DNA from: Deltaproteobacteria bacterium
GTDB taxonomy: Bacteria; Desulfobacterota; Binatia; UBA1149; JAJCZL01
Assembly (NCBI GenBank): GCA_029262415.1
Contig: JAJCZL010000026.1
Coordinates: 1 to 64,000 of the forward strand
Direction: 5' to 3'
DNA: 64,000 bases
Part shown: positions 1 through 64,000 of the stretch, piece by piece
Position numbering within the stretch: the first letter of the stretch is position 1
Layout of the letters: the number at the start of each line of letters is the position of its first letter
Notes under the pieces: model-generated
Seen by the model: only the letters and a program-made list of their open reading frames with translations
Databases searched by the model: none
Told to the model about the DNA's origin: nothing
Made by a program: the position numbers and the translations under genes

Positions 1-67
1 TCGAGACGAGTTCCTCACGCTCGACCGGCGAGACGGTCAGCGGAGCCAGGGGTCTACCTTGGGCCAT
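1..67 (-). CDS. IS630-type transposase, N-terminal fragment (runs off left edge)
   Basis: Reading the minus strand from the ATG at 67 gives MAQGRPLAPLTVSPVEREEL, the typical opening of IS630-family (Tc1/mariner-like) transposases, just before the helix-turn-helix that binds the terminal repeats. An AGGAGG-type ribosome binding site lies about 7 nt before the ATG (around 74-81). Only 22 residues are inside the window, so intactness cannot be judged. The A+T-rich stretch at about 98-130 could contain the insertion-sequence end, but I could not pair it with another end. The family call rests on the N-terminal motif alone. Confidence 0.7.
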   Translation of the reverse strand, partial: MAQGRPLAPLTVSPVEREELVS

Positions 68-146
68 GGGCTGCCTCCTTTTGCTGGAAGACAGCCTATT
101 TTAGTCCAATTAAATACGCAAGATATTCCTGGGACAATACAGCAGG

Positions 147-179
147 CGAGCAGCCCACGGCGCGCACGTGGACTGCTCG
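147..179 (-). terminator. Hairpin downstream of the FAD oxidoreductase gene
   Basis: A 13-bp inverted repeat with one mismatch (147-159 against 167-179, 7-nt loop) lies 18 nt past the stop codon of the minus-strand gene ending at 197. No T-run follows on the minus strand, so it may be a weak or factor-dependent terminator, or a 3' stabilising hairpin. Confidence 0.4.
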
Positions 180-196
180 GCCATGCGTCGCGCGAC

Positions 197-1480
197 TCAG
201 CCGTGCTGCGCGACCGCACGCTCGGCGCTCCAGAGAGCGGGTTCCAGGTACCCTCCGGATAGATAGTCGCCACAGAACGATACGCCGCGGCGATCGGCGC
301 CCTCGATGAACGCCAGCGCTCGTGTCTGATGTCCAACCGGCTGGAAGGGAACGGCGTAGGAGTGGCGGGTGACATGCACCTCCTCGATCCAGGACGAAAA
401 GCCCGGAAAGTAGTCTTCGAGCTCCCGACGGCAGAACTCGATCACCGTGTCGTCGGAAGCGTCGCGGAGTTCCGTCGATGCTGGGAAGCAGGGCCACGGC
501 TGCAGCACCGCCTTTCCCGAAGGAACCATCGCCGGGTTCTTCTGCATCGCATCGATGATTACGCTGACCTTCTTACCGCGATTGTGTTGGGCCATGTACG
601 ACCAGACGTTCTTCTCCAGCGGGCGATCCAAGAAGAAGGTTGGAAAAGCGAAGGGTGGGATCGTAACGCTCTCCAAAAACTCACGTTCGGATTTCCAGTC
701 GGCCGGGATCATGCGCAGCGCCGCCGGCGGCGTTGTTGCCACGACCACGTGATCTGCTCGTCGCAGCTCGCCGCTTTCGAGTTCAATGCCGGTGACCTTG
801 CCGGCCCCCTCGATCACGCGCGCGACCGGGGTGCCCAGGGTGACGCCCAGTCGCGCGGCGAGGCGCTCATGGAGCGAGGCGATCCCGCCCGACAGCGACA
901 GGTAGTCGGTCATCAGAATGATGCGTATGAGCCGCAGCACGTGAAGCAGGCTCACGTCGGTCGGCTCCGGCTCGGTGATGGCACCGGCGACGGTGAGTGG
1001 GCGCACCAGGAATTCCCGGAGCACCGGGTGGGACGCCGCCGCTAAGCCGGCGCGGCCATCGAGATCGGGCTGCTGCTCGAGCGCGAAGGTGTTCATGCGG
1101 TGGCGAAGTAGTTTGAGGAGGAACCAGCCGAGTCGAGCGTTGCCTGCCACGCCGGCGGGCCTGAACCAGGGCAGGCGGTGCTGCAGAAGAAAGGAGCCGC
1201 CCTTCACACGATCGTCGAAGAACCGGGTGTTGCCACGGATCTTGGCCATGGTCGGCGTCAAGCCGACCTCGCCGATGAGCTCGAGCGCCCGCGGGTAGGA
1301 GCTATGGTAGTACTGTGTGCCGACGTCCACGCGGTCGTCGGTTCCCTTGCGCCACAGCGTGAGGGCCCGTCCGCCCGGCCGGTCCGCCGCCTCGATCACC
1401 TCGACTGCGTGGCCGCGACGAGCGAAATAAGTTGCGGCACCAAGCCCGGCGATTCCTGCACCAACAACGATGACTTTCAT
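197..1480 (-). CDS. FAD-dependent amine oxidase/desaturase-type oxidoreductase
   Basis: A 427-residue flavoprotein of the protoporphyrinogen oxidase/phytoene desaturase/amine oxidase superfamily. The N-terminus has the dinucleotide-binding motif VVGAGIAGLGAATYFARRG (residues 5-23), followed by the acidic ribose-binding E and the RPGGRAL segment. The C-terminus ends with the second FAD signature GDYLSGGYLEPALWSAERA. A GGAG Shine-Dalgarno precedes the ATG at 1480. It is divergent from the MarR gene and unrelated to the hemG-type gene at 30 kb beyond the shared fold. The substrate cannot be read from the sequence; oxidation of a lipid, isoprenoid or amine is possible. Confidence 0.82.
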   Translation of the reverse strand: MKVIVVGAGIAGLGAATYFARRGHAVEVIEAADRPGGRALTLWRKGTDDRVDVGTQYYHSSYPRALELIGEVGLTPTMAKIRGNTRFFDDRVKGGSFLLQHRLPWFRPAGVAGNARLGWFLLKLLRHRMNTFALEQQPDLDGRAGLAAASHPVLREFLVRPLTVAGAITEPEPTDVSLLHVLRLIRIILMTDYLSLSGGIASLHERLAARLGVTLGTPVARVIEGAGKVTGIELESGELRRADHVVVATTPPAALRMIPADWKSEREFLESVTIPPFAFPTFFLDRPLEKNVWSYMAQHNRGKKVSVIIDAMQKNPAMVPSGKAVLQPWPCFPASTELRDASDDTVIEFCRRELEDYFPGFSSWIEEVHVTRHSYAVPFQPVGHQTRALAFIEGADRRGVSFCGDYLSGGYLEPALWSAERAVAQHG

Positions 1481-1563
1481 GATTGCTCCAGGCCATACCC
1501 CCTCGCCAACAGGAGGGCAAGGGTGCTGCGTTCGGGCTTGGGGCTTTTATTGTAAAATATTAC

Positions 1564-1591
1564 TTGCATAATACATTCATTGTGTTATACA
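1564..1591 (+). promoter_or_regulatory. Possible promoter for the MarR gene, leaderless arrangement
   Basis: TTGCAT (1564-1569) and TATACA (1586-1591) are separated by 16 bp in an A+T-rich island within GC-rich sequence. Transcription would start at about 1598, which is the ATG, so the mRNA could be leaderless. The surrounding short A/T-rich inverted motifs could also be a MarR operator. This is inference from the motifs only. Confidence 0.4.
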
Positions 1592-1597
1592 CAGATT

Positions 1598-2050
1598 ATG
1601 CCTGAACCCCGCTCTCGCCAATTCCACCGCACACTGACGGGGGCATTGCGGCGCCTGAACGTGCTCCAACGCGGTGAAAAGCGCTGCTTCGGTGTCACCA
1701 TACCGCAGTGCCTATTGATCGAGGTTCTGTTCGAGCAGGGATCAATGGCTGCCGGCGAGCTCGCCGAACACCTCGGCCTGGATACCAGTACGGTGACTCG
1801 GCTCGTCGATGTACTGGTGCGCGAGCGGGTACTTCGGCGCAGTCGTAACGAGAACGGGGACCGCCGCCGCGTCTATGTGTCGTTGACCGCTAAAGGGACC
1901 GCTCTCGGGCGCAAGCTGATTGCCTGCGCCGATGCCTACTGCGAGCGCATTCTGCAAAGGATTCCCGAAAACAGCCGAGTCGAGGTATTGGCGGCACTCG
2001 ATGTACTCGTCGGAGCCCTCGAGCAATTACCGGAGAGCCGTGCGGCCTAG
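1598..2050 (+). CDS. MarR-family transcriptional regulator, probable arsM regulator
   Basis: A 150-residue winged-helix regulator. [22 protein letters not shown] is the DNA-binding helix-turn-helix, and [20 protein letters not shown] is the wing and following helix typical of MarR. Four cysteines are visible (C30, C38, C110, C115); C30 and C38 flank the FGVTIPQ segment of the dimerisation region and could sense thiol-reactive metalloids or oxidants. An upstream ATG (1580) exists, but 1598 fits the MarR family start better. The gene precedes arsM by 88 nt in the same direction, so regulation of arsenic methylation is a reasonable inference. The canonical ArsR repressor is absent here. Confidence 0.82.
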
Positions 2051-2138
2051 CCGTCGATACGGTCCCGGTCGCGAAGCGCCGCCGGGCAGCCAAGTCCCGC
2101 GCCGCCAGCAGGCCGTCAAAGGCCAAGGAGAACCCATC

Positions 2139-2957
2139 ATGAGTTTGCGACAACGCCCGGAAAATCCCGACCGAATCAGAGAACTCGTACGCGAAGGCTA
2201 CACCCGTGTCGCCGAGAACAGTGCGCCAGAGCGGGCCGAACAAGCGGCGAAGGCGAGCCGTAAGATCGGTTACGGCGAAGAAGAACTGGCCGCCGTTCCC
2301 GAAGAGGCCAACCTCGGCGTAGGCTGTGGTAACCCGACCGCGATTGATACGCTGCGGCCGGGAGAGGTCGTCGTCGATCTAGGTTCCGGTGCGGGCATGG
2401 ACGCATTTCTGGCGGCGCGCGCAGTGGGCCCGAACGGCCGTGTGATCGGGATCGACATGACCGATGCCATGCTTGAGAAGGCACGTGCCAATGCGGCCGA
2501 CAACGGTTACACCAACGTCGAGTTTCGCAAGGGCCGGATCGAGCAACTCCCACTCGAAGATAACAGTGTCGACGCCATCATCTCCAACTGCGTGATCAAC
2601 CTGTCACCTGAAAAGGACAAGGTGTACGCGGAGGCCTATCGGGTACTCAAGCCCGGCGGCCGCATCATGGTTTCGGACGTGGTACTCGAGAAAGAACTCC
2701 CCGAGTTCATCGTCCAGAGCATCGACGCCTACATTGGTTGTGTCGGTGGTGCCAGCTTCCGGCCCGTGTATCTTCGTACGATCAGCGAAGCCGGTTTTAG
2801 TGAAGTGCGCATCGAAAAAGAGTCGAGTTTCGGCGATGCAATCTCGCTCGACGATCCGCAGATTCGCGAGGCCATGGACAAGTTCGGTATCGACGAAGCG
2901 GGTGTCAAGGACATCCTTGCCACGGTAACGAGCTTGCACATCTTCGCTCGCAAATAG
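2139..2957 (+). CDS. arsM: Arsenite methyltransferase
   Basis: A 272-residue SAM-dependent methyltransferase that should methylate As(III) to mono-, di- and trimethyl species in the cytoplasm. The class I SAM motif is DLGSGAGMD (80-88) with the GIDMTDAML acidic loop. The three cysteines that bind arsenite in ArsM proteins are present: C63 (LGVGCGNP), C151 (SNCVINL) and C201 (YIGCVGGA). These distinguish it from UbiE and other quinone or lipid methyltransferases. The start is set by AAGGAG at 2125-2130 before the ATG at 2139; a longer reading from 1920 overlaps the MarR gene and is rejected. Probably transcribed with the upstream regulator. Confidence 0.93.
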
Positions 2958-3078
2958 GCGAGAACTGGGCGCGAGCGCGAAGCCGATATTCTGGTATCCG
3001 AGCAAGCCCGCGCTCACGCCCCGAACGCTCTCTCGTACGCTCCCGTTGCGCCGGCGACGGGCAAGACCGATCCTCTAT

Positions 3079-4284
3079 TTATGCCCCTGCGTCATGTCCG
3101 AGTTTTTCGATCCGTGCCGCGATCCGATCCCAGGTAAAGTCGCGTACGATACGGCGTGCCTGGCGTGCGAGTCGAAACGCGTATTCAGGACGGTCGCGGA
3201 AGCGTGCTAGGTGTTCCGCGAGTTTAGTCGCGTTGCCTGCCTTATGTAGCAAGGCGGCCTTCTTGTGAGGCAACAGTTCCGGGATTCTTCCCACCGCACT
3301 CGCGGCGATCGGCACGCCGGCCGCCGCATATTCCCAGAGCTTCAACGGCGAGAAGTAGAAGTCTTTAGTCGGCGGGTACGAAGCGACGCCGGTATGCATA
3401 CGAGCGAGCTGGTCGAGGACCCGGCTGTGAGGTATCTCTCCTGTGAACTCCACTCGGTCCTCGATGCGATAGGAGGCAATGTAGGATTCCAGATCGCGCC
3501 GAGCGGGTCCGTCGCCCACGATCAGCAGTTTCGAGCGTTCGTCGTGCCGACGTAACTGGTCGAATGCAGGCATCAGGATGTCGAGCCCATGCCAGGGCTT
3601 CAAACTCCCGACAAAGCCGACGACGAATGGGTCGGCGGCCTCTCGTGTCGACGCGACCTGTGCGACCATGTCGCGGGCATCGACTCCACACGGAACCACG
3701 CGGACCTTACGCCGACTCAGACCGGCGTCGCGCACGTAGGGAAACAGCCCTTCGGAGGTTAGCAAAACCCAGCGTGCGGCGGTGAGCACCCGGCGCTCGA
3801 TGGCTTCGGCTGCATCGCCGAGGCTGAGCCTGCGAAACGAACGCTGCTGTGAACGCAGCGGCGCGTTGACTTCGAGCAGCAGCGGGATGCCATAGCGCTC
3901 GGCGTACTGAGCGCCAGCATAACTCCACAATGAGTGTCTCTCGTAAACCATGTCGAATGGACCGCGTGCTTCGAGCTCGTAGAGTGCGGTTTGGTTGACT
4001 GCTATGTTGTGTACTTCGAAGGCTTCGGCTGCATCGACATCACGTTCGCGCAACAGCTTGGCATGACCGGAGCGGATATCCTCGAGCACGGGGTCGCGGT
4101 CAATAGGGAAAAAAGCCGCAGGCAGGTGAGCTGCTGCGGTAGTCAGAGTCCGACCGAAAGCGAATACGGAGACGTCGTGACCACGCGTGGTGAACGCGCT
4201 TACAAGTCCTCGAACATGAACAGAGCTGCCCTCATTGCCCGCAACATCGACACCTCGGTCGCCGCATAAATACGCTATCCGCAA
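3079..4284 (-). CDS. Family 4 glycosyltransferase (last gene of glycan operon)
   Basis: A 401-residue GT-B glycosyltransferase, probably cytoplasmic and membrane-associated, using a nucleotide-sugar donor. The N-terminal acceptor domain begins YLCGDRGVDVAGNEGSSVHV. The C-terminal donor domain has GSLKPWHGLD, KLLIVGDGP and the family 4 segment YFSPLKLWEYAAAGVPIAAS, whose glutamate contacts the donor. It is clearly paralogous to the glycosyltransferase ending at 9556 in the same operon, with matching opening, PWHGLD and YFSPLK motifs. Its start lies 12 nt after the sulfatase-like gene. Donor and acceptor are unknown. Confidence 0.88.
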   Translation of the reverse strand: MRIAYLCGDRGVDVAGNEGSSVHVRGLVSAFTTRGHDVSVFAFGRTLTTAAAHLPAAFFPIDRDPVLEDIRSGHAKLLRERDVDAAEAFEVHNIAVNQTALYELEARGPFDMVYERHSLWSYAGAQYAERYGIPLLLEVNAPLRSQQRSFRRLSLGDAAEAIERRVLTAARWVLLTSEGLFPYVRDAGLSRRKVRVVPCGVDARDMVAQVASTREAADPFVVGFVGSLKPWHGLDILMPAFDQLRRHDERSKLLIVGDGPARRDLESYIASYRIEDRVEFTGEIPHSRVLDQLARMHTGVASYPPTKDFYFSPLKLWEYAAAGVPIAASAVGRIPELLPHKKAALLHKAGNATKLAEHLARFRDRPEYAFRLARQARRIVRDFTWDRIAARIEKLGHDAGA

Positions 4285-4296
4285 AACTTCCTCTCC

Positions 4297-6138
4297 CTAG
4301 TCAAGGTAGCCCAAAGCGCGCAGACGTTCACGCGTCGCTGCGTCCAGCCGTGAGGTTGGGGCACGCAGCGGTTGCCGCTGGGTGTGGGCCGCATCGGCAA
4401 AGCTACGCAGACCGCCGAGAATACCGGGGGACTCATCCGCTATGTTGCGCAGTTCGCCGGGATCGAGACTGCGGGTGTAAAGCTCCTCGTGAATCCTTTC
4501 CTGCGCCAGGGCCGGAAACTCGACGATGCGGGAATCACCGCTGTTGAAGTCTTTCCAGCGCGCGTCGCGGTGGACGAAGGCCACGATCCGGCCGAGCTGC
4601 AGGCGGACATACTCGGCCGATAGGATCGCAACGTCGGTGATCGTCCCCTCGACTTCGATCTCGCGGTCGGCGCCGGCAGGAATAGCCTCTATCTCGCTCA
4701 CCGTGAGTCCTTCTGAGCGGACGTCGAGGTCCGCTTTCGCCCAAACCGCGCCCGCTTCCCGCAACATTGGCGGTGGCTCCGGAGACCCGTTGCCGAATAC
4801 GATCTCGTGGCCGAGTAGGTACGGCGGCGCGCCGGGTTTGGGCACCCACAATACCCCCGAGAGTTCCAAGTCGTTGTCGGTACCGTCGAGTTTCTTCACA
4901 TAATCGACAAGCCACGCGGCTTCCACGACTGCGCCGCGCATACGGACACGTGTGCCGGGTTTGAGATCGGCAGGGAGCCGGATCGTGCGTGTGCCTCGAT
5001 CTCCCGTTACCGTGCGAATGTAGGTGTACTCAGCGTCGCGCACGGATGTGATGTGACGGTCGCCGCGCATCTCCTCCGTCATGACCACACGGGCGGATTC
5101 CGGGTCGAACAGTGAACGACCGGGCAAGCCCTCAGGCGGTGCAATCCCTGCAGCTTCAGCGATGGTCGGCACCACATCGATCAGCGACACGTGCGCTTGT
5201 TCGCGACGTCCTCCCGTGCCCACGACCGGTCCGGCCACAAGCAAGGGAACGTGTACGAGTTCCGCGTAGGGCCCGTACCCGTGATCGATACTGCCGTGCT
5301 CGAGAAAGCCCTCGCCGTGGTCCGAGGTGACGATCAACACCGTGTTTTCGAGTAGGCCGCGCGCTTCGAGCAGTTCGAAGGTCCTGCCCAGTACGGCGTC
5401 GGTCCAACGCACTTCCGCTTGGTACCAACGGCGCAGGCGCGCAGTATCTTTTGCGCTGAGCTTTGCGGTCCCGTCTTCGAGGGCCCGTCGGACCAGTTTC
5501 CATCCACTACCGTCCATGCCCCACTCGGCAAACCGCGCGGTATCGGCAGGATCATCGAATGCCCCTGCGTTCGGGGTGTACGGAAGATGGGTGTCGAGCA
5601 CGTGAACATAGGCGAAGAAGGGTTTCCGTACACCGCTCTCGAGCCACGAGAAGAAGCGGTCCGTGACTCCCAAGGCCGTCCCTGCCTCCTCGACGTATGT
5701 GTCGAACCCTTGAGCCAAGCCGCTGTAGCGGTCGATGAGATGGGCATTCTCCACGAACGCGCCGGTTGCATAGCCCGCGCCTTGGAGAAGCTCTGCGAGT
5801 GTTACAATACTGTCGTCGAGCACATCACTTCCACTGTGCCCAGCTTGCAGTACGCCATGGTCGAATGGCAAGAGCCCGGTAAGCAACGATGGGACCGAGG
5901 GCTTCGTCCACGATGCGGTGCTGTACGCGGCTTCGAATACGACACCGCGACGCGCGATCCGGTCGAGACTCGGGCTCGCGTCGAGATCGGCTCCATAGCT
6001 TCCCAGTGCGTCTGCACGCAACGTATCGATACACACGAGTAAGACGTTGGGGCGCTCGTGGGGGATGGAAGTGCAGGCGCCGATTTGACATACCACGACG
6101 GCAACCACCGTGATCGCTCGGTGCCTGTACCCGCTCAT
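4297..6138 (-). CDS. Sulfatase/alkaline-phosphatase-fold lipoprotein with threonine at the nucleophile position
   Basis: 613 residues. A short hydrophobic signal ends in a plausible lipobox (IGAC, C22), so it is probably an anchored envelope protein. Metal-site motifs of the alkaline phosphatase superfamily are intact: CIDTLRAD (D38, D43) and SDHGEGFLEHG, with GYGPYAELVHVPL downstream. The position normally held by the formylglycine Cys/Ser is T78 in SWTKPSVPSLLTG, so it is unlikely to be a formylglycine sulfatase. Thr nucleophiles are known in phosphoethanolamine and glycerophosphate transferases of this fold. The ATG overlaps the barrel gene's stop (ATGA). A role in decorating or trimming the operon's glycan is inferred. 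Confidence 0.85.
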   Translation of the reverse strand: MSGYRHRAITVVAVVVCQIGACTSIPHERPNVLLVCIDTLRADALGSYGADLDASPSLDRIARRGVVFEAAYSTASWTKPSVPSLLTGLLPFDHGVLQAGHSGSDVLDDSIVTLAELLQGAGYATGAFVENAHLIDRYSGLAQGFDTYVEEAGTALGVTDRFFSWLESGVRKPFFAYVHVLDTHLPYTPNAGAFDDPADTARFAEWGMDGSGWKLVRRALEDGTAKLSAKDTARLRRWYQAEVRWTDAVLGRTFELLEARGLLENTVLIVTSDHGEGFLEHGSIDHGYGPYAELVHVPLLVAGPVVGTGGRREQAHVSLIDVVPTIAEAAGIAPPEGLPGRSLFDPESARVVMTEEMRGDRHITSVRDAEYTYIRTVTGDRGTRTIRLPADLKPGTRVRMRGAVVEAAWLVDYVKKLDGTDNDLELSGVLWVPKPGAPPYLLGHEIVFGNGSPEPPPMLREAGAVWAKADLDVRSEGLTVSEIEAIPAGADREIEVEGTITDVAILSAEYVRLQLGRIVAFVHRDARWKDFNSGDSRIVEFPALAQERIHEELYTRSLDPGELRNIADESPGILGGLRSFADAAHTQRQPLRAPTSRLDAATRERLRALGYLD

Positions 6139-7106
6139 TGTGGCGTGTACACGAACCCGATGCCCACCTCGGACACATCGAAGTTACGGCTCAACCGGGT
6201 CGAGTCGCTGTCCCGAAACATGTAGCGGGCCGTTACGGCCCACGGGCTGCCGTCGGACAACGGCACAGTCAGCTTCGATTCAAACACGTCGATATCGTCG
6301 TTGCGGCCGAAGTTTTTGTTGCGTCCGAACAGATCCGAAGGGGCGCTGACGGTGTAATCGCGGTCCGATCTCGTTAACCGGAGAGATAGCTTCGCCCAGC
6401 GTGCGATTGGTCCGTCGGCACCGACGGTCATGTCAAACTCGTCACGGTCGTGTTCGTCGCGGTCCGCATCGCGGACCCGACGACGTACTTTGCCTCGCAC
6501 CGCCCAGGAGCTGAACAACGGGTAGCGCACCTCGGCGCCGAGCGAACCAACGGTCGCGTCACGCTCGTCGAACCCGCTACGGTAGTCATCGTAACGCGCT
6601 TGGGCATCGAGGCGGACCCGACCGCGCCAGCCCTCGCCGAAGCGGGTCTGAAAGCCGGTGCCGACCCGGTATTCAGCGAAGTACGCGTTTGGTTCGGTTG
6701 CGGTCTCTTCCAACCGCAGCCTGCGTGGGGCGTAGCCAGTCTCGACAAGCCAGTCACTTACGCGCCCGACTTGGTATGCCGCCATCGCTTCCAAGTCGAC
6801 GAAGTCCCGGTTGCTGAACCCGTCGAAGACTCTTCCGAAAAGCCGCAAGCGCATTTCATCGGGCAGGGCGTCCTTTCGCTTCTGCTCACGTTCGACTTCC
6901 AGGCGCGCGGAGACGAAACTTGCGGATTCAACGTTCGGCCCTGGTTCGGACGAACGCACATTGTCCGTATGGCCCAACTCGACCCTCGTTTGTGATCGAA
7001 TCTCTGGTTCGGGTGGAGGTTTGCGAGCCTCGGCCGACTCGGTCGGAGCCATCACGCACGCCAGACCGGCCAAGGCGGCTATTACGATGAACTTCATTCT
7101 GATCAC
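6135..7106 (-). CDS. Outer-membrane beta-barrel protein, unknown function
   Basis: 323 residues with an N-terminal signal peptide (KFIVIAALAGLACVMAPTESAEA). The remainder alternates polar and hydrophobic residues with frequent Arg/Asp-rich turns and ends in aromatic VGIGFVYTPQ, as expected for a beta-barrel. SQTRVELGHTDNVRSSEPGPN near the mature N-terminus resembles outer-membrane proteins found in exopolysaccharide clusters. A second in-frame ATG three codons in (MK, 7097) is equally possible. It lies between a glycosyltransferase and the sulfatase-fold lipoprotein, with a 4-nt overlap to the latter, so a role in exporting or anchoring the glycan is plausible. No catalytic motif seen. Confidence 0.7.
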   Translation of the reverse strand: MIRMKFIVIAALAGLACVMAPTESAEARKPPPEPEIRSQTRVELGHTDNVRSSEPGPNVESASFVSARLEVEREQKRKDALPDEMRLRLFGRVFDGFSNRDFVDLEAMAAYQVGRVSDWLVETGYAPRRLRLEETATEPNAYFAEYRVGTGFQTRFGEGWRGRVRLDAQARYDDYRSGFDERDATVGSLGAEVRYPLFSSWAVRGKVRRRVRDADRDEHDRDEFDMTVGADGPIARWAKLSLRLTRSDRDYTVSAPSDLFGRNKNFGRNDDIDVFESKLTVPLSDGSPWAVTARYMFRDSDSTRLSRNFDVSEVGIGFVYTPQ

Positions 7107-7130
7107 TCTCCGTACTCTGTTCCGTTCAGT

Positions 7131-8345
7131 TTAATCGTCGCTGTCCGGATGCGCTTGGCGTGCTCGATCCAAGTGCTTATCGACACGTTTGGCGATTCGA
7201 CGCAGCCCGGAAAAGTCCATACTCGCGGACGTGTCTTGGTCTCCGCGTCCTTGTTCGAGGGCCTCCAGGATCGCGGCCCGCAACGTGTCGGGGGTCAGCC
7301 CATTCGGATGCACCATCCGTAGTGAACCATTTTTAGCGAATGCCCGGGCGCGAATAAGCTGTTCTTCGCGAGGCACGATACGGGGGATGATCACCGACGG
7401 AGTGCCGAGTGAGAGCAACTCAGTCACCGTGTTGTAGCCCGCCATTGATACGCTTACGTCGCTCGTAGACAGGAAGGATACGAGATCTTCACGGTAGTCA
7501 AAGGTGACGAACCGGTCGCTTAGCGGTAGAAGGCGCTCTTTGAGCAGCCGCCGTTGTTCAGGTGGCATGTCGGGCCCGAGGAATACCGCCGCACGTAGGT
7601 CGTCGTTGCAAATCGGCTCGACGGCGTCGACGAAGGTTGAGAGAAGCTTGAACCCGTCCCCACCGCCGCCACAGCTCGCCGTGATCAAACGGCGATTTTC
7701 GAGACGGAGCTCGCGGCGTATCCCATCGACATCGGCTGGTGTCGTGGAGCGTACGACGTAGCCACAGAAGCGTACCTTGTCGGCAACGTCGCGCGGAAAA
7801 CGATACAGCTCGATCGGGTCGAATACTTCCTGGACACCCGCGACCCAAATCTCGTCGTAGAAACGCTCAAGTGCACGGTAGGCGCCCTGCTCGGCCCACG
7901 AACGTAGGACGACGTCGGGGCGGTCCAATACATCGCGCAGTGTCAACACGATACGTACGTACGGTCTCTTGCGACGTAGATACCGCAGCGTCGTAAGGAG
8001 TTCGCCGGTGGCGCCGGTCGGTACGTTATCGACGACGAACAAATCCGGGTCGAATGAGCGCGTGACGCTGTAGATCAGGTCGCCGCGCAGACGCTGGACT
8101 CGCGAAAAGCTGGTGCGCAGGTGACGGCTTCTGTAGTCGTCGGCGCCCGACTTCCAGATGCTCGGCAGTTTCACGAAGTCGATCCCATCAGGGGGCTGTA
8201 CGCCGACCGATGAATCGAGACCCGTCAGCATCAAGATAGATGGTCTGGACTCTTGGCGGGCCAGATACGACGCGATCGTGAAGCTACGGCGAAAATGGCC
8301 GAGACCGAACGTATCGTGGGAGTAAAAGAGTATGCGGCTTTTCAT
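7131..8345 (-). CDS. MurG-like (GT28 C-terminal) glycosyltransferase
   Basis: 404 residues with a GT-B fold. The N-terminus ILFYSHDTFGLGHFRRSFTI is a glycine/histidine acceptor loop like those of MurG and related UDP-sugar transferases. The C-terminal half has a glycine-rich ASCGGGGDGF loop and MAGYNTVTELLSLGTPSVIIPR, the donor-binding signature of GT28 enzymes. The start overlaps the kinase gene's stop by 4 nt, showing translational coupling, and a 24-nt gap leads to the barrel gene. It is not MurG itself: no cell-wall genes are nearby and the sequence departs from the MurG consensus. Donor unknown. Confidence 0.8.
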   Translation of the reverse strand: MKSRILFYSHDTFGLGHFRRSFTIASYLARQESRPSILMLTGLDSSVGVQPPDGIDFVKLPSIWKSGADDYRSRHLRTSFSRVQRLRGDLIYSVTRSFDPDLFVVDNVPTGATGELLTTLRYLRRKRPYVRIVLTLRDVLDRPDVVLRSWAEQGAYRALERFYDEIWVAGVQEVFDPIELYRFPRDVADKVRFCGYVVRSTTPADVDGIRRELRLENRRLITASCGGGGDGFKLLSTFVDAVEPICNDDLRAAVFLGPDMPPEQRRLLKERLLPLSDRFVTFDYREDLVSFLSTSDVSVSMAGYNTVTELLSLGTPSVIIPRIVPREEQLIRARAFAKNGSLRMVHPNGLTPDTLRAAILEALEQGRGDQDTSASMDFSGLRRIAKRVDKHLDRARQAHPDSDD

Positions 8346-9559
8346 TGGCTATTATCCAAAAGTTCTTCGCCCGCCGCGCAAAGCACATCGAACAGGTGCT
8401 CCCAGCGGGGCCGCGCGGTATACACGAAGGCAAGGCGGAAGAGGGTTCCGGCTTCGTACCAACGCAAACGGTCCTCGCGGAGTGAGCCGTCATAGGCATT
8501 CAGGAACGTTCGACGCAGCGAACCGACGCTGTCTTCGCCCTGACCACGTCCTTGCGCATCGCGAAGTTTGAGGTGGGCGAGAAAGTTGCCGACATCGAGT
8601 TCGGCGTCGCCGCGCGCGAGAGTGTCGACATCGAGTAGCGCCGTTCGCTGGTCTGAGAACATGACTTGACGGTCGTAGAAATCCCGATGAATCACCACTG
8701 GCGCGTGAGTGCCTTCCGGGACACTCCTGTGCATCCACGCGCTAGCCCGGAGGGCGCGTCCGGCCCGGTCCGGCTTCAACGCTGCGGTGAGTTCAGCCCA
8801 GGCGTCGATAACCGTGAGCTCTTTGTGAGTAGGGAATTCGCGCGTGATTCCTTCTGTATGGGAGCCGTGCAGTCGTGCTAACAGCTCCGCGGAACGACGT
8901 ACCTCGGCGTCGACGGGCGCCGACCGCCGGATTTTCTCGTACAGAGATTCGCCGGGAACACCCTCGACCAGCGTGAGCGAAAGGTCTTCGAGATAGGCCA
9001 GTGGCGCGGGTGCAAAAATACCTGCACCCGCCTCTGCAAGGGCTTCGCTGGCCTTACGTTGGCTGCGAAACGAGGCCCCGGGCTCGCGCTCGAACGCCGA
9101 CTTACCAAAGACGACGCGCGCCGACGCGCGATCGGTGTAGCGGATTTGGCAACGCATACCGGGACGGTAGCCGGCAAGCGAGGCCTCGGTCGGCTCATAA
9201 GAGCCGTATAAACGCCTTGCGACCTCCTGCGGCTGCAGGCAAACGCTGAGGTGCGGAAGTCTATAGTCTTCGGGGAAGACCTGCAGGGCGAGGTCGTCGC
9301 GTGCGAACAGAACGCGCTGCCCCGAACGCCGCAGTCGGCCCTCCATTGCCTTGGATTGGACAACAAACGCGGTGGCCCACCCACCACCGGTAGGTTCCGC
9401 GTGGGAAGCATACGTGACGTTGAAGTACGCCCCCGGCTTGATCCAGCGCGAGACGGTCCGGGTCTCAGAGTCGGGGGGGAACAAGTCCGGGAGCGACTCG
9501 CGCAGTAGGTCGCCCATCCGCGCTTCGTCGAGCAGCAACTGCGAGGTTTCAATGTTCAT
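8342..9559 (-). CDS. Aminoglycoside-phosphotransferase-fold kinase in glycan operon
   Basis: 405 residues of the APH/choline kinase superfamily. The catalytic loop reads VVIHRDFYDRQVMF, with the HxD of the family but Gln where the metal-binding Asn usually sits, and TALLDVDTLARGDAELDVGNFLA supplies the DxD metal motif. The ATG at 9559 is chosen because it overlaps the upstream gene's stop (ATGA); upstream codons would extend into that gene. In this context it more likely phosphorylates a sugar, lipid or other precursor than an antibiotic. The Asn-to-Gln change leaves some doubt about activity. Confidence 0.75.
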   Translation of the reverse strand: MNIETSQLLLDEARMGDLLRESLPDLFPPDSETRTVSRWIKPGAYFNVTYASHAEPTGGGWATAFVVQSKAMEGRLRRSGQRVLFARDDLALQVFPEDYRLPHLSVCLQPQEVARRLYGSYEPTEASLAGYRPGMRCQIRYTDRASARVVFGKSAFEREPGASFRSQRKASEALAEAGAGIFAPAPLAYLEDLSLTLVEGVPGESLYEKIRRSAPVDAEVRRSAELLARLHGSHTEGITREFPTHKELTVIDAWAELTAALKPDRAGRALRASAWMHRSVPEGTHAPVVIHRDFYDRQVMFSDQRTALLDVDTLARGDAELDVGNFLAHLKLRDAQGRGQGEDSVGSLRRTFLNAYDGSLREDRLRWYEAGTLFRLAFVYTARPRWEHLFDVLCAAGEELLDNSQ

Positions 9560-10803
9560 TTGGGACGATCCGGTGCCGCGGAGGCGCGGGCGGCCGCGAT
9601 CATCCTGAGTACCTTCGTAGCGTTGCGTTTCCACGTGTACCTCCGACGCAGCAAGCTACGCGCGTTGCTCTTAAGTTTCCCCGAGAGCTTGGGGCTCGCC
9701 CGCATTTCACGAACCGCGTCAGCTAGTTCGCGAACTGCACCCGGTTTTACCAGCAACGCTGTTTGTCGGTGGGAGAGCACATCGCGAATCTGTCCAAGGT
9801 TGCTCGCAACGATGGGAACGCCTGCGGCCATGTACTCAAACATCTTAAGAGGTGAGAAGTAGAAATCGCGGGATGCTGAGTACGGCACCGTAGCGGCATC
9901 CATCTTGGCTAAGAGTTCGGGTACACGTTCGTGCGGGACGTCGCCGGTAATCGTCACCGAATCGAGCAATCCCTGTTCGCGGAAATATTGGCGAAGCGCC
10001 GCCCGCATTGGACCGTCACCAACGAGTAGCAACTTGTAGGTAGGGTCGGACCTGTTAAGGAGGCGGAACGCCTTCGCGAGGTTGTCCAGTCCATGCCACG
10101 GTTTCAATGTTCCGAGGAACCCCACGACGAATTGGTCGTCCGTACGTCGCGTCACTTGTGCGCCTCTAAACACTTGAGGGTCGGCGGCATTTGGAAGGAC
10201 GACCACGGAGGTGGGATTCGCGCCATGTCTGGTGACGTACGGGACAAGATCGCTGGACGGCACCATCAGACGATCGGCGCTTGCGAATAAAAAAGATTCG
10301 AGATCTGCGGCGGCAGCCGCGTTGTCGAGCGTGCGATAGCGTGCCTGCTCCTTGCGCAGCGGCGAGTTAACTTCCAGAAGGAACGGCAGGTGGTGTGCGC
10401 GCGCAAAAACGGCCGCTGCGTAGCTCCAAAGTGAGTAGCGCTCGAACACCGCGTCGATCTTCCAGTTCTTGTGGAGCTTCTCGATGGTCTTTGAGATTGC
10501 CTGGTTCCACATGAGCCCACGCAACTCACCGGTTCGGGCGTGGTCGCGAGGCCTCATATTGTCGTTGAGCAATGCGGCGCGCACGAGACGGGCGGCTCGG
10601 TCTCGTGACAAGTCGATAACGGGGGCGTGGAAGCCGTCGGATACAACCGCATCCGCTGTTCTGACCCCTAGGATACGCACTTCTGCTCCCGCGGATCCGA
10701 GTGCCTTGGTCATCTCCGTCACGTGCGCCGACGCTCCTTTACGGCCGCCGATGGGCACACCGCGGTCAGCGCAGACGTAGAGAAGATGGGGGCGTTTGTT
10801 CAT
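9556..10803 (-). CDS. Family 4 glycosyltransferase
   Basis: A 415-residue GT-B enzyme. Motifs in order: YVCADRGVPIGGRKGASAHV, LEVNSPLRKEQ, FLGTLKPWHGLD, YKLLLVGDGPMRAAL and DFYFSPLKMFEYMAAGVPIV. Every one has a counterpart in the glycosyltransferase at 3079-4284, so the two are paralogues within one operon and probably add similar sugars at different positions. The ATG at 10803 overlaps the preceding gene's TGA; the 48 extra upstream codons belong to that gene's antisense-free region and lack coding character. Cytoplasmic, nucleotide-sugar dependent by family. Confidence 0.88.
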   Translation of the reverse strand: MNKRPHLLYVCADRGVPIGGRKGASAHVTEMTKALGSAGAEVRILGVRTADAVVSDGFHAPVIDLSRDRAARLVRAALLNDNMRPRDHARTGELRGLMWNQAISKTIEKLHKNWKIDAVFERYSLWSYAAAVFARAHHLPFLLEVNSPLRKEQARYRTLDNAAAAADLESFLFASADRLMVPSSDLVPYVTRHGANPTSVVVLPNAADPQVFRGAQVTRRTDDQFVVGFLGTLKPWHGLDNLAKAFRLLNRSDPTYKLLLVGDGPMRAALRQYFREQGLLDSVTITGDVPHERVPELLAKMDAATVPYSASRDFYFSPLKMFEYMAAGVPIVASNLGQIRDVLSHRQTALLVKPGAVRELADAVREMRASPKLSGKLKSNARSLLRRRYTWKRNATKVLRMIAAARASAAPDRPK

Positions 10804-12062
10804 CGCGAGGCCGCAAGCAACTTTCTGTTCTCGTCGAACAAGCCTTGAAGTGTCGCTGCGCTCTGTCGCAAGTCGAACAGTTTCTCCGCACGGGCCCGTC
10901 CTTGCAGCCCCATGCGTGCTACTGTCTCGGGGCTGCCGAGCAAGCATTCGATCGCATCGGCCAGCGCTGCCGCGTCACCGGGCTCGACAAGGAGACCGGT
11001 CGATTCGTGCTCGATGATCTCGGGAATACCGGAGAGGCGTGTCGAGATCGTTGCACGGCCGCAGGCCATCGCCTCGATCAATACCGTCGGCAAAGCGTCC
11101 ACGTTTCCGTCACGCCCGCGCACCGCGGATAGCGCGACGATCGAGGCAGCCTGGAGCCGCTCTGCAACCTGTTCAGTCGTTAACTCCCCGGCCAGCCGTA
11201 CCAAATCTTCTAGACCGGACGATCGAATCTGACGCTCGAGAGGCTCGGCAAGATCCCCCCCTCCGATGATCTCGCACTCGAAGCGGATGCCGCGGTCGCG
11301 GACCATTGCACAAGCCTCGACCAAAACGTCGAAGCCTTTTTTCTCCACAAGCCTTCCCACCGATACGATCTGCGGTACCGGCCCACTGGGAACCGGAGTG
11401 GCGCGGAATCGCGACAGATCGACCCCGTTGTAGAGCCGCACGACCGGTCCGGCTTGGCTTTCGCGGCCCTTGAGTAGCTCGGCCAAATGTCTCCGGTTGT
11501 ACTCGGTTACCGTTACCGTGAATGCGGATGCCGAGAGCTTCCAACGCAAGACCTCAGGGTCGACGTCGTCGTGGTAAATGTCTTTGGCGTGCGCCGTCAT
11601 GCTGTAGGGAATGCCGAGCAGCCTTGCCGCCAACAGTGCGACATGGGCTGAACGGGTAGCGAAATGCGCATGCAGGTGTTCAACCTTTCGCTCGGCAGCC
11701 AATTCGGCAAGCCTGATGGCGAGCCGGATGTATTTGCGCGGAAGGAATCGGTCGTAGTGCTCTTTTGAGACCTGCAAAGCCGTAGCGAGTTGTTCGCGGG
11801 TTTTGTGTACCACCTCCGGCGGAGGCAGCACTTGATCTACGTATTCAGGAACTGCCCTCAACTTGTCAAGAATCGCGTGACGGACGGGGCCGTTCGGATT
11901 CGTGTGTAGCGAGAATATTTCTATGTGTTCGCCGATGCTCTCCAAGGCACGGATCTCATTGATTACGAACGTCTCGGAGACCCGTGGAAAGACTTTGAGA
12001 ACGTACCCGACGCGAACCGACGCACCGGGGGTTTCTATCGTCACGTCATCATCCTGCATCAC
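10800..12062 (-). CDS. Family 4 glycosyltransferase (colanic-acid/WcaL-like)
   Basis: A 420-residue GT4 enzyme. The N-terminus VGYVLKVFPRVSETFVINEI, together with HLHAHFATRSAHVALLAARL and GIPYSMTAHAKDIY, matches the exopolysaccharide glycosyltransferases of the WcaL/ExpE type. The donor domain has VSVGRLVEKKGFDVLVEAC, FECEIIGGG and PTVLIEAMACGRATIS with the family glutamate. It differs in detail from the paralogous pair at 3079 and 9556. It overlaps the Cys-rich protein gene by 14 nt upstream and the next glycosyltransferase by 4 nt. The sugar added is unknown. Confidence 0.88.
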   Translation of the reverse strand: MMQDDDVTIETPGASVRVGYVLKVFPRVSETFVINEIRALESIGEHIEIFSLHTNPNGPVRHAILDKLRAVPEYVDQVLPPPEVVHKTREQLATALQVSKEHYDRFLPRKYIRLAIRLAELAAERKVEHLHAHFATRSAHVALLAARLLGIPYSMTAHAKDIYHDDVDPEVLRWKLSASAFTVTVTEYNRRHLAELLKGRESQAGPVVRLYNGVDLSRFRATPVPSGPVPQIVSVGRLVEKKGFDVLVEACAMVRDRGIRFECEIIGGGDLAEPLERQIRSSGLEDLVRLAGELTTEQVAERLQAASIVALSAVRGRDGNVDALPTVLIEAMACGRATISTRLSGIPEIIEHESTGLLVEPGDAAALADAIECLLGSPETVARMGLQGRARAEKLFDLRQSAATLQGLFDENRKLLAASR

Positions 12063-12435
12063 CGCCTCCTACTTGTGTGCCCAGCCGACACCGATGATCC
12101 TCGCACCGCGGCTGCAAATCGTACCGGCAGGTGTCGATCTGCACGCACACCGGCTTGCCTCGGCACGCTCCCTTGAGGAAAAGCCGGAGATCGTCTCGGT
12201 GCCACTTGGTAATCGCGCCTTGGCCGCCGCTTTGCTCGCACTCACAACAACCGACCTGATCGACCCGTATACAATCCTCGTCCTTCGAGCACCAAAACAG
12301 GTCATACGGCGGAACTGCGGGTGTGGTGTCTCCGGTTCGCGCGACAAACGAGCGAACACCCACCGCAACGAGGAGCGCTGAGGCGCACATGGCGGCCAAT
12401 CCCCACCCCCAATGTCTGAAAACAACCCTATTCAT
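12049..12435 (-). CDS. Small exported cysteine-rich protein in glycan operon
   Basis: 128 residues. The N-terminal hydrophobic stretch (residues 9-28, GWGLAAMCASALLVAVGV) is a signal anchor or signal peptide. The exported part is very cysteine-rich: CSKDEDC, GCCEC, GAC, VC, DTC, RC and RC, with a GGQGAI segment between clusters. This pattern resembles small disulfide-rich secreted proteins or lipoproteins of myxobacteria-like genomes, whose role I do not know. It is translationally coupled on both sides (8-nt overlap with the ABC transporter, 14-nt with the glycosyltransferase), so it probably serves the same export pathway. Confidence 0.72.
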   Translation of the reverse strand: MNRVVFRHWGWGLAAMCASALLVAVGVRSFVARTGDTTPAVPPYDLFWCSKDEDCIRVDQVGCCECEQSGGQGAITKWHRDDLRLFLKGACRGKPVCVQIDTCRYDLQPRCEDHRCRLGTQVGGGDAG

Positions 12436-14311
12436 CGCCTTGCCTCATCGCACCCCCCGGTTCGCTTTGGGAACCGGGGCCGGGGGTGCGGTTCCCAAAT
12501 TCCTGCAGTTCGTACACGCTGCGGTACCAGCCGTCCTCTTCGAGCAATTCCTCGTGCGTGCCTGACTGGGTAATCCGGCCGTCTTCGATCACGACGATCA
12601 CGTCGCTCGCGGCGAGTTCGGCGAGCCGGTGTCCGACACGAAATGTCGTGCGCCCGGCGGAGATGCGCATGAGCGTTTTGTTGAGGTGTGCAGCTGAAGT
12701 AGCATCGAGCGCCGCGGTCGGTTCGTCCAAAACTAGAATTGACGGCTGCTTGATCATTGCACGTGCGATCGCAATTTTCTGCCGCTGACCGCCCGAAAGC
12801 GTGTCTCCGCGTTCACCGACCACCGTGTCGTAAGTATCCGGGAGTTGTGACACAAAATTGTCGGCATCTGCCAGCCGCGCCGCGGCGATGATCTCTTCGC
12901 TCGTAGCCTCCGGCTTCCCATAGGCTATGTTCTCCGCGATCGTGCCTGCGAACAACAGCGGCTGCTGCAGCACCACCCCAATCTGATCTCGAACCGATTC
13001 CAGCGTGTATTGCGTGATCTTGTTCGCGTCGATCGTAATCGATCCCTCGTCGGGATCGTACAGGCGGGGGAGCATGGAACAAAGGGTCGATTTGCCTGCC
13101 CCGTTGGGGCCCACGATGGCAACCGTAGTTCCTCGCTTCGCAGAGATGCTTACGTCGCGCAAGACGGGCTGCCCCTTCTTGTATGCGAAATTGATGTTCT
13201 TAAAGCTGACCTTGCCGTGGAACGGCGGAGCGGCCGCGGCGTGCTTACGGACGCGGATCCGGTCGTCTGAGTGAAGCACCTCGAACACGCGTTGAGCGCA
13301 CGCACTCGCCTTAGAAAGGCGGCCGGTCACCCGCGCGATTCGTCGCAACGGCCGGTACATCGCAGCTAGGTAGGCCGAGAACACCAGCAAATCTCCAGGC
13401 GTAAGCCACCCGGCGATCACGCGCTGGACGCCGAACCAAAGCACGAGCCCGGTGCCCAAGGCGATTATCAACTCGGAGGTCCGTTCGAGGTTCGCTTCCA
13501 TTCGCACGGTCTTGAGACCTTGCTTGAAATTTAACCGGTTGATGCTTTCGAAGCGTTCGTCCTCGTAGTCCTCGCGTCCGAACACCTGGATCACTGAGAT
13601 TGACTGTAACATCTCGCCAACCCGCGCAGCCATGCGGCCTTCGCGCTTACGCTGGACGCGAACGGCGGTACGTAGGTCGTTGGAGATACGAAAGACGGCG
13701 AACGCGAGAAGGGGCAAAACCGCACCACTGATCAGCGTCAGCCGCCAATCAAGCAAGAACATCACCACTATCATCGCGATCAGAACCAAAAACTCGGAAA
13801 AGATCACCGTGACGGTGTCAACCAGCATGTCGCGCATCATGTTGGCGTCGCCGGTAGCACGCAGCAACAGGTCACCCAGCTGGCGCTTGCGATGGTAGGA
13901 GAGCGACAGCCGCTGCATGTGGGCGAACAGCCTGCGTCGAACCTTGAAAGTGACCGCCTGACCGGCCGATGCGACCATGAACCGCTGCGTGAACACAAAG
14001 AGGCCCCAAAGCAGCGTGACTCCGAGTAGCAACACGCACGATATAGTTGCGACTCCGGTCGCCCCGTATCCTTTGATCAGCGCGTAAGGGAAGACCCATT
14101 TCACCCGCTCGTCGGGCAGGAGGGCGTAGTCGAAGATCATCTTGATGGGCCACGGCCTCGCGATGGCCATCAAAACGGCACCGAGACTCGCGAACACGGC
14201 AATCGCTATCTCGCGTCGGACCGAACTCAGGTAAGGGCGCAACTCCGTGGCTAGAGCGCGCAGCTTCGACAACGGGATGCGGCGGAAAACGGCGCTAGCT
14301 CCGAGATTCAC
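12428..14311 (-). CDS. MsbA-type ABC exporter, fused permease and ATPase (first gene of glycan operon)
   Basis: 627 residues. The N-terminal half holds about six transmembrane helices (from AIAVFASLGAVLMAIARPWPI onwards). The ATPase domain follows: Walker A GPNGAGKST, Q-loop VVLQQPLLF, signature LSGGQRQKIAIARAM, Walker B ILVLDEPTAALD, and a switch histidine in FRVGHRL. This half-transporter would dimerise in the inner membrane and flip a lipid, lipid-linked glycan or peptide. As first gene of the operon, after a terminator-like hairpin, it suggests the product is exported as a lipid-linked saccharide. A 15-residue extension follows the usual end of the ATPase domain. Confidence 0.92.
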   Translation of the reverse strand: MNLGASAVFRRIPLSKLRALATELRPYLSSVRREIAIAVFASLGAVLMAIARPWPIKMIFDYALLPDERVKWVFPYALIKGYGATGVATISCVLLLGVTLLWGLFVFTQRFMVASAGQAVTFKVRRRLFAHMQRLSLSYHRKRQLGDLLLRATGDANMMRDMLVDTVTVIFSEFLVLIAMIVVMFLLDWRLTLISGAVLPLLAFAVFRISNDLRTAVRVQRKREGRMAARVGEMLQSISVIQVFGREDYEDERFESINRLNFKQGLKTVRMEANLERTSELIIALGTGLVLWFGVQRVIAGWLTPGDLLVFSAYLAAMYRPLRRIARVTGRLSKASACAQRVFEVLHSDDRIRVRKHAAAAPPFHGKVSFKNINFAYKKGQPVLRDVSISAKRGTTVAIVGPNGAGKSTLCSMLPRLYDPDEGSITIDANKITQYTLESVRDQIGVVLQQPLLFAGTIAENIAYGKPEATSEEIIAAARLADADNFVSQLPDTYDTVVGERGDTLSGGQRQKIAIARAMIKQPSILVLDEPTAALDATSAAHLNKTLMRISAGRTTFRVGHRLAELAASDVIVVIEDGRITQSGTHEELLEEDGWYRSVYELQEFGNRTPGPGSQSEPGGAMRQGDE

Positions 14312-14344
14312 GGTTCCCCGACCACATCCTATCCAGGGTACACG

Positions 14345-14394
14345 AAAAACCCACTGGGAAAGCGCGAGATCAGCTTCGACGTCTCCTCAGTGGG
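14345..14394 (-). terminator. Probable terminator separating the secreted-protein gene from the ABC operon
   Basis: On the minus strand CCCACTG (14394-14388) pairs with CAGTGGG (14356-14350) and is followed directly by TTTTT (14349-14345). The 31-nt loop can form a smaller internal stem. The site lies 20 nt past the stop of the gene ending at 14414 and 34 nt before the ABC transporter start, which places an operon boundary here. Confidence 0.5.
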
Positions 14395-14413
14395 CGCTTC
14401 GGCGCGTGGCGAC

Positions 14414-14977
14414 TCAGTCGCCCTGCTGTTTCTTGATGATGACCGGCAGGTCCATGATCGATGTCGGCGGTTGCAACAAGTCGTCGGCGACGAAGGCGTG
14501 GCATGCGATCCGTTTCGACGTGCTCACTACTCGCGCTGAGCCGTTCTTAATGTTTAGGACGGTCGGGGGCAGGTTAACGATGTTGGTCTCGGTGAAGCCG
14601 GCCGTCGCGCCGGAAGCAAACGTAACCGTACCGCCCAAAGCAATAACCTCCGACCCAGTAGGTGTGCTCACATCGTTCAGCGGACCCGCGCCGAGTTCGT
14701 CAAAGAACTCCACGCCGATGGTGACGGTCGCCGACCGTTCTAGGTTCGTACAGGTGACCAAGGTTTCGAGGCTGTTGTTCTTGATGGCCCCAGGAATGAA
14801 TGCGATCACGCGGCTCGGTTGTCCGCCCAGCGTCGGTGTCGGTGAGTCGACCAGGCCTGCGAACGCTGCGGTCGCCGTAAGGGATATAAACGCGGTGAAA
14901 ATCAGAAAGCGTATGGCGAATCGGGCTACAGAGCTGTGCTCACGGGTAGCGGGCGGCGATACAGGACGGCTGGTCAT
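14414..14977 (-). CDS. Secreted protein, unknown function
   Basis: 187 residues. The start is the ATG at 14977, preceded by an AAAAGGGGA-type Shine-Dalgarno; a longer reading to 15052 lacks one. A signal peptide is visible (FAIRFLIFTAFISLTATAAFAG). The mature part is beta-rich with LETLVTCTNLERSATVTIGVEF and ARVVSTSKRIACHAFVADDL, two cysteines that could pair, and ends in a Lys/Gln tail. It resembles small immunoglobulin-like secreted proteins but I do not recognise the family. Divergent from the repeat protein at 15096, with 118 nt between start codons that must hold both promoters. Confidence 0.68.
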   Translation of the reverse strand: MTSRPVSPPATREHSSVARFAIRFLIFTAFISLTATAAFAGLVDSPTPTLGGQPSRVIAFIPGAIKNNSLETLVTCTNLERSATVTIGVEFFDELGAGPLNDVSTPTGSEVIALGGTVTFASGATAGFTETNIVNLPPTVLNIKNGSARVVSTSKRIACHAFVADDLLQPPTSIMDLPVIIKKQQGD

Positions 14978-15095
14978 TGGTATGTTCCCCTTTTCTTGGT
15001 GTGGATTCGCCGACGCGTGTCTAACGACTCGGTGCGGCGCATGCGGCATCACGCTTTCTACTATTCGGACGATTTGTTAAGCTTTACCGATTACC

Positions 15096-16574
15096 ATGCG
15101 AAGAGCCATGCTAACAACCATATTTCGGCCGATTCACACGCCGGTCTCAACTTTTTTGTGGCTCGCGGCCTTTATCGCGGCCACGGCTACGGCCGCTTCG
15201 GCGGTCGCGGGGGTGGATCCAGTATCCGCGGAATTCGCGGTTAGCACATACACGGCCGATGCACCGGATGCGCCTGTGGTTGCCGTGTCGGCTTTGGATG
15301 AATTCCTGGTGGTTTGGGAGAACACCAACCTGAGTTCTAGCGGCGATCCGGGCGTGGTTGTGCGCACATTCGATTCCTCAGGCTCTCCACGGACCGGTGA
15401 AAGCGCGCTGTCTACCTTGGTAGGCGCACAGGCCGCCCCCTATGTTCGCTCACTCGACGACGGCAGCTTTGTGGCTGTCTGGGTCCGCCAGAGCGACACC
15501 CTGGCAGCGGGCAGCGACATAGTCGCGCGGATCTTTGACGCCGCCGGTGCTGCGCTTGGCGCGGAGTTCTTGGTTAATCTGCACACCACCGACGACCAGA
15601 CCCGCCCGGTCGTCGCACTGCAATCGGGGGGCTTCGTGGTCGCCTGGGAAAGCTACCGGCAAGACGGGCCGATGGGAGCTGGGATCGTCGCCCGGCGCTT
15701 CACCAATGGGGGTGCCGCCGGCCTTGAATTCGTCGTCAACAGTTACACAACACACGAACAGGTGCGGCCGAGCGTCTCGGAACTCACTACGGGTTTTGTT
15801 GTGGCCTGGGAGAGCTACGGACAAGAAGGCGGTATGGATTACGGTGTGTTCGCGCAGCGTTTCGACACCAACGGATCGGCCGTCGGCACCGAGTTCCAGG
15901 TCAACACGGTTACCGCGGACGAGCAGCGACACGCACGAGTGAGCGGACTCGGCAACGGTGGATTCGTCGTGGTCTGGCAAGACTACCGCGCCGACGGGGA
16001 CTTCGGATACGGTGTTGTCGCTCGGACCTATGACCAGGCCGGGCAATCCTTGACTGCGCCGTTTGTAGTAAACGGCTACGGGACCGGCGAACAAGTGGAG
16101 CCCGACGTTGTCGCGCTCTCTGACGGTGGCTTTGCTGCTGTGTGGGTCTCGGAGGCGCAGCCGCCGGATGCGGGCTACGCAATCTACGGCAAGCGGTACA
16201 GCGCCGCTGCGGCCGCCGTCTCAGCGGATACGCGGGTCTCGTCGGTAGCCGATGAAGTCCACAAACCATCCATCGCGAGCGGCAACGCGGCGCTGTCCGT
16301 CGCGTGGGCGGCCGTCTCGCTCGATGCCGATTCCGAGGGCGAGATTGCGCTCCGTCGCTTCTTCGCGCCAGGGGTGACCTGTGGAGACGCGAACGCCAAC
16401 GGCGCGCTGTCGGCGACCGATGCGTTGATTGCGCTGCAAGCAGCCGTAGGGTCTTTAACCTGCCCTGCCTATGTGTGCGACGCCAATGGCAGCGGAGGCG
16501 TGCTCGCCTCTGATGCTTTTCTGATCCTTCGCGCCAGCGTCGGTCAACCGGCGGCACTGGTCTGCCCGGCGTAG
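15096..16574 (+). CDS. Secreted beta-repeat protein with C-terminal dockerin-like Cys-bracketed domain
   Basis: 492 residues. Signal peptide TFLWLAAFIAATATAASAVAG. Residues about 40-400 are tandem repeats of roughly 50 residues built on a core such as GGFVVAWESYRQDG, then a VVARRF-type strand and a EFVVNSYTT-type strand, as in blade-like beta-propeller or adhesin repeats. The last 60 residues form a two-part motif, CGDANANGALSATDALIALQ and CDANGSGGVLASDAFLILR, with Asp-rich calcium-binding-like loops bracketed by cysteines, similar to dockerin type I. The same motif opens the cytochrome-like protein at 26320. Probably a surface or extracellular protein; no enzyme signature. Confidence 0.8.
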   Translation: MRRAMLTTIFRPIHTPVSTFLWLAAFIAATATAASAVAGVDPVSAEFAVSTYTADAPDAPVVAVSALDEFLVVWENTNLSSSGDPGVVVRTFDSSGSPRTGESALSTLVGAQAAPYVRSLDDGSFVAVWVRQSDTLAAGSDIVARIFDAAGAALGAEFLVNLHTTDDQTRPVVALQSGGFVVAWESYRQDGPMGAGIVARRFTNGGAAGLEFVVNSYTTHEQVRPSVSELTTGFVVAWESYGQEGGMDYGVFAQRFDTNGSAVGTEFQVNTVTADEQRHARVSGLGNGGFVVVWQDYRADGDFGYGVVARTYDQAGQSLTAPFVVNGYGTGEQVEPDVVALSDGGFAAVWVSEAQPPDAGYAIYGKRYSAAAAAVSADTRVSSVADEVHKPSIASGNAALSVAWAAVSLDADSEGEIALRRFFAPGVTCGDANANGALSATDALIALQAAVGSLTCPAYVCDANGSGGVLASDAFLILRASVGQPAALVCPA

Positions 16575-16673
16575 CTCCGGCAAGGTAAACTGCCTCGGCA
16601 TCGTGGTGCTTCTCTGTGCCGGTTACGTGCTGGTCTCGCGCCGCAAAGAGATTCCGTTTGTGGGGAATACATT

Positions 16674-18317
16674 ATGAAAACCAGCGATCTTCTCGTCGCC
16701 TGTCTCGAAAACGAGGGTGTCGAGTACATCTTCGGAATCCCTGGTGAAGAGAACCTCGATTTTCTCGAATCACTGCGCAATTCCAAAATAGAGTTGGTAC
16801 TGACCCGCCACGAGCAGGCCGCGGGCTTCATGGCCGCGACGGTCGGGCGTCTCACCGGTCGTGTAGGGGTCTGCTTATCGACCCTGGGCCCCGGCGCTAC
16901 CAATTTCGTGACCAGTGCCGCCTACGCTCTGCTCGGCGGTATGCCGGTGCTGTTCATCACCGGGCAAAAGCCGATCCGCGCCGGCAAGCAGGGGCGCTTT
17001 CAGATCATCGACATCGTCGGCCTGATGGAGCCGGTTACCCAGTTCACGCGACAGATTGTGGACGGCAACAACGTGCCTAGCCTGGTGCGCGAGTGCTTCC
17101 GCGTTGCGCTCGCCGAGAAGCCGGGACCGGTGCACCTCGAGCTTCCCGAGGACATCGCCGCCGAGCAGGTCGAGCGAGAGCCGTTCGCTCTCACCACGGT
17201 GTCGCCGCCGGGTGCCAGCCAACACGCCATCCGCCGCGCAACGGAGATGATTCGCTCCGCCGAGCGGCCGCTCCTGCTCGTCGCGTCGGCCTGCAACCGT
17301 AACGACAGCGCACCGGCGCTGCGCGACTTCGTCGATCGCACCGGCATCTATTTTTTCTCAACACAGATGGGCAAGGGCGCCGTCGACGAGCGACACCCTC
17401 ACTGTCTGGGCACCGCGGCGCTGTCGGATCAAGACTACCTCCACTGCGCCATTGAACGCGCCGATCTGATCATCAACGTGGGGCACGATGTCAGCGAAAA
17501 GCCGCCTTTCATCATGCGCCGGGGTGGCCAGAGCGTCATCCACGTTTCCTATTTTCCCGCCGAGATGGACGACGTGTACTTCCCGCAACACGAGGTCATC
17601 GGCTGCACCGCCACCAACATGCGCATGCTCGCCGACGCGATTGAACCGTCCGCGAACTGGGACTTCGATTACTTCGAGCGCGTCAGGTCGGAGATCAAGA
17701 CTCATGTTTTCGCCGAGAAGGCCGATGCCGAAGGTTTCCCGAACGTGCCCCAGCGCATAGTCGCAGATCTGCGGCGCGCAATGCCGAGCGACGGAATTCT
17801 GTCCTTAGACAACGGCATGTACAAGATCTGGTTTGCCCGTAACTATCAGGCCCACGAACCGAACACGGTGTTGCTGGACAACGCGCTCGCCACCATGGGT
17901 GCCGGCCTGCCGGTGGCTATTGCGGCCAAGCTGGTGCACCCCGATCGCAAGGTGGTCGCCATCTGTGGCGACGGCGGATTCATGATGAACTCTCAAGAGA
18001 TGGAAACCGCAGTTCGGCTCGGGCTCGATCTGGTGGTGATAGTACTGCGTGACAACGGCTATGGAATGATCAAGTGGAAGCAGGCGGGTGCGCGCTTGCC
18101 CGGCTACGGGCTGGACTTCGGAAACCCGGATTTCGTCGAGTACGCCGGGAGCTATGGCGCTCAAGGTGTGCGGATCGAGCGGACCGGCCAACTCGAAGAA
18201 GAACTGCAGCGCGCTTTCGTGGAGGGAGGCGTTCAGCTCATCGAGGTGCCCGTAGACTACTCGGAAAACGAGGCCGTGTTTCTCGAAGCACTCAACGAGA
18301 AGACTTGCCTCTTGTAG
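16674..18317 (+). CDS. Thiamine-diphosphate enzyme, acetolactate synthase large-subunit type
   Basis: 547 residues of the ThDP-dependent decarboxylase/synthase family. The catalytic glutamate is in TRHEQAAGFMA, the substrate-side segment is TLGPGATNFVTSAAYA, and the cofactor motif GDGGFMMNSQEMETAVRLGL continues to the DNGYGMI asparagine. No small subunit or other ilv gene is adjacent. Instead an aldehyde dehydrogenase follows 26 nt downstream, a pairing I know from several proteobacteria in which the pair acts in catabolism. The product could be acetolactate or an aldehyde passed to the dehydrogenase. Start is the ATG in ACATTATGAAAACC. Confidence 0.85.
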   Translation: MKTSDLLVACLENEGVEYIFGIPGEENLDFLESLRNSKIELVLTRHEQAAGFMAATVGRLTGRVGVCLSTLGPGATNFVTSAAYALLGGMPVLFITGQKPIRAGKQGRFQIIDIVGLMEPVTQFTRQIVDGNNVPSLVRECFRVALAEKPGPVHLELPEDIAAEQVEREPFALTTVSPPGASQHAIRRATEMIRSAERPLLLVASACNRNDSAPALRDFVDRTGIYFFSTQMGKGAVDERHPHCLGTAALSDQDYLHCAIERADLIINVGHDVSEKPPFIMRRGGQSVIHVSYFPAEMDDVYFPQHEVIGCTATNMRMLADAIEPSANWDFDYFERVRSEIKTHVFAEKADAEGFPNVPQRIVADLRRAMPSDGILSLDNGMYKIWFARNYQAHEPNTVLLDNALATMGAGLPVAIAAKLVHPDRKVVAICGDGGFMMNSQEMETAVRLGLDLVVIVLRDNGYGMIKWKQAGARLPGYGLDFGNPDFVEYAGSYGAQGVRIERTGQLEEELQRAFVEGGVQLIEVPVDYSENEAVFLEALNEKTCLL

Positions 18318-18343
18318 GTTCGGTCGCCACCAATGGGATACCC

Positions 18344-19747
18344 ATGACTACTGACAATCAGACATTCGACGTGAGGAGCCCGTTTGACGAGGCGCTCATT
18401 CAGACCTTTCCGTTTATGGACGAAGAGACAGCCGCTGCTGCTTTAGAGAAGGCGCACGAAATATACCGCGAGCGCGACGGCTGGCTGAGCGCGTCGACGC
18501 GTATCCAAATCTTGGAGCGGTTTGCATCGCTGGTTGAGGCACGCGCCGACGCGTTGGCCCGCCAGGCGGCGTTGGAGGGAGGTAAGCCGCTGAAGGATTC
18601 TACCGTCGAGATCGAGCGTGCAGTCAACGGCGTCAGGGTTGCAATCGCAGAGATCGGTCGTCTCTGCGGAACCGAGATCACGATGGGCCTGACGGCGTCA
18701 TCGGCGCAGCGCTTCGCTCACACCTACCGCGAGCCGCGCGGCGTGGTGCTCGCTATCAGCGCTTTCAACCATCCCTTCAACCTCATCATCCATCAGGTCA
18801 TCACCGCAGTTGCCGCCGGCTGCCCGGTGCTGGTCAAGCCCGCGCGGACCACGCCGATGTCGTGCAAGAGCGTGGTTGATCTGCTTATCGAAGCAGGTCT
18901 GCCGGCAGGTTGGTGTCAGCTGCTACTGTGTGAGACCGACGTCACCGAGAAGCTGGTTGCCGATCGGCGTGTTTCTTTTCTGACCTTCATCGGATCTGCC
19001 CGTGTGGGTTGGTATCTGCGCTCCAAGCTCGCTCCAGGCGCGGCCTGCTCGCTCGAGCACGGCGGCGTGGCCCCGGTCATAGTTGATGCCAGCGCCGACA
19101 TCGACGCGAGCATCCCGCTGCTCACACGCGGCGGCTTCTACCACGCCGGCCAAGTTTGTGTTTCGGTGCAGAGGATCTACCTACAGCGGACCATCGCGGA
19201 GCAGTTCGCCGGCAAGTTCGTCGATGCCGTAGGCGGTCTGCACACCGGCGACCCGCTCGACACGAGCACCGACGTCGGCCCGCTCATCAACAGAGGAGAG
19301 GTGGACAGGGTGGATTCGTGGGTCGTAGAGGCGGTCCACGGCGGCGCCGAGTTGCTCTGCGGAGGCTACAAGCTGTCCGAGACGACCTACGCGCCCACGG
19401 TCTTGCTCAATCCACCCGACAACGTGCGAGTATCGCAGCAGGAAATCTTCGGCCCTGTCGTCGCGCTGTACACCTACGACGACATCGACGACGCGATCAG
19501 TCGAGCAAACGCGCCCGACTTGTTCTTCCAAGCGTCGATCTTTACGCGCGACCTCGACACTGCACTCTTCGCCTCGCGGCGGCTGAACGGCATGGCGGTA
19601 ATGGTCAACGACCACCCCGCCTTCCGCGTCGATTGGATGCCCTTCGGAGGCCACCGCCAGTCGGGCCTCGGGCTCGGTGGCATTGGTTACACCATGCGCG
19701 ACATGACGCTGGAGCGCATGGTGGTGTTCCACTCCAAGGTGCTCTGA
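18344..19747 (+). CDS. NAD(P)-dependent aldehyde dehydrogenase
   Basis: 467 residues. Motifs in order: cofactor loop SAFNHPFNLIIHQ, KPARTTPMS, FIGSARVGWYLR, the catalytic-glutamate region SLEHGGVAPVIV, the catalytic cysteine in HAGQVCVSVQRIY, and the C-terminal QEIFGPVV and FGGHRQSGLG. This order and spacing are standard for the superfamily; EHGG replaces the usual ELGG. Reading frames that begin at 18074 overlap the upstream gene, so the ATG at 18344 is chosen. Close spacing suggests co-transcription with the ThDP enzyme and a shared substrate, an aldehyde released by decarboxylation. Confidence 0.9.
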   Translation: MTTDNQTFDVRSPFDEALIQTFPFMDEETAAAALEKAHEIYRERDGWLSASTRIQILERFASLVEARADALARQAALEGGKPLKDSTVEIERAVNGVRVAIAEIGRLCGTEITMGLTASSAQRFAHTYREPRGVVLAISAFNHPFNLIIHQVITAVAAGCPVLVKPARTTPMSCKSVVDLLIEAGLPAGWCQLLLCETDVTEKLVADRRVSFLTFIGSARVGWYLRSKLAPGAACSLEHGGVAPVIVDASADIDASIPLLTRGGFYHAGQVCVSVQRIYLQRTIAEQFAGKFVDAVGGLHTGDPLDTSTDVGPLINRGEVDRVDSWVVEAVHGGAELLCGGYKLSETTYAPTVLLNPPDNVRVSQQEIFGPVVALYTYDDIDDAISRANAPDLFFQASIFTRDLDTALFASRRLNGMAVMVNDHPAFRVDWMPFGGHRQSGLGLGGIGYTMRDMTLERMVVFHSKVL

Positions 19748-19791
19748 GGCCGGTTGGGACTCAGCCGTGGCGCGCGAGCTTTCCCACCAAA

Positions 19792-21084
19792 TTAAGGAAA
19801 CACTCCGCGCGCCTTCTTAGCCCTTGCGACGCGGCCGATTCCGAGCATCAACGCGGCGGTTCGTAGGCTGACCCCTTGCACTTGAGACGTGGTCCAGACT
19901 TCGTCGAAGGCTCGGCCCATGAGTTCGCCGAGACGCTTGCTGACCTCGTCTGCGGTCCATAGTAACTGCGCCAACCCTTGCACCCATTCGAAGTAGGAGA
20001 CCGTAACTCCACCGGCATTGGCGAGAATGTCGGGTACCACCAGGATGCCGCGGTCTTGCAGAATCGCGTCGGCTTCGAGCGAGGTTGGGCCGTTTGCACC
20101 CTCGACGACCATTTTGCAGTCCAAGCGTGGCGCGTTTCTCTCATGGATCTGGTTCTGGATCGCAGCAGGGATCAAGATGTCGCACGGCTGTTCCAGCAGT
20201 TCTTCGTTGGTTACGGTTTCCGAATCAGGGAACCCGTCCAATGTGCCGTTCTCGGAAATCCACTCGTCGGTCTTGGCCGGGTCGAGGCCCTCGGGATTGT
20301 AAATGCCGCCGCTGATATCGGCTAGACCAACAACTTTGGCCCCAGTGTTGTGGGCGATACGTGCGGCTGTCGCACCGACGTTGCCGTAGCCCTGTACGAT
20401 GACCCTGGTGGCGTCAAATGCGGTGCCGACTTGTCGGCACGCGGCCTCGGCGCACGTGATGACACCGCGTCCGGTCGCTTCGCGGCGGCCTTGCGAGCCA
20501 CCCAGTTCGATAGGTTTGCCGGTAACCACGCCGGGGACGGTATGGCCGACCTGTTGAGAGTACGTGTCCATGATCCACGCCATGACTTGCTCATCGGTGC
20601 CCAGGTCGGGCGCCATGATATCGCGGTCTTCTCCGATCACGTTGATGATCTCGGAGGTGTAGCGCCTGGTGATACGCTGCTTCTCGGCGCGCGACAGAGG
20701 AACCGGATCGACACGCACACCGCCTTTGGCACCTCCGAACGGCAGCCCTATGATCGCGCACTTCCATGACATCCAGATCGCGAGCGCGGTAACCTCGCCA
20801 AGATCGACATTGATGTCGTAGCGGAGCCCGCCCTTGGTCGGACCCATGGTGAGCACGTGCTGCACACGGTATCCGAACACCGTTTCAACAGTCGAGTAGT
20901 CGTCGCGGCGAAACGGAAACGAAACCACGTGTGCACGCTGGGGCGTGCGCAAGCGTTCCCAGATGTTCGGGTCCAGGCACATCAACTCTGCCGTGTTGTC
21001 GAGTTGGGTTACCGCCAATTTGTACATCGGGGTATCCCATTCGATGTCCTGCTCGGCGGTCAGCTTTCTGTTGTTCGTGCCCAT
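19792..21084 (-). CDS. gdhA: Glutamate dehydrogenase (Glu/Leu/Phe/Val family)
   Basis: A 430-residue hexameric-type dehydrogenase interconverting glutamate with 2-oxoglutarate and ammonia. The catalytic lysine segment is LPFGGAKGGVRVDP, preceded by KGGLRYDINVDLGEV. The nucleotide-binding fold has VIVQGYGNVGATAARIA, and the region around PCDILIPAAIQNQI holds further conserved residues. The length matches bacterial NAD-type GDH of 410-430 residues. Convergent with the aldehyde dehydrogenase, and its start faces the P450 gene. Specificity within the Glu/Leu/Val family is not certain, but the overall sequence fits GDH best. Confidence 0.9.
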   Translation of the reverse strand: MGTNNRKLTAEQDIEWDTPMYKLAVTQLDNTAELMCLDPNIWERLRTPQRAHVVSFPFRRDDYSTVETVFGYRVQHVLTMGPTKGGLRYDINVDLGEVTALAIWMSWKCAIIGLPFGGAKGGVRVDPVPLSRAEKQRITRRYTSEIINVIGEDRDIMAPDLGTDEQVMAWIMDTYSQQVGHTVPGVVTGKPIELGGSQGRREATGRGVITCAEAACRQVGTAFDATRVIVQGYGNVGATAARIAHNTGAKVVGLADISGGIYNPEGLDPAKTDEWISENGTLDGFPDSETVTNEELLEQPCDILIPAAIQNQIHERNAPRLDCKMVVEGANGPTSLEADAILQDRGILVVPDILANAGGVTVSYFEWVQGLAQLLWTADEVSKRLGELMGRAFDEVWTTSQVQGVSLRTAALMLGIGRVARAKKARGVFP

Positions 21085-21335
21085 GGCTCCCCGTCTACGC
21101 CCGGGGGTCGTGTTGTCAACTGGAACGATCCCCCGCAGATTCGGAGGATCGAGCTCGTCTCACAAGACTGGGCCGGGCAACGCGGAAAAATTCCAGCTAC
21201 TCAGTGTGTGCCTGACGACTCAGCTCACGCTCGCCCTTGACGAGGGCTTGGCGTGACGAAAGAGTGGGGACGCTGCGACCGTGTGCCGGCCACTCGCTTG
21301 GCCCGGTGGTTGGTGATCGCGCCGGAGGTTTGAAC

Positions 21336-22613
21336 GTGGAGCCCGACACTGTTTTTTCTCGACATGCCGCCGCTTTGCAAAACGCGCGTTCGCGAGCTGA
21401 AAACCTACCACTTGACCAAATCGACGTTGCCGATCGCGACCTCCATTGGAGCGATACGGCTTTGCCTTACTTCGAACGTCTGCGTCGCGATGATCCAATC
21501 CACTACTGTCCCGAGAGCGAATTCGGCCCCTATTGGTCGATCACGCGCTTCGAGGACATCCGCAAGATTGAATTGGATTGGCAGCACTTCTCGTCTGAGC
21601 CTAACATCGCGTTGTTTGAGCCGGGTGGCGGCGAAATGGAACTGCTGCCGATGTTTATTGCGATGGATCCGCCGAAACATTCGGTGCAGCGAAAAGCGGT
21701 GCGCCCGGCCGTTTCTCCCAAGCACGTTCGTAAGCTCGAGGGAATGATTCGTGGACGTGCCGTACGGGTTCTCGACGAACTGCCGGTTGGCGAAGAATTC
21801 GACTGGGTCGAGCGCGTATCGATCGAGCTGACAACGCAGATGCTGGCTACGCTTTTCGGATTCCCTTTCGAGCAACGACGCAAGCTGACCCGCTGGTCGG
21901 ACGTTGCGACCACCATGCCCGGAGACGGGATCATCGACTCGTGGGGTCAGAGGAAAACTGAACTCGATGAATGCCTCGGTACGTTCCTTGATCTGTGGGA
22001 CGCGCGTTCGCGCGAAGAACCGGCATTCGATCTGATCTCAATGCTCGTTCATGCCCCTGCGACCAACGATATGAACACCAGGCCACTTGAGTACCTAGGA
22101 AACCTGGTGTTGTTGATCGTGGGCGGTAACGATACGACGCGCAACTCGATGACGGGCGGCGTGCTTGCGCTCAATCAGTTCCCTGGCGAGTACGACAAGC
22201 TTCGCGCGAACCCCGATCTGATTCCTAATATGGTTTCCGAAATGATCCGTTGGCAGACCCCGCTGCCTCATATGCGTCGTACGGTTACCGAGGACGTCGA
22301 ATACGGTGGTCGCAGTTTCCACGCGGGCGATAAGGTCGCGCTTTGGTATTTATCTGCCAATCGCGACGAAGACGTTTTCCCGGACGGCGACACCCTACGA
22401 ATCGACCGACCAAACGCCGGCGAGCAACTCGCGTTCGGGACGGGGATACACCACTGCGTCGGCGCGCACCTCGGACGGTTACAGTTGCAGGTGTTATGGG
22501 AAGAGATCATGGCTCGATTCGACCGTATCGAAGTCATGGCCGAGCCGACTCGGGTGCGGTCGAACTTCGTCCGTGGCTACACCGAACTCCCGGTGCGACT
22601 ACATCCACGCTGA
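21336..22613 (+). CDS. Cytochrome P450
   Basis: A 425-residue soluble P450 monooxygenase. The I-helix oxygen-activation motif is VGGNDTTRN, the K-helix ExxR is EMIR, and the heme-thiolate loop is FGTGIHHCVGAHLGR. The GTG at 21336 is chosen because GGAGG (21324-21328) sits 7 nt upstream; the ORF open further upstream has no start signal. The sequence resembles actinobacterial and proteobacterial CYP125/CYP153/CYP107-like groups acting on steroids, alkyl chains or terpenes, but the substrate cannot be read. No ferredoxin or ferredoxin reductase is adjacent, so electron partners must be encoded elsewhere. Confidence 0.92.
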   Translation: MEPDTVFSRHAAALQNARSRAENLPLDQIDVADRDLHWSDTALPYFERLRRDDPIHYCPESEFGPYWSITRFEDIRKIELDWQHFSSEPNIALFEPGGGEMELLPMFIAMDPPKHSVQRKAVRPAVSPKHVRKLEGMIRGRAVRVLDELPVGEEFDWVERVSIELTTQMLATLFGFPFEQRRKLTRWSDVATTMPGDGIIDSWGQRKTELDECLGTFLDLWDARSREEPAFDLISMLVHAPATNDMNTRPLEYLGNLVLLIVGGNDTTRNSMTGGVLALNQFPGEYDKLRANPDLIPNMVSEMIRWQTPLPHMRRTVTEDVEYGGRSFHAGDKVALWYLSANRDEDVFPDGDTLRIDRPNAGEQLAFGTGIHHCVGAHLGRLQLQVLWEEIMARFDRIEVMAEPTRVRSNFVRGYTELPVRLHPR

Positions 22614-22671
22614 TCGATTTCCCGGCGATCCATAGCGGCGATCTACACCGAGGCTTCGGCGTGTGCAGCCG

Positions 22672-22995
22672 TTACTTCTTTGAGAGTGTCGCCGCGAACA
22701 TGTCGAGAGTCTTTTCGGCTTCCGGTGGCCCGTCGATGGTAAGCACGAGTCCTTGCTCGGGCAGGCTGAGTCTAAAGTTCAGAAACCCGCAGCACTGACG
22801 CTCCAGGCTGATGAACTTCTCAACGGTTGCCCGAAGCTCACGAGTGGGAGGGAACGTCACCCGAAGTCCTGACTCCAGCTTGGTGACGTCGACGATGTGA
22901 GGCAGGAGAGACTTACGTACCGCCGCCCGGCGTTCTTGAAGCTCTTGGTCCGATAAGGAACATGCGATTTCTGCTGCTTCCGAGTTCTCTGCCAT
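22672..22995 (-). CDS. Conserved hypothetical with CC motif (possible metal-linked protein)
   Basis: A 107-residue soluble protein. The N-terminal IACSLSDQELQERRAAV and the central FISLERQCCGFLNFRLSLP followed by GLVLTIDGPPEAEKTLDMF define a small family I have seen near mercury or other heavy-metal resistance genes. The vicinal cysteines could bind a thiophilic metal. No metal-resistance gene is adjacent here, so that role is only suggested by family context. Convergent with the P450 gene, stop codons 58 nt apart. Confidence 0.7.
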   Translation of the reverse strand: MAENSEAAEIACSLSDQELQERRAAVRKSLLPHIVDVTKLESGLRVTFPPTRELRATVEKFISLERQCCGFLNFRLSLPEQGLVLTIDGPPEAEKTLDMFAATLSKK

Positions 22996-23216
22996 AGGCT
23001 CGTCTCCGCTAACGTTAGAGGGTCTGGGGACCTTAGCATTTAAAGCTTAGTTTAGGTCAAGAGTTTTCTCGACCGTCGGTCCGGCCCAAGCCGCAGTGAT
23101 CGATGCTGCGAGCCTTCGTCTCTCTCGTTAGTCTCTGCGTCGCGAATTGCGCTAGTATCGAAAACTGTGCAGCCGTCCGTCACCACCTTTGTTGCCGACC
23201 TTGCGCCTCTCCGCTG

Positions 23217-24101
23217 ATGGTTCGACGTATCGCAATAACCGGTGCCACCGGCTTCTTGGGTGTGACGCTCGCGCGGCACTTTGCTGCCGACGAGCGCTGG
23301 CGTGTTCGACTACTCGCGAGACGCTCGCCGCCGCCGATCGATTCGGTGCACCCGATCGAAGCTCAACCCTACAATCTCGAGCAACCGGTTGACGCGTCCA
23401 TGCTGGGTGGCTGCGATGTCATCGTCCATTGCGCCCACGATTTGACTGCTCGTGCCCGCGGCGTCGAAAATAACGTCAATTACAGCGCCGCGCAGGCGCT
23501 CATCCAGGCCAACGAGGACGGTCCGCGCGCGCGCTTGATCTTCGTCTCGACACTATCCGCACATGAAGATAGCCAGTCAGAGTACGGGCGCGTAAAGTAC
23601 GCGACCGAGCAACTCATCGATTGCGAGCGGCATACAGTCCTTCGACCCGGGCTAATCATCGGCGACGGGGGGTTGTTTCGACGTATGCTGACCCAGCTGC
23701 AGAGTGCGCCTTGCGTGCCCCTGTTCTACTTCGGTCGACGAAACCTACAGACCATCTGGATCGGCGATCTGGTAAAGGCGATTGAATTGGTGATCGCTAA
23801 ACGCGCCGACGGCCTGATTCCCTTGTGTCACCCTGAGCCGGTTGGGCTAGGCGACTTCTACGCTTCGTTGCTGGTATTTCTCAACCGTCGTGTGCCGCTG
23901 ATTCCACTGCCCGGCGAACCGTTTTACTGGTCGCTGCGTGTCGCCGAGGCGATTGGATTGCGCCTGCCGTTCAGTTCCGACAACGTTCTCGGCGTGAAGC
24001 ACCTGCGATGCGTAAACCCGCGTTCGGCGTTGGACCGGCTTGGACTCGACGTCTCTGATCTCCAAACCAGTCTCCAACGCCTTGCTGCAGCCCGCACGTG
24101 A
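23217..24101 (+). CDS. NAD(P)-dependent epimerase/dehydratase-like protein
   Basis: A 294-residue atypical/extended short-chain dehydrogenase. The Rossmann motif ITGATGFLGVTLARHFA starts at residue 6 and the YxxxK site is probably YGRVKYATEQL. The CDVIVHCAHD and LRPGLIIGDGG segments are typical of nucleotide-sugar epimerase-like proteins. The ATG at 23217 directly precedes the Rossmann motif; the longer frame adds a Cys-rich leader without family support. It is followed 13 nt later by a small membrane protein and then a GMC-type oxidoreductase, a three-gene unit that probably modifies a sugar or a lipid-linked glycan. Confidence 0.82.
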   Translation: MVRRIAITGATGFLGVTLARHFAADERWRVRLLARRSPPPIDSVHPIEAQPYNLEQPVDASMLGGCDVIVHCAHDLTARARGVENNVNYSAAQALIQANEDGPRARLIFVSTLSAHEDSQSEYGRVKYATEQLIDCERHTVLRPGLIIGDGGLFRRMLTQLQSAPCVPLFYFGRRNLQTIWIGDLVKAIELVIAKRADGLIPLCHPEPVGLGDFYASLLVFLNRRVPLIPLPGEPFYWSLRVAEAIGLRLPFSSDNVLGVKHLRCVNPRSALDRLGLDVSDLQTSLQRLAAART

Positions 24102-24114
24102 GCAAGGCCAGTAC

Positions 24115-24522
24115 ATGACGGATACCCAGCGTGAGGCACCCATCTTGAGCACCTACCTGCTCGGTCGAACCTGCGATGCGGCGACGTCGATACTATATGA
24201 GCAGGCGCTCGGCGCGCGCGGCGTCGTGATGACCGAAGCGCAAGCCAAACTGTGGGCACGCGTATTGCGACAGCCGCGCCTGCTGCCGTTCGTCGATGCC
24301 GGGCTTGCACTGCTCGACCGCTACAACCCGCTGAGGCAGCGAATCTTCATCATGTCGGCAGTACTCGAGGTACGTCCCGAGTTTGCAGGTGAGTTCTTAC
24401 CACGGCGTTATCGATGGCATGAGATCGGCGTGCTGATGCTCGGCGGATGTAGCGCAGTGCTGCACAGTCTTGCGGGCGTGTGCCTGGTGCGGGTGTTGTT
24501 CCGTGACAGTTATGGACGCTGA
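24115..24522 (+). CDS. Small membrane-associated hypothetical protein
   Basis: 135 residues, not recognised. One or two hydrophobic helices at the C-terminal end (EIGVLMLGGCSAVLHSLAGVCLVRVLF) suggest membrane association. The N-terminal half is charged with conserved-looking RLLPFVDAGLALLDRYNPLRQR. The ATG at 24115 is placed 13 nt after the epimerase stop; upstream codons would overlap that gene. The C-terminus overlaps the next gene by 11 nt, so translation of the three genes is coupled. It may tether the two enzymes to the membrane, which is speculation from the gene order. Confidence 0.65.
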   Translation: MTDTQREAPILSTYLLGRTCDAATSILYEQALGARGVVMTEAQAKLWARVLRQPRLLPFVDAGLALLDRYNPLRQRIFIMSAVLEVRPEFAGEFLPRRYRWHEIGVLMLGGCSAVLHSLAGVCLVRVLFRDSYGR

Positions 24523-26107
24523 AATCATCGTCGTCGGTTCCGGTGCTTCTGCGGTTCACGCGGCGCAAACGCTGGTCGAGGAGGGTCGAGAGGTTCTCAT
24601 GCTCGACGTCGGCGTCGCAGCGCGTGACGACGTACCCGCGCCGCCGCTGGAAACATTCTGCAACCTCAGGAAACGCGATGCCGACCAACACGGCTACATC
24701 CTTGGACCGCGTTTCGAATCGCTGAGCTGGGGTCCGACCAAGGCGGGTGCGCAGGTGACGCCGGCGCGGCGCTATATGCTTGCGCGCGTCGGCGAGTTGA
24801 CCCCGCTTAGATCCGAGAACTTCGTGCCATTCGAGAGTTTGGCTCACGGCGGCCTCGGAGTGGGGTGGGGCGCCGGTAGTTTTTGCTTCACCGAGCAGGA
24901 ACTGTCGGCCGCAGGGCTGGATCCTCAAGCGATCGCGCATTCCTATGCCACTGTCGCCGCGCGTATCGGCGTCTCTAGGCCCGACGATTCGCTCATTGAC
25001 GAGTGCGCGTCGGCGATAGGTCAATTCGAAGAGCCGCTCAGGCCGAGTCGCTGTATCGCCGACTTGCTCGGCCGTTTTCAGCGCCGCCGGCAGCGACTGA
25101 CCAAGCGTGGTTTCAAGGTTGGCCGCACGCCGCTTGCGATGCTGTCGCGCGATCGTGGAGCGCGTCGTGCGCATGCCTACCGCGAGATGGAGTTCTATTG
25201 CGACGAGGAACGTTCGGTGTACCGCCCATGGATGACGCTGGATGAGTTGCAGCGGATGCCGCGGTTCCGCTACCAGCGCGGAGTACTTGTCGAGTGTTTC
25301 GAGAATTTGCACGACCAGGTGGTAGTCAGCGCTCGGTCGGCAGGCGACCGGCAACCTCTGCAGTTTCGCAGCAAGCGGTTGGTTTTGTGCGCCGGCGTGC
25401 TCGGTACCGCGCGCATTTTTCTGCGCTCCAATCCCGAGATCCGAGAACTGCCGCTGCTTTGCAACCCGTACTCCTACGTGCCGACGCTGGCTTGGCGCAA
25501 CCTGGGACGGGAGGTCGAAGAGCGCCAGCTGTCTCTCGCGCAACTCTCGGTGCTGTACGATCCGGATGGGACCGGTGCCAATGTGTCGATGGCCTCGGCC
25601 TACACCTACCGATCGCTCATGCTGTTTCGGCTGATTAAGGAGGCGCCGCTTGATTTGGCCTATTCGAGGCGGCTATTTCAGTTTCTGCAAAGTGCGCTGG
25701 TGATATTCGGCGTGCACCACCCCGACGGCTTCGACGGGGGTCGCAGCCTGCGGCTCGCAAACGGGGGGCGAGGGCTCGAAGTCGATTTCCACTACAGCGC
25801 TGCGCAAGAGGCGAGGAGTAAAACGCGTGACCGCGCGTTCCGAAAGCTGATTCGCGCGCTGGGATGCATCCCGCTCGCCTCTCTCAAGCCTGCGGCGGGC
25901 GCGAGCATTCACTACGGCGGCGCATTGGCGGTGAGCGAGCACCAAGATCCCCGGCGTACCCAGCAAAGCGGTCGCCTGTGGGGTGCCCCCAACGTTTACG
26001 TTGCCGACGGCTCGCTGCTCGGCTACCTGCCGGCTAAGGGAGTCACCCTTACATTGATGGCGATCGGAGACCGTGTTGCCCGCCACGTTGCGCGTTCGTT
26101 GGGGTGA
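24512..26107 (+). CDS. GMC-type FAD oxidoreductase
   Basis: A 531-residue flavoprotein. The ADP-binding motif is IIVVGSGASAVHAAQTL at the N-terminus, and the C-terminus has the GMC signature NVYVADGSLLGYLPAKGVTLTLMAIGDRVA. A histidine in SIHYGGAL lies near the C-terminal catalytic position, and GGLGVGWGAGSF is a flavin-contact loop. It is distantly related to cholesterol/glucose oxidases and more like the GMC proteins found in polysaccharide clusters. The ATG at 24512 is inside the preceding gene, giving an 11-nt overlap. The electron acceptor and substrate are unknown. Confidence 0.82.
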   Translation: MDAEIIVVGSGASAVHAAQTLVEEGREVLMLDVGVAARDDVPAPPLETFCNLRKRDADQHGYILGPRFESLSWGPTKAGAQVTPARRYMLARVGELTPLRSENFVPFESLAHGGLGVGWGAGSFCFTEQELSAAGLDPQAIAHSYATVAARIGVSRPDDSLIDECASAIGQFEEPLRPSRCIADLLGRFQRRRQRLTKRGFKVGRTPLAMLSRDRGARRAHAYREMEFYCDEERSVYRPWMTLDELQRMPRFRYQRGVLVECFENLHDQVVVSARSAGDRQPLQFRSKRLVLCAGVLGTARIFLRSNPEIRELPLLCNPYSYVPTLAWRNLGREVEERQLSLAQLSVLYDPDGTGANVSMASAYTYRSLMLFRLIKEAPLDLAYSRRLFQFLQSALVIFGVHHPDGFDGGRSLRLANGGRGLEVDFHYSAAQEARSKTRDRAFRKLIRALGCIPLASLKPAAGASIHYGGALAVSEHQDPRRTQQSGRLWGAPNVYVADGSLLGYLPAKGVTLTLMAIGDRVARHVARSLG

Positions 26108-26146
26108 ACACGCACGACCCGGTTACCGTACTGTCCTCACTGTCCA

Positions 26147-26166
26147 CGAGAATCATCCGATTCTCG
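26147..26166 (+). terminator. Possible terminator after the GMC oxidoreductase gene
   Basis: An 8-bp perfect inverted repeat (CGAGAATC at 26147-26154, GATTCTCG at 26159-26166) with a 4-nt ATCC loop, followed by GTTTCT. It lies 39 nt past the stop codon at 26107. The T-run is short, so efficiency is uncertain. Confidence 0.42.
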
Positions 26167-26319
26167 GTTTCTAGAATCTAAGACAGCTAAAGAGCCAATT
26201 CTGGGAACGCCGGGGCACTCTCGACTGCTGTAGACCGCAGTGTTATGTTGTGTTCCTTGCGTGTCGCTGTGCGGCACGCGTGTTGCTGGACGAGGGTCAA
26301 GGTGTACGGAGGGATAGTG

Positions 26320-28350
26320 ATGAAGACGGCTGAGCAGGGAAATGTAAACCGGGATGCGAAGGGTTCAACCGGGCACTTGGGATTTGTTTCGGTGGCGGTT
26401 TTTCTACTCTTGACACTATCGGCTGGGCCATCGCCGGCCGCCAAGGGTGATTGCGGTCAGCCGATTACGGACGGATTCGGACCGGTGGCGACTGATTGCC
26501 TCGCGATTTTACAGACCGGAGTCGGCAATCCTGTGTGTACGCATGAATGTCTGTGCGACACCGACGGTAGCGGTTCGGTCGTAGCCACCGATGCGCTGGA
26601 TTGTTTGCGCAACGCCGTTGGGCAGGACGTTCCCCTCGTATGCACCCAGTGTGGTGTTCCCGTGCTGGAAGGACTCGATCCTGCCAAGGCCGAGGTTCTG
26701 CCGATCACCGTGCAGGCGGCTCACAACGACGATACGATGTTCTTCCATATGAGTTGGCAGGGCGACCGCGGCGATACGCATGATTACTTGCATTTCACCA
26801 ATGGTGCCTGGCAAAACGAGGGTGCGCCTCGTCGTGAGACCCAGTCGACGATCGACAATGATCCCTTACGCGGACCGACCAACCGTACGACCAACATTTA
26901 TGAGTCGCGGCTGACCTTCATGCTCGACGACCCCACCGGCCCGAACGCCGTTACCGGCTTTGGTGAACTGGGTTGTTTTATGACCTGTCATAATAACAGT
27001 CGGGCCATGCCGCTGTGGGACCCGGCTACGGATTTCACCAAGTATCTCACCGACACTACGCCGGGATCGCTGGACCTATGGCACCGGCGGCTGCACCGCG
27101 CCAATCCACTCGGCGCCAGCGACGACCAATTCGTCAGCAGGATTCCTGTTGGGGGTGAAGCCGGTGGGCGAATTCGCGATGCCGGTACCGGTCCGTTCCA
27201 GACCGGCAGCATCGGACAAGACGGTAATCCTGCCTTTGCATTCGATCCGACTACCACGGGCGGCCGTTTTGCTTTCCCGTTCGTGGGTGTATTCACCGAC
27301 CCGCTGCGGTTCTTCCGCGACGCGACCTCTGCCGAACTTGGTGGACGTGTGCTCGCGGTGGGGATCGATTACAGCACCGCGGTGACGATGGGATATGTCC
27401 CCCAAGAAGGCGATGCGATTCCGCGTCGGCGTCTGCGCACGCCTACCGGCAGTGCGGGCGATATCACCGGCTTTGGTACGGATTTCACGCCTTCGCCCTC
27501 GGATCCGCTGATGGGTCGGTGGGACGTCGGTACCCAGCGTTTGCTCGACACCGGCAACGGCGACGACACTGCCTTGGCCCAGGGCGGGGTCTACAACATC
27601 GCATTCGCCGTGCACGCGGGCAGGGTGACGGTGCGTGATCACTACATCGGATTCCCGATGAAGCTCTCGATCGGCGGGGCTGCGGGCGACATCAATTCGG
27701 TACAGATCGCCGGCAGCGGGCGCAGCACGCTTCCCGACTTTACCGATACGGCGACCTTCCCGGTGACCGACGTCGATTTGTTCCTGCCGGGCATCAATAG
27801 TTTCAGTTTCCTGACCGGCGCCGACACTGCGGAGGTCTTTATCGATCCGCAGAACGGGTTGGCCGTTGATCAAAACCATGCCGGCGCCAATGCCCTTCTC
27901 ACCCAAGGCCTCGGCTGTCGCGACTGTCACACCGTAACTGCGGCCGAAACGTTCAACCCGCCTCAGGCCGGAGGCTTTTTCGCGGGAGCAATGGAGACGC
28001 TGGCGGTTCAGCGCGGCGGAGTCAGCACGCCGACACCTCTGCCGGTGGTGGTGACGACGACCACGATGTCGGGGACGACAACGACAATGACGACGACAAC
28101 GACAATGTCGACGACCACTACTACGATGGGTGGCGGCAACATCGCCGCCGGGACGGCCGACTACGATGCCCGCTGTGCGTTCTGTCACGCAGCCGGTGCG
28201 CACGATACGTCCGCGGAATTCGCGAACGATCTCGCCCAGCTAGGCGCGGCGCTGGTGGCCGACTTGGGTACCATCGACGGGTCGATGACGGGACTCCTGA
28301 TGAGCCCCACGGAACTGCTCGACATGGACGCCTTCCTGTCGTCGCTGTGA
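26320..28350 (+). CDS. Exported multiheme protein: dockerin-like domain, ethylbenzene-dehydrogenase-type heme domain, cytochrome c tail
   Basis: 676 residues from the ATG at 26320, which has GGAGGG at 26308-26313. Order: signal peptide (FVSVAVFLLLTLSAGPSPAA); a Cys-bracketed dockerin-like tandem motif (about 45-112); a large domain with IPV-like strands (ITVQAAHNDDTMFFHMSWQ) resembling the heme-binding subunit of ethylbenzene dehydrogenase; a CX3CH site (CFMTCH, near residue 218); a CRDCH heme site (near 532); a threonine-rich linker; and a CAFCH site in a small cytochrome c domain (near 619). It is probably periplasmic or surface-exposed and moves electrons. No molybdenum enzyme partner is nearby. 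The combination is unusual. Confidence 0.8.
   Translation: MKTAEQGNVNRDAKGSTGHLGFVSVAVFLLLTLSAGPSPAAKGDCGQPITDGFGPVATDCLAILQTGVGNPVCTHECLCDTDGSGSVVATDALDCLRNAVGQDVPLVCTQCGVPVLEGLDPAKAEVLPITVQAAHNDDTMFFHMSWQGDRGDTHDYLHFTNGAWQNEGAPRRETQSTIDNDPLRGPTNRTTNIYESRLTFMLDDPTGPNAVTGFGELGCFMTCHNNSRAMPLWDPATDFTKYLTDTTPGSLDLWHRRLHRANPLGASDDQFVSRIPVGGEAGGRIRDAGTGPFQTGSIGQDGNPAFAFDPTTTGGRFAFPFVGVFTDPLRFFRDATSAELGGRVLAVGIDYSTAVTMGYVPQEGDAIPRRRLRTPTGSAGDITGFGTDFTPSPSDPLMGRWDVGTQRLLDTGNGDDTALAQGGVYNIAFAVHAGRVTVRDHYIGFPMKLSIGGAAGDINSVQIAGSGRSTLPDFTDTATFPVTDVDLFLPGINSFSFLTGADTAEVFIDPQNGLAVDQNHAGANALLTQGLGCRDCHTVTAAETFNPPQAGGFFAGAMETLAVQRGGVSTPTPLPVVVTTTTMSGTTTTMTTTTTMSTTTTTMGGGNIAAGTADYDARCAFCHAAGAHDTSAEFANDLAQLGAALVADLGTIDGSMTGLLMSPTELLDMDAFLSSL
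28051..28128 (+). repeat. Threonine-codon low-complexity tract
   Basis: Within the multiheme gene, a run of ACG/ACC/ACA codons interrupted by ATG encodes a Thr/Met linker between the CRDCH region and the terminal cytochrome domain. The simple repeat is prone to slippage, so linker length may vary between strains. Linkers of this type usually separate folded exported domains and can be glycosylated. Confidence 0.75.
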
Positions 28351-28383
28351 GCTCGAGGATGCGCGGGCGGCTGTACTTGGCCG

Positions 28384-29592
28384 CTACGCGTATTTCTTGA
28401 GTTCGAGTCGCGCGACCATACTGCGGTGGACTTCGTCGGGACCATCGGCGATTCGCAAGACCCGCGCCATCGCAGAGAGGCGCGTGAGTTCTGGGTCCGC
28501 GATTCCCTCGCCGCCGTGAATCTGGATCGCGGCGTCCACGATTTTCTGCAGCACATTGGGAGCGACGACTTTGATCGCAGAAATGTCGACCAAGGCACCG
28601 AGTGTGCCCATCGTATCCAACGCCCATGCAGCCTTGAGGGTGAGCAGCCGTGCTTGGTCGATCGCCATGCGACTGTCGGCGATGATGTCGCGATTCGCTC
28701 CCAGGTTGGCGAGCGGCTTGCCGAATGCGATCCTGCCGACCGCACGCGTGCACAGTCGCTCCAACGCGCGCTCTGCTGCGCCGAGCGCGCGCATACAGTG
28801 ATGGATTCTACCCGGCCCGAGCCGCCCCTGCGCGATCTCGAATCCGCGCCCCAGACCGGCGATCACGTTGTCAGCAGGTACGCGGACATCCTCGAAGGCG
28901 ATCTCCGCGTGGCCGTGCGGCTCACCTAGATGACCATATACGGGCAACATCCGCACGATGTTGACGCCCGGGGTATCGATCGGCACGATCACCATTGAGT
29001 GGCGCTGATGACGTTCGGCTTGCGGATCGGTCACGCCCATGAAGATCAGGAACGCGCAACGCGGATCGGCGGCCCCGCTCGTCCACCATTTGGTACCATT
29101 GATGACGACGTGGTCGCCGTCGGCCTCGCATGTCGCTTTCATGTTGGTGGCGTCACTGGAGGCCACGGCGGGCTCGGTCATCGAGAACCCCGACCGTGTC
29201 CGGCCGCCCAGAAGCGGCTCCAGCCACTGCCGCTTCTGGGCGGGTGAACCGTACTTGACCAGAACCTCGGCATTGCCGGTATCGGGCGCGCTGCAGTTAA
29301 AGACCTCTGGAGCGAGGAAGCTGCGCCCGGTGATCTCGGCGATCGGCGCGTAGTCGCGGTTGTCCAGACCTGCGCCGTACTCCTCATCGGGTAAAAACAG
29401 ATTCCAAAGTCCAAGCGCTTTCGCCTCCGCCTTCAACTGTTCGAGGACGGGCGGGACCGACCAGCGTCGCCAGTCGTCGGAGTGAGAGAGCTGGTCGGTG
29501 TAGGTCTGCTCGTTCGGCAGCACGCGCTCGCGCACAAACCTTTCGACCTGATCCATATAGATCTGCGCGCGTTCGGAATGTTGGAAATCCAT
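28384..29592 (-). CDS. Acyl-CoA dehydrogenase
   Basis: A 402-residue flavoprotein of the acyl-CoA dehydrogenase family, catalysing alpha,beta-dehydrogenation of an acyl-CoA thioester. MDFQHSERAQIYMDQVERFV opens the alpha domain. GFSMTEPAVASSDATNMKA is the FAD/substrate signature, and GEGIADPELTRLSAMARVLRIADGPDEVH is the C-terminal signature. The usual position of the catalytic base (a Glu in this subfamily) appears as QIHGGEGIADP. Similar proteins are ACAD10/11-like (aminoglycoside phosphotransferase-linked) enzymes. It is a single gene here, convergent with the multiheme gene. Confidence 0.9.
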   Translation of the reverse strand: MDFQHSERAQIYMDQVERFVRERVLPNEQTYTDQLSHSDDWRRWSVPPVLEQLKAEAKALGLWNLFLPDEEYGAGLDNRDYAPIAEITGRSFLAPEVFNCSAPDTGNAEVLVKYGSPAQKRQWLEPLLGGRTRSGFSMTEPAVASSDATNMKATCEADGDHVVINGTKWWTSGAADPRCAFLIFMGVTDPQAERHQRHSMVIVPIDTPGVNIVRMLPVYGHLGEPHGHAEIAFEDVRVPADNVIAGLGRGFEIAQGRLGPGRIHHCMRALGAAERALERLCTRAVGRIAFGKPLANLGANRDIIADSRMAIDQARLLTLKAAWALDTMGTLGALVDISAIKVVAPNVLQKIVDAAIQIHGGEGIADPELTRLSAMARVLRIADGPDEVHRSMVARLELKKYA

Positions 29593-29727
29593 ACGCCTTC
29601 TTCTCCTAGATGTGGAGCTCTTTCAACGCTCGCCACGAGATTGGACGGCTTGCGTCAGCTCGTCCAGGGCGAGGTCGGTGCGCGGCGAGAGGGGAAAACC
29701 CGGCATCCTGCGGCCGGGGGGCGCTGG

Positions 29728-29838
29728 TTATCCCGGTCCGCTCAAACCGAGGGCGACGAACAAGCCGATCGTGCTGACGACGAGGACTTCGAGCAAGCTA
29801 GGATCTGAGTCGAGCAAGCGGTCTACCAAACGTTTCAT
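29728..29838 (-). CDS. 36-residue single-span membrane protein
   Basis: A very short open frame with an AGGAGG Shine-Dalgarno 6-7 nt before the ATG at 29838. The peptide is MKRLVDRLLDSDPSLLEVL followed by a hydrophobic VVSTIGLFVALGLSG tail and a TAA stop. A charged N-terminus plus one C-terminal membrane helix is typical of small regulatory or assembly peptides. The strong ribosome binding site and isolated position upstream of the acyl-CoA dehydrogenase gene support it as a real gene, possibly transcribed with that gene. Function unknown. Confidence 0.6.
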   Translation of the reverse strand: MKRLVDRLLDSDPSLLEVLVVSTIGLFVALGLSGPG

Positions 29839-30029
29839 TTCGCACCTCCTGGTTCACGAATGCGCGCTGATTGGAGCGCCTGAGCGCAATTCTTGAGCGG
29901 ACGAGACTCAACCATGAACCGTGCTAATGCAGACACCGTGCCAGAGGCCTAATCGCTGATACACGGGTGAAATCGGTGCGAGTTCTTCCCAACATCGAGA
30001 AAAACCTGCCGTCAATTCAGCCGTCAATC

Positions 30030-31424
30030 TCAAGTTTCGGAACTGAGATAGGTCACAGCCTGGTGTCCACAGGCCGCGCCGCGTGTCGCGGCTTTTCCGA
30101 ACGAAGTGCCGTACAGGGCGTTGCCGGCGATAATGAGCCCAGGCTGGCCGGCGAGGCTTCGCTCCACCCGGGCGACACGTTCTCGGTGTCCGAGCGCGTA
30201 CTGAGGTATGGCTTGCGGCCACAGTTTGGCACGGGCGAAAATAGGCTTGACGTCGGTTCTAAACATCCTGCGTATCTCCCGCGTCGCCAAATCGATGACC
30301 TCGCTGGGTGACAGTTCGGCAATCGCAGGGTCGAAGGTTCCGCCGAACAAAACCCGCACCAACAAAGTATCCGGGCCGCTTCGGTGGGGGAAAATCGAGC
30401 TATCCCCGGTCACGCCTATAGCTCGATAGCCCACCCCTCGTGGAATGAGGACCCCGAATCCTGGGGGGATCGAGCGACGGGCTTCGGAACCGAAACCGAG
30501 AGCAACGACTTGGATCGGAGGGTAGCTAATCTCGTTCAAGGCTGCAGCTAAGTCCGGCACTATGCCCTTCACTAACGACGCGGCTCGCCAGCCCTCACAA
30601 GCCAGGATCACCGCATCGGCTATCAGATCGTCTTCGTCACCAACTATCGCCACTCCCCAGCGGCCGTCGTTGCGGCGCCACAGCCCGCTGACCGCAGTAT
30701 CGGTTCGCGCGGCGAAACCGCCGCGTTTCACCAGCGCCTGCGGAAGCGTCTGGATGCCATCACGGAAGGTGCAAAGCGTCGGTCGCTCCGGCGCAAGCTC
30801 GCCGCTGCGCCGCTGACGGGCACGCGCAAACTGAGCGCGAATCAAAGAACCGTGATCTCTTTCCAACTCGGCCATCAAAGGGAATGCGGAGGGTAGTGAA
30901 ATCTCCTTCGCGTCGCCCGCGAAAACGCCCAGCACCATAGGGTGGATCAAGCGATCGGCAAACTGAGTCCCCAACCGGCGTGCCGCGAAACTCCACACGC
31001 TTTCGTCATCGTCGTCGCTCTTTCTAGGGAGCAATGGCTCCAGGGCTAGGCGCGCAAGCCCGCCGACGCCGAGGATGCCCGAAGCGGCGAAACGTAACGG
31101 ATTGGCGCTCACTTCCCGCACCATCCCGTTGCAGAATACGAAGCGGTGCGAGGCGGCGGCTGAGGAAACTAGCAGTTGGTCGTGAAGATCGGCCTGCGCA
31201 ACGAGTTCGTCGAGGACAGGCTCATTGCTCATGAATCCGAGCGGGCCGGCTTCGAACAGCCATTCTCCCTCGGAAAGACTTAGCGCCTTTCCGCCGAACG
31301 CCTTCTCGCGCTCGAAGAGCTGTACGTCCACGGCCAGGCCGTGCTCCCGAGCGACACGCTGCGCCGTCCAGGCGGCGGCCGCGCCGGAGACGCCCCCACC
31401 TACAACGAGGACGCGCTTCATCAC
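30030..31424 (-). CDS. hemG: Protoporphyrinogen/coproporphyrinogen oxidase (HemY/HemG type)
   Basis: A 464-residue FAD flavoprotein that oxidises a porphyrinogen to the porphyrin in heme synthesis. The N-terminal RVLVVGGGVSGAAAAW motif binds FAD, FGGKALSLSEGEWLFEAGPLGF is the typical second motif, and the C-terminal LIIAGNALYGTSFGKAATRGA is the family signature. Length fits HemY-type oxygen-dependent PPOX/CgoX. The ATG overlaps the hemN stop (ATGA), so hemH, hemN and this gene are one operon in that order. Whether it acts on protoporphyrinogen IX or coproporphyrinogen III cannot be told from sequence; see the HemQ finding. Confidence 0.88.
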   Translation of the reverse strand: MMKRVLVVGGGVSGAAAAWTAQRVAREHGLAVDVQLFEREKAFGGKALSLSEGEWLFEAGPLGFMSNEPVLDELVAQADLHDQLLVSSAAASHRFVFCNGMVREVSANPLRFAASGILGVGGLARLALEPLLPRKSDDDDESVWSFAARRLGTQFADRLIHPMVLGVFAGDAKEISLPSAFPLMAELERDHGSLIRAQFARARQRRSGELAPERPTLCTFRDGIQTLPQALVKRGGFAARTDTAVSGLWRRNDGRWGVAIVGDEDDLIADAVILACEGWRAASLVKGIVPDLAAALNEISYPPIQVVALGFGSEARRSIPPGFGVLIPRGVGYRAIGVTGDSSIFPHRSGPDTLLVRVLFGGTFDPAIAELSPSEVIDLATREIRRMFRTDVKPIFARAKLWPQAIPQYALGHRERVARVERSLAGQPGLIIAGNALYGTSFGKAATRGAACGHQAVTYLSSET

Positions 31425-32845
31425 ACTGTGCGGCTAAAGACCGGCTGTTTCGCGTTCTGATGTCGTTCGCGCATGTAGCGATCGAAGCACATGGCAAGGT
31501 TACGCACGAACAGTTCTCCGACCACTGTAGCGCGGACTTCACCGTCGCTGATCCGAACCAAGCCCTCTTCCTCGTAGGGTGCCAGCTGCTTTAAGTCCGC
31601 GGAGAAGTACTGGTGAAAGTCGATGCCCCAACGACTCTCGACGGCAGGAATATCGATGAGGAAATTACACATCACCCGCTCGATTACGTCAGCGCGGATT
31701 ACATCGTCTCGGGTTCTACGCAGGCCGCTGGCTGTAGGCAGACGCCCATCCAGTATAGCTCCGGCATAGCGGGTGAGTTTCTTTTCGTTCTGAACGATGG
31801 CGCCACGGACATCGCTAATCGCCGAGATGCCGAAAGCTACCACATCGTCGGCCGGCGCCACCGCATAACCCTGAAAGTTCCGTCGCAATCGGCCTTCACG
31901 TTTGGCCCGGTTGAGTTCGTCGTCCGGCAGCGCGAAGTGATCCATTCCGATCGGCTCGTATCCTGCTCCGAGGAACTTCTCTCGCGCAAGCGCAAGGAGC
32001 TGCATCTTGAGATCGCGTGACGGGAGCTCGTCTGTGTCGAGTTTTCGTTGGTGTCCGCGCATCCACGGAACGTAGGCGAACGAGTAGACTGCCGCCCGAT
32101 CCACTCCCATGCCGATCACACTATCCACCGTGTCCTCGAAACCTTCGAGTGTTTGCAGTGGCAGACCGTAGATCAGATCGACGTTGATGCCGCGGTAACC
32201 ACGACTCTGTGAGTGCCGGATAAGTTCTTCGGTCTCGCGAACGCTTTGGACGCGGTGGATCCGTTGCTGAACCGCGGGGGTAAAGTCCTGAACACCCATG
32301 GAAATTCGATTGAAGCCGACATCCGCCAGCGCGTCGACGTGGTCGGTGGTCGTCACTCGAGGGTCGACCTCCACGGTGAGTTCCGCCGTGGGACCCGGCT
32401 GGTAATGAACTAGGAGGGACTCGATCAGACCTTTGAGCTCGGCCGGACTATAGTAGGTTGGCGTGCCGCCACCCAAATGGAGCTGAGTGAATTCGCGCCG
32501 ATGCGGCAGACGCTGCGCCACCATCGCGGCTTCGCGCACAAGAAGCTCGAGGTAGGGCTTGGTGCGTTCTCGTTGGTTGGTGATGATGACGTGGCAGCCG
32601 CAAAACAAGCAACGCTTCTCGCAAAATGGAAGATGCAGGTAGATCGAGATCGGGCCGGTGCCGGATAGATCGGCCTCGTCCAAGCACTCCTCGTAGGCGT
32701 CGCGGCCGAGGTTCTCCGAGAACTCTACCGCTGTGGGGTAACTCGTATAGCGAGGACCCGGACGATCGTGCTTTGCGATCAGCCGATGGATAGTTTCACG
32801 ATCCATCGGCTGCGTGTCTGTTGTCGCGGATCCGTTGTCGCTCAT
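31421..32845 (-). CDS. hemN: Oxygen-independent coproporphyrinogen III oxidase (radical SAM)
   Basis: A 474-residue radical SAM enzyme converting coproporphyrinogen III to protoporphyrinogen IX anaerobically. The cluster motif is C75-EKR-C79-LF-C82-G-C84 within YLHLPFCEKRCLFCGCHVII; the fourth cysteine is characteristic of true HemN and absent in the heme chaperone HemW. LHLGGGTPTYYSPAEL, VDPRVTTTDHVDAL and NVDLIYGLPLQT follow. The C-terminal substrate region is full length. It overlaps hemH upstream and hemG downstream by 4 nt each. Confidence 0.93.
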   Translation of the reverse strand: MSDNGSATTDTQPMDRETIHRLIAKHDRPGPRYTSYPTAVEFSENLGRDAYEECLDEADLSGTGPISIYLHLPFCEKRCLFCGCHVIITNQRERTKPYLELLVREAAMVAQRLPHRREFTQLHLGGGTPTYYSPAELKGLIESLLVHYQPGPTAELTVEVDPRVTTTDHVDALADVGFNRISMGVQDFTPAVQQRIHRVQSVRETEELIRHSQSRGYRGINVDLIYGLPLQTLEGFEDTVDSVIGMGVDRAAVYSFAYVPWMRGHQRKLDTDELPSRDLKMQLLALAREKFLGAGYEPIGMDHFALPDDELNRAKREGRLRRNFQGYAVAPADDVVAFGISAISDVRGAIVQNEKKLTRYAGAILDGRLPTASGLRRTRDDVIRADVIERVMCNFLIDIPAVESRWGIDFHQYFSADLKQLAPYEEEGLVRISDGEVRATVVGELFVRNLAMCFDRYMRERHQNAKQPVFSRTV

Positions 32846-33885
32846 ATCTGCACCGTCCGGTGAACGCGTCGTCCCTCGATTGCTTCAACAAGCGAGCCTA
32901 TAAATGCGGGGTGTGATTGTACGCAGTCGATTGTCATGAATTTCTGCCCGCCGGCACGCATAAAAGTGGCCCGCCCACGGATTCCTATCTCTTCAATCGT
33001 CTCCAACCCTTCTGTCAGGAATCCGGGCATGGCCACAGCCACACTCCGAATCCCCGCGGTTGGCAACTGCTCCAATACTACCGCGGTGGCCGGACTAAGC
33101 CAGGGTTCGGGCCCAAAGCGTGACTGGAACGAAATCGTCGAGTTTTCTTCGGGCCACCCTATACGAGCCAGTAGCGCCTGGTAGGTCTTATGGCAGTCTC
33201 GCTGATACGCTCCGCCTTCTTTCCGATCATAGCGGCGTGGTATGCCGTGGAAGGAAACCACCAGGTGCTGTGGAATTCCGCCCGCGGCGACTGCACGTTT
33301 CCACGCATCGGCCAAAGCCAAGACATATCCGCTGTCGTCGGGCTCGATGGAACTCAGTTTCACACGCCCCGCGATATCGAGCTCGTTCGAGACAGCGTCG
33401 ACGAGGGCCTCGATGGTGCCCGTTGTCGAGCCTGTTCTATGCGGAAACAACGGAATGATCTCCAGCTGTGCTACGCCGTCGTGTGCCGCAGCTTCGAGTT
33501 CGTTCCGTAGCGATGGCGTTCCGTAGCGATAGGCGTACCGTACCTCGCAGTGCCCTTCCATACTTTGGCGTAGTTGGTCAGCGATACTGCGGGTACCTAC
33601 AGCGAGCGGCGATCCATGTTCGGTCCAGATCGATCTGTATTGTTCGGCGACCTTCGCGGCGCGTGATCGAAGGATCAGCCGAAGCAAGGGCCGCCAGAAC
33701 CAGCGTGGATAGTCGACCACCATCGGATCAGCGAGAAACTCCGACAGAAACTGATGAACCGCTTGCGATTCGGGAGCTTGAGTGGTGCCGAGATTCACCA
33801 GCAAAACGCGATGGGTGCGGGCGGTCGTCTCGACAGCAACACCGTCGAACTCGCGACAGCCACCATTTCGATTTTCAGAACCCAC
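32842..33885 (-). CDS. hemH: Ferrochelatase
   Basis: A 347-residue ferrochelatase inserting Fe(II) into the porphyrin, probably at the inner face of the membrane. HRVLLVNLGTTQAPESQAVHQFLSEFLADP opens the fold. The catalytic histidine region is VVSFHGIPRRYDRKEG, and QSRFGPEPWLSPAT holds the second conserved region. The ORF has about 18 extra N-terminal residues, so translation may begin at an internal GTG (VAVETTARTH). First gene of the heme operon. Protoporphyrin and coproporphyrin ferrochelatases are not distinguishable here by eye. Confidence 0.92.
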   Translation of the reverse strand: MGSENRNGGCREFDGVAVETTARTHRVLLVNLGTTQAPESQAVHQFLSEFLADPMVVDYPRWFWRPLLRLILRSRAAKVAEQYRSIWTEHGSPLAVGTRSIADQLRQSMEGHCEVRYAYRYGTPSLRNELEAAAHDGVAQLEIIPLFPHRTGSTTGTIEALVDAVSNELDIAGRVKLSSIEPDDSGYVLALADAWKRAVAAGGIPQHLVVSFHGIPRRYDRKEGGAYQRDCHKTYQALLARIGWPEENSTISFQSRFGPEPWLSPATAVVLEQLPTAGIRSVAVAMPGFLTEGLETIEEIGIRGRATFMRAGGQKFMTIDCVQSHPAFIGSLVEAIEGRRVHRTVQI

Positions 33886-34103
33886 TTACGCTACTCTGAC
33901 CCCGAACAACCGCTCATCCCGGCGCCGGAGCGACGGTCGCTATCGTGGCCGGCAAGACACGAGTGGGGCTGTCTTGGGCTCAAGCGTTGCAGAGGTCGTG
34001 CCAAGTGGGTTTCCCGGTTGAATACTGACCTTCTGCGGGGCCGTTTTTCTAGGAATCGGGAAACTCTACGATGCCGCGCACTCCCCCGGCAGCGAAGCCG
34101 CAT

Positions 34104-36449
34104 CTACTTAGTAGCTTTCGCGTCGGTAGCATCGATCGCGTGGTTTGCAGCGCCGCTAGACCCGACCGCCCCGGCGGCAGCGCCGACACCATCGATGGGC
34201 TTCGGACTCCCGGAATCCGTGTCATCGGGCACGAATCCGGCACCTTCGGGGTGGCCGGGCCGCGCATAAAGCCGCGCGTAGTTCCGGTAGTTGCGTAAAA
34301 TCTTTTTCACGTAACCGCGGGTCTCGGTGTAGGAGATGCGTTCGATGAACTCATCCTCGTCCATCCCGGCGTTGCGGTCTTTCCAACGTCCGGCCGCGCT
34401 TTCGCCGGCGTTGTAGCCCGCGAGCATCAAAATCGGATCCGAGTTGAACATCGAAGCCAGTGTTTCGAGATAAGTGACGCCGAGCTTGATGTTACGCTCA
34501 GGGTCGAACAGGTCGCGGCAGTCCTCGGCCGTCACCCCGGCTTTTGGCGCCATTCGCCGCGCCGTACTCGGCAACAGTTGCATCAAGCCGCAGGCGTTTG
34601 CCGAAGACACTGCGTTGGTGTTGAACGCCGACTCCTGACGCATCACCGCGTAGATGAGAAACGGGCTGATGCCACGTGATTCGGTTTCTGCCGTTACAAT
34701 TTCTGCGTAGGCGTGCGGGTAAAGAAACGTATAAAGTTCTTCCTCGCTGAGCTTTCCGCGCCTATAAAGTTCAAGTGACTTTTGCATAGCCAACCCGTGC
34801 GCGCCGAGTTCGGCGAGGATGGGCAGCAGCGCGCGAGCTCTGGCAACGTTCTTTGTCGCCGTCAGAGGTTTTAGCTCGTCGACGATGTACTCGCCGAGAT
34901 TTGCCGCGCGCAACGCTCGTGCCCGTGCGAGTGCGTGCTCTTCGACGCGGGTTAGCTTGCCAAGCGCGTCGGCGACGGTCTCGACGCTGGGCCGTGCAAC
35001 ACGCATGCCCTTGCGCTTCTCGGTGAGGTAGGCATAGAAGCCGTCGGGCGCTTCGCGCAACACCTTGCGGTAGATCTCAGCAGCACCCTTTTCATTGCCG
35101 TCACGTTCGAGTGAGCGGGCTTGCCAGTACAGCGCTTCGTCGCGGCCGGTTGCGACCGTTGAAACCGGCCTGCCGCGGACCTTCTCAGTTTCGCCGATTT
35201 TTGCCGCCAGGCGCGCGAACACGAAGGTAGCTCCGGTGAAGTTGCCTGCAAGATAGGAAGCCCAACCCGAGCGCCATTCGGCTTCAAGCGCGGTTTTCTT
35301 GTCTTTGCCCTCCGAGGCGGCGCGGTACGCTGATGCAGCATGGGTGAAGCGCCGCTGCGACTCGTGGATTCGTCCGCTTGCGTAGTGGCAGCGCTGCTCC
35401 TCGGCGATTCCGGTATTCATTCGCAAGACCGTCTGGAATTTTTTGAGCGCCTCGGTGTTGAAATTCGCATTCCAATCATAGATCGCGGATTCGAATACGA
35501 GCTTCGCCTTGGCCTCTTTGCCTGCCGTCCTCTCGACCATGGACATCAGGTAGTCGGCTGCGGGCTTCTTGCCGTCTGAGAATGCAACGCCGCGGGCTCT
35601 CAGCATCAGTACGGAGTGTTGTCGTGGGTGGCCGGGGTATAGATGCAAGAACCTTTCGACGACCTTGGCCTGTTCGCCGATCCGCGCTTCGCGACCCAGG
35701 TATCCGATCTCTTCGAGTAGCTGCTCTGCGCTGCGTGGCTCGAGCTTGGGGTTGTGGATACGGAGCTTTTTCAGCGCCTCTCCGGCTAGCTTGGCCGCAC
35801 CGGTGTCGGTGAACAGGCGGCGGGCGGTGGTAAAGTACTGCGCAGCGCGTTCGGGGTCGTGGTCGGAGAGAACTTGTCCGGCCGCGAACGAGATCCGTGC
35901 GATCGCGTCGCGCGGTTCGTCGGTTTTCGCGAAACGTTTAGCCAACGCGAGAACCTTCTTCCCGTCGCCGGAAGCAAGGCGCACATCGGCCAGCTCTGCG
36001 GCGGCGCCGGGCGTGACAGGCGAGTCGGAGAACCGATCAATGACACGTTCAAGCGCTGCGATCGCTGGTTTGGCCTCGCCGTTTTTACGGTGGGCGATGC
36101 CTTTGATGTACAGCACGTAGTCTTCGAGAAGCCCGTACTCAGCGGCGAGCCCTTCGAGTTCGGCGATTGCAGCGGCAGGGTCATGGTCGACCGTCTCGAC
36201 GGCTTTGCGCAGCCGGGTTGGTGCATCGGCGGGGGCGGTTTTGACCGGTTCTGACTCGCGCTCTGCCGGGGCGTCGCCCAGGTGGTGCATCTTGCTCGGT
36301 GTGATCTGGCCCGAAGCCGCAAGCGCGAGGCCCGGAGCGAGCGTCGTTGGTGCGAGCCATGCCGCGGCCGCCAGGGCCAGCAGCGCAGCGCCTTGCGCTG
36401 TAGAGTTACCACCCGAACAATGATTGGTAGTGGAATTGCGACGTTTCAT
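34104..36449 (-). CDS. slt: Soluble lytic murein transglycosylase (Slt70-like) with long helical N-terminal domain
   Basis: 781 residues. Signal peptide from ALLALAAAAWLAPTTLAPGLALA; the middle 450 residues are an all-helical TPR-like superhelix; the C-terminal catalytic domain has the glutamate in MRQESAFNTNAVSSANACGL, then MQLLPSTARRM, the DPERNIKLGVTYL loop and AGYNAGE. It cleaves peptidoglycan to 1,6-anhydroMurNAc products in the periplasm. A 50-residue Ala/Gly/Asp-rich tail follows. The ATG at 36449 is chosen because the signal peptide begins there; a longer reading to 36734 runs antisense to maf. Confidence 0.88.
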   Translation of the reverse strand: MKRRNSTTNHCSGGNSTAQGAALLALAAAAWLAPTTLAPGLALAASGQITPSKMHHLGDAPAERESEPVKTAPADAPTRLRKAVETVDHDPAAAIAELEGLAAEYGLLEDYVLYIKGIAHRKNGEAKPAIAALERVIDRFSDSPVTPGAAAELADVRLASGDGKKVLALAKRFAKTDEPRDAIARISFAAGQVLSDHDPERAAQYFTTARRLFTDTGAAKLAGEALKKLRIHNPKLEPRSAEQLLEEIGYLGREARIGEQAKVVERFLHLYPGHPRQHSVLMLRARGVAFSDGKKPAADYLMSMVERTAGKEAKAKLVFESAIYDWNANFNTEALKKFQTVLRMNTGIAEEQRCHYASGRIHESQRRFTHAASAYRAASEGKDKKTALEAEWRSGWASYLAGNFTGATFVFARLAAKIGETEKVRGRPVSTVATGRDEALYWQARSLERDGNEKGAAEIYRKVLREAPDGFYAYLTEKRKGMRVARPSVETVADALGKLTRVEEHALARARALRAANLGEYIVDELKPLTATKNVARARALLPILAELGAHGLAMQKSLELYRRGKLSEEELYTFLYPHAYAEIVTAETESRGISPFLIYAVMRQESAFNTNAVSSANACGLMQLLPSTARRMAPKAGVTAEDCRDLFDPERNIKLGVTYLETLASMFNSDPILMLAGYNAGESAAGRWKDRNAGMDEDEFIERISYTETRGYVKKILRNYRNYARLYARPGHPEGAGFVPDDTDSGSPKPIDGVGAAAGAVGSSGAANHAIDATDAKATK

Positions 36450-37038
36450 CTTGGCATCGTCTTCACCGCGCAGACGCGACCTGCTCGCCGCGGCCGGTTT
36501 CACCTTCGAGGTCGATTCGGCTGATATCGACGAGGTGGTCGAGCCCGGCGAAGACCCCTTGCTTGCGACCTGCCGATTGGCGGCGGAAAAGGTCGATGCG
36601 GTCGCACGGCGCCGAGGGCCTGGCGAGCTAGTACTGGCGGCAGACACGTCGGTCATCTGTGATGGGCGAATGTTCGGCAAACCCGATTCCCCTAAGGATG
36701 CCTGCACCCAGCTGGGATCGCTAGCCGGACGCAACCATCAGGTTGTCACCGCGTGGGCCTTGGTTGGTGGGGGTGCAGGCGAGTCGGGCGGGCTGAGCGC
36801 GGCCGGTTTTACGCGAACTATCGTGAGAATGCGCGACGCCGGCGTTGCCGAGATTCGCGCGTACGTAGCCTGCGGCGAGTCGGCCGATAAAGCCGGCTCT
36901 TACGCCTTGCAGGGTGGCGGGGGCGCGTTTGTAGCTGCGGTCATCGGCGATACCGCCAATGTCGTCGGTCTGCCCGTGGATCAGATCCGCCCGTGGCTGG
37001 AGCGAGCCGGCGTCTATCCGGCCGATCAGACAGCATGA
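36424..37038 (+). CDS. maf: Maf-family nucleoside triphosphate pyrophosphatase
   Basis: 204 residues. Motifs: LASSSPRRRDLLAAAGFTF (residues 10-28), the catalytic aspartate in LAADTSVICDGRMFGKP, and GESADKAGSYALQGGGGAFV. It hydrolyses non-canonical nucleotides such as dTTP/UTP or m7GTP to the monophosphate. The start is uncertain: TTG at 36424 or GTG at 36430; either overlaps the divergent transglycosylase start by about 20 nt. First of a compact run maf-yggS-proC-DUF167-zinc ribbon, overlapping yggS by 4 nt. Substrate preference is not resolved. Confidence 0.9.
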   Translation: MVVELRRFILASSSPRRRDLLAAAGFTFEVDSADIDEVVEPGEDPLLATCRLAAEKVDAVARRRGPGELVLAADTSVICDGRMFGKPDSPKDACTQLGSLAGRNHQVVTAWALVGGGAGESGGLSAAGFTRTIVRMRDAGVAEIRAYVACGESADKAGSYALQGGGGAFVAAVIGDTANVVGLPVDQIRPWLERAGVYPADQTA

Positions 37039-37724
37039 GCACATATTCTGACACGGATCTCACGATCTCTGAGCGTCTGGCGCGGGTCCGAGAAGCGCTT
37101 GAGGCGTCCTGCCACGCCGTCGGGCGCGATCCAGCTGATGTGTGTCTAGTGGCGGTATCCAAGCGCGTGAATGTGGCGGCCTTGCTCGAAGCGGTCGCGG
37201 CCGGGCAGGTGGATTTCGCTGAAAATTACTTGCGAGACGCACTTCCCAAGATTGAGGCGTGCGCCGGCTACGGTCTTCGTTGGCATATGATTGGGCAGCT
37301 CCAGTCGAACAAGGCGGCACGCGTGGCCCAAGCATTCGATGTGGTGCAGTCGCTAACCTCGGCCAAGGCCGCGCGTGCGATCTCGCGTGCGATGTCGGCT
37401 GCCGGGCCGCGCGACGTGCTGATCCAGGTCAAGTTGGGCGGCGGGGCTGAGCGTGGAGGCGTCGCGATTGACGAGGTTCCGGAACTCGCAGCCGAGGTTG
37501 CCGACTTGCCGGGGGTGAGGCTTTGCGGGCTGATGGGGGTCGCGCCGGTGGACGGTCCAGCCCGGCCTGCGTTTGCGCGGCTGCGCCGCGCGTTCGAGGA
37601 TTTACGTGCGGCGGCGCCTGGGGGCGCTGAGATTACCGAACTATCAGCCGGCATGTCGGGAGATTTTGCCGATGCGATCGCCGAAGGGGCGACAATCGTG
37701 CGGATCGGATCGGCAATCTTCTGA
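37035..37724 (+). CDS. yggS: YggS/PROSC-family pyridoxal phosphate homeostasis protein
   Basis: A 229-residue single-domain alanine-racemase-N-fold protein that binds PLP and regulates its homeostasis. The PLP lysine is in LVAVSKRVNVAALLEAV (usually VSKTxP). FAENYLRDALPKI and WHMIGQLQSNKAA are family signatures, with AEITELSAGMSGDFADAIAEGATIVRIGSAIF at the C-terminus. The ATG at 37035 overlaps the maf stop. yggS next to proC is a widely conserved pairing, which supports the identification. Confidence 0.93.
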   Translation: MSTYSDTDLTISERLARVREALEASCHAVGRDPADVCLVAVSKRVNVAALLEAVAAGQVDFAENYLRDALPKIEACAGYGLRWHMIGQLQSNKAARVAQAFDVVQSLTSAKAARAISRAMSAAGPRDVLIQVKLGGGAERGGVAIDEVPELAAEVADLPGVRLCGLMGVAPVDGPARPAFARLRRAFEDLRAAAPGGAEITELSAGMSGDFADAIAEGATIVRIGSAIF

Positions 37725-37772
37725 GCAGAATCGGGTCGAGCGCTTCTGACCCGCGGGGAGAACAATCGCGTA

Positions 37773-38606
37773 ATGGCGAAACTGAAGATTGGGAAAGGCA
37801 TCGCGTTTATCGGCGGCGGCAACATGGCCGAGGCTCTCATCAAGGGGCTGATCGATGCCCGTGTGCCGCGTAGCAAAATCTTTGTCTCCGAGCCGGTATC
37901 CGACCGCCGGCGGTTCTTGAAGCGCCGCTACGGGATTGCGGCAGGCCGCGACAATGCGCGCATCGCCGGGCGCGCCGACACGGTTTTGCTCGCAGTCAAA
38001 CCGCAAATGATGGACGATGTTCTTGTCGGCCTGCGCGGTTCTATCCGAGCGCGCGCCGTCGTCGTTTCGATCGCGGCGGGTATCAAGCTCAAGGGCCTCG
38101 AACGCGGTCTCGGCGATGGGGTGAGAATTGTCCGTACCATGCCGAACACGCCGGCCCTTGTGGGCCGCGGCGCAACGGTTATCTGTGGCGGAACCTCGGC
38201 CCGGCGCGCCGATTTGTCGGCCGCTGCAGCGCTGTTCGAGACCGTCGGCCTGTCTTTCGTAATCGACGACGAGAAGTACATGGACGCCGTCACCGGTCTG
38301 AGCGGGAGCGGGCCGGCATACGTGTACGCCTTCGCCGAGGCGTTGATCAAAGGAGGCGTCGCTTGCGGCCTGGACGTGCGGCTTGCCTCAGAACTGGTTT
38401 TGCAGACCATCGCCGGCGCTGCCGAGATGATGAGCACAACCGGCACGCCGCCGGACAAACTGCGTCTGGCGGTGTCTTCGCCCGGGGGAACGACCTTGGC
38501 CGGGCTTGCCAGTCTGAGCGAGGGGAAATTCGACAAGACCGTAGCCTCCGGGGTTAAGGCTGCGACCCGTCGGTCGCGTGAGCTGGGTCGCGGCAAGCGT
38601 GGCTGA
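37773..38606 (+). CDS. proC: Pyrroline-5-carboxylate reductase
   Basis: A 277-residue NAD(P)H-dependent reductase making proline from pyrroline-5-carboxylate. Motifs: GIAFIGGGNMAEALIKGL, RIVRTMPNTPALVGRGATVI and VTGLSGSGPAYVYAFAEAL, with the C-terminal AVSSPGGTTLAGLASL. Length and motif spacing are standard. It lies 48 nt after yggS and overlaps the DUF167 gene by 8 nt, consistent with one transcript. Confidence 0.95.
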   Translation: MAKLKIGKGIAFIGGGNMAEALIKGLIDARVPRSKIFVSEPVSDRRRFLKRRYGIAAGRDNARIAGRADTVLLAVKPQMMDDVLVGLRGSIRARAVVVSIAAGIKLKGLERGLGDGVRIVRTMPNTPALVGRGATVICGGTSARRADLSAAAALFETVGLSFVIDDEKYMDAVTGLSGSGPAYVYAFAEALIKGGVACGLDVRLASELVLQTIAGAAEMMSTTGTPPDKLRLAVSSPGGTTLAGLASLSEGKFDKTVASGVKAATRRSRELGRGKRG

Positions 38607-38952
38607 GTCCCCCGAGTCGGGATCGACTCCGGAGGGGACTCTCCCCGCCTGGATCCGCCTGCGTAGAGGTGGCGTGGAGGTTGCGGTGCGGCTCAATCCG
38701 AAGGCGTCGCGCGAGGGCGTTCAGGGCACTTACGGTGACCGCGTGAAGATCGGCGTTAGTGTTCCCCCGGTGGCGGGCGCGGCCAACGACGCGTTGGTGC
38801 GTTTCGTTGCGCGTGCGTGCCGATGTGCTGTGGGTCGGGTTGAAGTTGTGGTCGGAGCAAAGAGCAGATCCAAGACCGTCTTGGTCCGCTGCGACCAACC
38901 GGCCGCCGTCGCGGCCCGGCTTGCCGCCAGGCTCGACCCGCCCAGACGTTGA
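38599..38952 (+). CDS. DUF167/YggU-family protein
   Basis: About 117 residues from the GTG at 38599, which overlaps the proC stop. The core VRLNPKASREGVQGTYGDRVKIGVSVPPVAGAANDALVRFVA and GAKSRSKTVLV match the DUF167/YggU family, small conserved proteins of unknown function encoded near yggS-proC. In-frame GTG codons further upstream lie inside proC. No catalytic residues are established for this family. Confidence 0.85.
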   Translation: MAESPESGSTPEGTLPAWIRLRRGGVEVAVRLNPKASREGVQGTYGDRVKIGVSVPPVAGAANDALVRFVARACRCAVGRVEVVVGAKSRSKTVLVRCDQPAAVAARLAARLDPPRR

Positions 38953-38988
38953 CAACCCGGGTCTACGTACTTACCGTCTCTGCCTGAA

Positions 38989-39342
38989 GTGCCTATTTAT
39001 GAGTACAGTTGCCGCAAGTGCGGAATCTTCGAGCAATTCCAGTCGATGTCGGACAAACCGCTGTCGAAGTGCCCGACCTGCAGATCCAAGGTAGAGAAGC
39101 TGGTCTCGGCCGCTGCTTTCCATCTGAAAGGCGGTGGTTGGTATGTCGACGGCTACCAGAAGAAGGCCGCGGCTGCCGGCACGAACTCGACGGGCGAGAC
39201 CTCCGGCGCATCCACGGATTCCCCGTCCAAGGACGGCGGCTCTTCGTCAAAACCCGAGGCCAAGTCTGCTGTAAAGGCCGCGGCCAAGACCTCGGCCAAG
39301 GCCGGTCCCGGCTCCAAGGCCACGGGTATTTCGAACTCCTAG
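38989..39342 (+). CDS. FmdB-type zinc ribbon regulatory protein
   Basis: 117 residues starting at a GTG. The first 50 residues are a zinc ribbon of the FmdB/CxxC family: PIYEYSCRKCGIFEQFQSMSD and LSKCPTCRSKVEKLVS, giving CXXC...CXXC. The remainder is a Ser/Lys/Ala-rich tail (KAAAKTSAKAGPGSK) typical of these proteins. Family members have been linked to regulation of formamidase or are of unknown role. It ends the maf-proC cluster. Confidence 0.82.
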   Translation: MPIYEYSCRKCGIFEQFQSMSDKPLSKCPTCRSKVEKLVSAAAFHLKGGGWYVDGYQKKAAAAGTNSTGETSGASTDSPSKDGGSSSKPEAKSAVKAAAKTSAKAGPGSKATGISNS

Positions 39343-39386
39343 ATCCGCCTGATTCGCGCACTGCGCTAAAAAATACCCCAAATGGG

Positions 39387-39414
39387 TTGACAGGTTGACG
39401 CATCGTGTTATAGA
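39387..39414 (+). promoter_or_regulatory. Sigma-70-type promoter upstream of the phasin-like gene
   Basis: TTGACA at 39387-39392 and TATAGA at 39409-39414 with a 16-bp spacer; an alternative TATACT lies at 39420-39425. The region is notably A+T-rich and follows the stop of the zinc-ribbon gene by 45 nt. It would drive the phasin-like gene alone. Confidence 0.55.
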
Positions 39415-39465
39415 TCCTGTATACTAGCGACTAGCGCGGCCGGACAGGTGGCGCGGGGGGCGTCA

Positions 39466-40089
39466 ATGGCGGATTCAAAATCCAAAAAAAACAAGGTGAC
39501 AACCCTGAGGGCAAAGAGCCGCAAGAGGGCCTCGGCGAAGGCCGAGCCGGCCGCGAACAAGCGGACTAAGGCACGCGCCTCAAAGACAGTTAGTGGAAGG
39601 AGAACTTCAATGGCCAGAGCGAAAACAAAACAGTCGCTACCCATTCCGTTCTTGCAGGACATCACGGAGACGTTTGGGCGGGTGCGGAAAGATGTCGAAA
39701 GCACGGTTGAGAGCGTAGGAAAGAAAGCCGTAGGTTTGCTGCCCGAAGCAGGGCGCGAGCAGGTCGACAGCGTAATTGAGCGTCTCGGGGACGTACGCGG
39801 CGACGTCAACAAGAGCGTCGGCACGTTACGCGGTGAAATCGAGAAGCAGTTCAAGGTTGTCCGCGGCACGATCGACAAACGTGCCAACACGCTCCGTAAA
39901 GAAGCGCTCGGTCGTCGCAAGACCATCGAGAAGGCTGCGCAGAAGCGCGCTGCCGTGTTGCTTAAGTGGCTCAACCTGCCGGTTCGCAATGACCTCGACG
40001 CAATCAAGCGCAAGCTCACCAATCTTGAGCGACGCATTGAAGCGATCGAGAAAGGCAAGACGGCCGAAAAAGGTCGGCGCGCGGCCTGA
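39466..40089 (+). CDS. Phasin-like (poly-hydroxyalkanoate granule-associated) protein
   Basis: Up to 207 residues. A Lys/Ala-rich N-terminal segment is followed by QDITETFGRVRKDVESTVESV and long amphipathic helices, then LNLPVRNDLDAIKRKLTNLERRIEAIEKG, a heptad-rich end typical of PhaF/PhaI-type phasins. The first ATG at 39466 is the main call; a stronger Shine-Dalgarno (GGAAGGAG, 39596-39603) precedes the ATG at 39610, so two forms, with and without the basic N-terminal tail, are possible. The basic tail could bind DNA, as in PhaF. No PHA synthase is in view. Confidence 0.75.
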   Translation: MADSKSKKNKVTTLRAKSRKRASAKAEPAANKRTKARASKTVSGRRTSMARAKTKQSLPIPFLQDITETFGRVRKDVESTVESVGKKAVGLLPEAGREQVDSVIERLGDVRGDVNKSVGTLRGEIEKQFKVVRGTIDKRANTLRKEALGRRKTIEKAAQKRAAVLLKWLNLPVRNDLDAIKRKLTNLERRIEAIEKGKTAEKGRRAA

Positions 40090-40198
40090 GCGCAGAGCGC
40101 CCTACGAGTCTAGAAGCCGGGGCGTGGCGGCCGGCACCCCGTGCCCGGTTTCAGTTTTGGCTTAGGCGGCGCCCCGCTGCGCGGGGATGGTCGCTGGA

Positions 40199-41833
40199 TC
40201 ACTTGCCGAAACCGCCGCCGCCGGGCGTCTGCACGCGGATGCGGTCACCGCGTTCGAGAGCGAGGGTGGTCTTGCCCGGCAGCTTCACGCTCTTTCCACC
40301 TCTCACCAGCACGTTGCGGCCGCGTTTCCCCGGGCCACCGCCCTGCAGGCCCCACGGCTCAGTCTCACGCCGCTCGGTTAGCAGAGTGAGCTGTGCCGGT
40401 TCGAGCATTTCGATCTCACGATCTATGCCTTCGCCGCCCCGGTGACGGCCTTTCCCGCCCGATCCACGGCGAACGCGGTAGCAGATAACCTTCATCGGGT
40501 AATAGGCCTCGAGCATCTCGACCGGCGTGTTCAGGGTGTTGGTCATATGAGTCTGCACGGCGGATGCACCGTGGCCTGAGGGCCCGGCACCGGCGCCGCC
40601 GCCGATGGTTTCGTAGTACGAGAACTGGCGCCGGCGAAGCGTGTCGAAACCACCAATCGCCACGTTGTTCATCGAGCCGCAACTCGCGGCAGGGATCTTC
40701 TCGGGCAGCGCTGGAGCCAGTGCCGCCAACAGCACGTCAACGATGCGTTGTGATGTTTCGACGTTCCCTCCCGCGACCGCGGCGGGGAACGAGCAGTTAA
40801 CGACACTGTCGCCGGGCAGCCGCAGATCGACGGCGTCGAGCATCCCTGCGTTCGCGGGCATTGTTCCACCGCCGAGGAGTCCGAGCACGTAGAAGACCGC
40901 AGACGTGGTGATCGCGCGATTAGCGTTGAGCGGGCCTGTTACCTGTGCTGCACTCCCGTCAAAGTCGACGATGAGGCGACCGCGGCCTACCTCGAGCGCG
41001 ACAGCGATGCGTATGCGGCCCTGTTTGATACCGTCCCCATCGAGAAAATCTTCAGCGGCCCAGCGTCCCTCGGGGATCCTTGCGATTACGTCGGTGATCA
41101 TCCGCCGGGTATAGGCCTGTAGCTCTCGCATCGCTGCGGTGATCTTGTCCTCACCAAAGCTTTCGACCAGGGAGGTGACACGCTTGGTGCCGGTCCTGAG
41201 TGCGGCGATCTGTGCGTCTAGGTCGCCGCGGCGTTCGTCGGTTACCCGGGTGTTTGCGAGAAAGAGCGTAAGCGTCTCGGTGACCATCTCTTCACCCCGT
41301 TGCAGCAAAACGGGTGGCATGCGCAAGCCCTCGGCATGGATGTCGGTGCTCAGCGGCATCGAGCCCGGACCTGCTCCGCCTATATCGGCGTGATGGGCAC
41401 GGTTGGCCACATAGGCGAAGGGACGCGCGCCCATCTTTGCCGCAGATGAAAGAAAAACCGGTGCCACCAGCGTTACGTCAGGAAGATGGGTGCCGCCTGC
41501 GTAGGGATCGTTTAGGATCACGATGTCGCCGGCGCCCATGTCGACGGCATCGATCGCCGCGCGCACGGAAAGCGGTGTAGAGCCGACGTGGACGGGGATG
41601 TGCGCGGCGTGAGAGACCATCTCGCCGGCGCCGTCGAAGACCGCACAAGAGTAATCGCGACGCTCCTTGATGTTGGGCGAGAACCCCGCCTGGCGCAGCA
41701 CTGTGCCCATCTCCGCCGCGACCGCGATCAGGCGGCTGTTGAAGAGTTCGAGATCGATTGCATCGAAACCCTTCGCGCTCGTTTTGCCTTTCGGTTTGCC
41801 GCTGACGGGATGGTTTTTTGCGCGTGTGGCCAT
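40199..41833 (-). CDS. hyuB: Hydantoinase/oxoprolinase-family protein, B subunit
   Basis: 544 residues of the HyuB family. FDAIDLELFNSRLIAVAAEMG opens the protein. DIVILNDPYAGGTHLPDVTLVAPVF, HHADIGGAGPGSM and the C-terminal GGGPGKRGRN are family motifs. With HyuA it forms ATP-dependent hydantoinases, 5-oxoprolinases or acetone-carboxylase-like enzymes. The ATG at 41833 (MATRAKNH) is chosen because the longer reading overlaps hyuA. It follows hyuA with an 8-nt gap on the same strand. Confidence 0.9.
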   Translation of the reverse strand: MATRAKNHPVSGKPKGKTSAKGFDAIDLELFNSRLIAVAAEMGTVLRQAGFSPNIKERRDYSCAVFDGAGEMVSHAAHIPVHVGSTPLSVRAAIDAVDMGAGDIVILNDPYAGGTHLPDVTLVAPVFLSSAAKMGARPFAYVANRAHHADIGGAGPGSMPLSTDIHAEGLRMPPVLLQRGEEMVTETLTLFLANTRVTDERRGDLDAQIAALRTGTKRVTSLVESFGEDKITAAMRELQAYTRRMITDVIARIPEGRWAAEDFLDGDGIKQGRIRIAVALEVGRGRLIVDFDGSAAQVTGPLNANRAITTSAVFYVLGLLGGGTMPANAGMLDAVDLRLPGDSVVNCSFPAAVAGGNVETSQRIVDVLLAALAPALPEKIPAASCGSMNNVAIGGFDTLRRRQFSYYETIGGGAGAGPSGHGASAVQTHMTNTLNTPVEMLEAYYPMKVICYRVRRGSGGKGRHRGGEGIDREIEMLEPAQLTLLTERRETEPWGLQGGGPGKRGRNVLVRGGKSVKLPGKTTLALERGDRIRVQTPGGGGFGK

Positions 41834-41841
41834 GGTCTGTC

Positions 41842-43911
41842 TCAGCCTCTCGCTGAGCGTTCGAGCCGCAGATTGGTGTCCGCGTCTACCCACAAATTCC
41901 AACCCTCATCAAGGAGTATCGTCGAGCTGTATTCGACGATCACGGCTGGTTCACTGCGCTCATAGCCGGGCAAAAGCCCTTCGCGTTTGAACACCGGTAC
42001 GCGTCGCTTGCGCCCGCCGACGTGCACCTGTGCTTGTTCGACCGGCTCCGGTTTGCAGTGACGTGGCGCCCGTCGTGTCGGTGGCAGACCCCGTGCACCA
42101 CCGGTTCGCAGTTTCGGTCGAGCCAGGTCAGCGACGGCGCTCGTAGCGGCCGTTCTCGGCCGCAGGGTGGACCGACGCTCGGTAGCTGTGACCCGTGCCC
42201 CGCAACACTCCACGCTTCGCCCCGGATCGCTGCTGTGGAGGAGCCGTAGGTGGGCGCGGTCGAACGCTGCGCGAAACCCGCGTGCAAGCGGAACCTCGAT
42301 CTCGATCGACTGGCCGAGATAGCGCAGGCTGACGAAGACTTCAGTGCGGATATCGGCGGTTTTGATGCCTTCTGCACGTAGGGCGCGTTCGGCTGCGTGA
42401 CGGGAACTGTTGGTGATTCGCTGCAGCCGCCCGAGGCTTGGGTCCTGCGCGCGAACCGGCACGCGGAGGTCGCGGACGAGAACTCCGTCCATCATGCCGC
42501 GCGCCGAGAGCAGTCCGGGGTCGGCGGGGACGAGAATCTCGCGGAGCCCAAGCTTTTCGGCAAGTCCGCACCCGTGCAGTGCAGCGGCACCGCCGAAACA
42601 AACAAGTGTGCAATCACGTGGATCCTCCCCGCGCTCGACGGTAATCAGGCGCACCGCCTGTTCCATATTCGCTTCGACGACTTCGATGATGCCCGCTGCC
42701 GTGGTCCAGGCATCGCCGGTTTTGGCTTTGCAGGCGAGGCCGTTTAGCGCGCTTTCGGCGCACGCCATGTCGAGGGTCATGCCGCCGCCCAAAAAGAACC
42801 CGCGGCGTAGGCGGCCGAGCACTAAGTTGGCGTCGGTCACCGTCGGCGACGCGCCGTTGCCGTAGCAAGCCGGTCCCGGGTCGGCACCTGCGCTTTGCGG
42901 CCCGACTTTGAGCGAACCGCCCGCGTCGACGTAGGCGATCGACCCCCCGCCGGCCCCTACCGTATGGATGTCCAGGCACGGTGTGCGTATGGGAATCGAC
43001 CCAACCCGGGTGCTCGCGCGGCGTGGGAGATCTGCGCCCAGAAGGGCGACGTCCGTCGAAGTTCCGCCCATATCGAATGTGATTGCGCGACGGATCTCCG
43101 CCCGCCGCAGGCATGCGAGCGCGGCGGCGACTCCGCCGGCCGGCCCCGACAGCATTGTGCGTATAGGTTCGCGGGCCGACACAGCGGCGCCGATGCAGCC
43201 ACTGTTGGACTGCATGACCCGGAACTGCCGTGCGCCGGATTCGCGCCTGAGCTTGCCAATGTGTTCTTCCATGAGTGGGCGTACATAGGCGTTGGCAACC
43301 GTTGTGCTGGTGCGCTCGTACTCGCCCGGCTCGGGCGAGAGCGTGTGTGAGACGGTGACCGGTAAGCCGAGTGGTTTGAGAGCCTCGCGGGCGGCTTTCT
43401 CGTGGGCGGGGTTCGATCCAGCGTGGAGAAGGCAAACCGCGATCGAGCGCACTCGTGCCTGTTCGACGCGCTTGCGGAGCCTGGCGAGCGCCGCGACATC
43501 CGGCGCGACCTCTACCGTACCATCAACGAGCATACGCTCGGGGAGTCCGATCCGTAACCGGCGCGGGACCAGAGCAGGGGGATTGCATGGTTCCAGGCTG
43601 TAGAGGGATGAGCGCGCCTGGCGCCCGATCTCGATGACGTCTTCAAATCCCTCGGTCGTCACCAGCGCCGTGCGCGCGCCGTGTCGCTGGAGCATCGCGT
43701 TGGTCGCAACGGTCGTTCCGTAGGTGAGCGTATCTGGTGAATGGTCCGGGAAGAGACGGCGTAGGCCTTCAATAACCGCTACCGCGGGGTCGTGTGGTGT
43801 ACTCAGCAGCTTGAAACGGAAGCTCTGTTTGCCGAGCGTAGCGACAATGTCGGTGAATGTGCCGCCAGTATCGATCCCGACTACCAATCGCTGGGCCCGT
43901 GGGTTGTTCAT
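41842..43911 (-). CDS. hyuA: Hydantoinase/oxoprolinase-family protein, A subunit
   Basis: 689 residues of the HyuA family, an actin-like ATPase fold. The N-terminal phosphate-binding motif is VVGIDTGGTFTDIVA, with TTVATNAMLQRHG, RAITFDMGGTSTDVALL (second phosphate loop) and VCFGGAAALHGCGLA. Residues after about 570 (FDRAHLRLLHSSDP and following) diverge more from the usual FHxxHxxxYG consensus. The ATG at 43911 precedes the family start directly; extra upstream codons are unsupported. Substrate of the A/B pair is unknown. Confidence 0.9.
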   Translation of the reverse strand: MNNPRAQRLVVGIDTGGTFTDIVATLGKQSFRFKLLSTPHDPAVAVIEGLRRLFPDHSPDTLTYGTTVATNAMLQRHGARTALVTTEGFEDVIEIGRQARSSLYSLEPCNPPALVPRRLRIGLPERMLVDGTVEVAPDVAALARLRKRVEQARVRSIAVCLLHAGSNPAHEKAAREALKPLGLPVTVSHTLSPEPGEYERTSTTVANAYVRPLMEEHIGKLRRESGARQFRVMQSNSGCIGAAVSAREPIRTMLSGPAGGVAAALACLRRAEIRRAITFDMGGTSTDVALLGADLPRRASTRVGSIPIRTPCLDIHTVGAGGGSIAYVDAGGSLKVGPQSAGADPGPACYGNGASPTVTDANLVLGRLRRGFFLGGGMTLDMACAESALNGLACKAKTGDAWTTAAGIIEVVEANMEQAVRLITVERGEDPRDCTLVCFGGAAALHGCGLAEKLGLREILVPADPGLLSARGMMDGVLVRDLRVPVRAQDPSLGRLQRITNSSRHAAERALRAEGIKTADIRTEVFVSLRYLGQSIEIEVPLARGFRAAFDRAHLRLLHSSDPGRSVECCGARVTATERRSTLRPRTAATSAVADLARPKLRTGGARGLPPTRRAPRHCKPEPVEQAQVHVGGRKRRVPVFKREGLLPGYERSEPAVIVEYSSTILLDEGWNLWVDADTNLRLERSARG

Positions 43912-44061
43912 TTGCGAACCGCCGGAATGCCCGGCAGCGACCACCGCCTTTGTAGAATCGCGTGGCCGCACCGCTCTTGTTTAGTACGCCGCCGCCGTCT
44001 TCGCACACCCGCTGAGTTCGCACCTTGCGGGCTCGCGCCGGCAACGACACAATGGCCGACG

Positions 44062-46173
44062 GTGCTGGCTCGATTCGCAAGGTGCGCGATCGGTGTGGCG
44101 GTGTTGGCGGTTGTGGCGGGTGCTGCGCCTGCTGCGGCCGATCTCGCCGGACGTTTGGAACTCGATTTCATCGATGAGCGGACGGGTGAGCCATTGCCCC
44201 CCTCGGTCACGTCGGTTGGTGGAGAAACGCGTCCTCTGGTCGCGCCCTCGGGCCGCGTCCGTTTGACGCTGATGCCCGTGCAGGTTGCCACCGGCGGCCG
44301 CGTCTTTGTTTACAGTGACGTTCCGCGGGCCCTGTCCAACCAGGATTTGCGCATCGAAGTTTTTTTACGTGAGAACGGGAAATGGATTGCACGCCGCAGT
44401 TTTGTTCGTGAGGCCGGAAAAGTCGGCCGCGTCTCGCTTACACTCGTGGTCCCCGATCTCGAACCCGGGCCTATTGTCGCTGCTATGTTCGCGGAACCGT
44501 TTCGCGCCTATCTCGACACGCGTGATGTGACCGCGGCGGTACGTGTCCCGGGATCTGCGCGGCTGCGCATCGGTTACTCGATCGACAGGATGTCGTGGGA
44601 CGGGGTCGCGCCGGTCGAGCTGAGTGTTTACGCCCAAGGTCTCGAGCGTGGTGAGCCGGCAGGGGCCCGCGTCGAACTGTTTAGTCGCCGCGTCGAGCCG
44701 TCAAAGCTCGCTCCGCAATGGTTCGAAGAAGACATCAGTCTTTCCCAGCTTTCCGGGCGTGACGTCCAGCTGGTCTTTCTGACACGGCAAACTGCGAGCA
44801 AGAAGGCGGCGCCTGCGACGGTTGCTTGGACGCGGCCGCGCGTCGTTTATGACAGCGCTAGCAAGCGTCGCCCGTCGGTCATCGTCGTATCGGTTGATGG
44901 GTTGCGTGCGGCAAGCATGGGCTGTTGCGGCGGTACGCGCGAGACCACGCCGTTTATCGACGGTTTGTTTGGTGAGCAGGGAATCGTCTTCGACCGTGCG
45001 CTGACCCAGGCGGCGACATCGACGGCGGCACATATGACGTTGCTGACCGGCCTGTATCCGTCTGTACACGGGGTTTTGAGCGAACGCGACGGGCTTGCAC
45101 GCGACGCCGATACCATGGCTGAGGCGTTCAGGAGCGCGGGATACGCGACCGCCGGGTTTACCGGTGGCGGTGACGTCGCAGCCGAGTTTGGTTTTGCTGA
45201 CGGGTTCGATGTCTACTACGAAGACCCCGACACTCATGTCGGCAAACCGGAAGGCACCGTCGACTCAGTCGTCGCCCGTGCGACGCAATGGCTGGAGATA
45301 CACTCGGGGGAGCCGGTGTTTGTGTTTATCCATCTCAACCAGGTCCGCTACCCATACGTTCCTCCTCCGACCTATCTAGACGCGTTCACTGATGGGCGCC
45401 TTGACCGTGAGAGTAAGCTCGACGAAGGCGCGCTGGTTCGCTACGAACGTGAAATTCGCTACGTCAACGACCAGTTTGATCTGCTTTCGGGTAAGCTCGA
45501 CAAGCTTTCCGACCCGCGCAGCACGGTTCTGGTGTTGACCTCCGGCCACGGCACTGAGTTCCTCGAGCACGAGGGTAGGGGCGCGGGTACGCATCTATAC
45601 GATGAAACCGTCCGTGTACCGTTGATGATGCGCGGTTCCGATCTGCGCCCGGCGGTTCGTTACGCTGAAATGATCGGACTGGTGGATGTCATGCCGACTC
45701 TGCTCGAGTTGACTGGAGTCAGGATTGACGCCGATTTGCAGGGCCAATCAGTCGCCGGCGCTCTGCGCAGCGGATTGCCGTTTCAGCTCCCGCCGCGCTT
45801 TAGCGAGGCACATGCGTCGGTGCGGTTGCTCAAAGATGCGGTGAGCACCAAGTGGGAGCCGCCGGCTTTCGCAATGCACGAGGGTTTTCGCAAGCTCATC
45901 ATGTATACGGTCGGTGACAAAACGCTGTACGAAGCCTACGACCTCAATGCTGATCCCGACGAGACCAACGATCTCATCAAGGACGGGAAAGGGCCGAAGT
46001 GGGCGACGGAGATGATGAAGGTCCTAAAGAACTATCCGGTTGCCTGCGAGCAGGTCGCACGGCCGGTTCACCGCGATCCGCCGATCAACTACGAAGCGCG
46101 CGTCAAGATACAACGCATGGTCGTTGGCTCGAAAGTCAAAACCCGTGAACCCCAAGACAAAAAGGAGCAGTAG
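44062..46173 (+). CDS. Sulfatase-fold protein with degenerate active site, exported
   Basis: About 703 residues from the GTG at 44062, where a signal peptide begins (FARCAIGVAVLAVVAGAAPAAA); another possible start is the ATG at 43927. The first 270 residues are a beta-rich domain; the second half is a sulfatase fold. The metal and nucleophile residues are altered: SVDGLRAASM keeps D279 but has Ala where a second Asp is expected, ATSTAAHMTLLTG lacks the CxPxR motif, and SGHG replaces SDHG. GTHLYDETVRVPL is present. Catalysis is doubtful; a carbohydrate-binding or structural role is possible. Divergent from hyuA. Confidence 0.8.
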   Translation: MLARFARCAIGVAVLAVVAGAAPAAADLAGRLELDFIDERTGEPLPPSVTSVGGETRPLVAPSGRVRLTLMPVQVATGGRVFVYSDVPRALSNQDLRIEVFLRENGKWIARRSFVREAGKVGRVSLTLVVPDLEPGPIVAAMFAEPFRAYLDTRDVTAAVRVPGSARLRIGYSIDRMSWDGVAPVELSVYAQGLERGEPAGARVELFSRRVEPSKLAPQWFEEDISLSQLSGRDVQLVFLTRQTASKKAAPATVAWTRPRVVYDSASKRRPSVIVVSVDGLRAASMGCCGGTRETTPFIDGLFGEQGIVFDRALTQAATSTAAHMTLLTGLYPSVHGVLSERDGLARDADTMAEAFRSAGYATAGFTGGGDVAAEFGFADGFDVYYEDPDTHVGKPEGTVDSVVARATQWLEIHSGEPVFVFIHLNQVRYPYVPPPTYLDAFTDGRLDRESKLDEGALVRYEREIRYVNDQFDLLSGKLDKLSDPRSTVLVLTSGHGTEFLEHEGRGAGTHLYDETVRVPLMMRGSDLRPAVRYAEMIGLVDVMPTLLELTGVRIDADLQGQSVAGALRSGLPFQLPPRFSEAHASVRLLKDAVSTKWEPPAFAMHEGFRKLIMYTVGDKTLYEAYDLNADPDETNDLIKDGKGPKWATEMMKVLKNYPVACEQVARPVHRDPPINYEARVKIQRMVVGSKVKTREPQDKKEQ

Positions 46174-46193
46174 ACGTGATCAACGGCTGCGTG

Positions 46194-47549
46194 CTACCCG
46201 GCGGTTACCGAGACGTCTTCGACACGGATATACGGTGCGGTACGTGTGCCGCCGATCGTTTTACGCCTGCGCGACATCGCCGAGATGTTCTTCAGTAGCG
46301 AGAATAGATTACCAGCGATCATGGTCTCTTTGATCGCGACCGGGTCTCCTGCCCCGAGTAGCGCACCGTTCTTCACGACCCCGGAGAAGTCGCCGTTGAC
46401 GCCGTTGACGCTACCCGAGAAGCGATTGACGAGAATCGTTCTGCTATCTGGGTGAAGCAAGTCCTCGAACTTGGTCTCGCCGGCAGCGACGTCGAGACTA
46501 CTGGGGCCGATTCCCGGCAGCGTTCCCACCCCGCCCGAGGCGTGACCGGTTGAGCGTGCGTCGCCGCCGGCTGCTCGTGCTTCGTAATGATTCCACAAGA
46601 AGGTCCGGAGAACGCCTGCATCGACGATCGATGAACGACGTGTCGGAACCCCCTCGCGATCGAACGCCGATGAGCCCGCGCCGCCGGGTATCGTGGCGTC
46701 GTCAGTGAGCGAGAAGCACGCGGCCGCGATGGTATGGCCGAGCTTCTCCGCCAACATACTGCGCCCCTTGCGCACCGAGTTCGCACATACCGCATTGATC
46801 AGGTTGGGTACGATCAGTTCGAACACCGCATCGGGCGACAGTACTACACCGCCGCGAAAGCTCTCGCCCTTGCGGGCTCCGAGGCCGGCTACGCATTTGT
46901 CGGTAAACCGATCGGCTGTTTGTGCGAACAGATCGTCGAGCGCGCCACGGTCGCGCGAGGTTTCCGTGTCGTAATCGAAGCTGGCTACATCGTCGCCGTC
47001 TACCGCCATTCCGAACAAGTAGAAATCAGCACTGGTCTCACGTTCGCTCGCGCGAACCCCGCGCGTAGAAGTAATCGCGCTGGACGAAACCGAGACGCTG
47101 AGCGTTCCCGAGTCTATGTTAACCCGGCGGTCGCGGGCGCTGACACGGGCGATCATGTCGGCGGCCAGGCGGGTGGTATCGGCTACGCTCAAGGATGCGA
47201 GGTCTTCGCGGTACATCCCGGGGATTTCAATGACCGGTTCCGGATCGGGTAGGCCGGCTAGCGGATCCGGCGGCGAGACGTGCGCCTGCGCGATTGCTTC
47301 GGCGGCCGAGGCGGCGGTCGCCCGCTCACCAACGTCGTTGGCAGTAACAAAACCGACTCGCTCTCCGCAAAAGACGCGAAGCCCGAAGCTCGTTTCGGTC
47401 CCGGTCTGTGCGATGTGGATATCGTTTTTCTCGAGATGTGTTTCAACCGAACGACCCGAGGCGGCGACAGCTTCGACTTCATCTGCGCCGGCGCTGCGCG
47501 CTTGTTCGATCAAACGATCGCAGATTTCCAGCAGTTCTTTCGGTTCCAC
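46194..47549 (-). CDS. pmbA: PmbA/TldE subunit of the TldD/TldE protease
   Basis: A 451-residue protein of the TldD/PmbA family lacking the HExxxH zinc motif, as expected for the non-catalytic TldE/PmbA subunit. LFSLLKNISAMSRRRKTIGGTRTAPYIRVEDVSV closes the protein with the family's glycine-rich end, and GGAGSSAFDREGVPT is a typical internal segment. The GTG start overlaps the tldD stop by one nucleotide. The TldD/E complex trims unfolded or modified peptides. Confidence 0.88.
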   Translation of the reverse strand: MEPKELLEICDRLIEQARSAGADEVEAVAASGRSVETHLEKNDIHIAQTGTETSFGLRVFCGERVGFVTANDVGERATAASAAEAIAQAHVSPPDPLAGLPDPEPVIEIPGMYREDLASLSVADTTRLAADMIARVSARDRRVNIDSGTLSVSVSSSAITSTRGVRASERETSADFYLFGMAVDGDDVASFDYDTETSRDRGALDDLFAQTADRFTDKCVAGLGARKGESFRGGVVLSPDAVFELIVPNLINAVCANSVRKGRSMLAEKLGHTIAAACFSLTDDATIPGGAGSSAFDREGVPTRRSSIVDAGVLRTFLWNHYEARAAGGDARSTGHASGGVGTLPGIGPSSLDVAAGETKFEDLLHPDSRTILVNRFSGSVNGVNGDFSGVVKNGALLGAGDPVAIKETMIAGNLFSLLKNISAMSRRRKTIGGTRTAPYIRVEDVSVTAG

Positions 47550-48958
47550 TACTGTGCTCCTCCGAGAACCGCGCGGCAGCGGACGTAGGGGCCGCCTGCA
47601 TCGACCTTCGCGGGTTGGCCTTTACCGCAGTAACCTGAGCCGAGATCCCACTTAAAGGTGTCTGAAACCGCATCGACAGTGCCGAGCACTTCGAATGCGA
47701 TCCCGCTGAGCGTCACGCCTTTAACCAATTCGCTGAGTTTCCCGTCGCGGATCCGTCGCGCCTCTTGTACGCCGAACATGAACTCGCCGGTAGCGTCTGC
47801 CTGTCCGTTGCGCGGACCTTCGAGCAAGTAGCCGTCCTGGGTGGTGGCAATCATTTCTTCGAGCGACCATGTGCCGGGCTGCATGTACGTGTTGCGCATG
47901 CGGATTAGCGGCTGATCGGCGTACTCCCACGCGCGTGCGTTGCCCGTCGGCGCGACACCGAAATGCGCCGCACTCTCGCGGTTGTGGAGATAGGAACGGA
48001 GGATGCCCTCTTTGATGATTTCCGTCTTGCCGGCGATCACTCCTTCGTCATCAACCGGGATTGTACCGCCGGCGCCGTCGTAAAACTCAGACGCTCCACT
48101 GTCGCATAGCGTAACAAGCTCGCTTGCCACGCGTTGGCCGATCTTGCCCGCAGCGACCGATCCTGACAGCACGAAATCGGCTTCAACCGTGTGGCCGATC
48201 GCTTCGTGTACCAGTAGTCCGACGATAGATGGTGCGAGAATCACCGTGGCGCGGCCGCCCTCTGCACCGCTTGCGCCGAGCAGGTCGGTCGCGGTCTTCG
48301 CGGCGCGGTCGGCGAAGTATTCCCCCTCACCGTTGCGGAACAGACACTCCCAACCGCCGGTTACACCAAAGGATTCGTTACCGGTGGAGAGTTCGCCGTC
48401 CTTCTCGGCGATCGCCGACAGCCGGATCTCGGGGCGCACCAATCGGAACGAAGCGCTCGCACCGTCGCTGGTCACAATCGCCTTGTTCTCAAATATCTCG
48501 TTGTACCAGCAACTCGCCGAGTTGATCGCTTGCGCACCGCCGCGGATCTTCTCCTCTATTCGCATCGCCAGTGCGATTTTGTCTGCGAGTGGTCTTGAAA
48601 GAATCTCGTCGACGCCGGGCTGGTCGAAGCTGCCGCGTGCGAGGTCGGCGGCAGCGGGTGTCTGGACCTTGTTTTTGCGCATTCCGGCGCCCGCGAGCGC
48701 GGCTGCGTGCGCCTGTTGGACGGCCCTGCGGATGCCGCCAAGCTCGAGCGCGCCCGTTGAGGCCAGTCCCCAAGCACCTTGGGCGAGAACTCTAACGCCA
48801 ACACCCATGCGGCTCCGCTGGCCGGTGCTTTCCACCTTGCCTTTTTCGACCGCCACGCTGCGTGTGAGCTTGTCGTGGTAGCGCAACTCGACGAATCCGT
48901 CGTACCCGGCTGCGGCTTGTTCGAGGATTTCCCTTGCGTTGTCTGCGGCGTGCTCCAT
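47549..48958 (-). CDS. tldD: TldD, zinc metallopeptidase subunit
   Basis: 469 residues. The zinc site is HEAIGHTVEADF (HExxxH), with further ligands downstream as in TldD. GIAFEVLGTVDAVSDTFKWDLGSGYCGKGQPAKVDAGGPYVRC is the conserved C-terminal region. It forms the catalytic half of the TldD/E heterodimer and is followed immediately by pmbA. In bacteria this complex matures peptides such as microcins or degrades small unfolded proteins; no peptide precursor gene is evident beside it. Confidence 0.92.
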   Translation of the reverse strand: MEHAADNAREILEQAAAGYDGFVELRYHDKLTRSVAVEKGKVESTGQRSRMGVGVRVLAQGAWGLASTGALELGGIRRAVQQAHAAALAGAGMRKNKVQTPAAADLARGSFDQPGVDEILSRPLADKIALAMRIEEKIRGGAQAINSASCWYNEIFENKAIVTSDGASASFRLVRPEIRLSAIAEKDGELSTGNESFGVTGGWECLFRNGEGEYFADRAAKTATDLLGASGAEGGRATVILAPSIVGLLVHEAIGHTVEADFVLSGSVAAGKIGQRVASELVTLCDSGASEFYDGAGGTIPVDDEGVIAGKTEIIKEGILRSYLHNRESAAHFGVAPTGNARAWEYADQPLIRMRNTYMQPGTWSLEEMIATTQDGYLLEGPRNGQADATGEFMFGVQEARRIRDGKLSELVKGVTLSGIAFEVLGTVDAVSDTFKWDLGSGYCGKGQPAKVDAGGPYVRCRAVLGGAQ

Positions 48959-49090
48959 TCGCGGATTCTATCCTGAACAGCCGCCGGCTCAGAGAAAAAG
49001 GCAGGCAGGCATCGGTTTCGGGGTCGCATAACCGCCCTTGCCGCGGTGCGGCATTTGTGTGGGTCGGATGATCCGTGTAGGAATTCGCAG

Positions 49091-49360
49091 GTGAGTTCGG
49101 CAGCTGATCAGGCTTCAGAGCCCAAGGCACCGGTGCTGAAGATCAACGTGCTGAAGTGCCGGGGGGAGGCCTGTAACGGCCTCCTGGCGTACGAGGAGAC
49201 CAATGAGGGATTCCTGCTTGGGCAGGCGCTTTTGCTGGCCGATGAGGTTGACGGAAAGCGCTTCCTTCCATGCCCGGAGTGTGGCGGTCGAAACCTTGTC
49301 GAGGAGAAGGACGTCGCCGGCAAAATGAGAACCTGTGTGATCGGCTTCGAGGCGGCCTAG
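49091..49360 (+). CDS. Small zinc-ribbon hypothetical protein
   Basis: About 89 residues from the GTG at 49091. Two cysteine pairs, CRGEAC and CPECGG, about 45 residues apart, suggest a zinc ribbon; between them LLAYEETNEGFLLGQALLLADEVDGKRFLPC. The family is not recognised. Divergent from tldD, which starts at 48958. Possibly a nucleic-acid or protein-binding module. Confidence 0.6.
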   Translation: MSSAADQASEPKAPVLKINVLKCRGEACNGLLAYEETNEGFLLGQALLLADEVDGKRFLPCPECGGRNLVEEKDVAGKMRTCVIGFEAA

Positions 49361-49468
49361 GCTGTCTCGACCTGCCTGGCAAAGCGCCCCTCGAAGCCCG
49401 TAACACCTAAACAAAGCTCCAGCGACGGACAAAGCCCCGGGAGATTAAGGCGACCGCCGGCGCCGAAA

Positions 49469-50224
49469 ATGCAACGGCACGGATTTGCGCTTGATAACCT
49501 GAAGGCTTCAGACCGCATTTTGCGGATCGCACGGAGCGCGGAAGTAGCGGAAGTAAAGGAAATTTTGAACGCAACCAGCGATCACAACCATCGGCGCGAC
49601 CACGCACCCGACTTGCGGGCCGCTTTGGCCGCAGCACTGACTGCAGCGTTTATCGTTGTGTCGGCGCCGACTTCGGCAGCCGCCGAGCCTGGCGGGCGAG
49701 AACCGAGCAGCCAGCAACTGGATCGGCTCGAGAAGGTGGAGCCTTACATCCGCTACTTCACCTCGCTTTCCTACGGCCCTAACGACGCGCGTGTTTCCCC
49801 CCTGTACTTGAAGGCTTTGATGCTTACCGAATCCGGTGGGCGCCTGGACGCCCGCTCAAGTAAAGGTGCCCGTGGGCTTACGCAAATCATGCCCGCCACT
49901 GCTAAGCACGTTGCCAGGCAGTTGGCTGCGGAGGGTTATGACTACCTCTATATAGATGAGGACGATCTGGCGAACTTCGCCCCGGGCATGCTCTACGACC
50001 CGGCGATGAACATCTTGATCGCGTGCTACATCAGCGCCACTTATCATGAAAGGTTCGCAGGCCGCACCGAGTTGGTTGCAGCCGCCTGGAACGCTGGGCC
50101 TGGTGCGGTCGAGCGTTACGGGAACCAACCCCCTCCTTATCGCGAGACCAAGAACTTGATTTCACGTGTTCTTGCATACATGGACTTCTTCCAAGCGGTG
50201 AGGCTGACGCGAGTCGCCGAGTGA
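49469..50224 (+). CDS. Lytic transglycosylase with SLT domain
   Basis: Up to 251 residues. The catalytic domain has the glutamate in ALMLTESGGRLDARSSKGAR, then GLTQIMPATAKHVA, the DPAMNILIACYI segment and AAWNAGPGAVERYG, the signature of family 1 lytic transglycosylases. A signal peptide (ALAAALTAAFIVVSAPTSAAA) lies around residues 50-70, so the true start may be the TTG at 49565 with AAGGAA upstream. It cleaves peptidoglycan in the periplasm. The stop overlaps the next gene (GTGA). Confidence 0.82.
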   Translation: MQRHGFALDNLKASDRILRIARSAEVAEVKEILNATSDHNHRRDHAPDLRAALAAALTAAFIVVSAPTSAAAEPGGREPSSQQLDRLEKVEPYIRYFTSLSYGPNDARVSPLYLKALMLTESGGRLDARSSKGARGLTQIMPATAKHVARQLAAEGYDYLYIDEDDLANFAPGMLYDPAMNILIACYISATYHERFAGRTELVAAAWNAGPGAVERYGNQPPPYRETKNLISRVLAYMDFFQAVRLTRVAE

Positions 50225-50811
50225 CGCCTGCGGATTTTCAACGCGACCCATACTTAAGGACGAGCGGATATAACCTTGCGGTCTGGGGACCGCTGAACGT
50301 CCTCTTCTCTTTCCCTGCTTACTCCTACGCGCTCGGGGTTCCCTGGCGCGGCAGTGCTGCGTTTGCTTATGGTTCGGTGTTGGTGTTCGTCGGCATGGTG
50401 CTGATGATGTTCAACGAGCGTCGTGCGACTAAGCTTATGGGGCCGCCAAGCTCGGAGTCGGTCTTTGAGATCGTGAATTTGTGGGCGGGCGCGCTTCTGC
50501 TGGCGGTGGTTGTGACCAGTGCCTGCGAGTTGGTCGGACGCAGTAGTTATGTGCTCCCGGTTTGGATGATCTCAATCGGTGCGGTTTACGCAGTATGGGG
50601 ATGGCACACGATCACGGAAATGCGCTGGTTCGGCGCGGTCTTGTTCGTGGTCGGCTCCGCATCCGTCGTGGCGCAGCTGGGCGCGCCGGATATCCGGCCG
50701 GGAATGCTCGGCCTGCATTTGTGGAACTTGACTATGGGCGCCGGCTTCGTCGCCGCCTCTGTACTCATCAACCGCCGCTACGCATGGCGCGTCCCCGGCG
50801 CCCAAGAATGA
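50221..50811 (+). CDS. Multi-pass membrane protein, unknown function
   Basis: 196 residues beginning at a GTG that overlaps the preceding stop. At least five hydrophobic helices are visible, among them AAFAYGSVLVFVGMVLMMF, WAGALLLAVVVTSACELVG, VLPVWMISIGAVYAVWGW, WFGAVLFVVGSASVVAQLG and MGAGFVAASVLI. No transport or enzyme motif is recognised. The overlap indicates translational coupling to the lytic transglycosylase. Confidence 0.72.
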   Translation: MTPADFQRDPYLRTSGYNLAVWGPLNVLFSFPAYSYALGVPWRGSAAFAYGSVLVFVGMVLMMFNERRATKLMGPPSSESVFEIVNLWAGALLLAVVVTSACELVGRSSYVLPVWMISIGAVYAVWGWHTITEMRWFGAVLFVVGSASVVAQLGAPDIRPGMLGLHLWNLTMGAGFVAASVLINRRYAWRVPGAQE

Positions 50812-50842
50812 AAACCGGGGCAGTTACGCCCCAGCTCTTCTC

Positions 50843-51031
50843 TTAGTGCAGGGTACGGACGCGCTGGTTGCGTCCAGGCTGAGCGGTCTGATCGTCCGAG
50901 CGGCGCAAACGGCGGCCGGGCTCGAGCTTCGACTCCATGATCCATGTGCCCTTGAGGCGCTTGCCGGTCGCGACGACGCGGGTTTTGCTGGCGGTGTTGG
51001 GGGTCTTGGTTTTGTTTGTGGTCAGGCTCAT
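50843..51031 (-). CDS. Small basic protein, unknown function
   Basis: 62 residues. The start ATG at 51031 has GGAGGAAGC directly upstream, which decides it against a longer frame to 51082. The peptide is rich in Lys/Arg/Thr (MSLTTNKTKTPNTASKT...RLKGTWIMESKLEPGRRLRR) and has no hydrophobic segment. It could bind nucleic acid. Not recognised. Confidence 0.55.
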   Translation of the reverse strand: MSLTTNKTKTPNTASKTRVVATGKRLKGTWIMESKLEPGRRLRRSDDQTAQPGRNQRVRTLH

Positions 51032-51213
51032 GGCTTCCTCCGAGAAGTGCTTTGCCTGTCTACAAAGCAGCAGCTGTGCCATGGCCTTCGGTCGGCCTAA
51101 GTGACTGAAATTACTGAATCTACACGGGAAGACGGCAGGCGAATGCGTGCAAGGACGTACGCTCGATGAACGGGGTTGTGCAGGACCGCGCCGAGCGGCA
51201 CGTCCGCCACAGG

Positions 51214-51996
51214 CTAGCGGCCTTTGAAAACCGGGCGGCGCTTTTTGAGAAACGCGCGAACACCTTCTTGGTAGTCATCGCTGGCAAAGCAGGCGGCGAC
51301 CAGACCGGCGCGTTCGGCGTCGCTGAGGATGCCCTTCGTGGCGCGCCGTACGGCCAGTCGCGAGAAGCGCAGAGAGAGTGGGGCGTTGGTGGCGATCTCA
51401 CCGGCGAGATCGCGCACTGCCTGCTCCAGCGTCCCGGGCGCGGCAAGCCTCTGTGCCAGACCGATGTGTACGGCGTCTTCGCCGTTTATGAAGCGTCCGG
51501 TCAGTAACAACTCAAGAGCAGTAGCCTCACCGACCACAGCGACGAGCCGCTCGACACCATCGTATGGGTAGGCGAGCCCCAGCTTGCCCGCCGGGATGCC
51601 CATGCGTGCATCCGCAGCCACCACACGTAGATCGCACCCGAGCGCGATCAAGCACCCGCCGCCTATGCAGGACCCGTCGATCATTGCGATCGAGGGAACG
51701 CTGAGTTCCGCAAGCGCGCTGAGCGTCGAGGTACTGCCCTCGTCGTAACGGCGGGCGAGCTCGGGGTCGTTGCGCAGTTCGGTAAACTCAGTGATATCGG
51801 CGCCCGCGATGAAGTTGCCGCCCGATCCGCGAATCACCACGCAGCATACGCCGTGGCGTGAGGCTAGATCGGTAAGCAGGCCCGGCATCGCCTCCCACAT
51901 CTCGCGAGTCATCGCGCCGCGTGCATCGGGGCGATCGACGATCAACCAACCGATGTGGTCTTCGACTTGTACTTTGAGGAATCGATCGACGGACAT
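51214..51996 (-). CDS. Enoyl-CoA hydratase/isomerase family protein
   Basis: 260 residues with the crotonase fold. The oxyanion hole segments are VVIRGSGGNFIAGADITEF and MIDGSCIGGGCLIALGCDLRV. AGKLGLAYPYDGVERLVAVVGEATALELLLTG follows, with the catalytic glutamates of true hydratases not clearly in place, so it may be an isomerase or another crotonase. FKGR is the C-terminus. It probably acts on an acyl-CoA. Not adjacent to other beta-oxidation genes. Confidence 0.88.
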   Translation of the reverse strand: MSVDRFLKVQVEDHIGWLIVDRPDARGAMTREMWEAMPGLLTDLASRHGVCCVVIRGSGGNFIAGADITEFTELRNDPELARRYDEGSTSTLSALAELSVPSIAMIDGSCIGGGCLIALGCDLRVVAADARMGIPAGKLGLAYPYDGVERLVAVVGEATALELLLTGRFINGEDAVHIGLAQRLAAPGTLEQAVRDLAGEIATNAPLSLRFSRLAVRRATKGILSDAERAGLVAACFASDDYQEGVRAFLKKRRPVFKGR

Positions 51997-52107
51997 AGCG
52001 GCGAGTACCGCCGTCGTCTTAGCAACGGGACCGGGTCGATGCGAAAGTGGCTTCCGGCAGCCTGCCCCGCTGCTTCGCAGGTAGGCCCGGCCGGCCCACG
52101 CTCCGGT

Positions 52108-52296
52108 CTATTTGATCGGTAGCGGGGATCTTGCGTAGCTGCCCGTGAGTACCACGCGTCCTGAGTTAATCAGCGACTGCGCCGCACGAACGAGCTCCAG
52201 CTCGGTCATCGCAATGTTTCCACTCGCTTGGAGCAGGGCAATGAGATCCAGCATGGTGACCGGAACCGGCTTGCGGGCGTGGCTCTTCACTTGCAT
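52108..52296 (-). CDS. Small hypothetical protein
   Basis: 62 residues from an ATG at 52296 (an upstream ATG at 52308 is also possible). MQVKSHARKPVPVTMLDLIALLQASGNIAMTELELVRAAQSLINSGRVVLTGSY has a helical core. No clear Shine-Dalgarno is visible, so the gene is only moderately supported. It is convergent with no neighbour and lies upstream of infA on the opposite strand. Confidence 0.42.
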   Translation of the reverse strand: MQVKSHARKPVPVTMLDLIALLQASGNIAMTELELVRAAQSLINSGRVVLTGSYARSPLPIK

Positions 52297-52523
52297 TGGG
52301 TATTGCAAAGTCCCTGCCGCAGTTGGTGATCGGCACGGCAGGGTTCTTGCCGGGTTTTAAGGGGTTTTGACTGCACGCTGCCGGTCGGAACCCGCCATGA
52401 TTCAGCCGATCGTTACTTCAATGGCACCCGCGCGGTGTTTCCTTGAGAAATCAACCAACCGGTGCTAGCTTTCGGCGTTAAGCCCGGGTAGCAGTGCTTT
52501 GCGGGCGAACTCTAAGGACACGA

Positions 52524-52769
52524 GTGGCGAAAGAAGGAATCGAAGTAGACGGCCAAGTGGTCGAAAATCTCCCAAACGCATTTTTCCGGGTGAAACTGGA
52601 GAACGGACATACCGTGCTCGCTCACATCTCCGGAAAGATGCGCAAGTACTACATCCGCATCCTTCCAGGCGACACCGTTAAGGTGGAGCTGTCGCCGTAC
52701 GATCTTACACGCGGCCGGATCATTTGGCGTGAAAAGACCACCGGTGGTCCTCCGCGCCGCCGCCGCTGA
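52524..52769 (+). CDS. infA: Translation initiation factor IF-1
   Basis: 81 residues of S1/OB fold: [69 protein letters not shown], the IF-1 consensus through the [11 protein letters not shown] motif. It binds the 30S A site at initiation. Translation begins at a GTG with TAAGGA (52513-52518) upstream; the ORF open further upstream is not conserved. A C-terminal GGPPRRRR tail is present. A tRNA gene follows 11 nt later. Confidence 0.95.
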
Positions 52770-52780
52770 GTTACGACAAT

Positions 52781-52855
52781 TGGGGAGTGGCCAAATGGTA
52801 AGGCACCTGATTCTGGATCAGGGGACTGAAGGTTCGAATCCTTCCTCCCCAGCCA
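52781..52855 (+). tRNA. tRNA-Gln, anticodon CTG
   Basis: The acceptor stem TGGGGAG pairs with CTCCCCA, followed by a GCCA end with encoded CCA. The D arm is GCC/GGC, the anticodon arm CCTGA-loop-TCAGG has loop TTCTGGA with anticodon CTG at positions 34-36, and the T arm contains GGTTCGAATC. Reads CAG. Just downstream of infA and 4 nt upstream of the bacterioferritin ATG. Confidence 0.95.
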
Positions 52856-52859
52856 CCTA

Positions 52860-53297
52860 ATGGAGATCGAGAGCAGCAAAGAGACGCAGCGGCTTCTCCA
52901 GGAGATTCTGGGACTGGAGCTCGCAGGCGTTATCCGCTTCACGCACTACGCGTTAATGGTGCGCGGCCCCAATCGCATTCCGATTGTTGCATTCTTTCAA
53001 GGACAGGCGGTCGAGTCGCTGGCGCACGCGCAGCGTGCCGGCGAGATCCTCACCGGGCTGGGGGGCCATCCGAGCATGGGCGTCGCTCCGACTGAAGAAA
53101 GCCACCAGCATTCAGTGCAGGCTATCCTCGACGAGAGCTACGTTCATGAGAAACGTGCGATCGAAACCTACCGCAGGCTGCTCACGGTGACGGAAGGCAA
53201 GAGTGTGTTCCTGGAAGAGTACGCGCGCTCGATGGTCGCAACCGAAGAAGAACACGTGATGGAGCTTCGTAAGATGCTCCGCGACCTCGAGGCGTAG
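52860..53297 (+). CDS. bfr: Bacterioferritin-like diiron protein
   Basis: 145 residues of four-helix-bundle ferritin type. Likely diiron ligands: the Glu in EILGLELAGVIRFTHY, the VESLAHAQ (ExxH), EKRAIETYRRL, and TEEEHVMELRKM (ExxH) near the C-terminus. It matches short bacterioferritin-like proteins rather than classical Bfr of 158 residues. The ATG lies only 4 nt after the CCA end of tRNA-Gln, with no separate Shine-Dalgarno. Confidence 0.85.
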   Translation: MEIESSKETQRLLQEILGLELAGVIRFTHYALMVRGPNRIPIVAFFQGQAVESLAHAQRAGEILTGLGGHPSMGVAPTEESHQHSVQAILDESYVHEKRAIETYRRLLTVTEGKSVFLEEYARSMVATEEEHVMELRKMLRDLEA

Positions 53298-53338
53298 GTC
53301 CACCGCCCGTGCGGGCCTCGAACCGGCGTCTGCCGGGG

Positions 53339-54211
53339 TCAGCCCGGCGCCAATGCATCCAAGATCCGCTCATCCGGCAACGGTGAATTGTCCGGGTGGA
53401 TGGTTTGCACGCACACGTGTGTTGCACCCGCATCCTGGTGCGCCTTGATGCGCGTGCGAATCGCGTCTTCGTCGCCCCAGGCGACGATCGCATCGATCAA
53501 GCGGTTGCTGCCCATATTTTCGAAGTCGTCACCGCTGTAACCGAAACGTTCGAGCGAGCGGCGGTAGTTGGGAAGTCCGAGGTACATTGCGACCGCTTGC
53601 CGTGCGGTCGCTCGAGCCTTGGTCGCATCGGTTTCGAACAGAACCTTTTGCTCGGTGCAGATCCACGCGTCCGGTCCCATTGTTTCACGTGCGAAGGCGG
53701 TGTGTTCGGGTGGAACCAGGTACGGATGTGCACCTTGGGTGCGGTCAGCGGCGAGCTTGAGCATTTTGGGGTGCAGCGCTCCGATAACGATCGGCGCCGG
53801 TTCGCTCGCAGACAAGGACGTGTAGGGCGCGTTTTCCATCTTGTCGAGATAGTTGCGCATGTAGGAGAGCGGTTTAGAGTAGTCGTGTCCACGCATGCCC
53901 TGCACCAACGGTCTGTGTGAGACACCGATGCCGAGTAAGAACCGCCCGCCGGACTGTTCGGCGAGCGTGTTGCGACCGGCGGCCATTGTCATCGCATCGC
54001 GTGCGTAAATGTTGGCGATACCGGTGGCGATGTTGAGCTTGGTGGTCGAAGACAAGAGGTGTGAAGAGGAGGCGAGCGCCTCACGTCCGGTTGCTTCGGG
54101 GATCCACAAGGTTCCGTATCCCCAGTTCTCTACGCGTTGTGCGAAGGCGGCCGTGTCGTCGGCCGGCATTGCGTCGAAGAAGGCCCATACCCCAATCACG
54201 CCGATATCCAT
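53339..54211 (-). CDS. LLM-class F420-dependent oxidoreductase
   Basis: 290 residues of luciferase-like TIM-barrel fold. MDIGVIGVWAFFDAMPADDTAAFAQRVENWGYGTLWIPEATG is the typical N-terminus, and RFLLGIGVSHRPLVQGMRGHDYSKPLSYMRNYLDKM matches the actinobacterial F420-dependent subgroup with probable TIGR03620-type sequence. It probably reduces or oxidises a substrate with coenzyme F420. The ATG at 54211 is preferred to a longer frame that lacks family support. No F420-synthesis genes are in view. Confidence 0.85.
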   Translation of the reverse strand: MDIGVIGVWAFFDAMPADDTAAFAQRVENWGYGTLWIPEATGREALASSSHLLSSTTKLNIATGIANIYARDAMTMAAGRNTLAEQSGGRFLLGIGVSHRPLVQGMRGHDYSKPLSYMRNYLDKMENAPYTSLSASEPAPIVIGALHPKMLKLAADRTQGAHPYLVPPEHTAFARETMGPDAWICTEQKVLFETDATKARATARQAVAMYLGLPNYRRSLERFGYSGDDFENMGSNRLIDAIVAWGDEDAIRTRIKAHQDAGATHVCVQTIHPDNSPLPDERILDALAPG

Positions 54212-54295
54212 GGGCCAGAGATTGGACCGGGTATGCGGGTAAGTCCAGGCCGACTCGTAACCACCCAGCGGTGGTGCTAGTCCTCTAGGACTCCC

Positions 54296-55165
54296 ATGTC
54301 TGTTCCAATCCGCGACGCTGCAACTATTCTCCCGCTTCGTGATCGAGACGGCGGGATCGAAGTTTTTATGGTCAAGCGCAACTCGCGGATGGGTTTTCTC
54401 GGCGGTGCGCATGTGTTCCCGGGCGGCGCGGTCGACAAAGCCGATGTCTCGCCGGAAATGTGCGCCCGCTTGGGTGGATTCTGCGCCGGCGACGCTGCAT
54501 GCCTACTCGCACTCGACGATGCAGAGCGTGCGCTTGGCTACGTGGTGGCCGGCATCCGCGAGCTCTATGAAGAAGCCGGTGTTCTGCTTGCTCGCGACGC
54601 GAACGGTAAGTGGATCGATCTCGAGACCGACGCGCCGGTCGCCAATACGTTGCGAGCCGCGCGTCCGCAAGTTGCAGCCGGCAAACTGAGCTTCGCGAGC
54701 GTGCTCGCTGAAGCTGACGCGACGGTCGATGCCGGGTGCATAGGTTACTTCGCCCACTGGATTACGCCGAGAGGAGAGAAGAAGCGTTTTGATACGCGCT
54801 TTTTCCTCGCGGCTTGCCCACCGCGCCAATCGGCCGACCATGATCGCCGCGAGTCGGTCGAGGGCGGGTGGATCGCGCCGGACGAAGCTTTGCGTCGTTA
54901 CGGCGCGCGCGAGATTGAGCTTGTTCCCCCGACGATCGTCTCGCTCGACCGCCTTACGCTGGCTGCAAGTGCAGCCGAAGCGATCGAGGCCGCCACGGCG
55001 CTCGAGGTCGAGGAGATTCTCCCGAAGATCTCCATGTCCGACGGCAAAGTGGCGATCCTCTACCCCGGTGACCCCGACTACGACGGCGGAGAGGCTCACT
55101 TCGAAGAGAGCGGACGCGTGCTCAAACGCCTGGTTTTACGCGACGGTCTTTGGGAAGCTCCATGA
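54296..55165 (+). CDS. Nudix hydrolase (NUDT7/19-like)
   Basis: 289 residues. The Nudix region reads FPGGAVDKAD at its start and AGIRELYEEAGVLLARD at its catalytic helix (REx2EExG), with an insertion between them as in NUDT7/NUDT19-type enzymes that hydrolyse CoA or acyl-CoA. GGWIAPDEALRRYGAREIELVPPT is a typical C-terminal Nudix segment. Substrate is uncertain. Divergent from the LLM oxidoreductase gene. Confidence 0.87.
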   Translation: MSVPIRDAATILPLRDRDGGIEVFMVKRNSRMGFLGGAHVFPGGAVDKADVSPEMCARLGGFCAGDAACLLALDDAERALGYVVAGIRELYEEAGVLLARDANGKWIDLETDAPVANTLRAARPQVAAGKLSFASVLAEADATVDAGCIGYFAHWITPRGEKKRFDTRFFLAACPPRQSADHDRRESVEGGWIAPDEALRRYGAREIELVPPTIVSLDRLTLAASAAEAIEAATALEVEEILPKISMSDGKVAILYPGDPDYDGGEAHFEESGRVLKRLVLRDGLWEAP

Positions 55166-55267
55166 AAACAGCCATTTGAGGACCACTTCGCGCTTTCCGA
55201 AGCCGCGCACAAAAGGCAGAATCTGGACTGCCGCAGTAGGCCTGTGGTGTAGAATACTAGTCTTGTC

Positions 55268-56839
55268 ATGAGGATTAGATGGTCATCGGTCAGAGAGTTG
55301 TGCATCGAACTTTCCGCGGTTGCCGGCGAAGGTGTGTGGTTGTGGGTTGAGGACGGCGATGCGAACGTCGTCGCGGGCGAGAGCGGCGGCGACCGTGACT
55401 CGGCAGTCGTACACGACCTATCGCGTGGCGATGCGGTTGTCGCGCGGGTGTTCGTGACCGGACCCGATGGCGAGCGTTGGGCGAAGGTCATCGTGAGCGC
55501 GTGTAGGCGTGAGTTCAGCACCCAGGAAACCATCTATGACATGGCCGAGGCCGGTGCACGCCAGTGGCGGCAGACCAATGCCCTCCTGAGCATGGTCGAA
55601 GGCGCCGAGCTTTTCCTGCGCCCGGGTTTGGCAGCGGAGAAGATCTTGAACATTCTCCACCGTTCTACCGACATGGTCGATGGACTCGCCGTCGTGCGTT
55701 TGCCCGGTGAGAAAGTTTACACGGCGTTTAACGACCAACGCCACGAGAACGTTCTCGACCCGAAGATGATCGAGCCGCTCGAGGAGATCACCGACGACGT
55801 ACGCGTGATCCATGAAGCAGATATCGACGCGCGTTTGGGTAGTGCGTTCAAACGGCTCCGGCGTGTTAAGCCACCGGTGGTATTCGCGCGGGTAGGCACT
55901 CGGCGCGAGACGTTCGGGTTTCTGCTAGTGTCGATGCCGGGTGTCGAATCGACTATGTCGGCCGACCTCAAAGTACTCGCTTCGGCCTCGCGTGTGCTCG
56001 GGGTGGCGCTGGAGAACCACTATTTGCTTTCACGTGAGCGTGAAGCGACGCGTCTCAAGGTTGCCAACGAACTCTTGGAAACGCAGACCCATGATATGGA
56101 AGAGCTGATCCATGTTGTGGCACATGACCTGCGCTCGCCGATGACGTCGATGTACGGCTTCATGCACGTAGCTGTCGACGAGATCTCCGATCTGCGCAAG
56201 CTGTTGGAAGAAAAGAAGTTCGACGAGGTGCTCGCTGCACCCGACCTGATTGAGGAGCCGCTCAACGACGGCCTGCGAAGCGTCGAGAAGCTCAACCGCA
56301 TGGTCCAGCGCTTGCTCGACTACTCGCGGTCTTCGCGCCTGAGCTACCGGTTCGAGACGCTGTCGATGAAAGCGCTTGCTGAAGACGTTGTCGACTTGCT
56401 CAAGCCGCAGTTAAACGAGAAGAGCATCGAAGTGGATCTGCCCGACCTGCCTTCAGTCACCGGCGATCGCGCACAGGTTGAAGCGATCTACAGCAACCTT
56501 ATAGGCAATGCCATCAAGTACATGGGTAACAGAGGGCACGGCAAGATATCGTGCGGATTCATCCAGGCCTCCGACCCGATCTTCTTTGTTCGCGATACCG
56601 GGGTGGGTTTGAACCCCGACGAACTCGAAGCCGTATTTCAACCGTTCAAGCGCTTCAACAACGACGACACCCCCGGCGAAGGTATCGGGCTCGCACAGGT
56701 GCGCAAGATCGTCGATCGCCATGGTGGCCGCGTGTGGTGCGAGTCTACCAAGGGGCAGGGTGCAACGTTCTTTTTCACTCTGGGCCGCAACGCGGTCGGC
56801 GTGCAACCCGGCCTCACTGAAACCGAACTCCGCGCCTAG
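55268..56839 (+). CDS. Soluble sensor histidine kinase
   Basis: 523 residues. The N-terminal 240 residues have no transmembrane segment and resemble a GAF-like or other sensor domain. A coiled-coil linker then leads to the dimerisation domain with the phosphorylated histidine H286 in VVAHDLRSPMTSMYGF. The ATPase domain has NLIGNAIKYMGNRG (N box), VRDTGVGLNPDELE (G1) and DTPGEGIGLAQVRKIVDRHGG (G2). It is a stand-alone gene with no response regulator adjacent, so its partner must lie elsewhere. The signal is unknown. Confidence 0.9.
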   Translation: MRIRWSSVRELCIELSAVAGEGVWLWVEDGDANVVAGESGGDRDSAVVHDLSRGDAVVARVFVTGPDGERWAKVIVSACRREFSTQETIYDMAEAGARQWRQTNALLSMVEGAELFLRPGLAAEKILNILHRSTDMVDGLAVVRLPGEKVYTAFNDQRHENVLDPKMIEPLEEITDDVRVIHEADIDARLGSAFKRLRRVKPPVVFARVGTRRETFGFLLVSMPGVESTMSADLKVLASASRVLGVALENHYLLSREREATRLKVANELLETQTHDMEELIHVVAHDLRSPMTSMYGFMHVAVDEISDLRKLLEEKKFDEVLAAPDLIEEPLNDGLRSVEKLNRMVQRLLDYSRSSRLSYRFETLSMKALAEDVVDLLKPQLNEKSIEVDLPDLPSVTGDRAQVEAIYSNLIGNAIKYMGNRGHGKISCGFIQASDPIFFVRDTGVGLNPDELEAVFQPFKRFNNDDTPGEGIGLAQVRKIVDRHGGRVWCESTKGQGATFFFTLGRNAVGVQPGLTETELRA

Positions 56840-56859
56840 GACCTTCTGCTATCGATGGT

Positions 56860-57015
56860 TTAGTCGGCCGACTCGACTTCGGGGGCGTGGGCCGCGTTGC
56901 CCTCACGTATATGACGGGCTGCGTCCAGTTCTTTCTTCATCATCGTCACTCCTACAATGGTTGCCAGTACGCAACCCAGGAGCATGATCGCCCAAACACG
57001 TTGCCTCGAGGTCAT
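56860..57015 (-). CDS. 51-residue single-span membrane protein
   Basis: A short open frame on the minus strand, MTSRQRVWAIMLLGCVLATIVGV then a charged tail with MMKKELDAARHIREGNAAHAPEVESAD. The pattern of an N-terminal membrane helix and acidic/basic cytoplasmic or periplasmic tail is coherent, but no strong Shine-Dalgarno is evident. Convergent with the histidine kinase gene. Function unknown. Confidence 0.5.
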   Translation of the reverse strand: MTSRQRVWAIMLLGCVLATIVGVTMMKKELDAARHIREGNAAHAPEVESAD

Positions 57016-57081
57016 GGTGGGATTTTACCCGGCGGATCCTGTATAGCGAATGCGCGGGCCCTGGGGCATCGCACTTAGAAC

Positions 57082-57918
57082 ATGGCGAATGAACAAGCAG
57101 TCGAAGTCCCTCAAACCCTAGAAGGGTGGTTTCTCCTCCACGATGTTTACACGCTCGACTGGAAAGCGTGGCGCGGCCTGACGGATGTCGATCGTGAGCG
57201 CGTGGTCTCGCAGGCCGGCGGGTGGCTGGCTTGTCACGCGGCGGTGGAGAAGGGCGACAGCGCGGCCTACAGCGTGCTGACCCAAAAAGGCGACCTGATG
57301 TTTGTGCACTACCGGGAAAGCCCCGATGCACTCGCAGAGGTCGAACTTTCACTGCGCTCGATTGAACTCAGCGACTATCTGCGACCTTCGTACTCGTATT
57401 TTTCGGTTATTGAGCTGAGCATGTACGAGTTGCAGGCTATCGTTGCCATGCGTCTGCGCGAGGCCGGCGTCGAGCACGGCACGGCCGAGCACGAAGCAGC
57501 GCACGAGAAAGAGTACGCCAAGCAACGCGAACGGATGAACGGGCGGTTGTATCGTGACATTCCTGGAGGCGCCTACATCTGCTTTTATCCGATGAGTAAA
57601 CGCCGCGGCGAGCACGTCAACTGGTACGCGATGTCGATGGACGAACGCCGCAAGATGATGCGTGGCCACGCCGGCATCGGCCACAAATACCACGACACCG
57701 TCACGCAGATCATCGCGGGCTCGGTCGGCCTGGATGATTGGGAGTGGGGGGTGAGTCTGCACGCAGATGACATGATCGTCTTTAAGAAGCTCATCTACGA
57801 GATGCGTTTTGATCCAGCCAGTTCGTTGTTTGCCGAGTTCGGGCCGTTCTACCTGGGGATACGCCGCTCATCCGATCAGTTGGCGGCGGCGCTGGGCGCA
57901 GGTCCGCGCAGGAGTTAA
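57082..57918 (+). CDS. hemQ: HemQ/chlorite dismutase-family coproheme decarboxylase
   Basis: A 278-residue heme-binding alpha/beta barrel. The HemQ-type motif VNWYAMSMDERRKMMRGHAGIGHKYH includes Y182, which corresponds to the tyrosine used for coproheme decarboxylation, and H196 as likely proximal heme ligand. GSVGLDDWEWGVSLHADDMIVFKKLIYEMRFDPASSLFAEFGPFYLGIR completes the family. In the coproporphyrin-dependent pathway HemQ converts coproheme III to protoheme. The N-terminus LEGWFLLHDVYTLDWKAW fits. The next gene is an SDR 10 nt downstream. Confidence 0.9.
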   Translation: MANEQAVEVPQTLEGWFLLHDVYTLDWKAWRGLTDVDRERVVSQAGGWLACHAAVEKGDSAAYSVLTQKGDLMFVHYRESPDALAEVELSLRSIELSDYLRPSYSYFSVIELSMYELQAIVAMRLREAGVEHGTAEHEAAHEKEYAKQRERMNGRLYRDIPGGAYICFYPMSKRRGEHVNWYAMSMDERRKMMRGHAGIGHKYHDTVTQIIAGSVGLDDWEWGVSLHADDMIVFKKLIYEMRFDPASSLFAEFGPFYLGIRRSSDQLAAALGAGPRRS

Positions 57919-57928
57919 TAGATCTCTC

Positions 57929-58660
57929 ATGGCAGAGAGATCCGTAGTGATCGTCGGAGTCGGACACGCATCAGGGGTCGGAGCTGCGGTTGCGCGCCGC
58001 TTCGCGCGCGAAGACTTCCACGTAACGGTCTTCGGCCGCAACGCTGAGAAGCTCAAGACCGCAGAAGACAGCCTGCGCGCGATCAGCGGCAAGGTCTCGG
58101 TTGTGGTCGGCGACGTGACCGAAGAAAGCACGGTTCGCAAGCTCGTTGAGGATGCCGACCGCAGCAACGCCCCTTTAGAAGCCGCGATCTTCAACGCGGG
58201 CGGCAACTGGCCATCTGCCTACCTCGATATGGATGGCGAGTTCCTCGAGAACATGTGGCGGGTCAACGCACTGTCGGGATACTTCTTCTCGAAGGCGGCG
58301 ATCCAGACGATGCTGCCGCGCAAGCGCGGCACGATAATTTTTACCGGCGCAACCGCATCGATGCGGGGGCGCGCAAATTTCGGCGGCTTTGCCTCGGCCA
58401 AGGCGGCGTTGCGCGCGCTCGCGCAATCCTGCGCACGCGAGTTCGGCCCGCAGGGACTACACATCGCCCACGTCGTGATCGACGGTGCGGTTGACGGCGA
58501 CCGCATCAACAACTTTCTCCCCGCTCTCAAGGCCCAACGCGGCGACGACGGCTTGCTCGATCCCGACGCGATTGCCGAGAATTACTGGACCCTGCACTGC
58601 CAACAACGCAGCGCCTGGACCCACGAACTCGACGTTCGGCCCTGGGCCGAGGCCTGGTAG
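57929..58660 (+). CDS. Short-chain dehydrogenase/reductase-like protein with Phe in place of catalytic Tyr
   Basis: A 243-residue SDR. The cofactor motif is VIVGVGHASGVGAAVARRFA and the structural NAG motif is FNAGGNWPS. The catalytic region reads FTGATASMRGRANFGGFASAKAALRALAQSCAREFG, in which the YxxxK tyrosine is replaced by phenylalanine (FASAK). This is a recognised SDR subgroup, and the change makes conventional alcohol/carbonyl chemistry doubtful. The ATG at 57929 precedes the Rossmann motif; the longer frame overlaps hemQ. Close spacing suggests an operon with hemQ. Confidence 0.85.
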   Translation: MAERSVVIVGVGHASGVGAAVARRFAREDFHVTVFGRNAEKLKTAEDSLRAISGKVSVVVGDVTEESTVRKLVEDADRSNAPLEAAIFNAGGNWPSAYLDMDGEFLENMWRVNALSGYFFSKAAIQTMLPRKRGTIIFTGATASMRGRANFGGFASAKAALRALAQSCAREFGPQGLHIAHVVIDGAVDGDRINNFLPALKAQRGDDGLLDPDAIAENYWTLHCQQRSAWTHELDVRPWAEAW

Positions 58661-58729
58661 GACCCTCCGGCCGGGATCCGCAGGGCGGAGAGTTGTCTCA
58701 CCCACGCCACTTGATAATTACAGGGGAAC

Positions 58730-58806
58730 GGTCGCATAGCTCAGTTGGTTAGAGCACTAGCCTCACATGCTAGGGGTCCCTGGTTCGAGTCCAGGTGCGA
58801 TCACCA
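58730..58806 (+). tRNA. tRNA-Val, anticodon CAC
   Basis: GGTCGCA pairs with TGCGATC, then ACCA with encoded CCA. D arm GCTC/GAGC, anticodon arm CTAGC-loop-GCTAG with loop CTCACAT (anticodon CAC), T arm with GGTTCGAGTCC. Reads GTG. The phage-like region begins right after it, so the 3' end could be an integration site. Confidence 0.94.
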
Positions 58807-58807
58807 T

Positions 58808-58829
58808 CCCCGCCATTTACGGGGGTTTT
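58808..58829 (+). terminator. Terminator after tRNA-Val
   Basis: CCCCG (58808-58812) and CGGGG (58820-58824) pair around a 7-nt loop, followed by GTTTTG. It begins 2 nt after the CCA end of the tRNA and probably ends its transcript. It also separates the tRNA from the element's genes. Confidence 0.6.
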
Positions 58830-58964
58830 GATCGAAAAAGGCGGTTTCTGACTCGGTGTCTTGAGCACCGATGGAAAACGGAAGCCTAAGCGACCAAAGA
58901 CCCGACCCCGGCCCCTGCCGGATACCGATCACCGCTCCCAGATCCCGGAGCAATCTCACCCATT

Positions 58965-59084
58965 CCCCCGAATGCGTCCAGAGCAGGAGCGGCTCCCCCT
59001 GGGCCGATATGGCTCCTGGTCCAAAAGGCGAAGACGGTCTCAAATCCGCCGTTTTCAGCCACCGTGATCTGGCGCATTCGGGGG
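58965..59084. promoter_or_regulatory. Widely spaced 12-bp inverted repeat upstream of the first element gene; gene-free stretch 58807-59124
   Basis: The 318-base stretch from 58807 to 59124 holds no convincing gene. Besides the terminator it contains a perfect 12-bp inverted repeat, CCCCCGAATGCG at 58965-58976 and CGCATTCGGGGG at 59073-59084, separated by 96 bp, with partial homology continuing for a few bases outside. The right copy lies 41 bp before the GTG at 59125. It could be an operator pair for a regulator of the element, or sites related to integration. A smaller hairpin is at about 58852-58871. Confidence 0.45.
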
Positions 59085-59124
59085 ATAACACGGATTCCAT
59101 CCAGCACTTCACGGAGTCCCGCTC

Positions 59125-59472
59125 GTGACGAAACTTCGCTTCATCACCCGATCAAGAACCGCCGTCGAGTGGATGGCGGTGTTAGTGGCGGGTGCGGTGG
59201 TCGGCGCGATCGCGCTCCACACGTTGCGACCTGCTGACTACTACGAAGCCGCTCAGCGATACCGAAACAGTTCGGTGATGTGGCACGAACTCAGCGACGA
59301 GTGCACCGAGAGGTATGTCGATCGGACAGTCGAATCGATGTTCCTCCGAAGCGACATCGACGAGCTCAAAAAGTCCTGCCGCACGCACCAGGAGAGCATC
59401 GAGGATTGGGCAGACGACCTCATGCGTAGCCTAGAGAAACCGAAACTCAAACCAGGCGAGGCCGAACTGTGA
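59125..59472 (+). CDS. Membrane-anchored hypothetical protein (phage-like element)
   Basis: 115 residues starting at a GTG. One membrane segment (WMAVLVAGAVVGAIALHTL, residues 16-34) is followed by a soluble, charged, helical domain with two cysteines (DECTERY, KKSCRTH) that could pair. First gene of the element. Its stop overlaps the next start (GTGA). Not recognised; a spanin-, superinfection- or lysis-related role is possible but unsupported by motifs. Confidence 0.6.
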   Translation: MTKLRFITRSRTAVEWMAVLVAGAVVGAIALHTLRPADYYEAAQRYRNSSVMWHELSDECTERYVDRTVESMFLRSDIDELKKSCRTHQESIEDWADDLMRSLEKPKLKPGEAEL

Positions 59473-59699
59473 GCCTCCAATCGATAGGCCCCTACTGCGG
59501 CAGAGACGATGTTTACAAGCGTCGCGATGACTTCGGGACGTTCTACTACGCCCGCGTTCTCGGCGGGATTGAAACCTACGAAAACAAAAAGTGGTGGCCG
59601 CTTTCACTGCATCAAGCAGAGACGATCGGTGACGAGATCGTCCGCTGCTGGAGTGAGCAGGGTGACGCAGTCCCTGAGGTAACCTCGTGCGTATCGTAA
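59469..59699 (+). CDS. Small hypothetical protein (phage-like element)
   Basis: 76 residues starting at the GTG that overlaps the previous stop. VYKRRDDFGTFYYARVLGGIETYENKKWWPLSLHQAETIGDEIVRCW has aromatic-rich strands. No family recognised. It overlaps the following gene by 13 nt. Confidence 0.55.
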   Translation: MSLQSIGPYCGRDDVYKRRDDFGTFYYARVLGGIETYENKKWWPLSLHQAETIGDEIVRCWSEQGDAVPEVTSCVS

Positions 59700-59965
59700 C
59701 CAACTTGGTTGTCGCAGTGACGACGTTGTTTGTTCCGATGTCGGTCGCATTCTGCCTGCACTACCTCCACGAGGCGGGATACGAGTTCCTGTCATTCTCT
59801 CTAACCGTCGCGGGGATTTGGTTGCTTCAGATCCTGCTACTGAGGTCGAAGGCTGTTGAGACAAGGGCGGGGGCCGTTCAGGAAACGCTGATAGCTTGTG
59901 CGACTCCGCCGACGTCGATCGACGAAGCGCGGAAGCGACGCAAAGGGAAGGTGCTACGTGGCTAG
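59687..59965 (+). CDS. Small membrane protein (phage-like element)
   Basis: 92 residues, GTG start. Two hydrophobic helices, NLVVAVTTLFVPMSVAFCLHYL and FLSFSLTVAGIWLLQILLL, then a basic tail (DEARKRRKGK). The topology is compatible with a small phage membrane protein. Overlaps neighbours by 13 and 8 nt. Confidence 0.58.
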   Translation: MRIVTNLVVAVTTLFVPMSVAFCLHYLHEAGYEFLSFSLTVAGIWLLQILLLRSKAVETRAGAVQETLIACATPPTSIDEARKRRKGKVLRG

Positions 59966-60338
59966 CGCGTCAGCAGGTCAGTTTTCCTTGTTCCCGAGCG
60001 AAGTCCGCGACGCGTCTGGGATCACCAGAAAGCGCGCACCTATGACGAAGGAGCAGGGGCAGGCCTTAGTCGAAGGTTCAAAGGCAGTGCCGGAGGAATG
60101 GAAAACTGCGTTTGTCCGTGAAGTGCAGAGGCTTGCGAGAACAGGTCGCCAGTTCACGAGCGAAGACGTCGTCAGTGTTGTTGGCGTCCCCGCCGGAGCG
60201 AACCCAAACGTTGTCGGAGCGAGGGTATCCGCGTGCGCGAAGATGAGAATCATCCGTAGATGTGGGTTCCGGAAGTCTAAACGGCCGGAGCGCCGCAGCG
60301 CGATTGTAGCCGTGTGGGTTGGGATGCCTAGTGCCTAG
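59958..60338 (+). CDS. Hypothetical protein (phage-like element)
   Basis: 126 residues from the GTG at 59958, which has GGGAAGG upstream; the longer frame has a basic artefactual leader. TKEQGQALVEGSKAVPEEWKTAFVREVQRLARTGRQFTSEDVVSVVGVP is followed by ANPNVVGARVSACAKMRIIRRCGFRKSKRPERRSAIVAVWVG, which resembles a winged-helix-type or RuvX-like small domain seen in phage proteins. Function unknown. The stop is 8 nt into the next gene. Confidence 0.6.
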   Translation: MASASAGQFSLFPSEVRDASGITRKRAPMTKEQGQALVEGSKAVPEEWKTAFVREVQRLARTGRQFTSEDVVSVVGVPAGANPNVVGARVSACAKMRIIRRCGFRKSKRPERRSAIVAVWVGMPSA

Positions 60339-60567
60339 AGAAACGCCGCATGAGCGTGCGCTCCGATTCGTTCGCACGTGGAAGAAAGCTGAGACCGTCG
60401 AAGCAGTCGCTGCAGAGATGGGCATCAAGGCGCAGTCGGCTATGCAGATCGCGTCGAGGCTCAGGCTCCAGGGTGTGCAGCTGAAGAAGATGAGACGCAA
60501 CCCCGTAGACTACGAAGCGTTGAGGAAGGAGGCAAGTGGTGATGACGGATCTGATTCCCGAGGCTGA
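60331..60567 (+). CDS. Small helix-turn-helix-like protein (phage-like element)
   Basis: 78 residues from the GTG at 60331, with an 8-nt overlap to the previous gene. ETPHERALRFVRTWKKAETVEAVAAEMGIKAQSAMQIASRLRLQG looks like a helix-turn-helix (EAVAAEMGIKAQSAMQIASRL), with a basic C-terminal half (KKMRRNPVDYEALRKEA). A small transcription regulator is plausible; not confirmed. Confidence 0.58.
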   Translation: MPRETPHERALRFVRTWKKAETVEAVAAEMGIKAQSAMQIASRLRLQGVQLKKMRRNPVDYEALRKEASGDDGSDSRG

Positions 60568-60775
60568 TAACTCCGATAGCTTCTATCGAGTGCTTCTTTG
60601 CTTCGCGATTCTCGCACTCGTGTTCGCGTTGCTGAAAATCAACAGCAGCCGTGAGCGGATTCACAAACAGGCGCAGCAGCTAGAGAGGTGCGCCGTGGTT
60701 TCGGGAGATATCCTCATTCCCAATGTTGTTGTCTGTGAAGGCGACTCGTCTAGGTGTGTTGGGGTCACGTGGTGA
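60542..60775 (+). CDS. Small single-span membrane protein (phage-like element)
   Basis: 77 residues from the ATG at 60542, preceded by GTGs and an AAGGAGG-type sequence; the GTG at 60536 is possible too. One membrane helix (FYRVLLCFAILALVFALLKI) then an RERIHKQAQQLERC helix. Its TGA overlaps the replication gene's ATG by one nucleotide. Confidence 0.58.
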   Translation: MTDLIPEADNSDSFYRVLLCFAILALVFALLKINSSRERIHKQAQQLERCAVVSGDILIPNVVVCEGDSSRCVGVTW

Positions 60776-61884
60776 TGCCTCCCGGAAAGGTCTCAGATCG
60801 TATCGACGGCCTCGTGAAGGCAGCGTTCGGTCGTCAGATCCGTTTTCAGGTCTGCTTCGTCGATGTGACTGGTTCAATTGGTGCGGCGCTCTTCCTATCT
60901 CAGGCCTGTTACTGGCAGACGGCGTGCGGGGTTGGCGAGTGGTGGTACAAGACGGCCGAGCAGTGGTACGAGGAGGCCCGTCTTCCGCGTAAGACCATCG
61001 AGGCCGCCCGTACGTGCTTGCGCGAGCTCAAGATTCTGGAAGAGAGGCGGCCGAAACATCACGGCCCGATCTACTACCGAATCGACTTCGATCGTCTCAA
61101 TTTCATCCTTGGAACCGAGCCAGGAAGAGACGGGAACAGTGACCACGATGGACAGAGGACACTGCCCCTATCGGACACTGATCAGTGTCCCAAAGGGGCG
61201 GTGATCAATGTCCCGAACGGACAGAGATCAGTGTCCAATAAGGGCACTGATCAGTGCCCCAAAGGGACACCCCTAAGGAATAGATGTCTTACACAAGATG
61301 ATCACCAGACTACGACACTAGAGCCGAGCTCTGTCGTTTCGGACTCCGTCCCAGATCGGAAAGAGCCTGAGCCACCAGGTGGGTCTCCAGCCGATCGGCT
61401 GATCCGAGCATTCCGCCGGGGGTTCAATCTCCCGATCTCAGAACCGATCCAGGAGCGCGAACTTGAGCAAGCCACGAGGCTGGCCGAGGAACTCGGTGAG
61501 CGCACCGCTGCGTTCGTCGTCGACCACGCTGTGAGCTCAGGCTCCAAGACCGGATTCAAGCCGAGGGTGTTCGGCGCTGTGTTGGCATACCGAGACGCCG
61601 CGCTGAACGAGCTCAGGGGCCGCGAAGCTGGGGAGCGCCGGCGCCAAGAGGAGCAAGCGAAGCGCGACGCCGACGAAGCCGAAGCGAAGGCCGAGCAAGA
61701 GGCGTTCGCACAGCTCCCGGTTTCCGAGCGGATCAAAATCCGAGTCACACGTCGGACGGTCCTGCAGGCAGGGCTCAAGAACCGGAGCCTAACCGCCGCC
61801 GAAATATCCAAGATCCGGTTCGATATCGAATACGAGGAAAACGAACGTGAACAACCAAACCGAGAGACCAGAGCTGAAGCCTAA
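60775..61884 (+). CDS. Replication initiator-like protein containing embedded iterons (lambda O-like)
   Basis: 369 residues from the ATG at 60775, overlapping the previous stop (TGATG). The N-terminal 115 residues, with FLSQACYWQTACGVGEWWYKTAEQWYEEARLPRKTIEAARTCLRELKILEERR and YYRIDFDRLNFIL, form a winged-helix module like phage replication initiators. Residues about 126-163 are a low-complexity linker whose DNA contains the iterons. The C-terminal part has LEQATRLAEELGERTAAFVVDHAVSSG and a Glu/Arg-rich coiled coil (RRRQEEQAKRDADEAEAKAEQE). This layout, an origin within the initiator's linker, matches lambda O. The primary sequence is not close enough to name it. Confidence 0.72.
   Translation: MPPGKVSDRIDGLVKAAFGRQIRFQVCFVDVTGSIGAALFLSQACYWQTACGVGEWWYKTAEQWYEEARLPRKTIEAARTCLRELKILEERRPKHHGPIYYRIDFDRLNFILGTEPGRDGNSDHDGQRTLPLSDTDQCPKGAVINVPNGQRSVSNKGTDQCPKGTPLRNRCLTQDDHQTTTLEPSSVVSDSVPDRKEPEPPGGSPADRLIRAFRRGFNLPISEPIQERELEQATRLAEELGERTAAFVVDHAVSSGSKTGFKPRVFGAVLAYRDAALNELRGREAGERRRQEEQAKRDADEAEAKAEQEAFAQLPVSERIKIRVTRRTVLQAGLKNRSLTAAEISKIRFDIEYEENEREQPNRETRAEA
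61173..61264 (+). repeat. Iteron array with exact 23-bp period; probable replication origin
   Basis: Four copies of a GATCAGTG-centred unit are in register: their GATC positions are 61180, 61203, 61226 and 61249, each 23 bp apart. Copies 1 (61173-61190) and 4 (61242-61259) are perfect 18-bp palindromes, GGACACTGATCAGTGTCC and GGGCACTGATCAGTGCCC; copies 2 and 3 are half-conserved. A degenerate fifth unit may precede them (61150-61172). Because 23 is not a multiple of three, the protein does not repeat, so the conservation is at the DNA level. This is the layout of initiator iterons. Confidence 0.75.
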
Positions 61885-62551
61885 ATCGAGTCTTGGTGAG
61901 ACCCTGCGGCGCTTACCGAAGGGGTGGAAGAGCGTGATCGACTCTCGTTTCGCGCTGCTCCTCGAGGAGCTCCACATTCCGGATCACTGGTTAGCCCGGG
62001 AGGTCGACGTTGCTCACTCGACAATCTTCCGTATCCGACAGTGCGAGATGAAACCATCCCAGCCCCTCGCCGTGGACATCTGCGAAGTGCTGGGGAAGCG
62101 GTGCGGTTTCCCGCTCAGTGTTGAGGATCTCTGGCCCTATCCACTGCAGCCACGCCGGAAGGGAGCGGCGAAGCGTGTGAGCAGCAAGGCGACGACAAGC
62201 GCCGCAATGGCACTGTTGATGTCTGTGCTGTTGATCGCTTGTGCGCACAAGCCTGTGCAGTTCGACACTGAGCCTGGTGAGGCGGTGGTTGTGTACCAGA
62301 TCGACGACCAGGACGCAGCACGCACAGCCGTGGAAGTGGCTAGAGCGTTCGCTGCGCAGGGGTGGCACTACTCGCTCTCTACTGCCGATGACCTCGGCAA
62401 CGGTGGAATGTGGGTGATCCACAGGCCGGGCAACGAGAAGGCTCACGCGGTCGCGACAGCGCTCAATGCCGACGGCTTGGTGTTCCGCACTCTGCTGCGC
62501 AACGACGCAGCAGCCGACGTTCAGGTCTGGGTCGGTGCACGTGAACGCTGA
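61847..62551 (+). CDS. HTH protein fused to a lipoprotein-like membrane segment and C-terminal domain
   Basis: A 234-residue reading frame starting at the GTG at 61847. Residues 30-100 are a Cro/C1-type HTH (FALLLEELHIPDHWLAREVDVAHSTIFRIRQCEMKP). A hydrophobic stretch with lipobox follows (MALLMSVLLIAC, residues 121-132), then a compact domain (VVVYQIDDQDAARTAVEVARAFAAQGWHYS, ending DVQVWVGARE). Either one membrane-tethered regulator is made, or a separate lipoprotein is translated from the ATG at 62207. It overlaps the replication gene by 38 nt. Confidence 0.65.
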   Translation: MNNQTERPELKPKSSLGETLRRLPKGWKSVIDSRFALLLEELHIPDHWLAREVDVAHSTIFRIRQCEMKPSQPLAVDICEVLGKRCGFPLSVEDLWPYPLQPRRKGAAKRVSSKATTSAAMALLMSVLLIACAHKPVQFDTEPGEAVVVYQIDDQDAARTAVEVARAFAAQGWHYSLSTADDLGNGGMWVIHRPGNEKAHAVATALNADGLVFRTLLRNDAAADVQVWVGARER

Positions 62552-62732
62552 CCGCGTGGCTTCCGCTCGGCCTGGTCTTGCCCCGATCCCGTGCGTCTGG
62601 GGGGTTTTCGGGTCCTCTGACGCACTGCTTTCCATCGCAGGTTTGGCGCGCACCGCGTCAGAAATTTTGTCACTGGGTTTTTTGGGGTGTCGTGGTCGTG
62701 GTGATCATCGGGACGAGAAGGGCCAAGGATGA
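62541..62732 (+). CDS. Possible small overlapping ORF between HTH and HNH genes
   Basis: A 63-codon frame from the GTG at 62541 that overlaps the upstream gene by 11 nt and whose TGA overlaps the next ATG (ATGA). The coupling at both ends is the only support; the peptide is not recognised and another frame in this stretch encodes a membrane-like VFWGVVVVVIIG segment. If neither is real, this 177-nt gap is untranslated. Confidence 0.3.
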   Translation: MNADRVASARPGLAPIPCVWGVFGSSDALLSIAGLARTASEILSLGFLGCRGRGDHRDEKGQG

Positions 62733-63055
62733 AGCTGATCAAGCCGATCACCTACAAAGAGTTTATCCGCCGGCGGGCGTGTGCGGTTCCGCACTGCCGC
62801 GATCGCGGACCTCGAGCGAGGTTCGAGCATCACCCGACCAAAGGCGCACGCGGGAACATCAACCACGATCGTGGCTGGCCGATCTGTGACGGGCATCATT
62901 ACGAGCTCGACTCGATAGGGCGGGTGACGTTCCAGAAAAAATACGGGATGAACCTCAACCTGACCGTCGACTACTTTCAGAACCGATATCGCCTGTTGCA
63001 TCCACGCGGACCGGAGCTCGTACAGGTGGATCCGTGGAGGGAGCCGGCAGCGTGA
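62729..63055 (+). CDS. HNH-type (DUF968/Ref-like) predicted nuclease
   Basis: 108 residues. CAVPHCRDRGPRARFEHHPTKG and GWPICDGHHYELDSIGRVTFQKKYGM give CX4C, HH, CDGHHYE and G-T-F elements like the HNH-type zinc nucleases in phage recombination modules (DUF968, NinG, Ref). The ATG at 62729 follows GGCCAAGG. It probably aids recombination or packaging. The exact family is not certain. Its stop overlaps the next gene by 4 nt. Confidence 0.7.
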   Translation: MKLIKPITYKEFIRRRACAVPHCRDRGPRARFEHHPTKGARGNINHDRGWPICDGHHYELDSIGRVTFQKKYGMNLNLTVDYFQNRYRLLHPRGPELVQVDPWREPAA

Positions 63056-63249
63056 GCGACCTTCAACTCGCAGACAGTTACCCAGTCACAGTAGAGATCC
63101 TGCGAGAGACAAAGGCTGCTTATCTGCTTCGATACGAAGGTGACGAGCAGTGGATTCCAAAGTCTCAGATCTACAGCATCAACCAAGAGGCAGATCCTGA
63201 GTTCTGGATCGCAAGCTGGCTCTTGCGGAAACTCGATTGGCTGGACTGA
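63052..63249 (+). CDS. Small conserved phage-type hypothetical protein
   Basis: 65 residues from the GTG that overlaps the previous stop. SYPVTVEILRETKAAYLLRYEGDEQWIPKSQIYSI has the recurring WIPKSQI motif of short phage and plasmid proteins. Function unknown. Confidence 0.62.
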   Translation: MSDLQLADSYPVTVEILRETKAAYLLRYEGDEQWIPKSQIYSINQEADPEFWIASWLLRKLDWLD

Positions 63250-63286
63250 TGATCTTACACGCACAGAGAGAGACGGAGACTAGCGG

Positions 63287-63763
63287 ATGAGTCGATACGC
63301 CAACAACACCTCGGTAGCTCCCGAGAAGTCCCGGGCTGAGATCGAGCGCACCTTGGCCCGCTACGGCGCCACTGACTTTGCTTACATGAGCAACGTCGGC
63401 GGCGCCAAGATCGCCTTTGCGGTGCCCGGCCCCACCACTCGGGTCTACAAGATCCGCTTCGACATCGAGCTCCCGCGCAAGGATGAACGCGAGTTCACAC
63501 ACACTGAGAGCCGGTCTAAGCCGCGCTCTCCCGAAGCTGCCTACATAGCCTGGGAGCAGGCCTGCAAGCAACGCTGGCGGGCGCTTGCGTTGGTCGTCAA
63601 GGCCAAGCTCGAGGCCGTAGAGTGTGGCATTACCACCTTCGAGCAGGAGTTCATGGCACACATGATTCTACCGGGAGGTCGTACTGTGTTTGACGAAGTA
63701 ATGCCGAGGATCGAGCAGTCCTACGACAGTGGCAACAACGTGCCGTTGCTAGAGATGACGTGA
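63287..63763 (+). CDS. Conserved phage/mobile-element hypothetical protein
   Basis: 158 residues. EKSRAEIERTLARYGATDFAYMS, KIRFDIELPRKDE, YIAWEQACKQRWRALALVVKAKLEAVECGITTFEQEFMAHMILPGGRTVFDEVMPRIEQSYDSG and PLLEM match a widely distributed family of unknown function often encoded close to terminase genes in phages. It precedes the probable terminase gene here, which fits. The ATG at 63287 follows GAGACT. Confidence 0.78.
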   Translation: MSRYANNTSVAPEKSRAEIERTLARYGATDFAYMSNVGGAKIAFAVPGPTTRVYKIRFDIELPRKDEREFTHTESRSKPRSPEAAYIAWEQACKQRWRALALVVKAKLEAVECGITTFEQEFMAHMILPGGRTVFDEVMPRIEQSYDSGNNVPLLEMT

Positions 63764-63870
63764 AAAAGTTGGAAGCTGAGGAAGTCAAAGTCCGGTCCTG
63801 TGGAGTCCGCTGAGTCGGTCCGAGTCTGTGGAGAGATGGGAGGAGGGGACGAGTCCCCTGGGAAAGACGA

Positions 63871-64000
63871 CTGGCGCCCAAGAAAAAGAAACGCCCAACA
63901 AAGGCGCTTACATCACTCGAAGAAGTTGCCGAGCGGTTCGAGGTTGATGTTCGTACGGTCGACCGCTGGGTGCGGGCGAAGATGCCGAGAACTCCCCGAC
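63871..64000 (+). CDS. Probable small terminase subunit, N-terminal part (cut by right edge)
   Basis: A frame running off the right edge. The peptide APKKKKRPTKALTSLEEVAERFEVDVRTVDRWVRAKMPRTPR contains a helix-turn-helix (VAERFEVDVRTVDRWV) like the DNA-binding domain of small terminases (Nu1-like). A GGGAAAG stretch precedes the frame; the start codon may be CTG at 63871 or lie further upstream. If correct, the large terminase subunit should follow outside the window. Confidence 0.55.
   Translation, partial: MAPKKKKRPTKALTSLEEVAERFEVDVRTVDRWVRAKMPRTPR

Follow-up and report, generated by a model that had tools for sequence, protein, structure and literature searches.

A probable replication origin of 23-bp iterons within the gene of an O-like initiator in a deltaproteobacterial prophage

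Results and discussion

An O-like initiator gene at one end of a prophage

The window analysed here, a stretch of 64,000 nucleotides, contains one end of a prophage in which a tRNA-Val gene, small genes, a replication initiator gene, further small genes and a terminase follow one another. The prophage appears to begin just after the tRNA-Val gene (58730-58806), which probably forms its border. On the other side, a small-terminase-like ORF is followed by a GpA-type large terminase (PF05876, PF20454), both at or past the window end; the latter lies at 64359-66308 of the contig (L005) and has a profile match over its length. At 66362 the contig ends and cuts the prophage. A search for a repeat of the sequence at the tRNA-Val end, which would mark attR, found none; the prophage runs off the contig, and no integrase was recognised on the part of the prophage that the contig carries.

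The initiator gene (60775-61884, + strand) encodes 369 amino acids from an ATG start codon, and the frame is also open from a GTG at 60754. The protein matched phrog_9773, 'replication initiation O-like', over residues 16-153 with an E value of 8.8e-19, and a search of the whole genome confirmed this match. With tblastn, distant matches to phage proteins annotated as O or as replication proteins were also observed. In the AlphaFold2 model, the N-terminal winged-helix domain spans residues 6-116 (encoded by 60790-61122, + strand), with pLDDT mostly above 90 for residues 30-110. Together with the phrog_9773 match, this confident winged helix bears out the original prediction, made from the letters of the DNA, that the initiator has a winged-helix N-terminus. 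The predicted recognition helix comprises residues 72-84, with Lys73 at its start as the second residue. At helix positions that are conserved elsewhere in the family, the window protein diverges (EEARLPRKTIEAA vs EETGLTRYEQEGA).

The following residues 118-198 (61126-61368, + strand) have pLDDT below 50 and are predicted to form a disordered linker. The C-terminal region (residues 205-368, encoded by 61387-61884, + strand) is helical in the model, with helices at residues 205-216, 227-254, 263-312, 316-334 and 341-359, and presumably contacts a helicase or a helicase loader. In the fold search, which was done with the full model, the N-terminus retrieved general winged helices only and no family or fold was recognised for the C-terminal region. 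Among the best fold matches (Z 8.7-9.6) were 4pql, 4pt7, 4pta and 5kbj, which are titled as initiator, Rep-DNA complex or DNA binding protein and which we take to be N-terminal structures of RepA_N initiators. Unrelated winged helices scored equally well, so the fold match is unspecific.

No helicase or helicase-loader family was recognised beside the initiator on this contig, which carries only part of the prophage. The next ORF (61847-62551), which overlaps the end of the initiator gene, gave no match to a helicase loader (P) or a helicase. It joins, in a single frame, an N-terminal helix-turn-helix with a weak HigA-like match, a lipoprotein-like signal (LLIAC) and a further domain, and is possibly two genes read as one.

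Six dyad iterons in the linker-coding DNA

The iteron array occupies 61140-61269 (+ strand) and consists of six complete units of the form TGNCC-N5-GGNCR. The units start at 61140, 61163, 61186, 61209, 61232 and 61255, and all five steps are exactly 23 bp. Units 1-3 read TGACC-acgat-GGACA, TGCCC-ctatc-GGACA and TGTCC-caaag-GGGCG, and units 4-6 read TGTCC-cgaac-GGACA, TGTCC-aataa-GGGCA and TGCCC-caaag-GGACA. Positions T1, G2, C4, C5, G11, G12 and C14 are unchanged in all six. The 15-bp dyads are separated by 8-bp spacers, mostly CTGATCAG-like, and on these spacers are centred the GATC palindromes (61173-61259, + strand) that make up the second symmetry axis of the array.

The original prediction had described the repeats along this second axis. 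The GATC cores at 61180, 61203, 61226 and 61249 are indeed exactly 23 bp apart, and the two perfect 18-bp palindromes (61173-61190 and 61242-61259) and the degenerate unit at 61150 are present. The array that it had placed at 61150-61264 is real but has to be widened to 61140-61269 to hold the six 15-bp units. Any array of dyads with a period of 23 can be read on either of two symmetry axes that lie half a period from each other, and the GATC-centred 18-mers and the 15-mers are therefore one and the same array. Read on the GATC axis, the array has only four intact units, and its ends fall mid-unit on both sides. Because the array starts and stops on whole 15-mers and the core found in relatives agrees, the binding unit is probably the 15-bp dyad TGNCC-N5-GGNCR and not the GATC-centred 18-mer that had been proposed, with the CTGATCAG segments as likely spacers.

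We scored periodicity at a fixed shift, with +1 for a match and -1 for a mismatch. The initiator gene reached a self-match score of 36 at period 23, while codon-shuffled versions of the gene stayed at or below 11-13 over a wide range of shifts. The palindromic 18-mer, with up to 3 mismatches allowed, was found at 3 places within the 64-kb window (0.01 expected); elsewhere in the 3.9-Mb genome there was one site only, with 3 mismatches, on another contig. Since 23 is not divisible by three, the repetition is one of the DNA, as had been reasoned from the start. The array encodes residues 122-165, and the expected location of the iterons in the linker thus holds for the predicted disordered linker.

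Control by Dam or GATC methylation was considered and rejected, as the genome has no match to the MethyltransfD12 family. Clusters of 4-5 GATC sites per 73 bp are also present in other parts of the window, and the arrays of the family contain few such sites (13 in 6.3 kb).

We also noticed that the initiator protein matches the - strand of its own linker-coding DNA (window 61146-61259, E 1.7e-4). This opposite-strand match to itself arises from the palindromic array and could mislead homology searches.

The 23-bp pitch is widespread among O-like genes

The original prediction knew of no described relative in this lineage, but relatives proved to be abundant. O-like genes were gathered from annotated phages and plasmids, from viral contigs and from genome contigs of many bacterial groups. 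When viral contigs were searched with the window protein alone, no confirmed relatives were obtained, and family alignments were needed. For each gene we determined which period from 14 to 40 scored best within the gene, and called an array strong when its score was at least 16.

In the first set of 82 full-length O-like clusters, of which a few recur between collections, as these were counted without prior merging, the best period was 23 in 66 and 22 in 5. Strong arrays with a period of 22-23 were found in 62 of these clusters. A further 59 clusters, independent in that none has an 80%-identical 300-nt match to the first set, had 23 as the best period in 46 cases. A search of related genes for the 23-bp period was the refutation test that the original prediction had set for itself, and the period is overwhelmingly present. 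A strong 23-bp array occurred in 5 of the 175 control ORFs, each 200 aa or longer, that were taken from these loci; all 5 are in or overlap a second O-like gene region.

The core of the family arrays is a TG...CA dyad with an A-rich 5-bp centre and an 8-bp spacer between units. The closest relative found (L002, on contig PIVZ01000001.1, L152) comes from the same order as the host of the window. Its units are of the TGGCG-acaaa-CGCCA type and, as read from the printed sequence, follow mostly in 23-bp steps with one step of 16 bp. Most annotated relatives have a DnaB- or DnaC-type gene directly downstream.

An AT-rich tract follows the array

Directly 3' of the array lies the most AT-rich stretch of the gene (61271-61325, + strand), which is probably a DNA unwinding element, judging from its composition and position. 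The AT-richest 40-nt window of the gene begins 2 nt past the array and is 62% AT, compared with 41% for the gene, and the 50-nt window at this place ranks within the top 0.3% for the gene. The same was seen in 62 arrays of the family, in which the AT content of the 50 nt 3' of the array had a mean z of +1.93 relative to the own gene (null SD 0.13). For the 50 nt upstream of the family arrays the mean z was +0.78.

In L031, L020, L039 and many other O-like genes, the linker 3' of the iterons often encodes TEITTEITT-like residues. This segment carries an A+T-rich 12-bp DNA repeat, which is not evident in the window. The 12-bp repeats 3' of the relatives' arrays are possibly repeats of the unwinding element.

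Residue 73 of the recognition helix and the iteron half-site

We brought the arrays of 68 genes into a common register and set them against the predicted recognition helix. Lys73 went together with a TGYCC half-site in 7 of 9 genes, compared with none of the 59 genes that have another residue at this position. Arg73 was paired with TGGCG in 15 of 19 genes, and the same half-site was found in 4 of the 49 others. Genes with Tyr, Ser, Ala or Thr at position 73 carry half-sites of the TGCGG or TGCTG types. Column 73 gave the strongest association with the iteron type among the winged-helix columns tested, with a z of 8.0, the next one reaching 4.3.

The half-site classes were defined after seeing these data; they were then fixed and tested on newly scanned genes. 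In this independent set, Lys73 occurred with TGYCC in 6 of 8 genes vs 0 of 35 (P 4.6e-6) and Arg73 with TGGCG in 7 of 8 vs 1 of 35 (P 1.9e-6). In the remaining 2 of the 8 Lys73 genes the array consensus was without an exact TGYCC. Both associations kept their significance when the proteins were clustered at 70% identity (Lys 5/5 vs 0/20, Arg 5/6 vs 1/19). The scans for the test set were seeded with alignments of the Lys73, Arg73 and Ser/Ala73 types, which sets how many genes with each residue were collected but not which iterons they carry. The window initiator has Lys73 and its array has TGTCC and TGCCC half-sites, in agreement with the rule. This computational evidence suggests that the encoded domain would read the array within its own gene.

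A replication origin as the best explanation

A prophage replication origin situated within the gene of its own initiator best explains the observations as a whole, namely the array and its pitch, the domain layout predicted for the protein, the AT-rich stretch beside the array, the conservation in the family and the association of the half-site with residue 73. We give this reading a probability of about 88%. The idea of an origin inside the initiator gene, put forward in the original prediction, is therefore well supported, and from the observed features we infer origin activity together with binding, dimerisation, strand opening and helicase recruitment.

In the mechanism that we propose, initiator dimers would occupy the six 15-bp iterons TGNCC-N5-GGNCR through the N-terminal winged helix, and Lys73 of the recognition helix would contact the CC in every half-site. 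At 10.5 bp per turn, the 23-bp pitch would place two helical turns plus about 69 degrees between neighbouring dimers, and owing to this rotation per unit the bound dimers would form a spiral and not a flat row. The dimers would wrap the DNA into a nucleoprotein spiral resembling the O-some of lambda, and the strain in the spiral would open the AT-rich tract that adjoins the array on the 3' side. The C-terminal region would then recruit the host replicative helicase, either directly or via a loader. The protein segment encoded by the repeats would be a linker whose disorder makes it tolerant of them.

The array could instead be an operator, with the winged helix binding only to repress or control its own operon while replication starts elsewhere. 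Palindromes to which dimers bind are a typical feature of operators, and the association of residue 73 with the half-site cannot by itself separate an operator from an origin. However, the array lies about 365 bp into the coding region, away from the gene start, most relatives have an AT-rich stretch after it, and the layout agrees with the proven origins of lambda, SPP1 and pSK41 (PMC7466680, PMC6316719, PMC5703833), which makes an operator improbable. A purpose of the repeats at the protein level, where the linker peptide would be selected for its spacing or flexibility and the repetition of the DNA would be a by-product, is hardly credible. The segment is indeed a predicted disordered linker that tolerates repeats, but a pitch of 23 shifts the frame with each unit and leaves the peptide unrepeated, and we rejected a protein-level repeat for this reason. 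Moreover, the family is dominated by a pitch of 23 and not of 21 or 24, the units are dyads, and their half-site follows a DNA-binding residue.

We also see little chance that the array is a decayed relic, the origin of a prophage that no longer works. Three observations would fit decay: the contig end leaves only a fragment of the prophage in view, a helicase partner gene was not recognised, and the initiator departs from the family at helix positions that are otherwise conserved (EEARLPRKTIEAA vs EETGLTRYEQEGA). Yet the gene is open over its full length, the half-sites are kept in 6 of 6 units, and the downstream terminase gene matches its profile over its length.

Comparison with known systems

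Origins inside initiator genes are textbook knowledge in lambda, and few systems have been studied. In lambda, O dimers bind the iterons inside gene O, one dimer per iteron, and the adjoining AT-rich tract opens (PMC5043065, PMC7466680). As in the lambda origin, the iterons of the window are dyads with a 5-bp centre that lie where the initiator gene encodes its linker, and an AT-rich tract adjoins them on the 3' side. The window differs in carrying six units at exactly 23 bp, whereas lambda has four iterons with steps of 20/24/23, and in its half-site, TGYCC as opposed to CCCTC. P22, mEp213 and a Klebsiella phage likewise have 20, 24 and 23 among their best periods.

The label 'lambda-like' given at first fits the layout but not the protein family. 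Searched against Pfam and NCBIfam at E values up to 1, the window protein gave no match to PF04492 or TIGR01610, while lambda O itself matches them at 5.7e-36 and 5.4e-39. A profile comparison by hhalign with a 7-sequence alignment of lambda O was weak, with a probability of 7.8. Membership in the lambda O family was rejected on these grounds. We assign the window initiator to the O-like family PHROG 9773 and suggest, by analogy, that its origin would work like a lambda-type origin. With the other proteins of PHROG 9773 it shares the layout, the 23-bp pitch, the TG...CA dyad with a 5-bp centre and the AT-rich 3' neighbour. Unlike the usual members, its spacers carry the palindrome CTGATCAG, where others are AACAAGAA-like.

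The layout of a winged helix, a linker encoded by the origin and a C-terminal domain is also that of RepA_N initiators such as pSK41 Rep, which has an N-terminal winged helix, an origin-encoded central linker and a C-terminal partner-binding domain, and whose linker-less proteins still act on the origin in trans (PMC5703833). The window protein had no match to RepA_N (PF06970) in Pfam at E up to 1. A further likeness, going by the published description, is SPP1 oriL in gene 38, an origin within an initiator gene where gp38 binds repeats inside gene 38 (PMC6316719). The intragenic kind of origin is thus already known from lambda, SPP1 and pSK41. In the open-licence papers searched we found neither a rule of a uniform 23-bp pitch nor a code that links residue 73 to the half-site.

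We lean towards the view that O-like initiators form a broad class, found in phages, prophages and plasmids of many bacterial groups, that follows one rule: TGNNN-N5-NNNCA dyads at a constant 23-bp pitch in linker-coding DNA, with the specificity set largely by residue 73 of the recognition helix. The window would then be a divergent member of the TGYCC/Lys73 type. If this is true, the initiator gene alone would predict the position of the origin and the sequence of its iterons. The fixed pitch over a large and diverse family would mean strong selection on the geometry of the initiator-DNA spiral, and the lambda pattern would be one variant of this 23-bp geometry. The link between residue and half-site would amount to a simple specificity code with which origins could be located in uncultivated phages and cross-reacting origins predicted. 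An unannotated prophage gene would also become a defined candidate for a minimal replicon.

Variant arrangements among the relatives

Neither lambda O nor the family profile matched any sequence in the PDB. Beside the common arrangement, a minority of arrays has a 22-bp pitch; these belong to L023, L159, L160, L029 and L051, which comprise Acinetobacter phages and prophages, a Calothrix plasmid and one viral contig. On plasmid and genome contigs of Burkholderiales and relatives (L030, L177, L183 and L198), we observed O-like proteins with two winged-helix domains or tandem O-like genes. In these four, the 23-bp array sits in the second gene or in a long linker.
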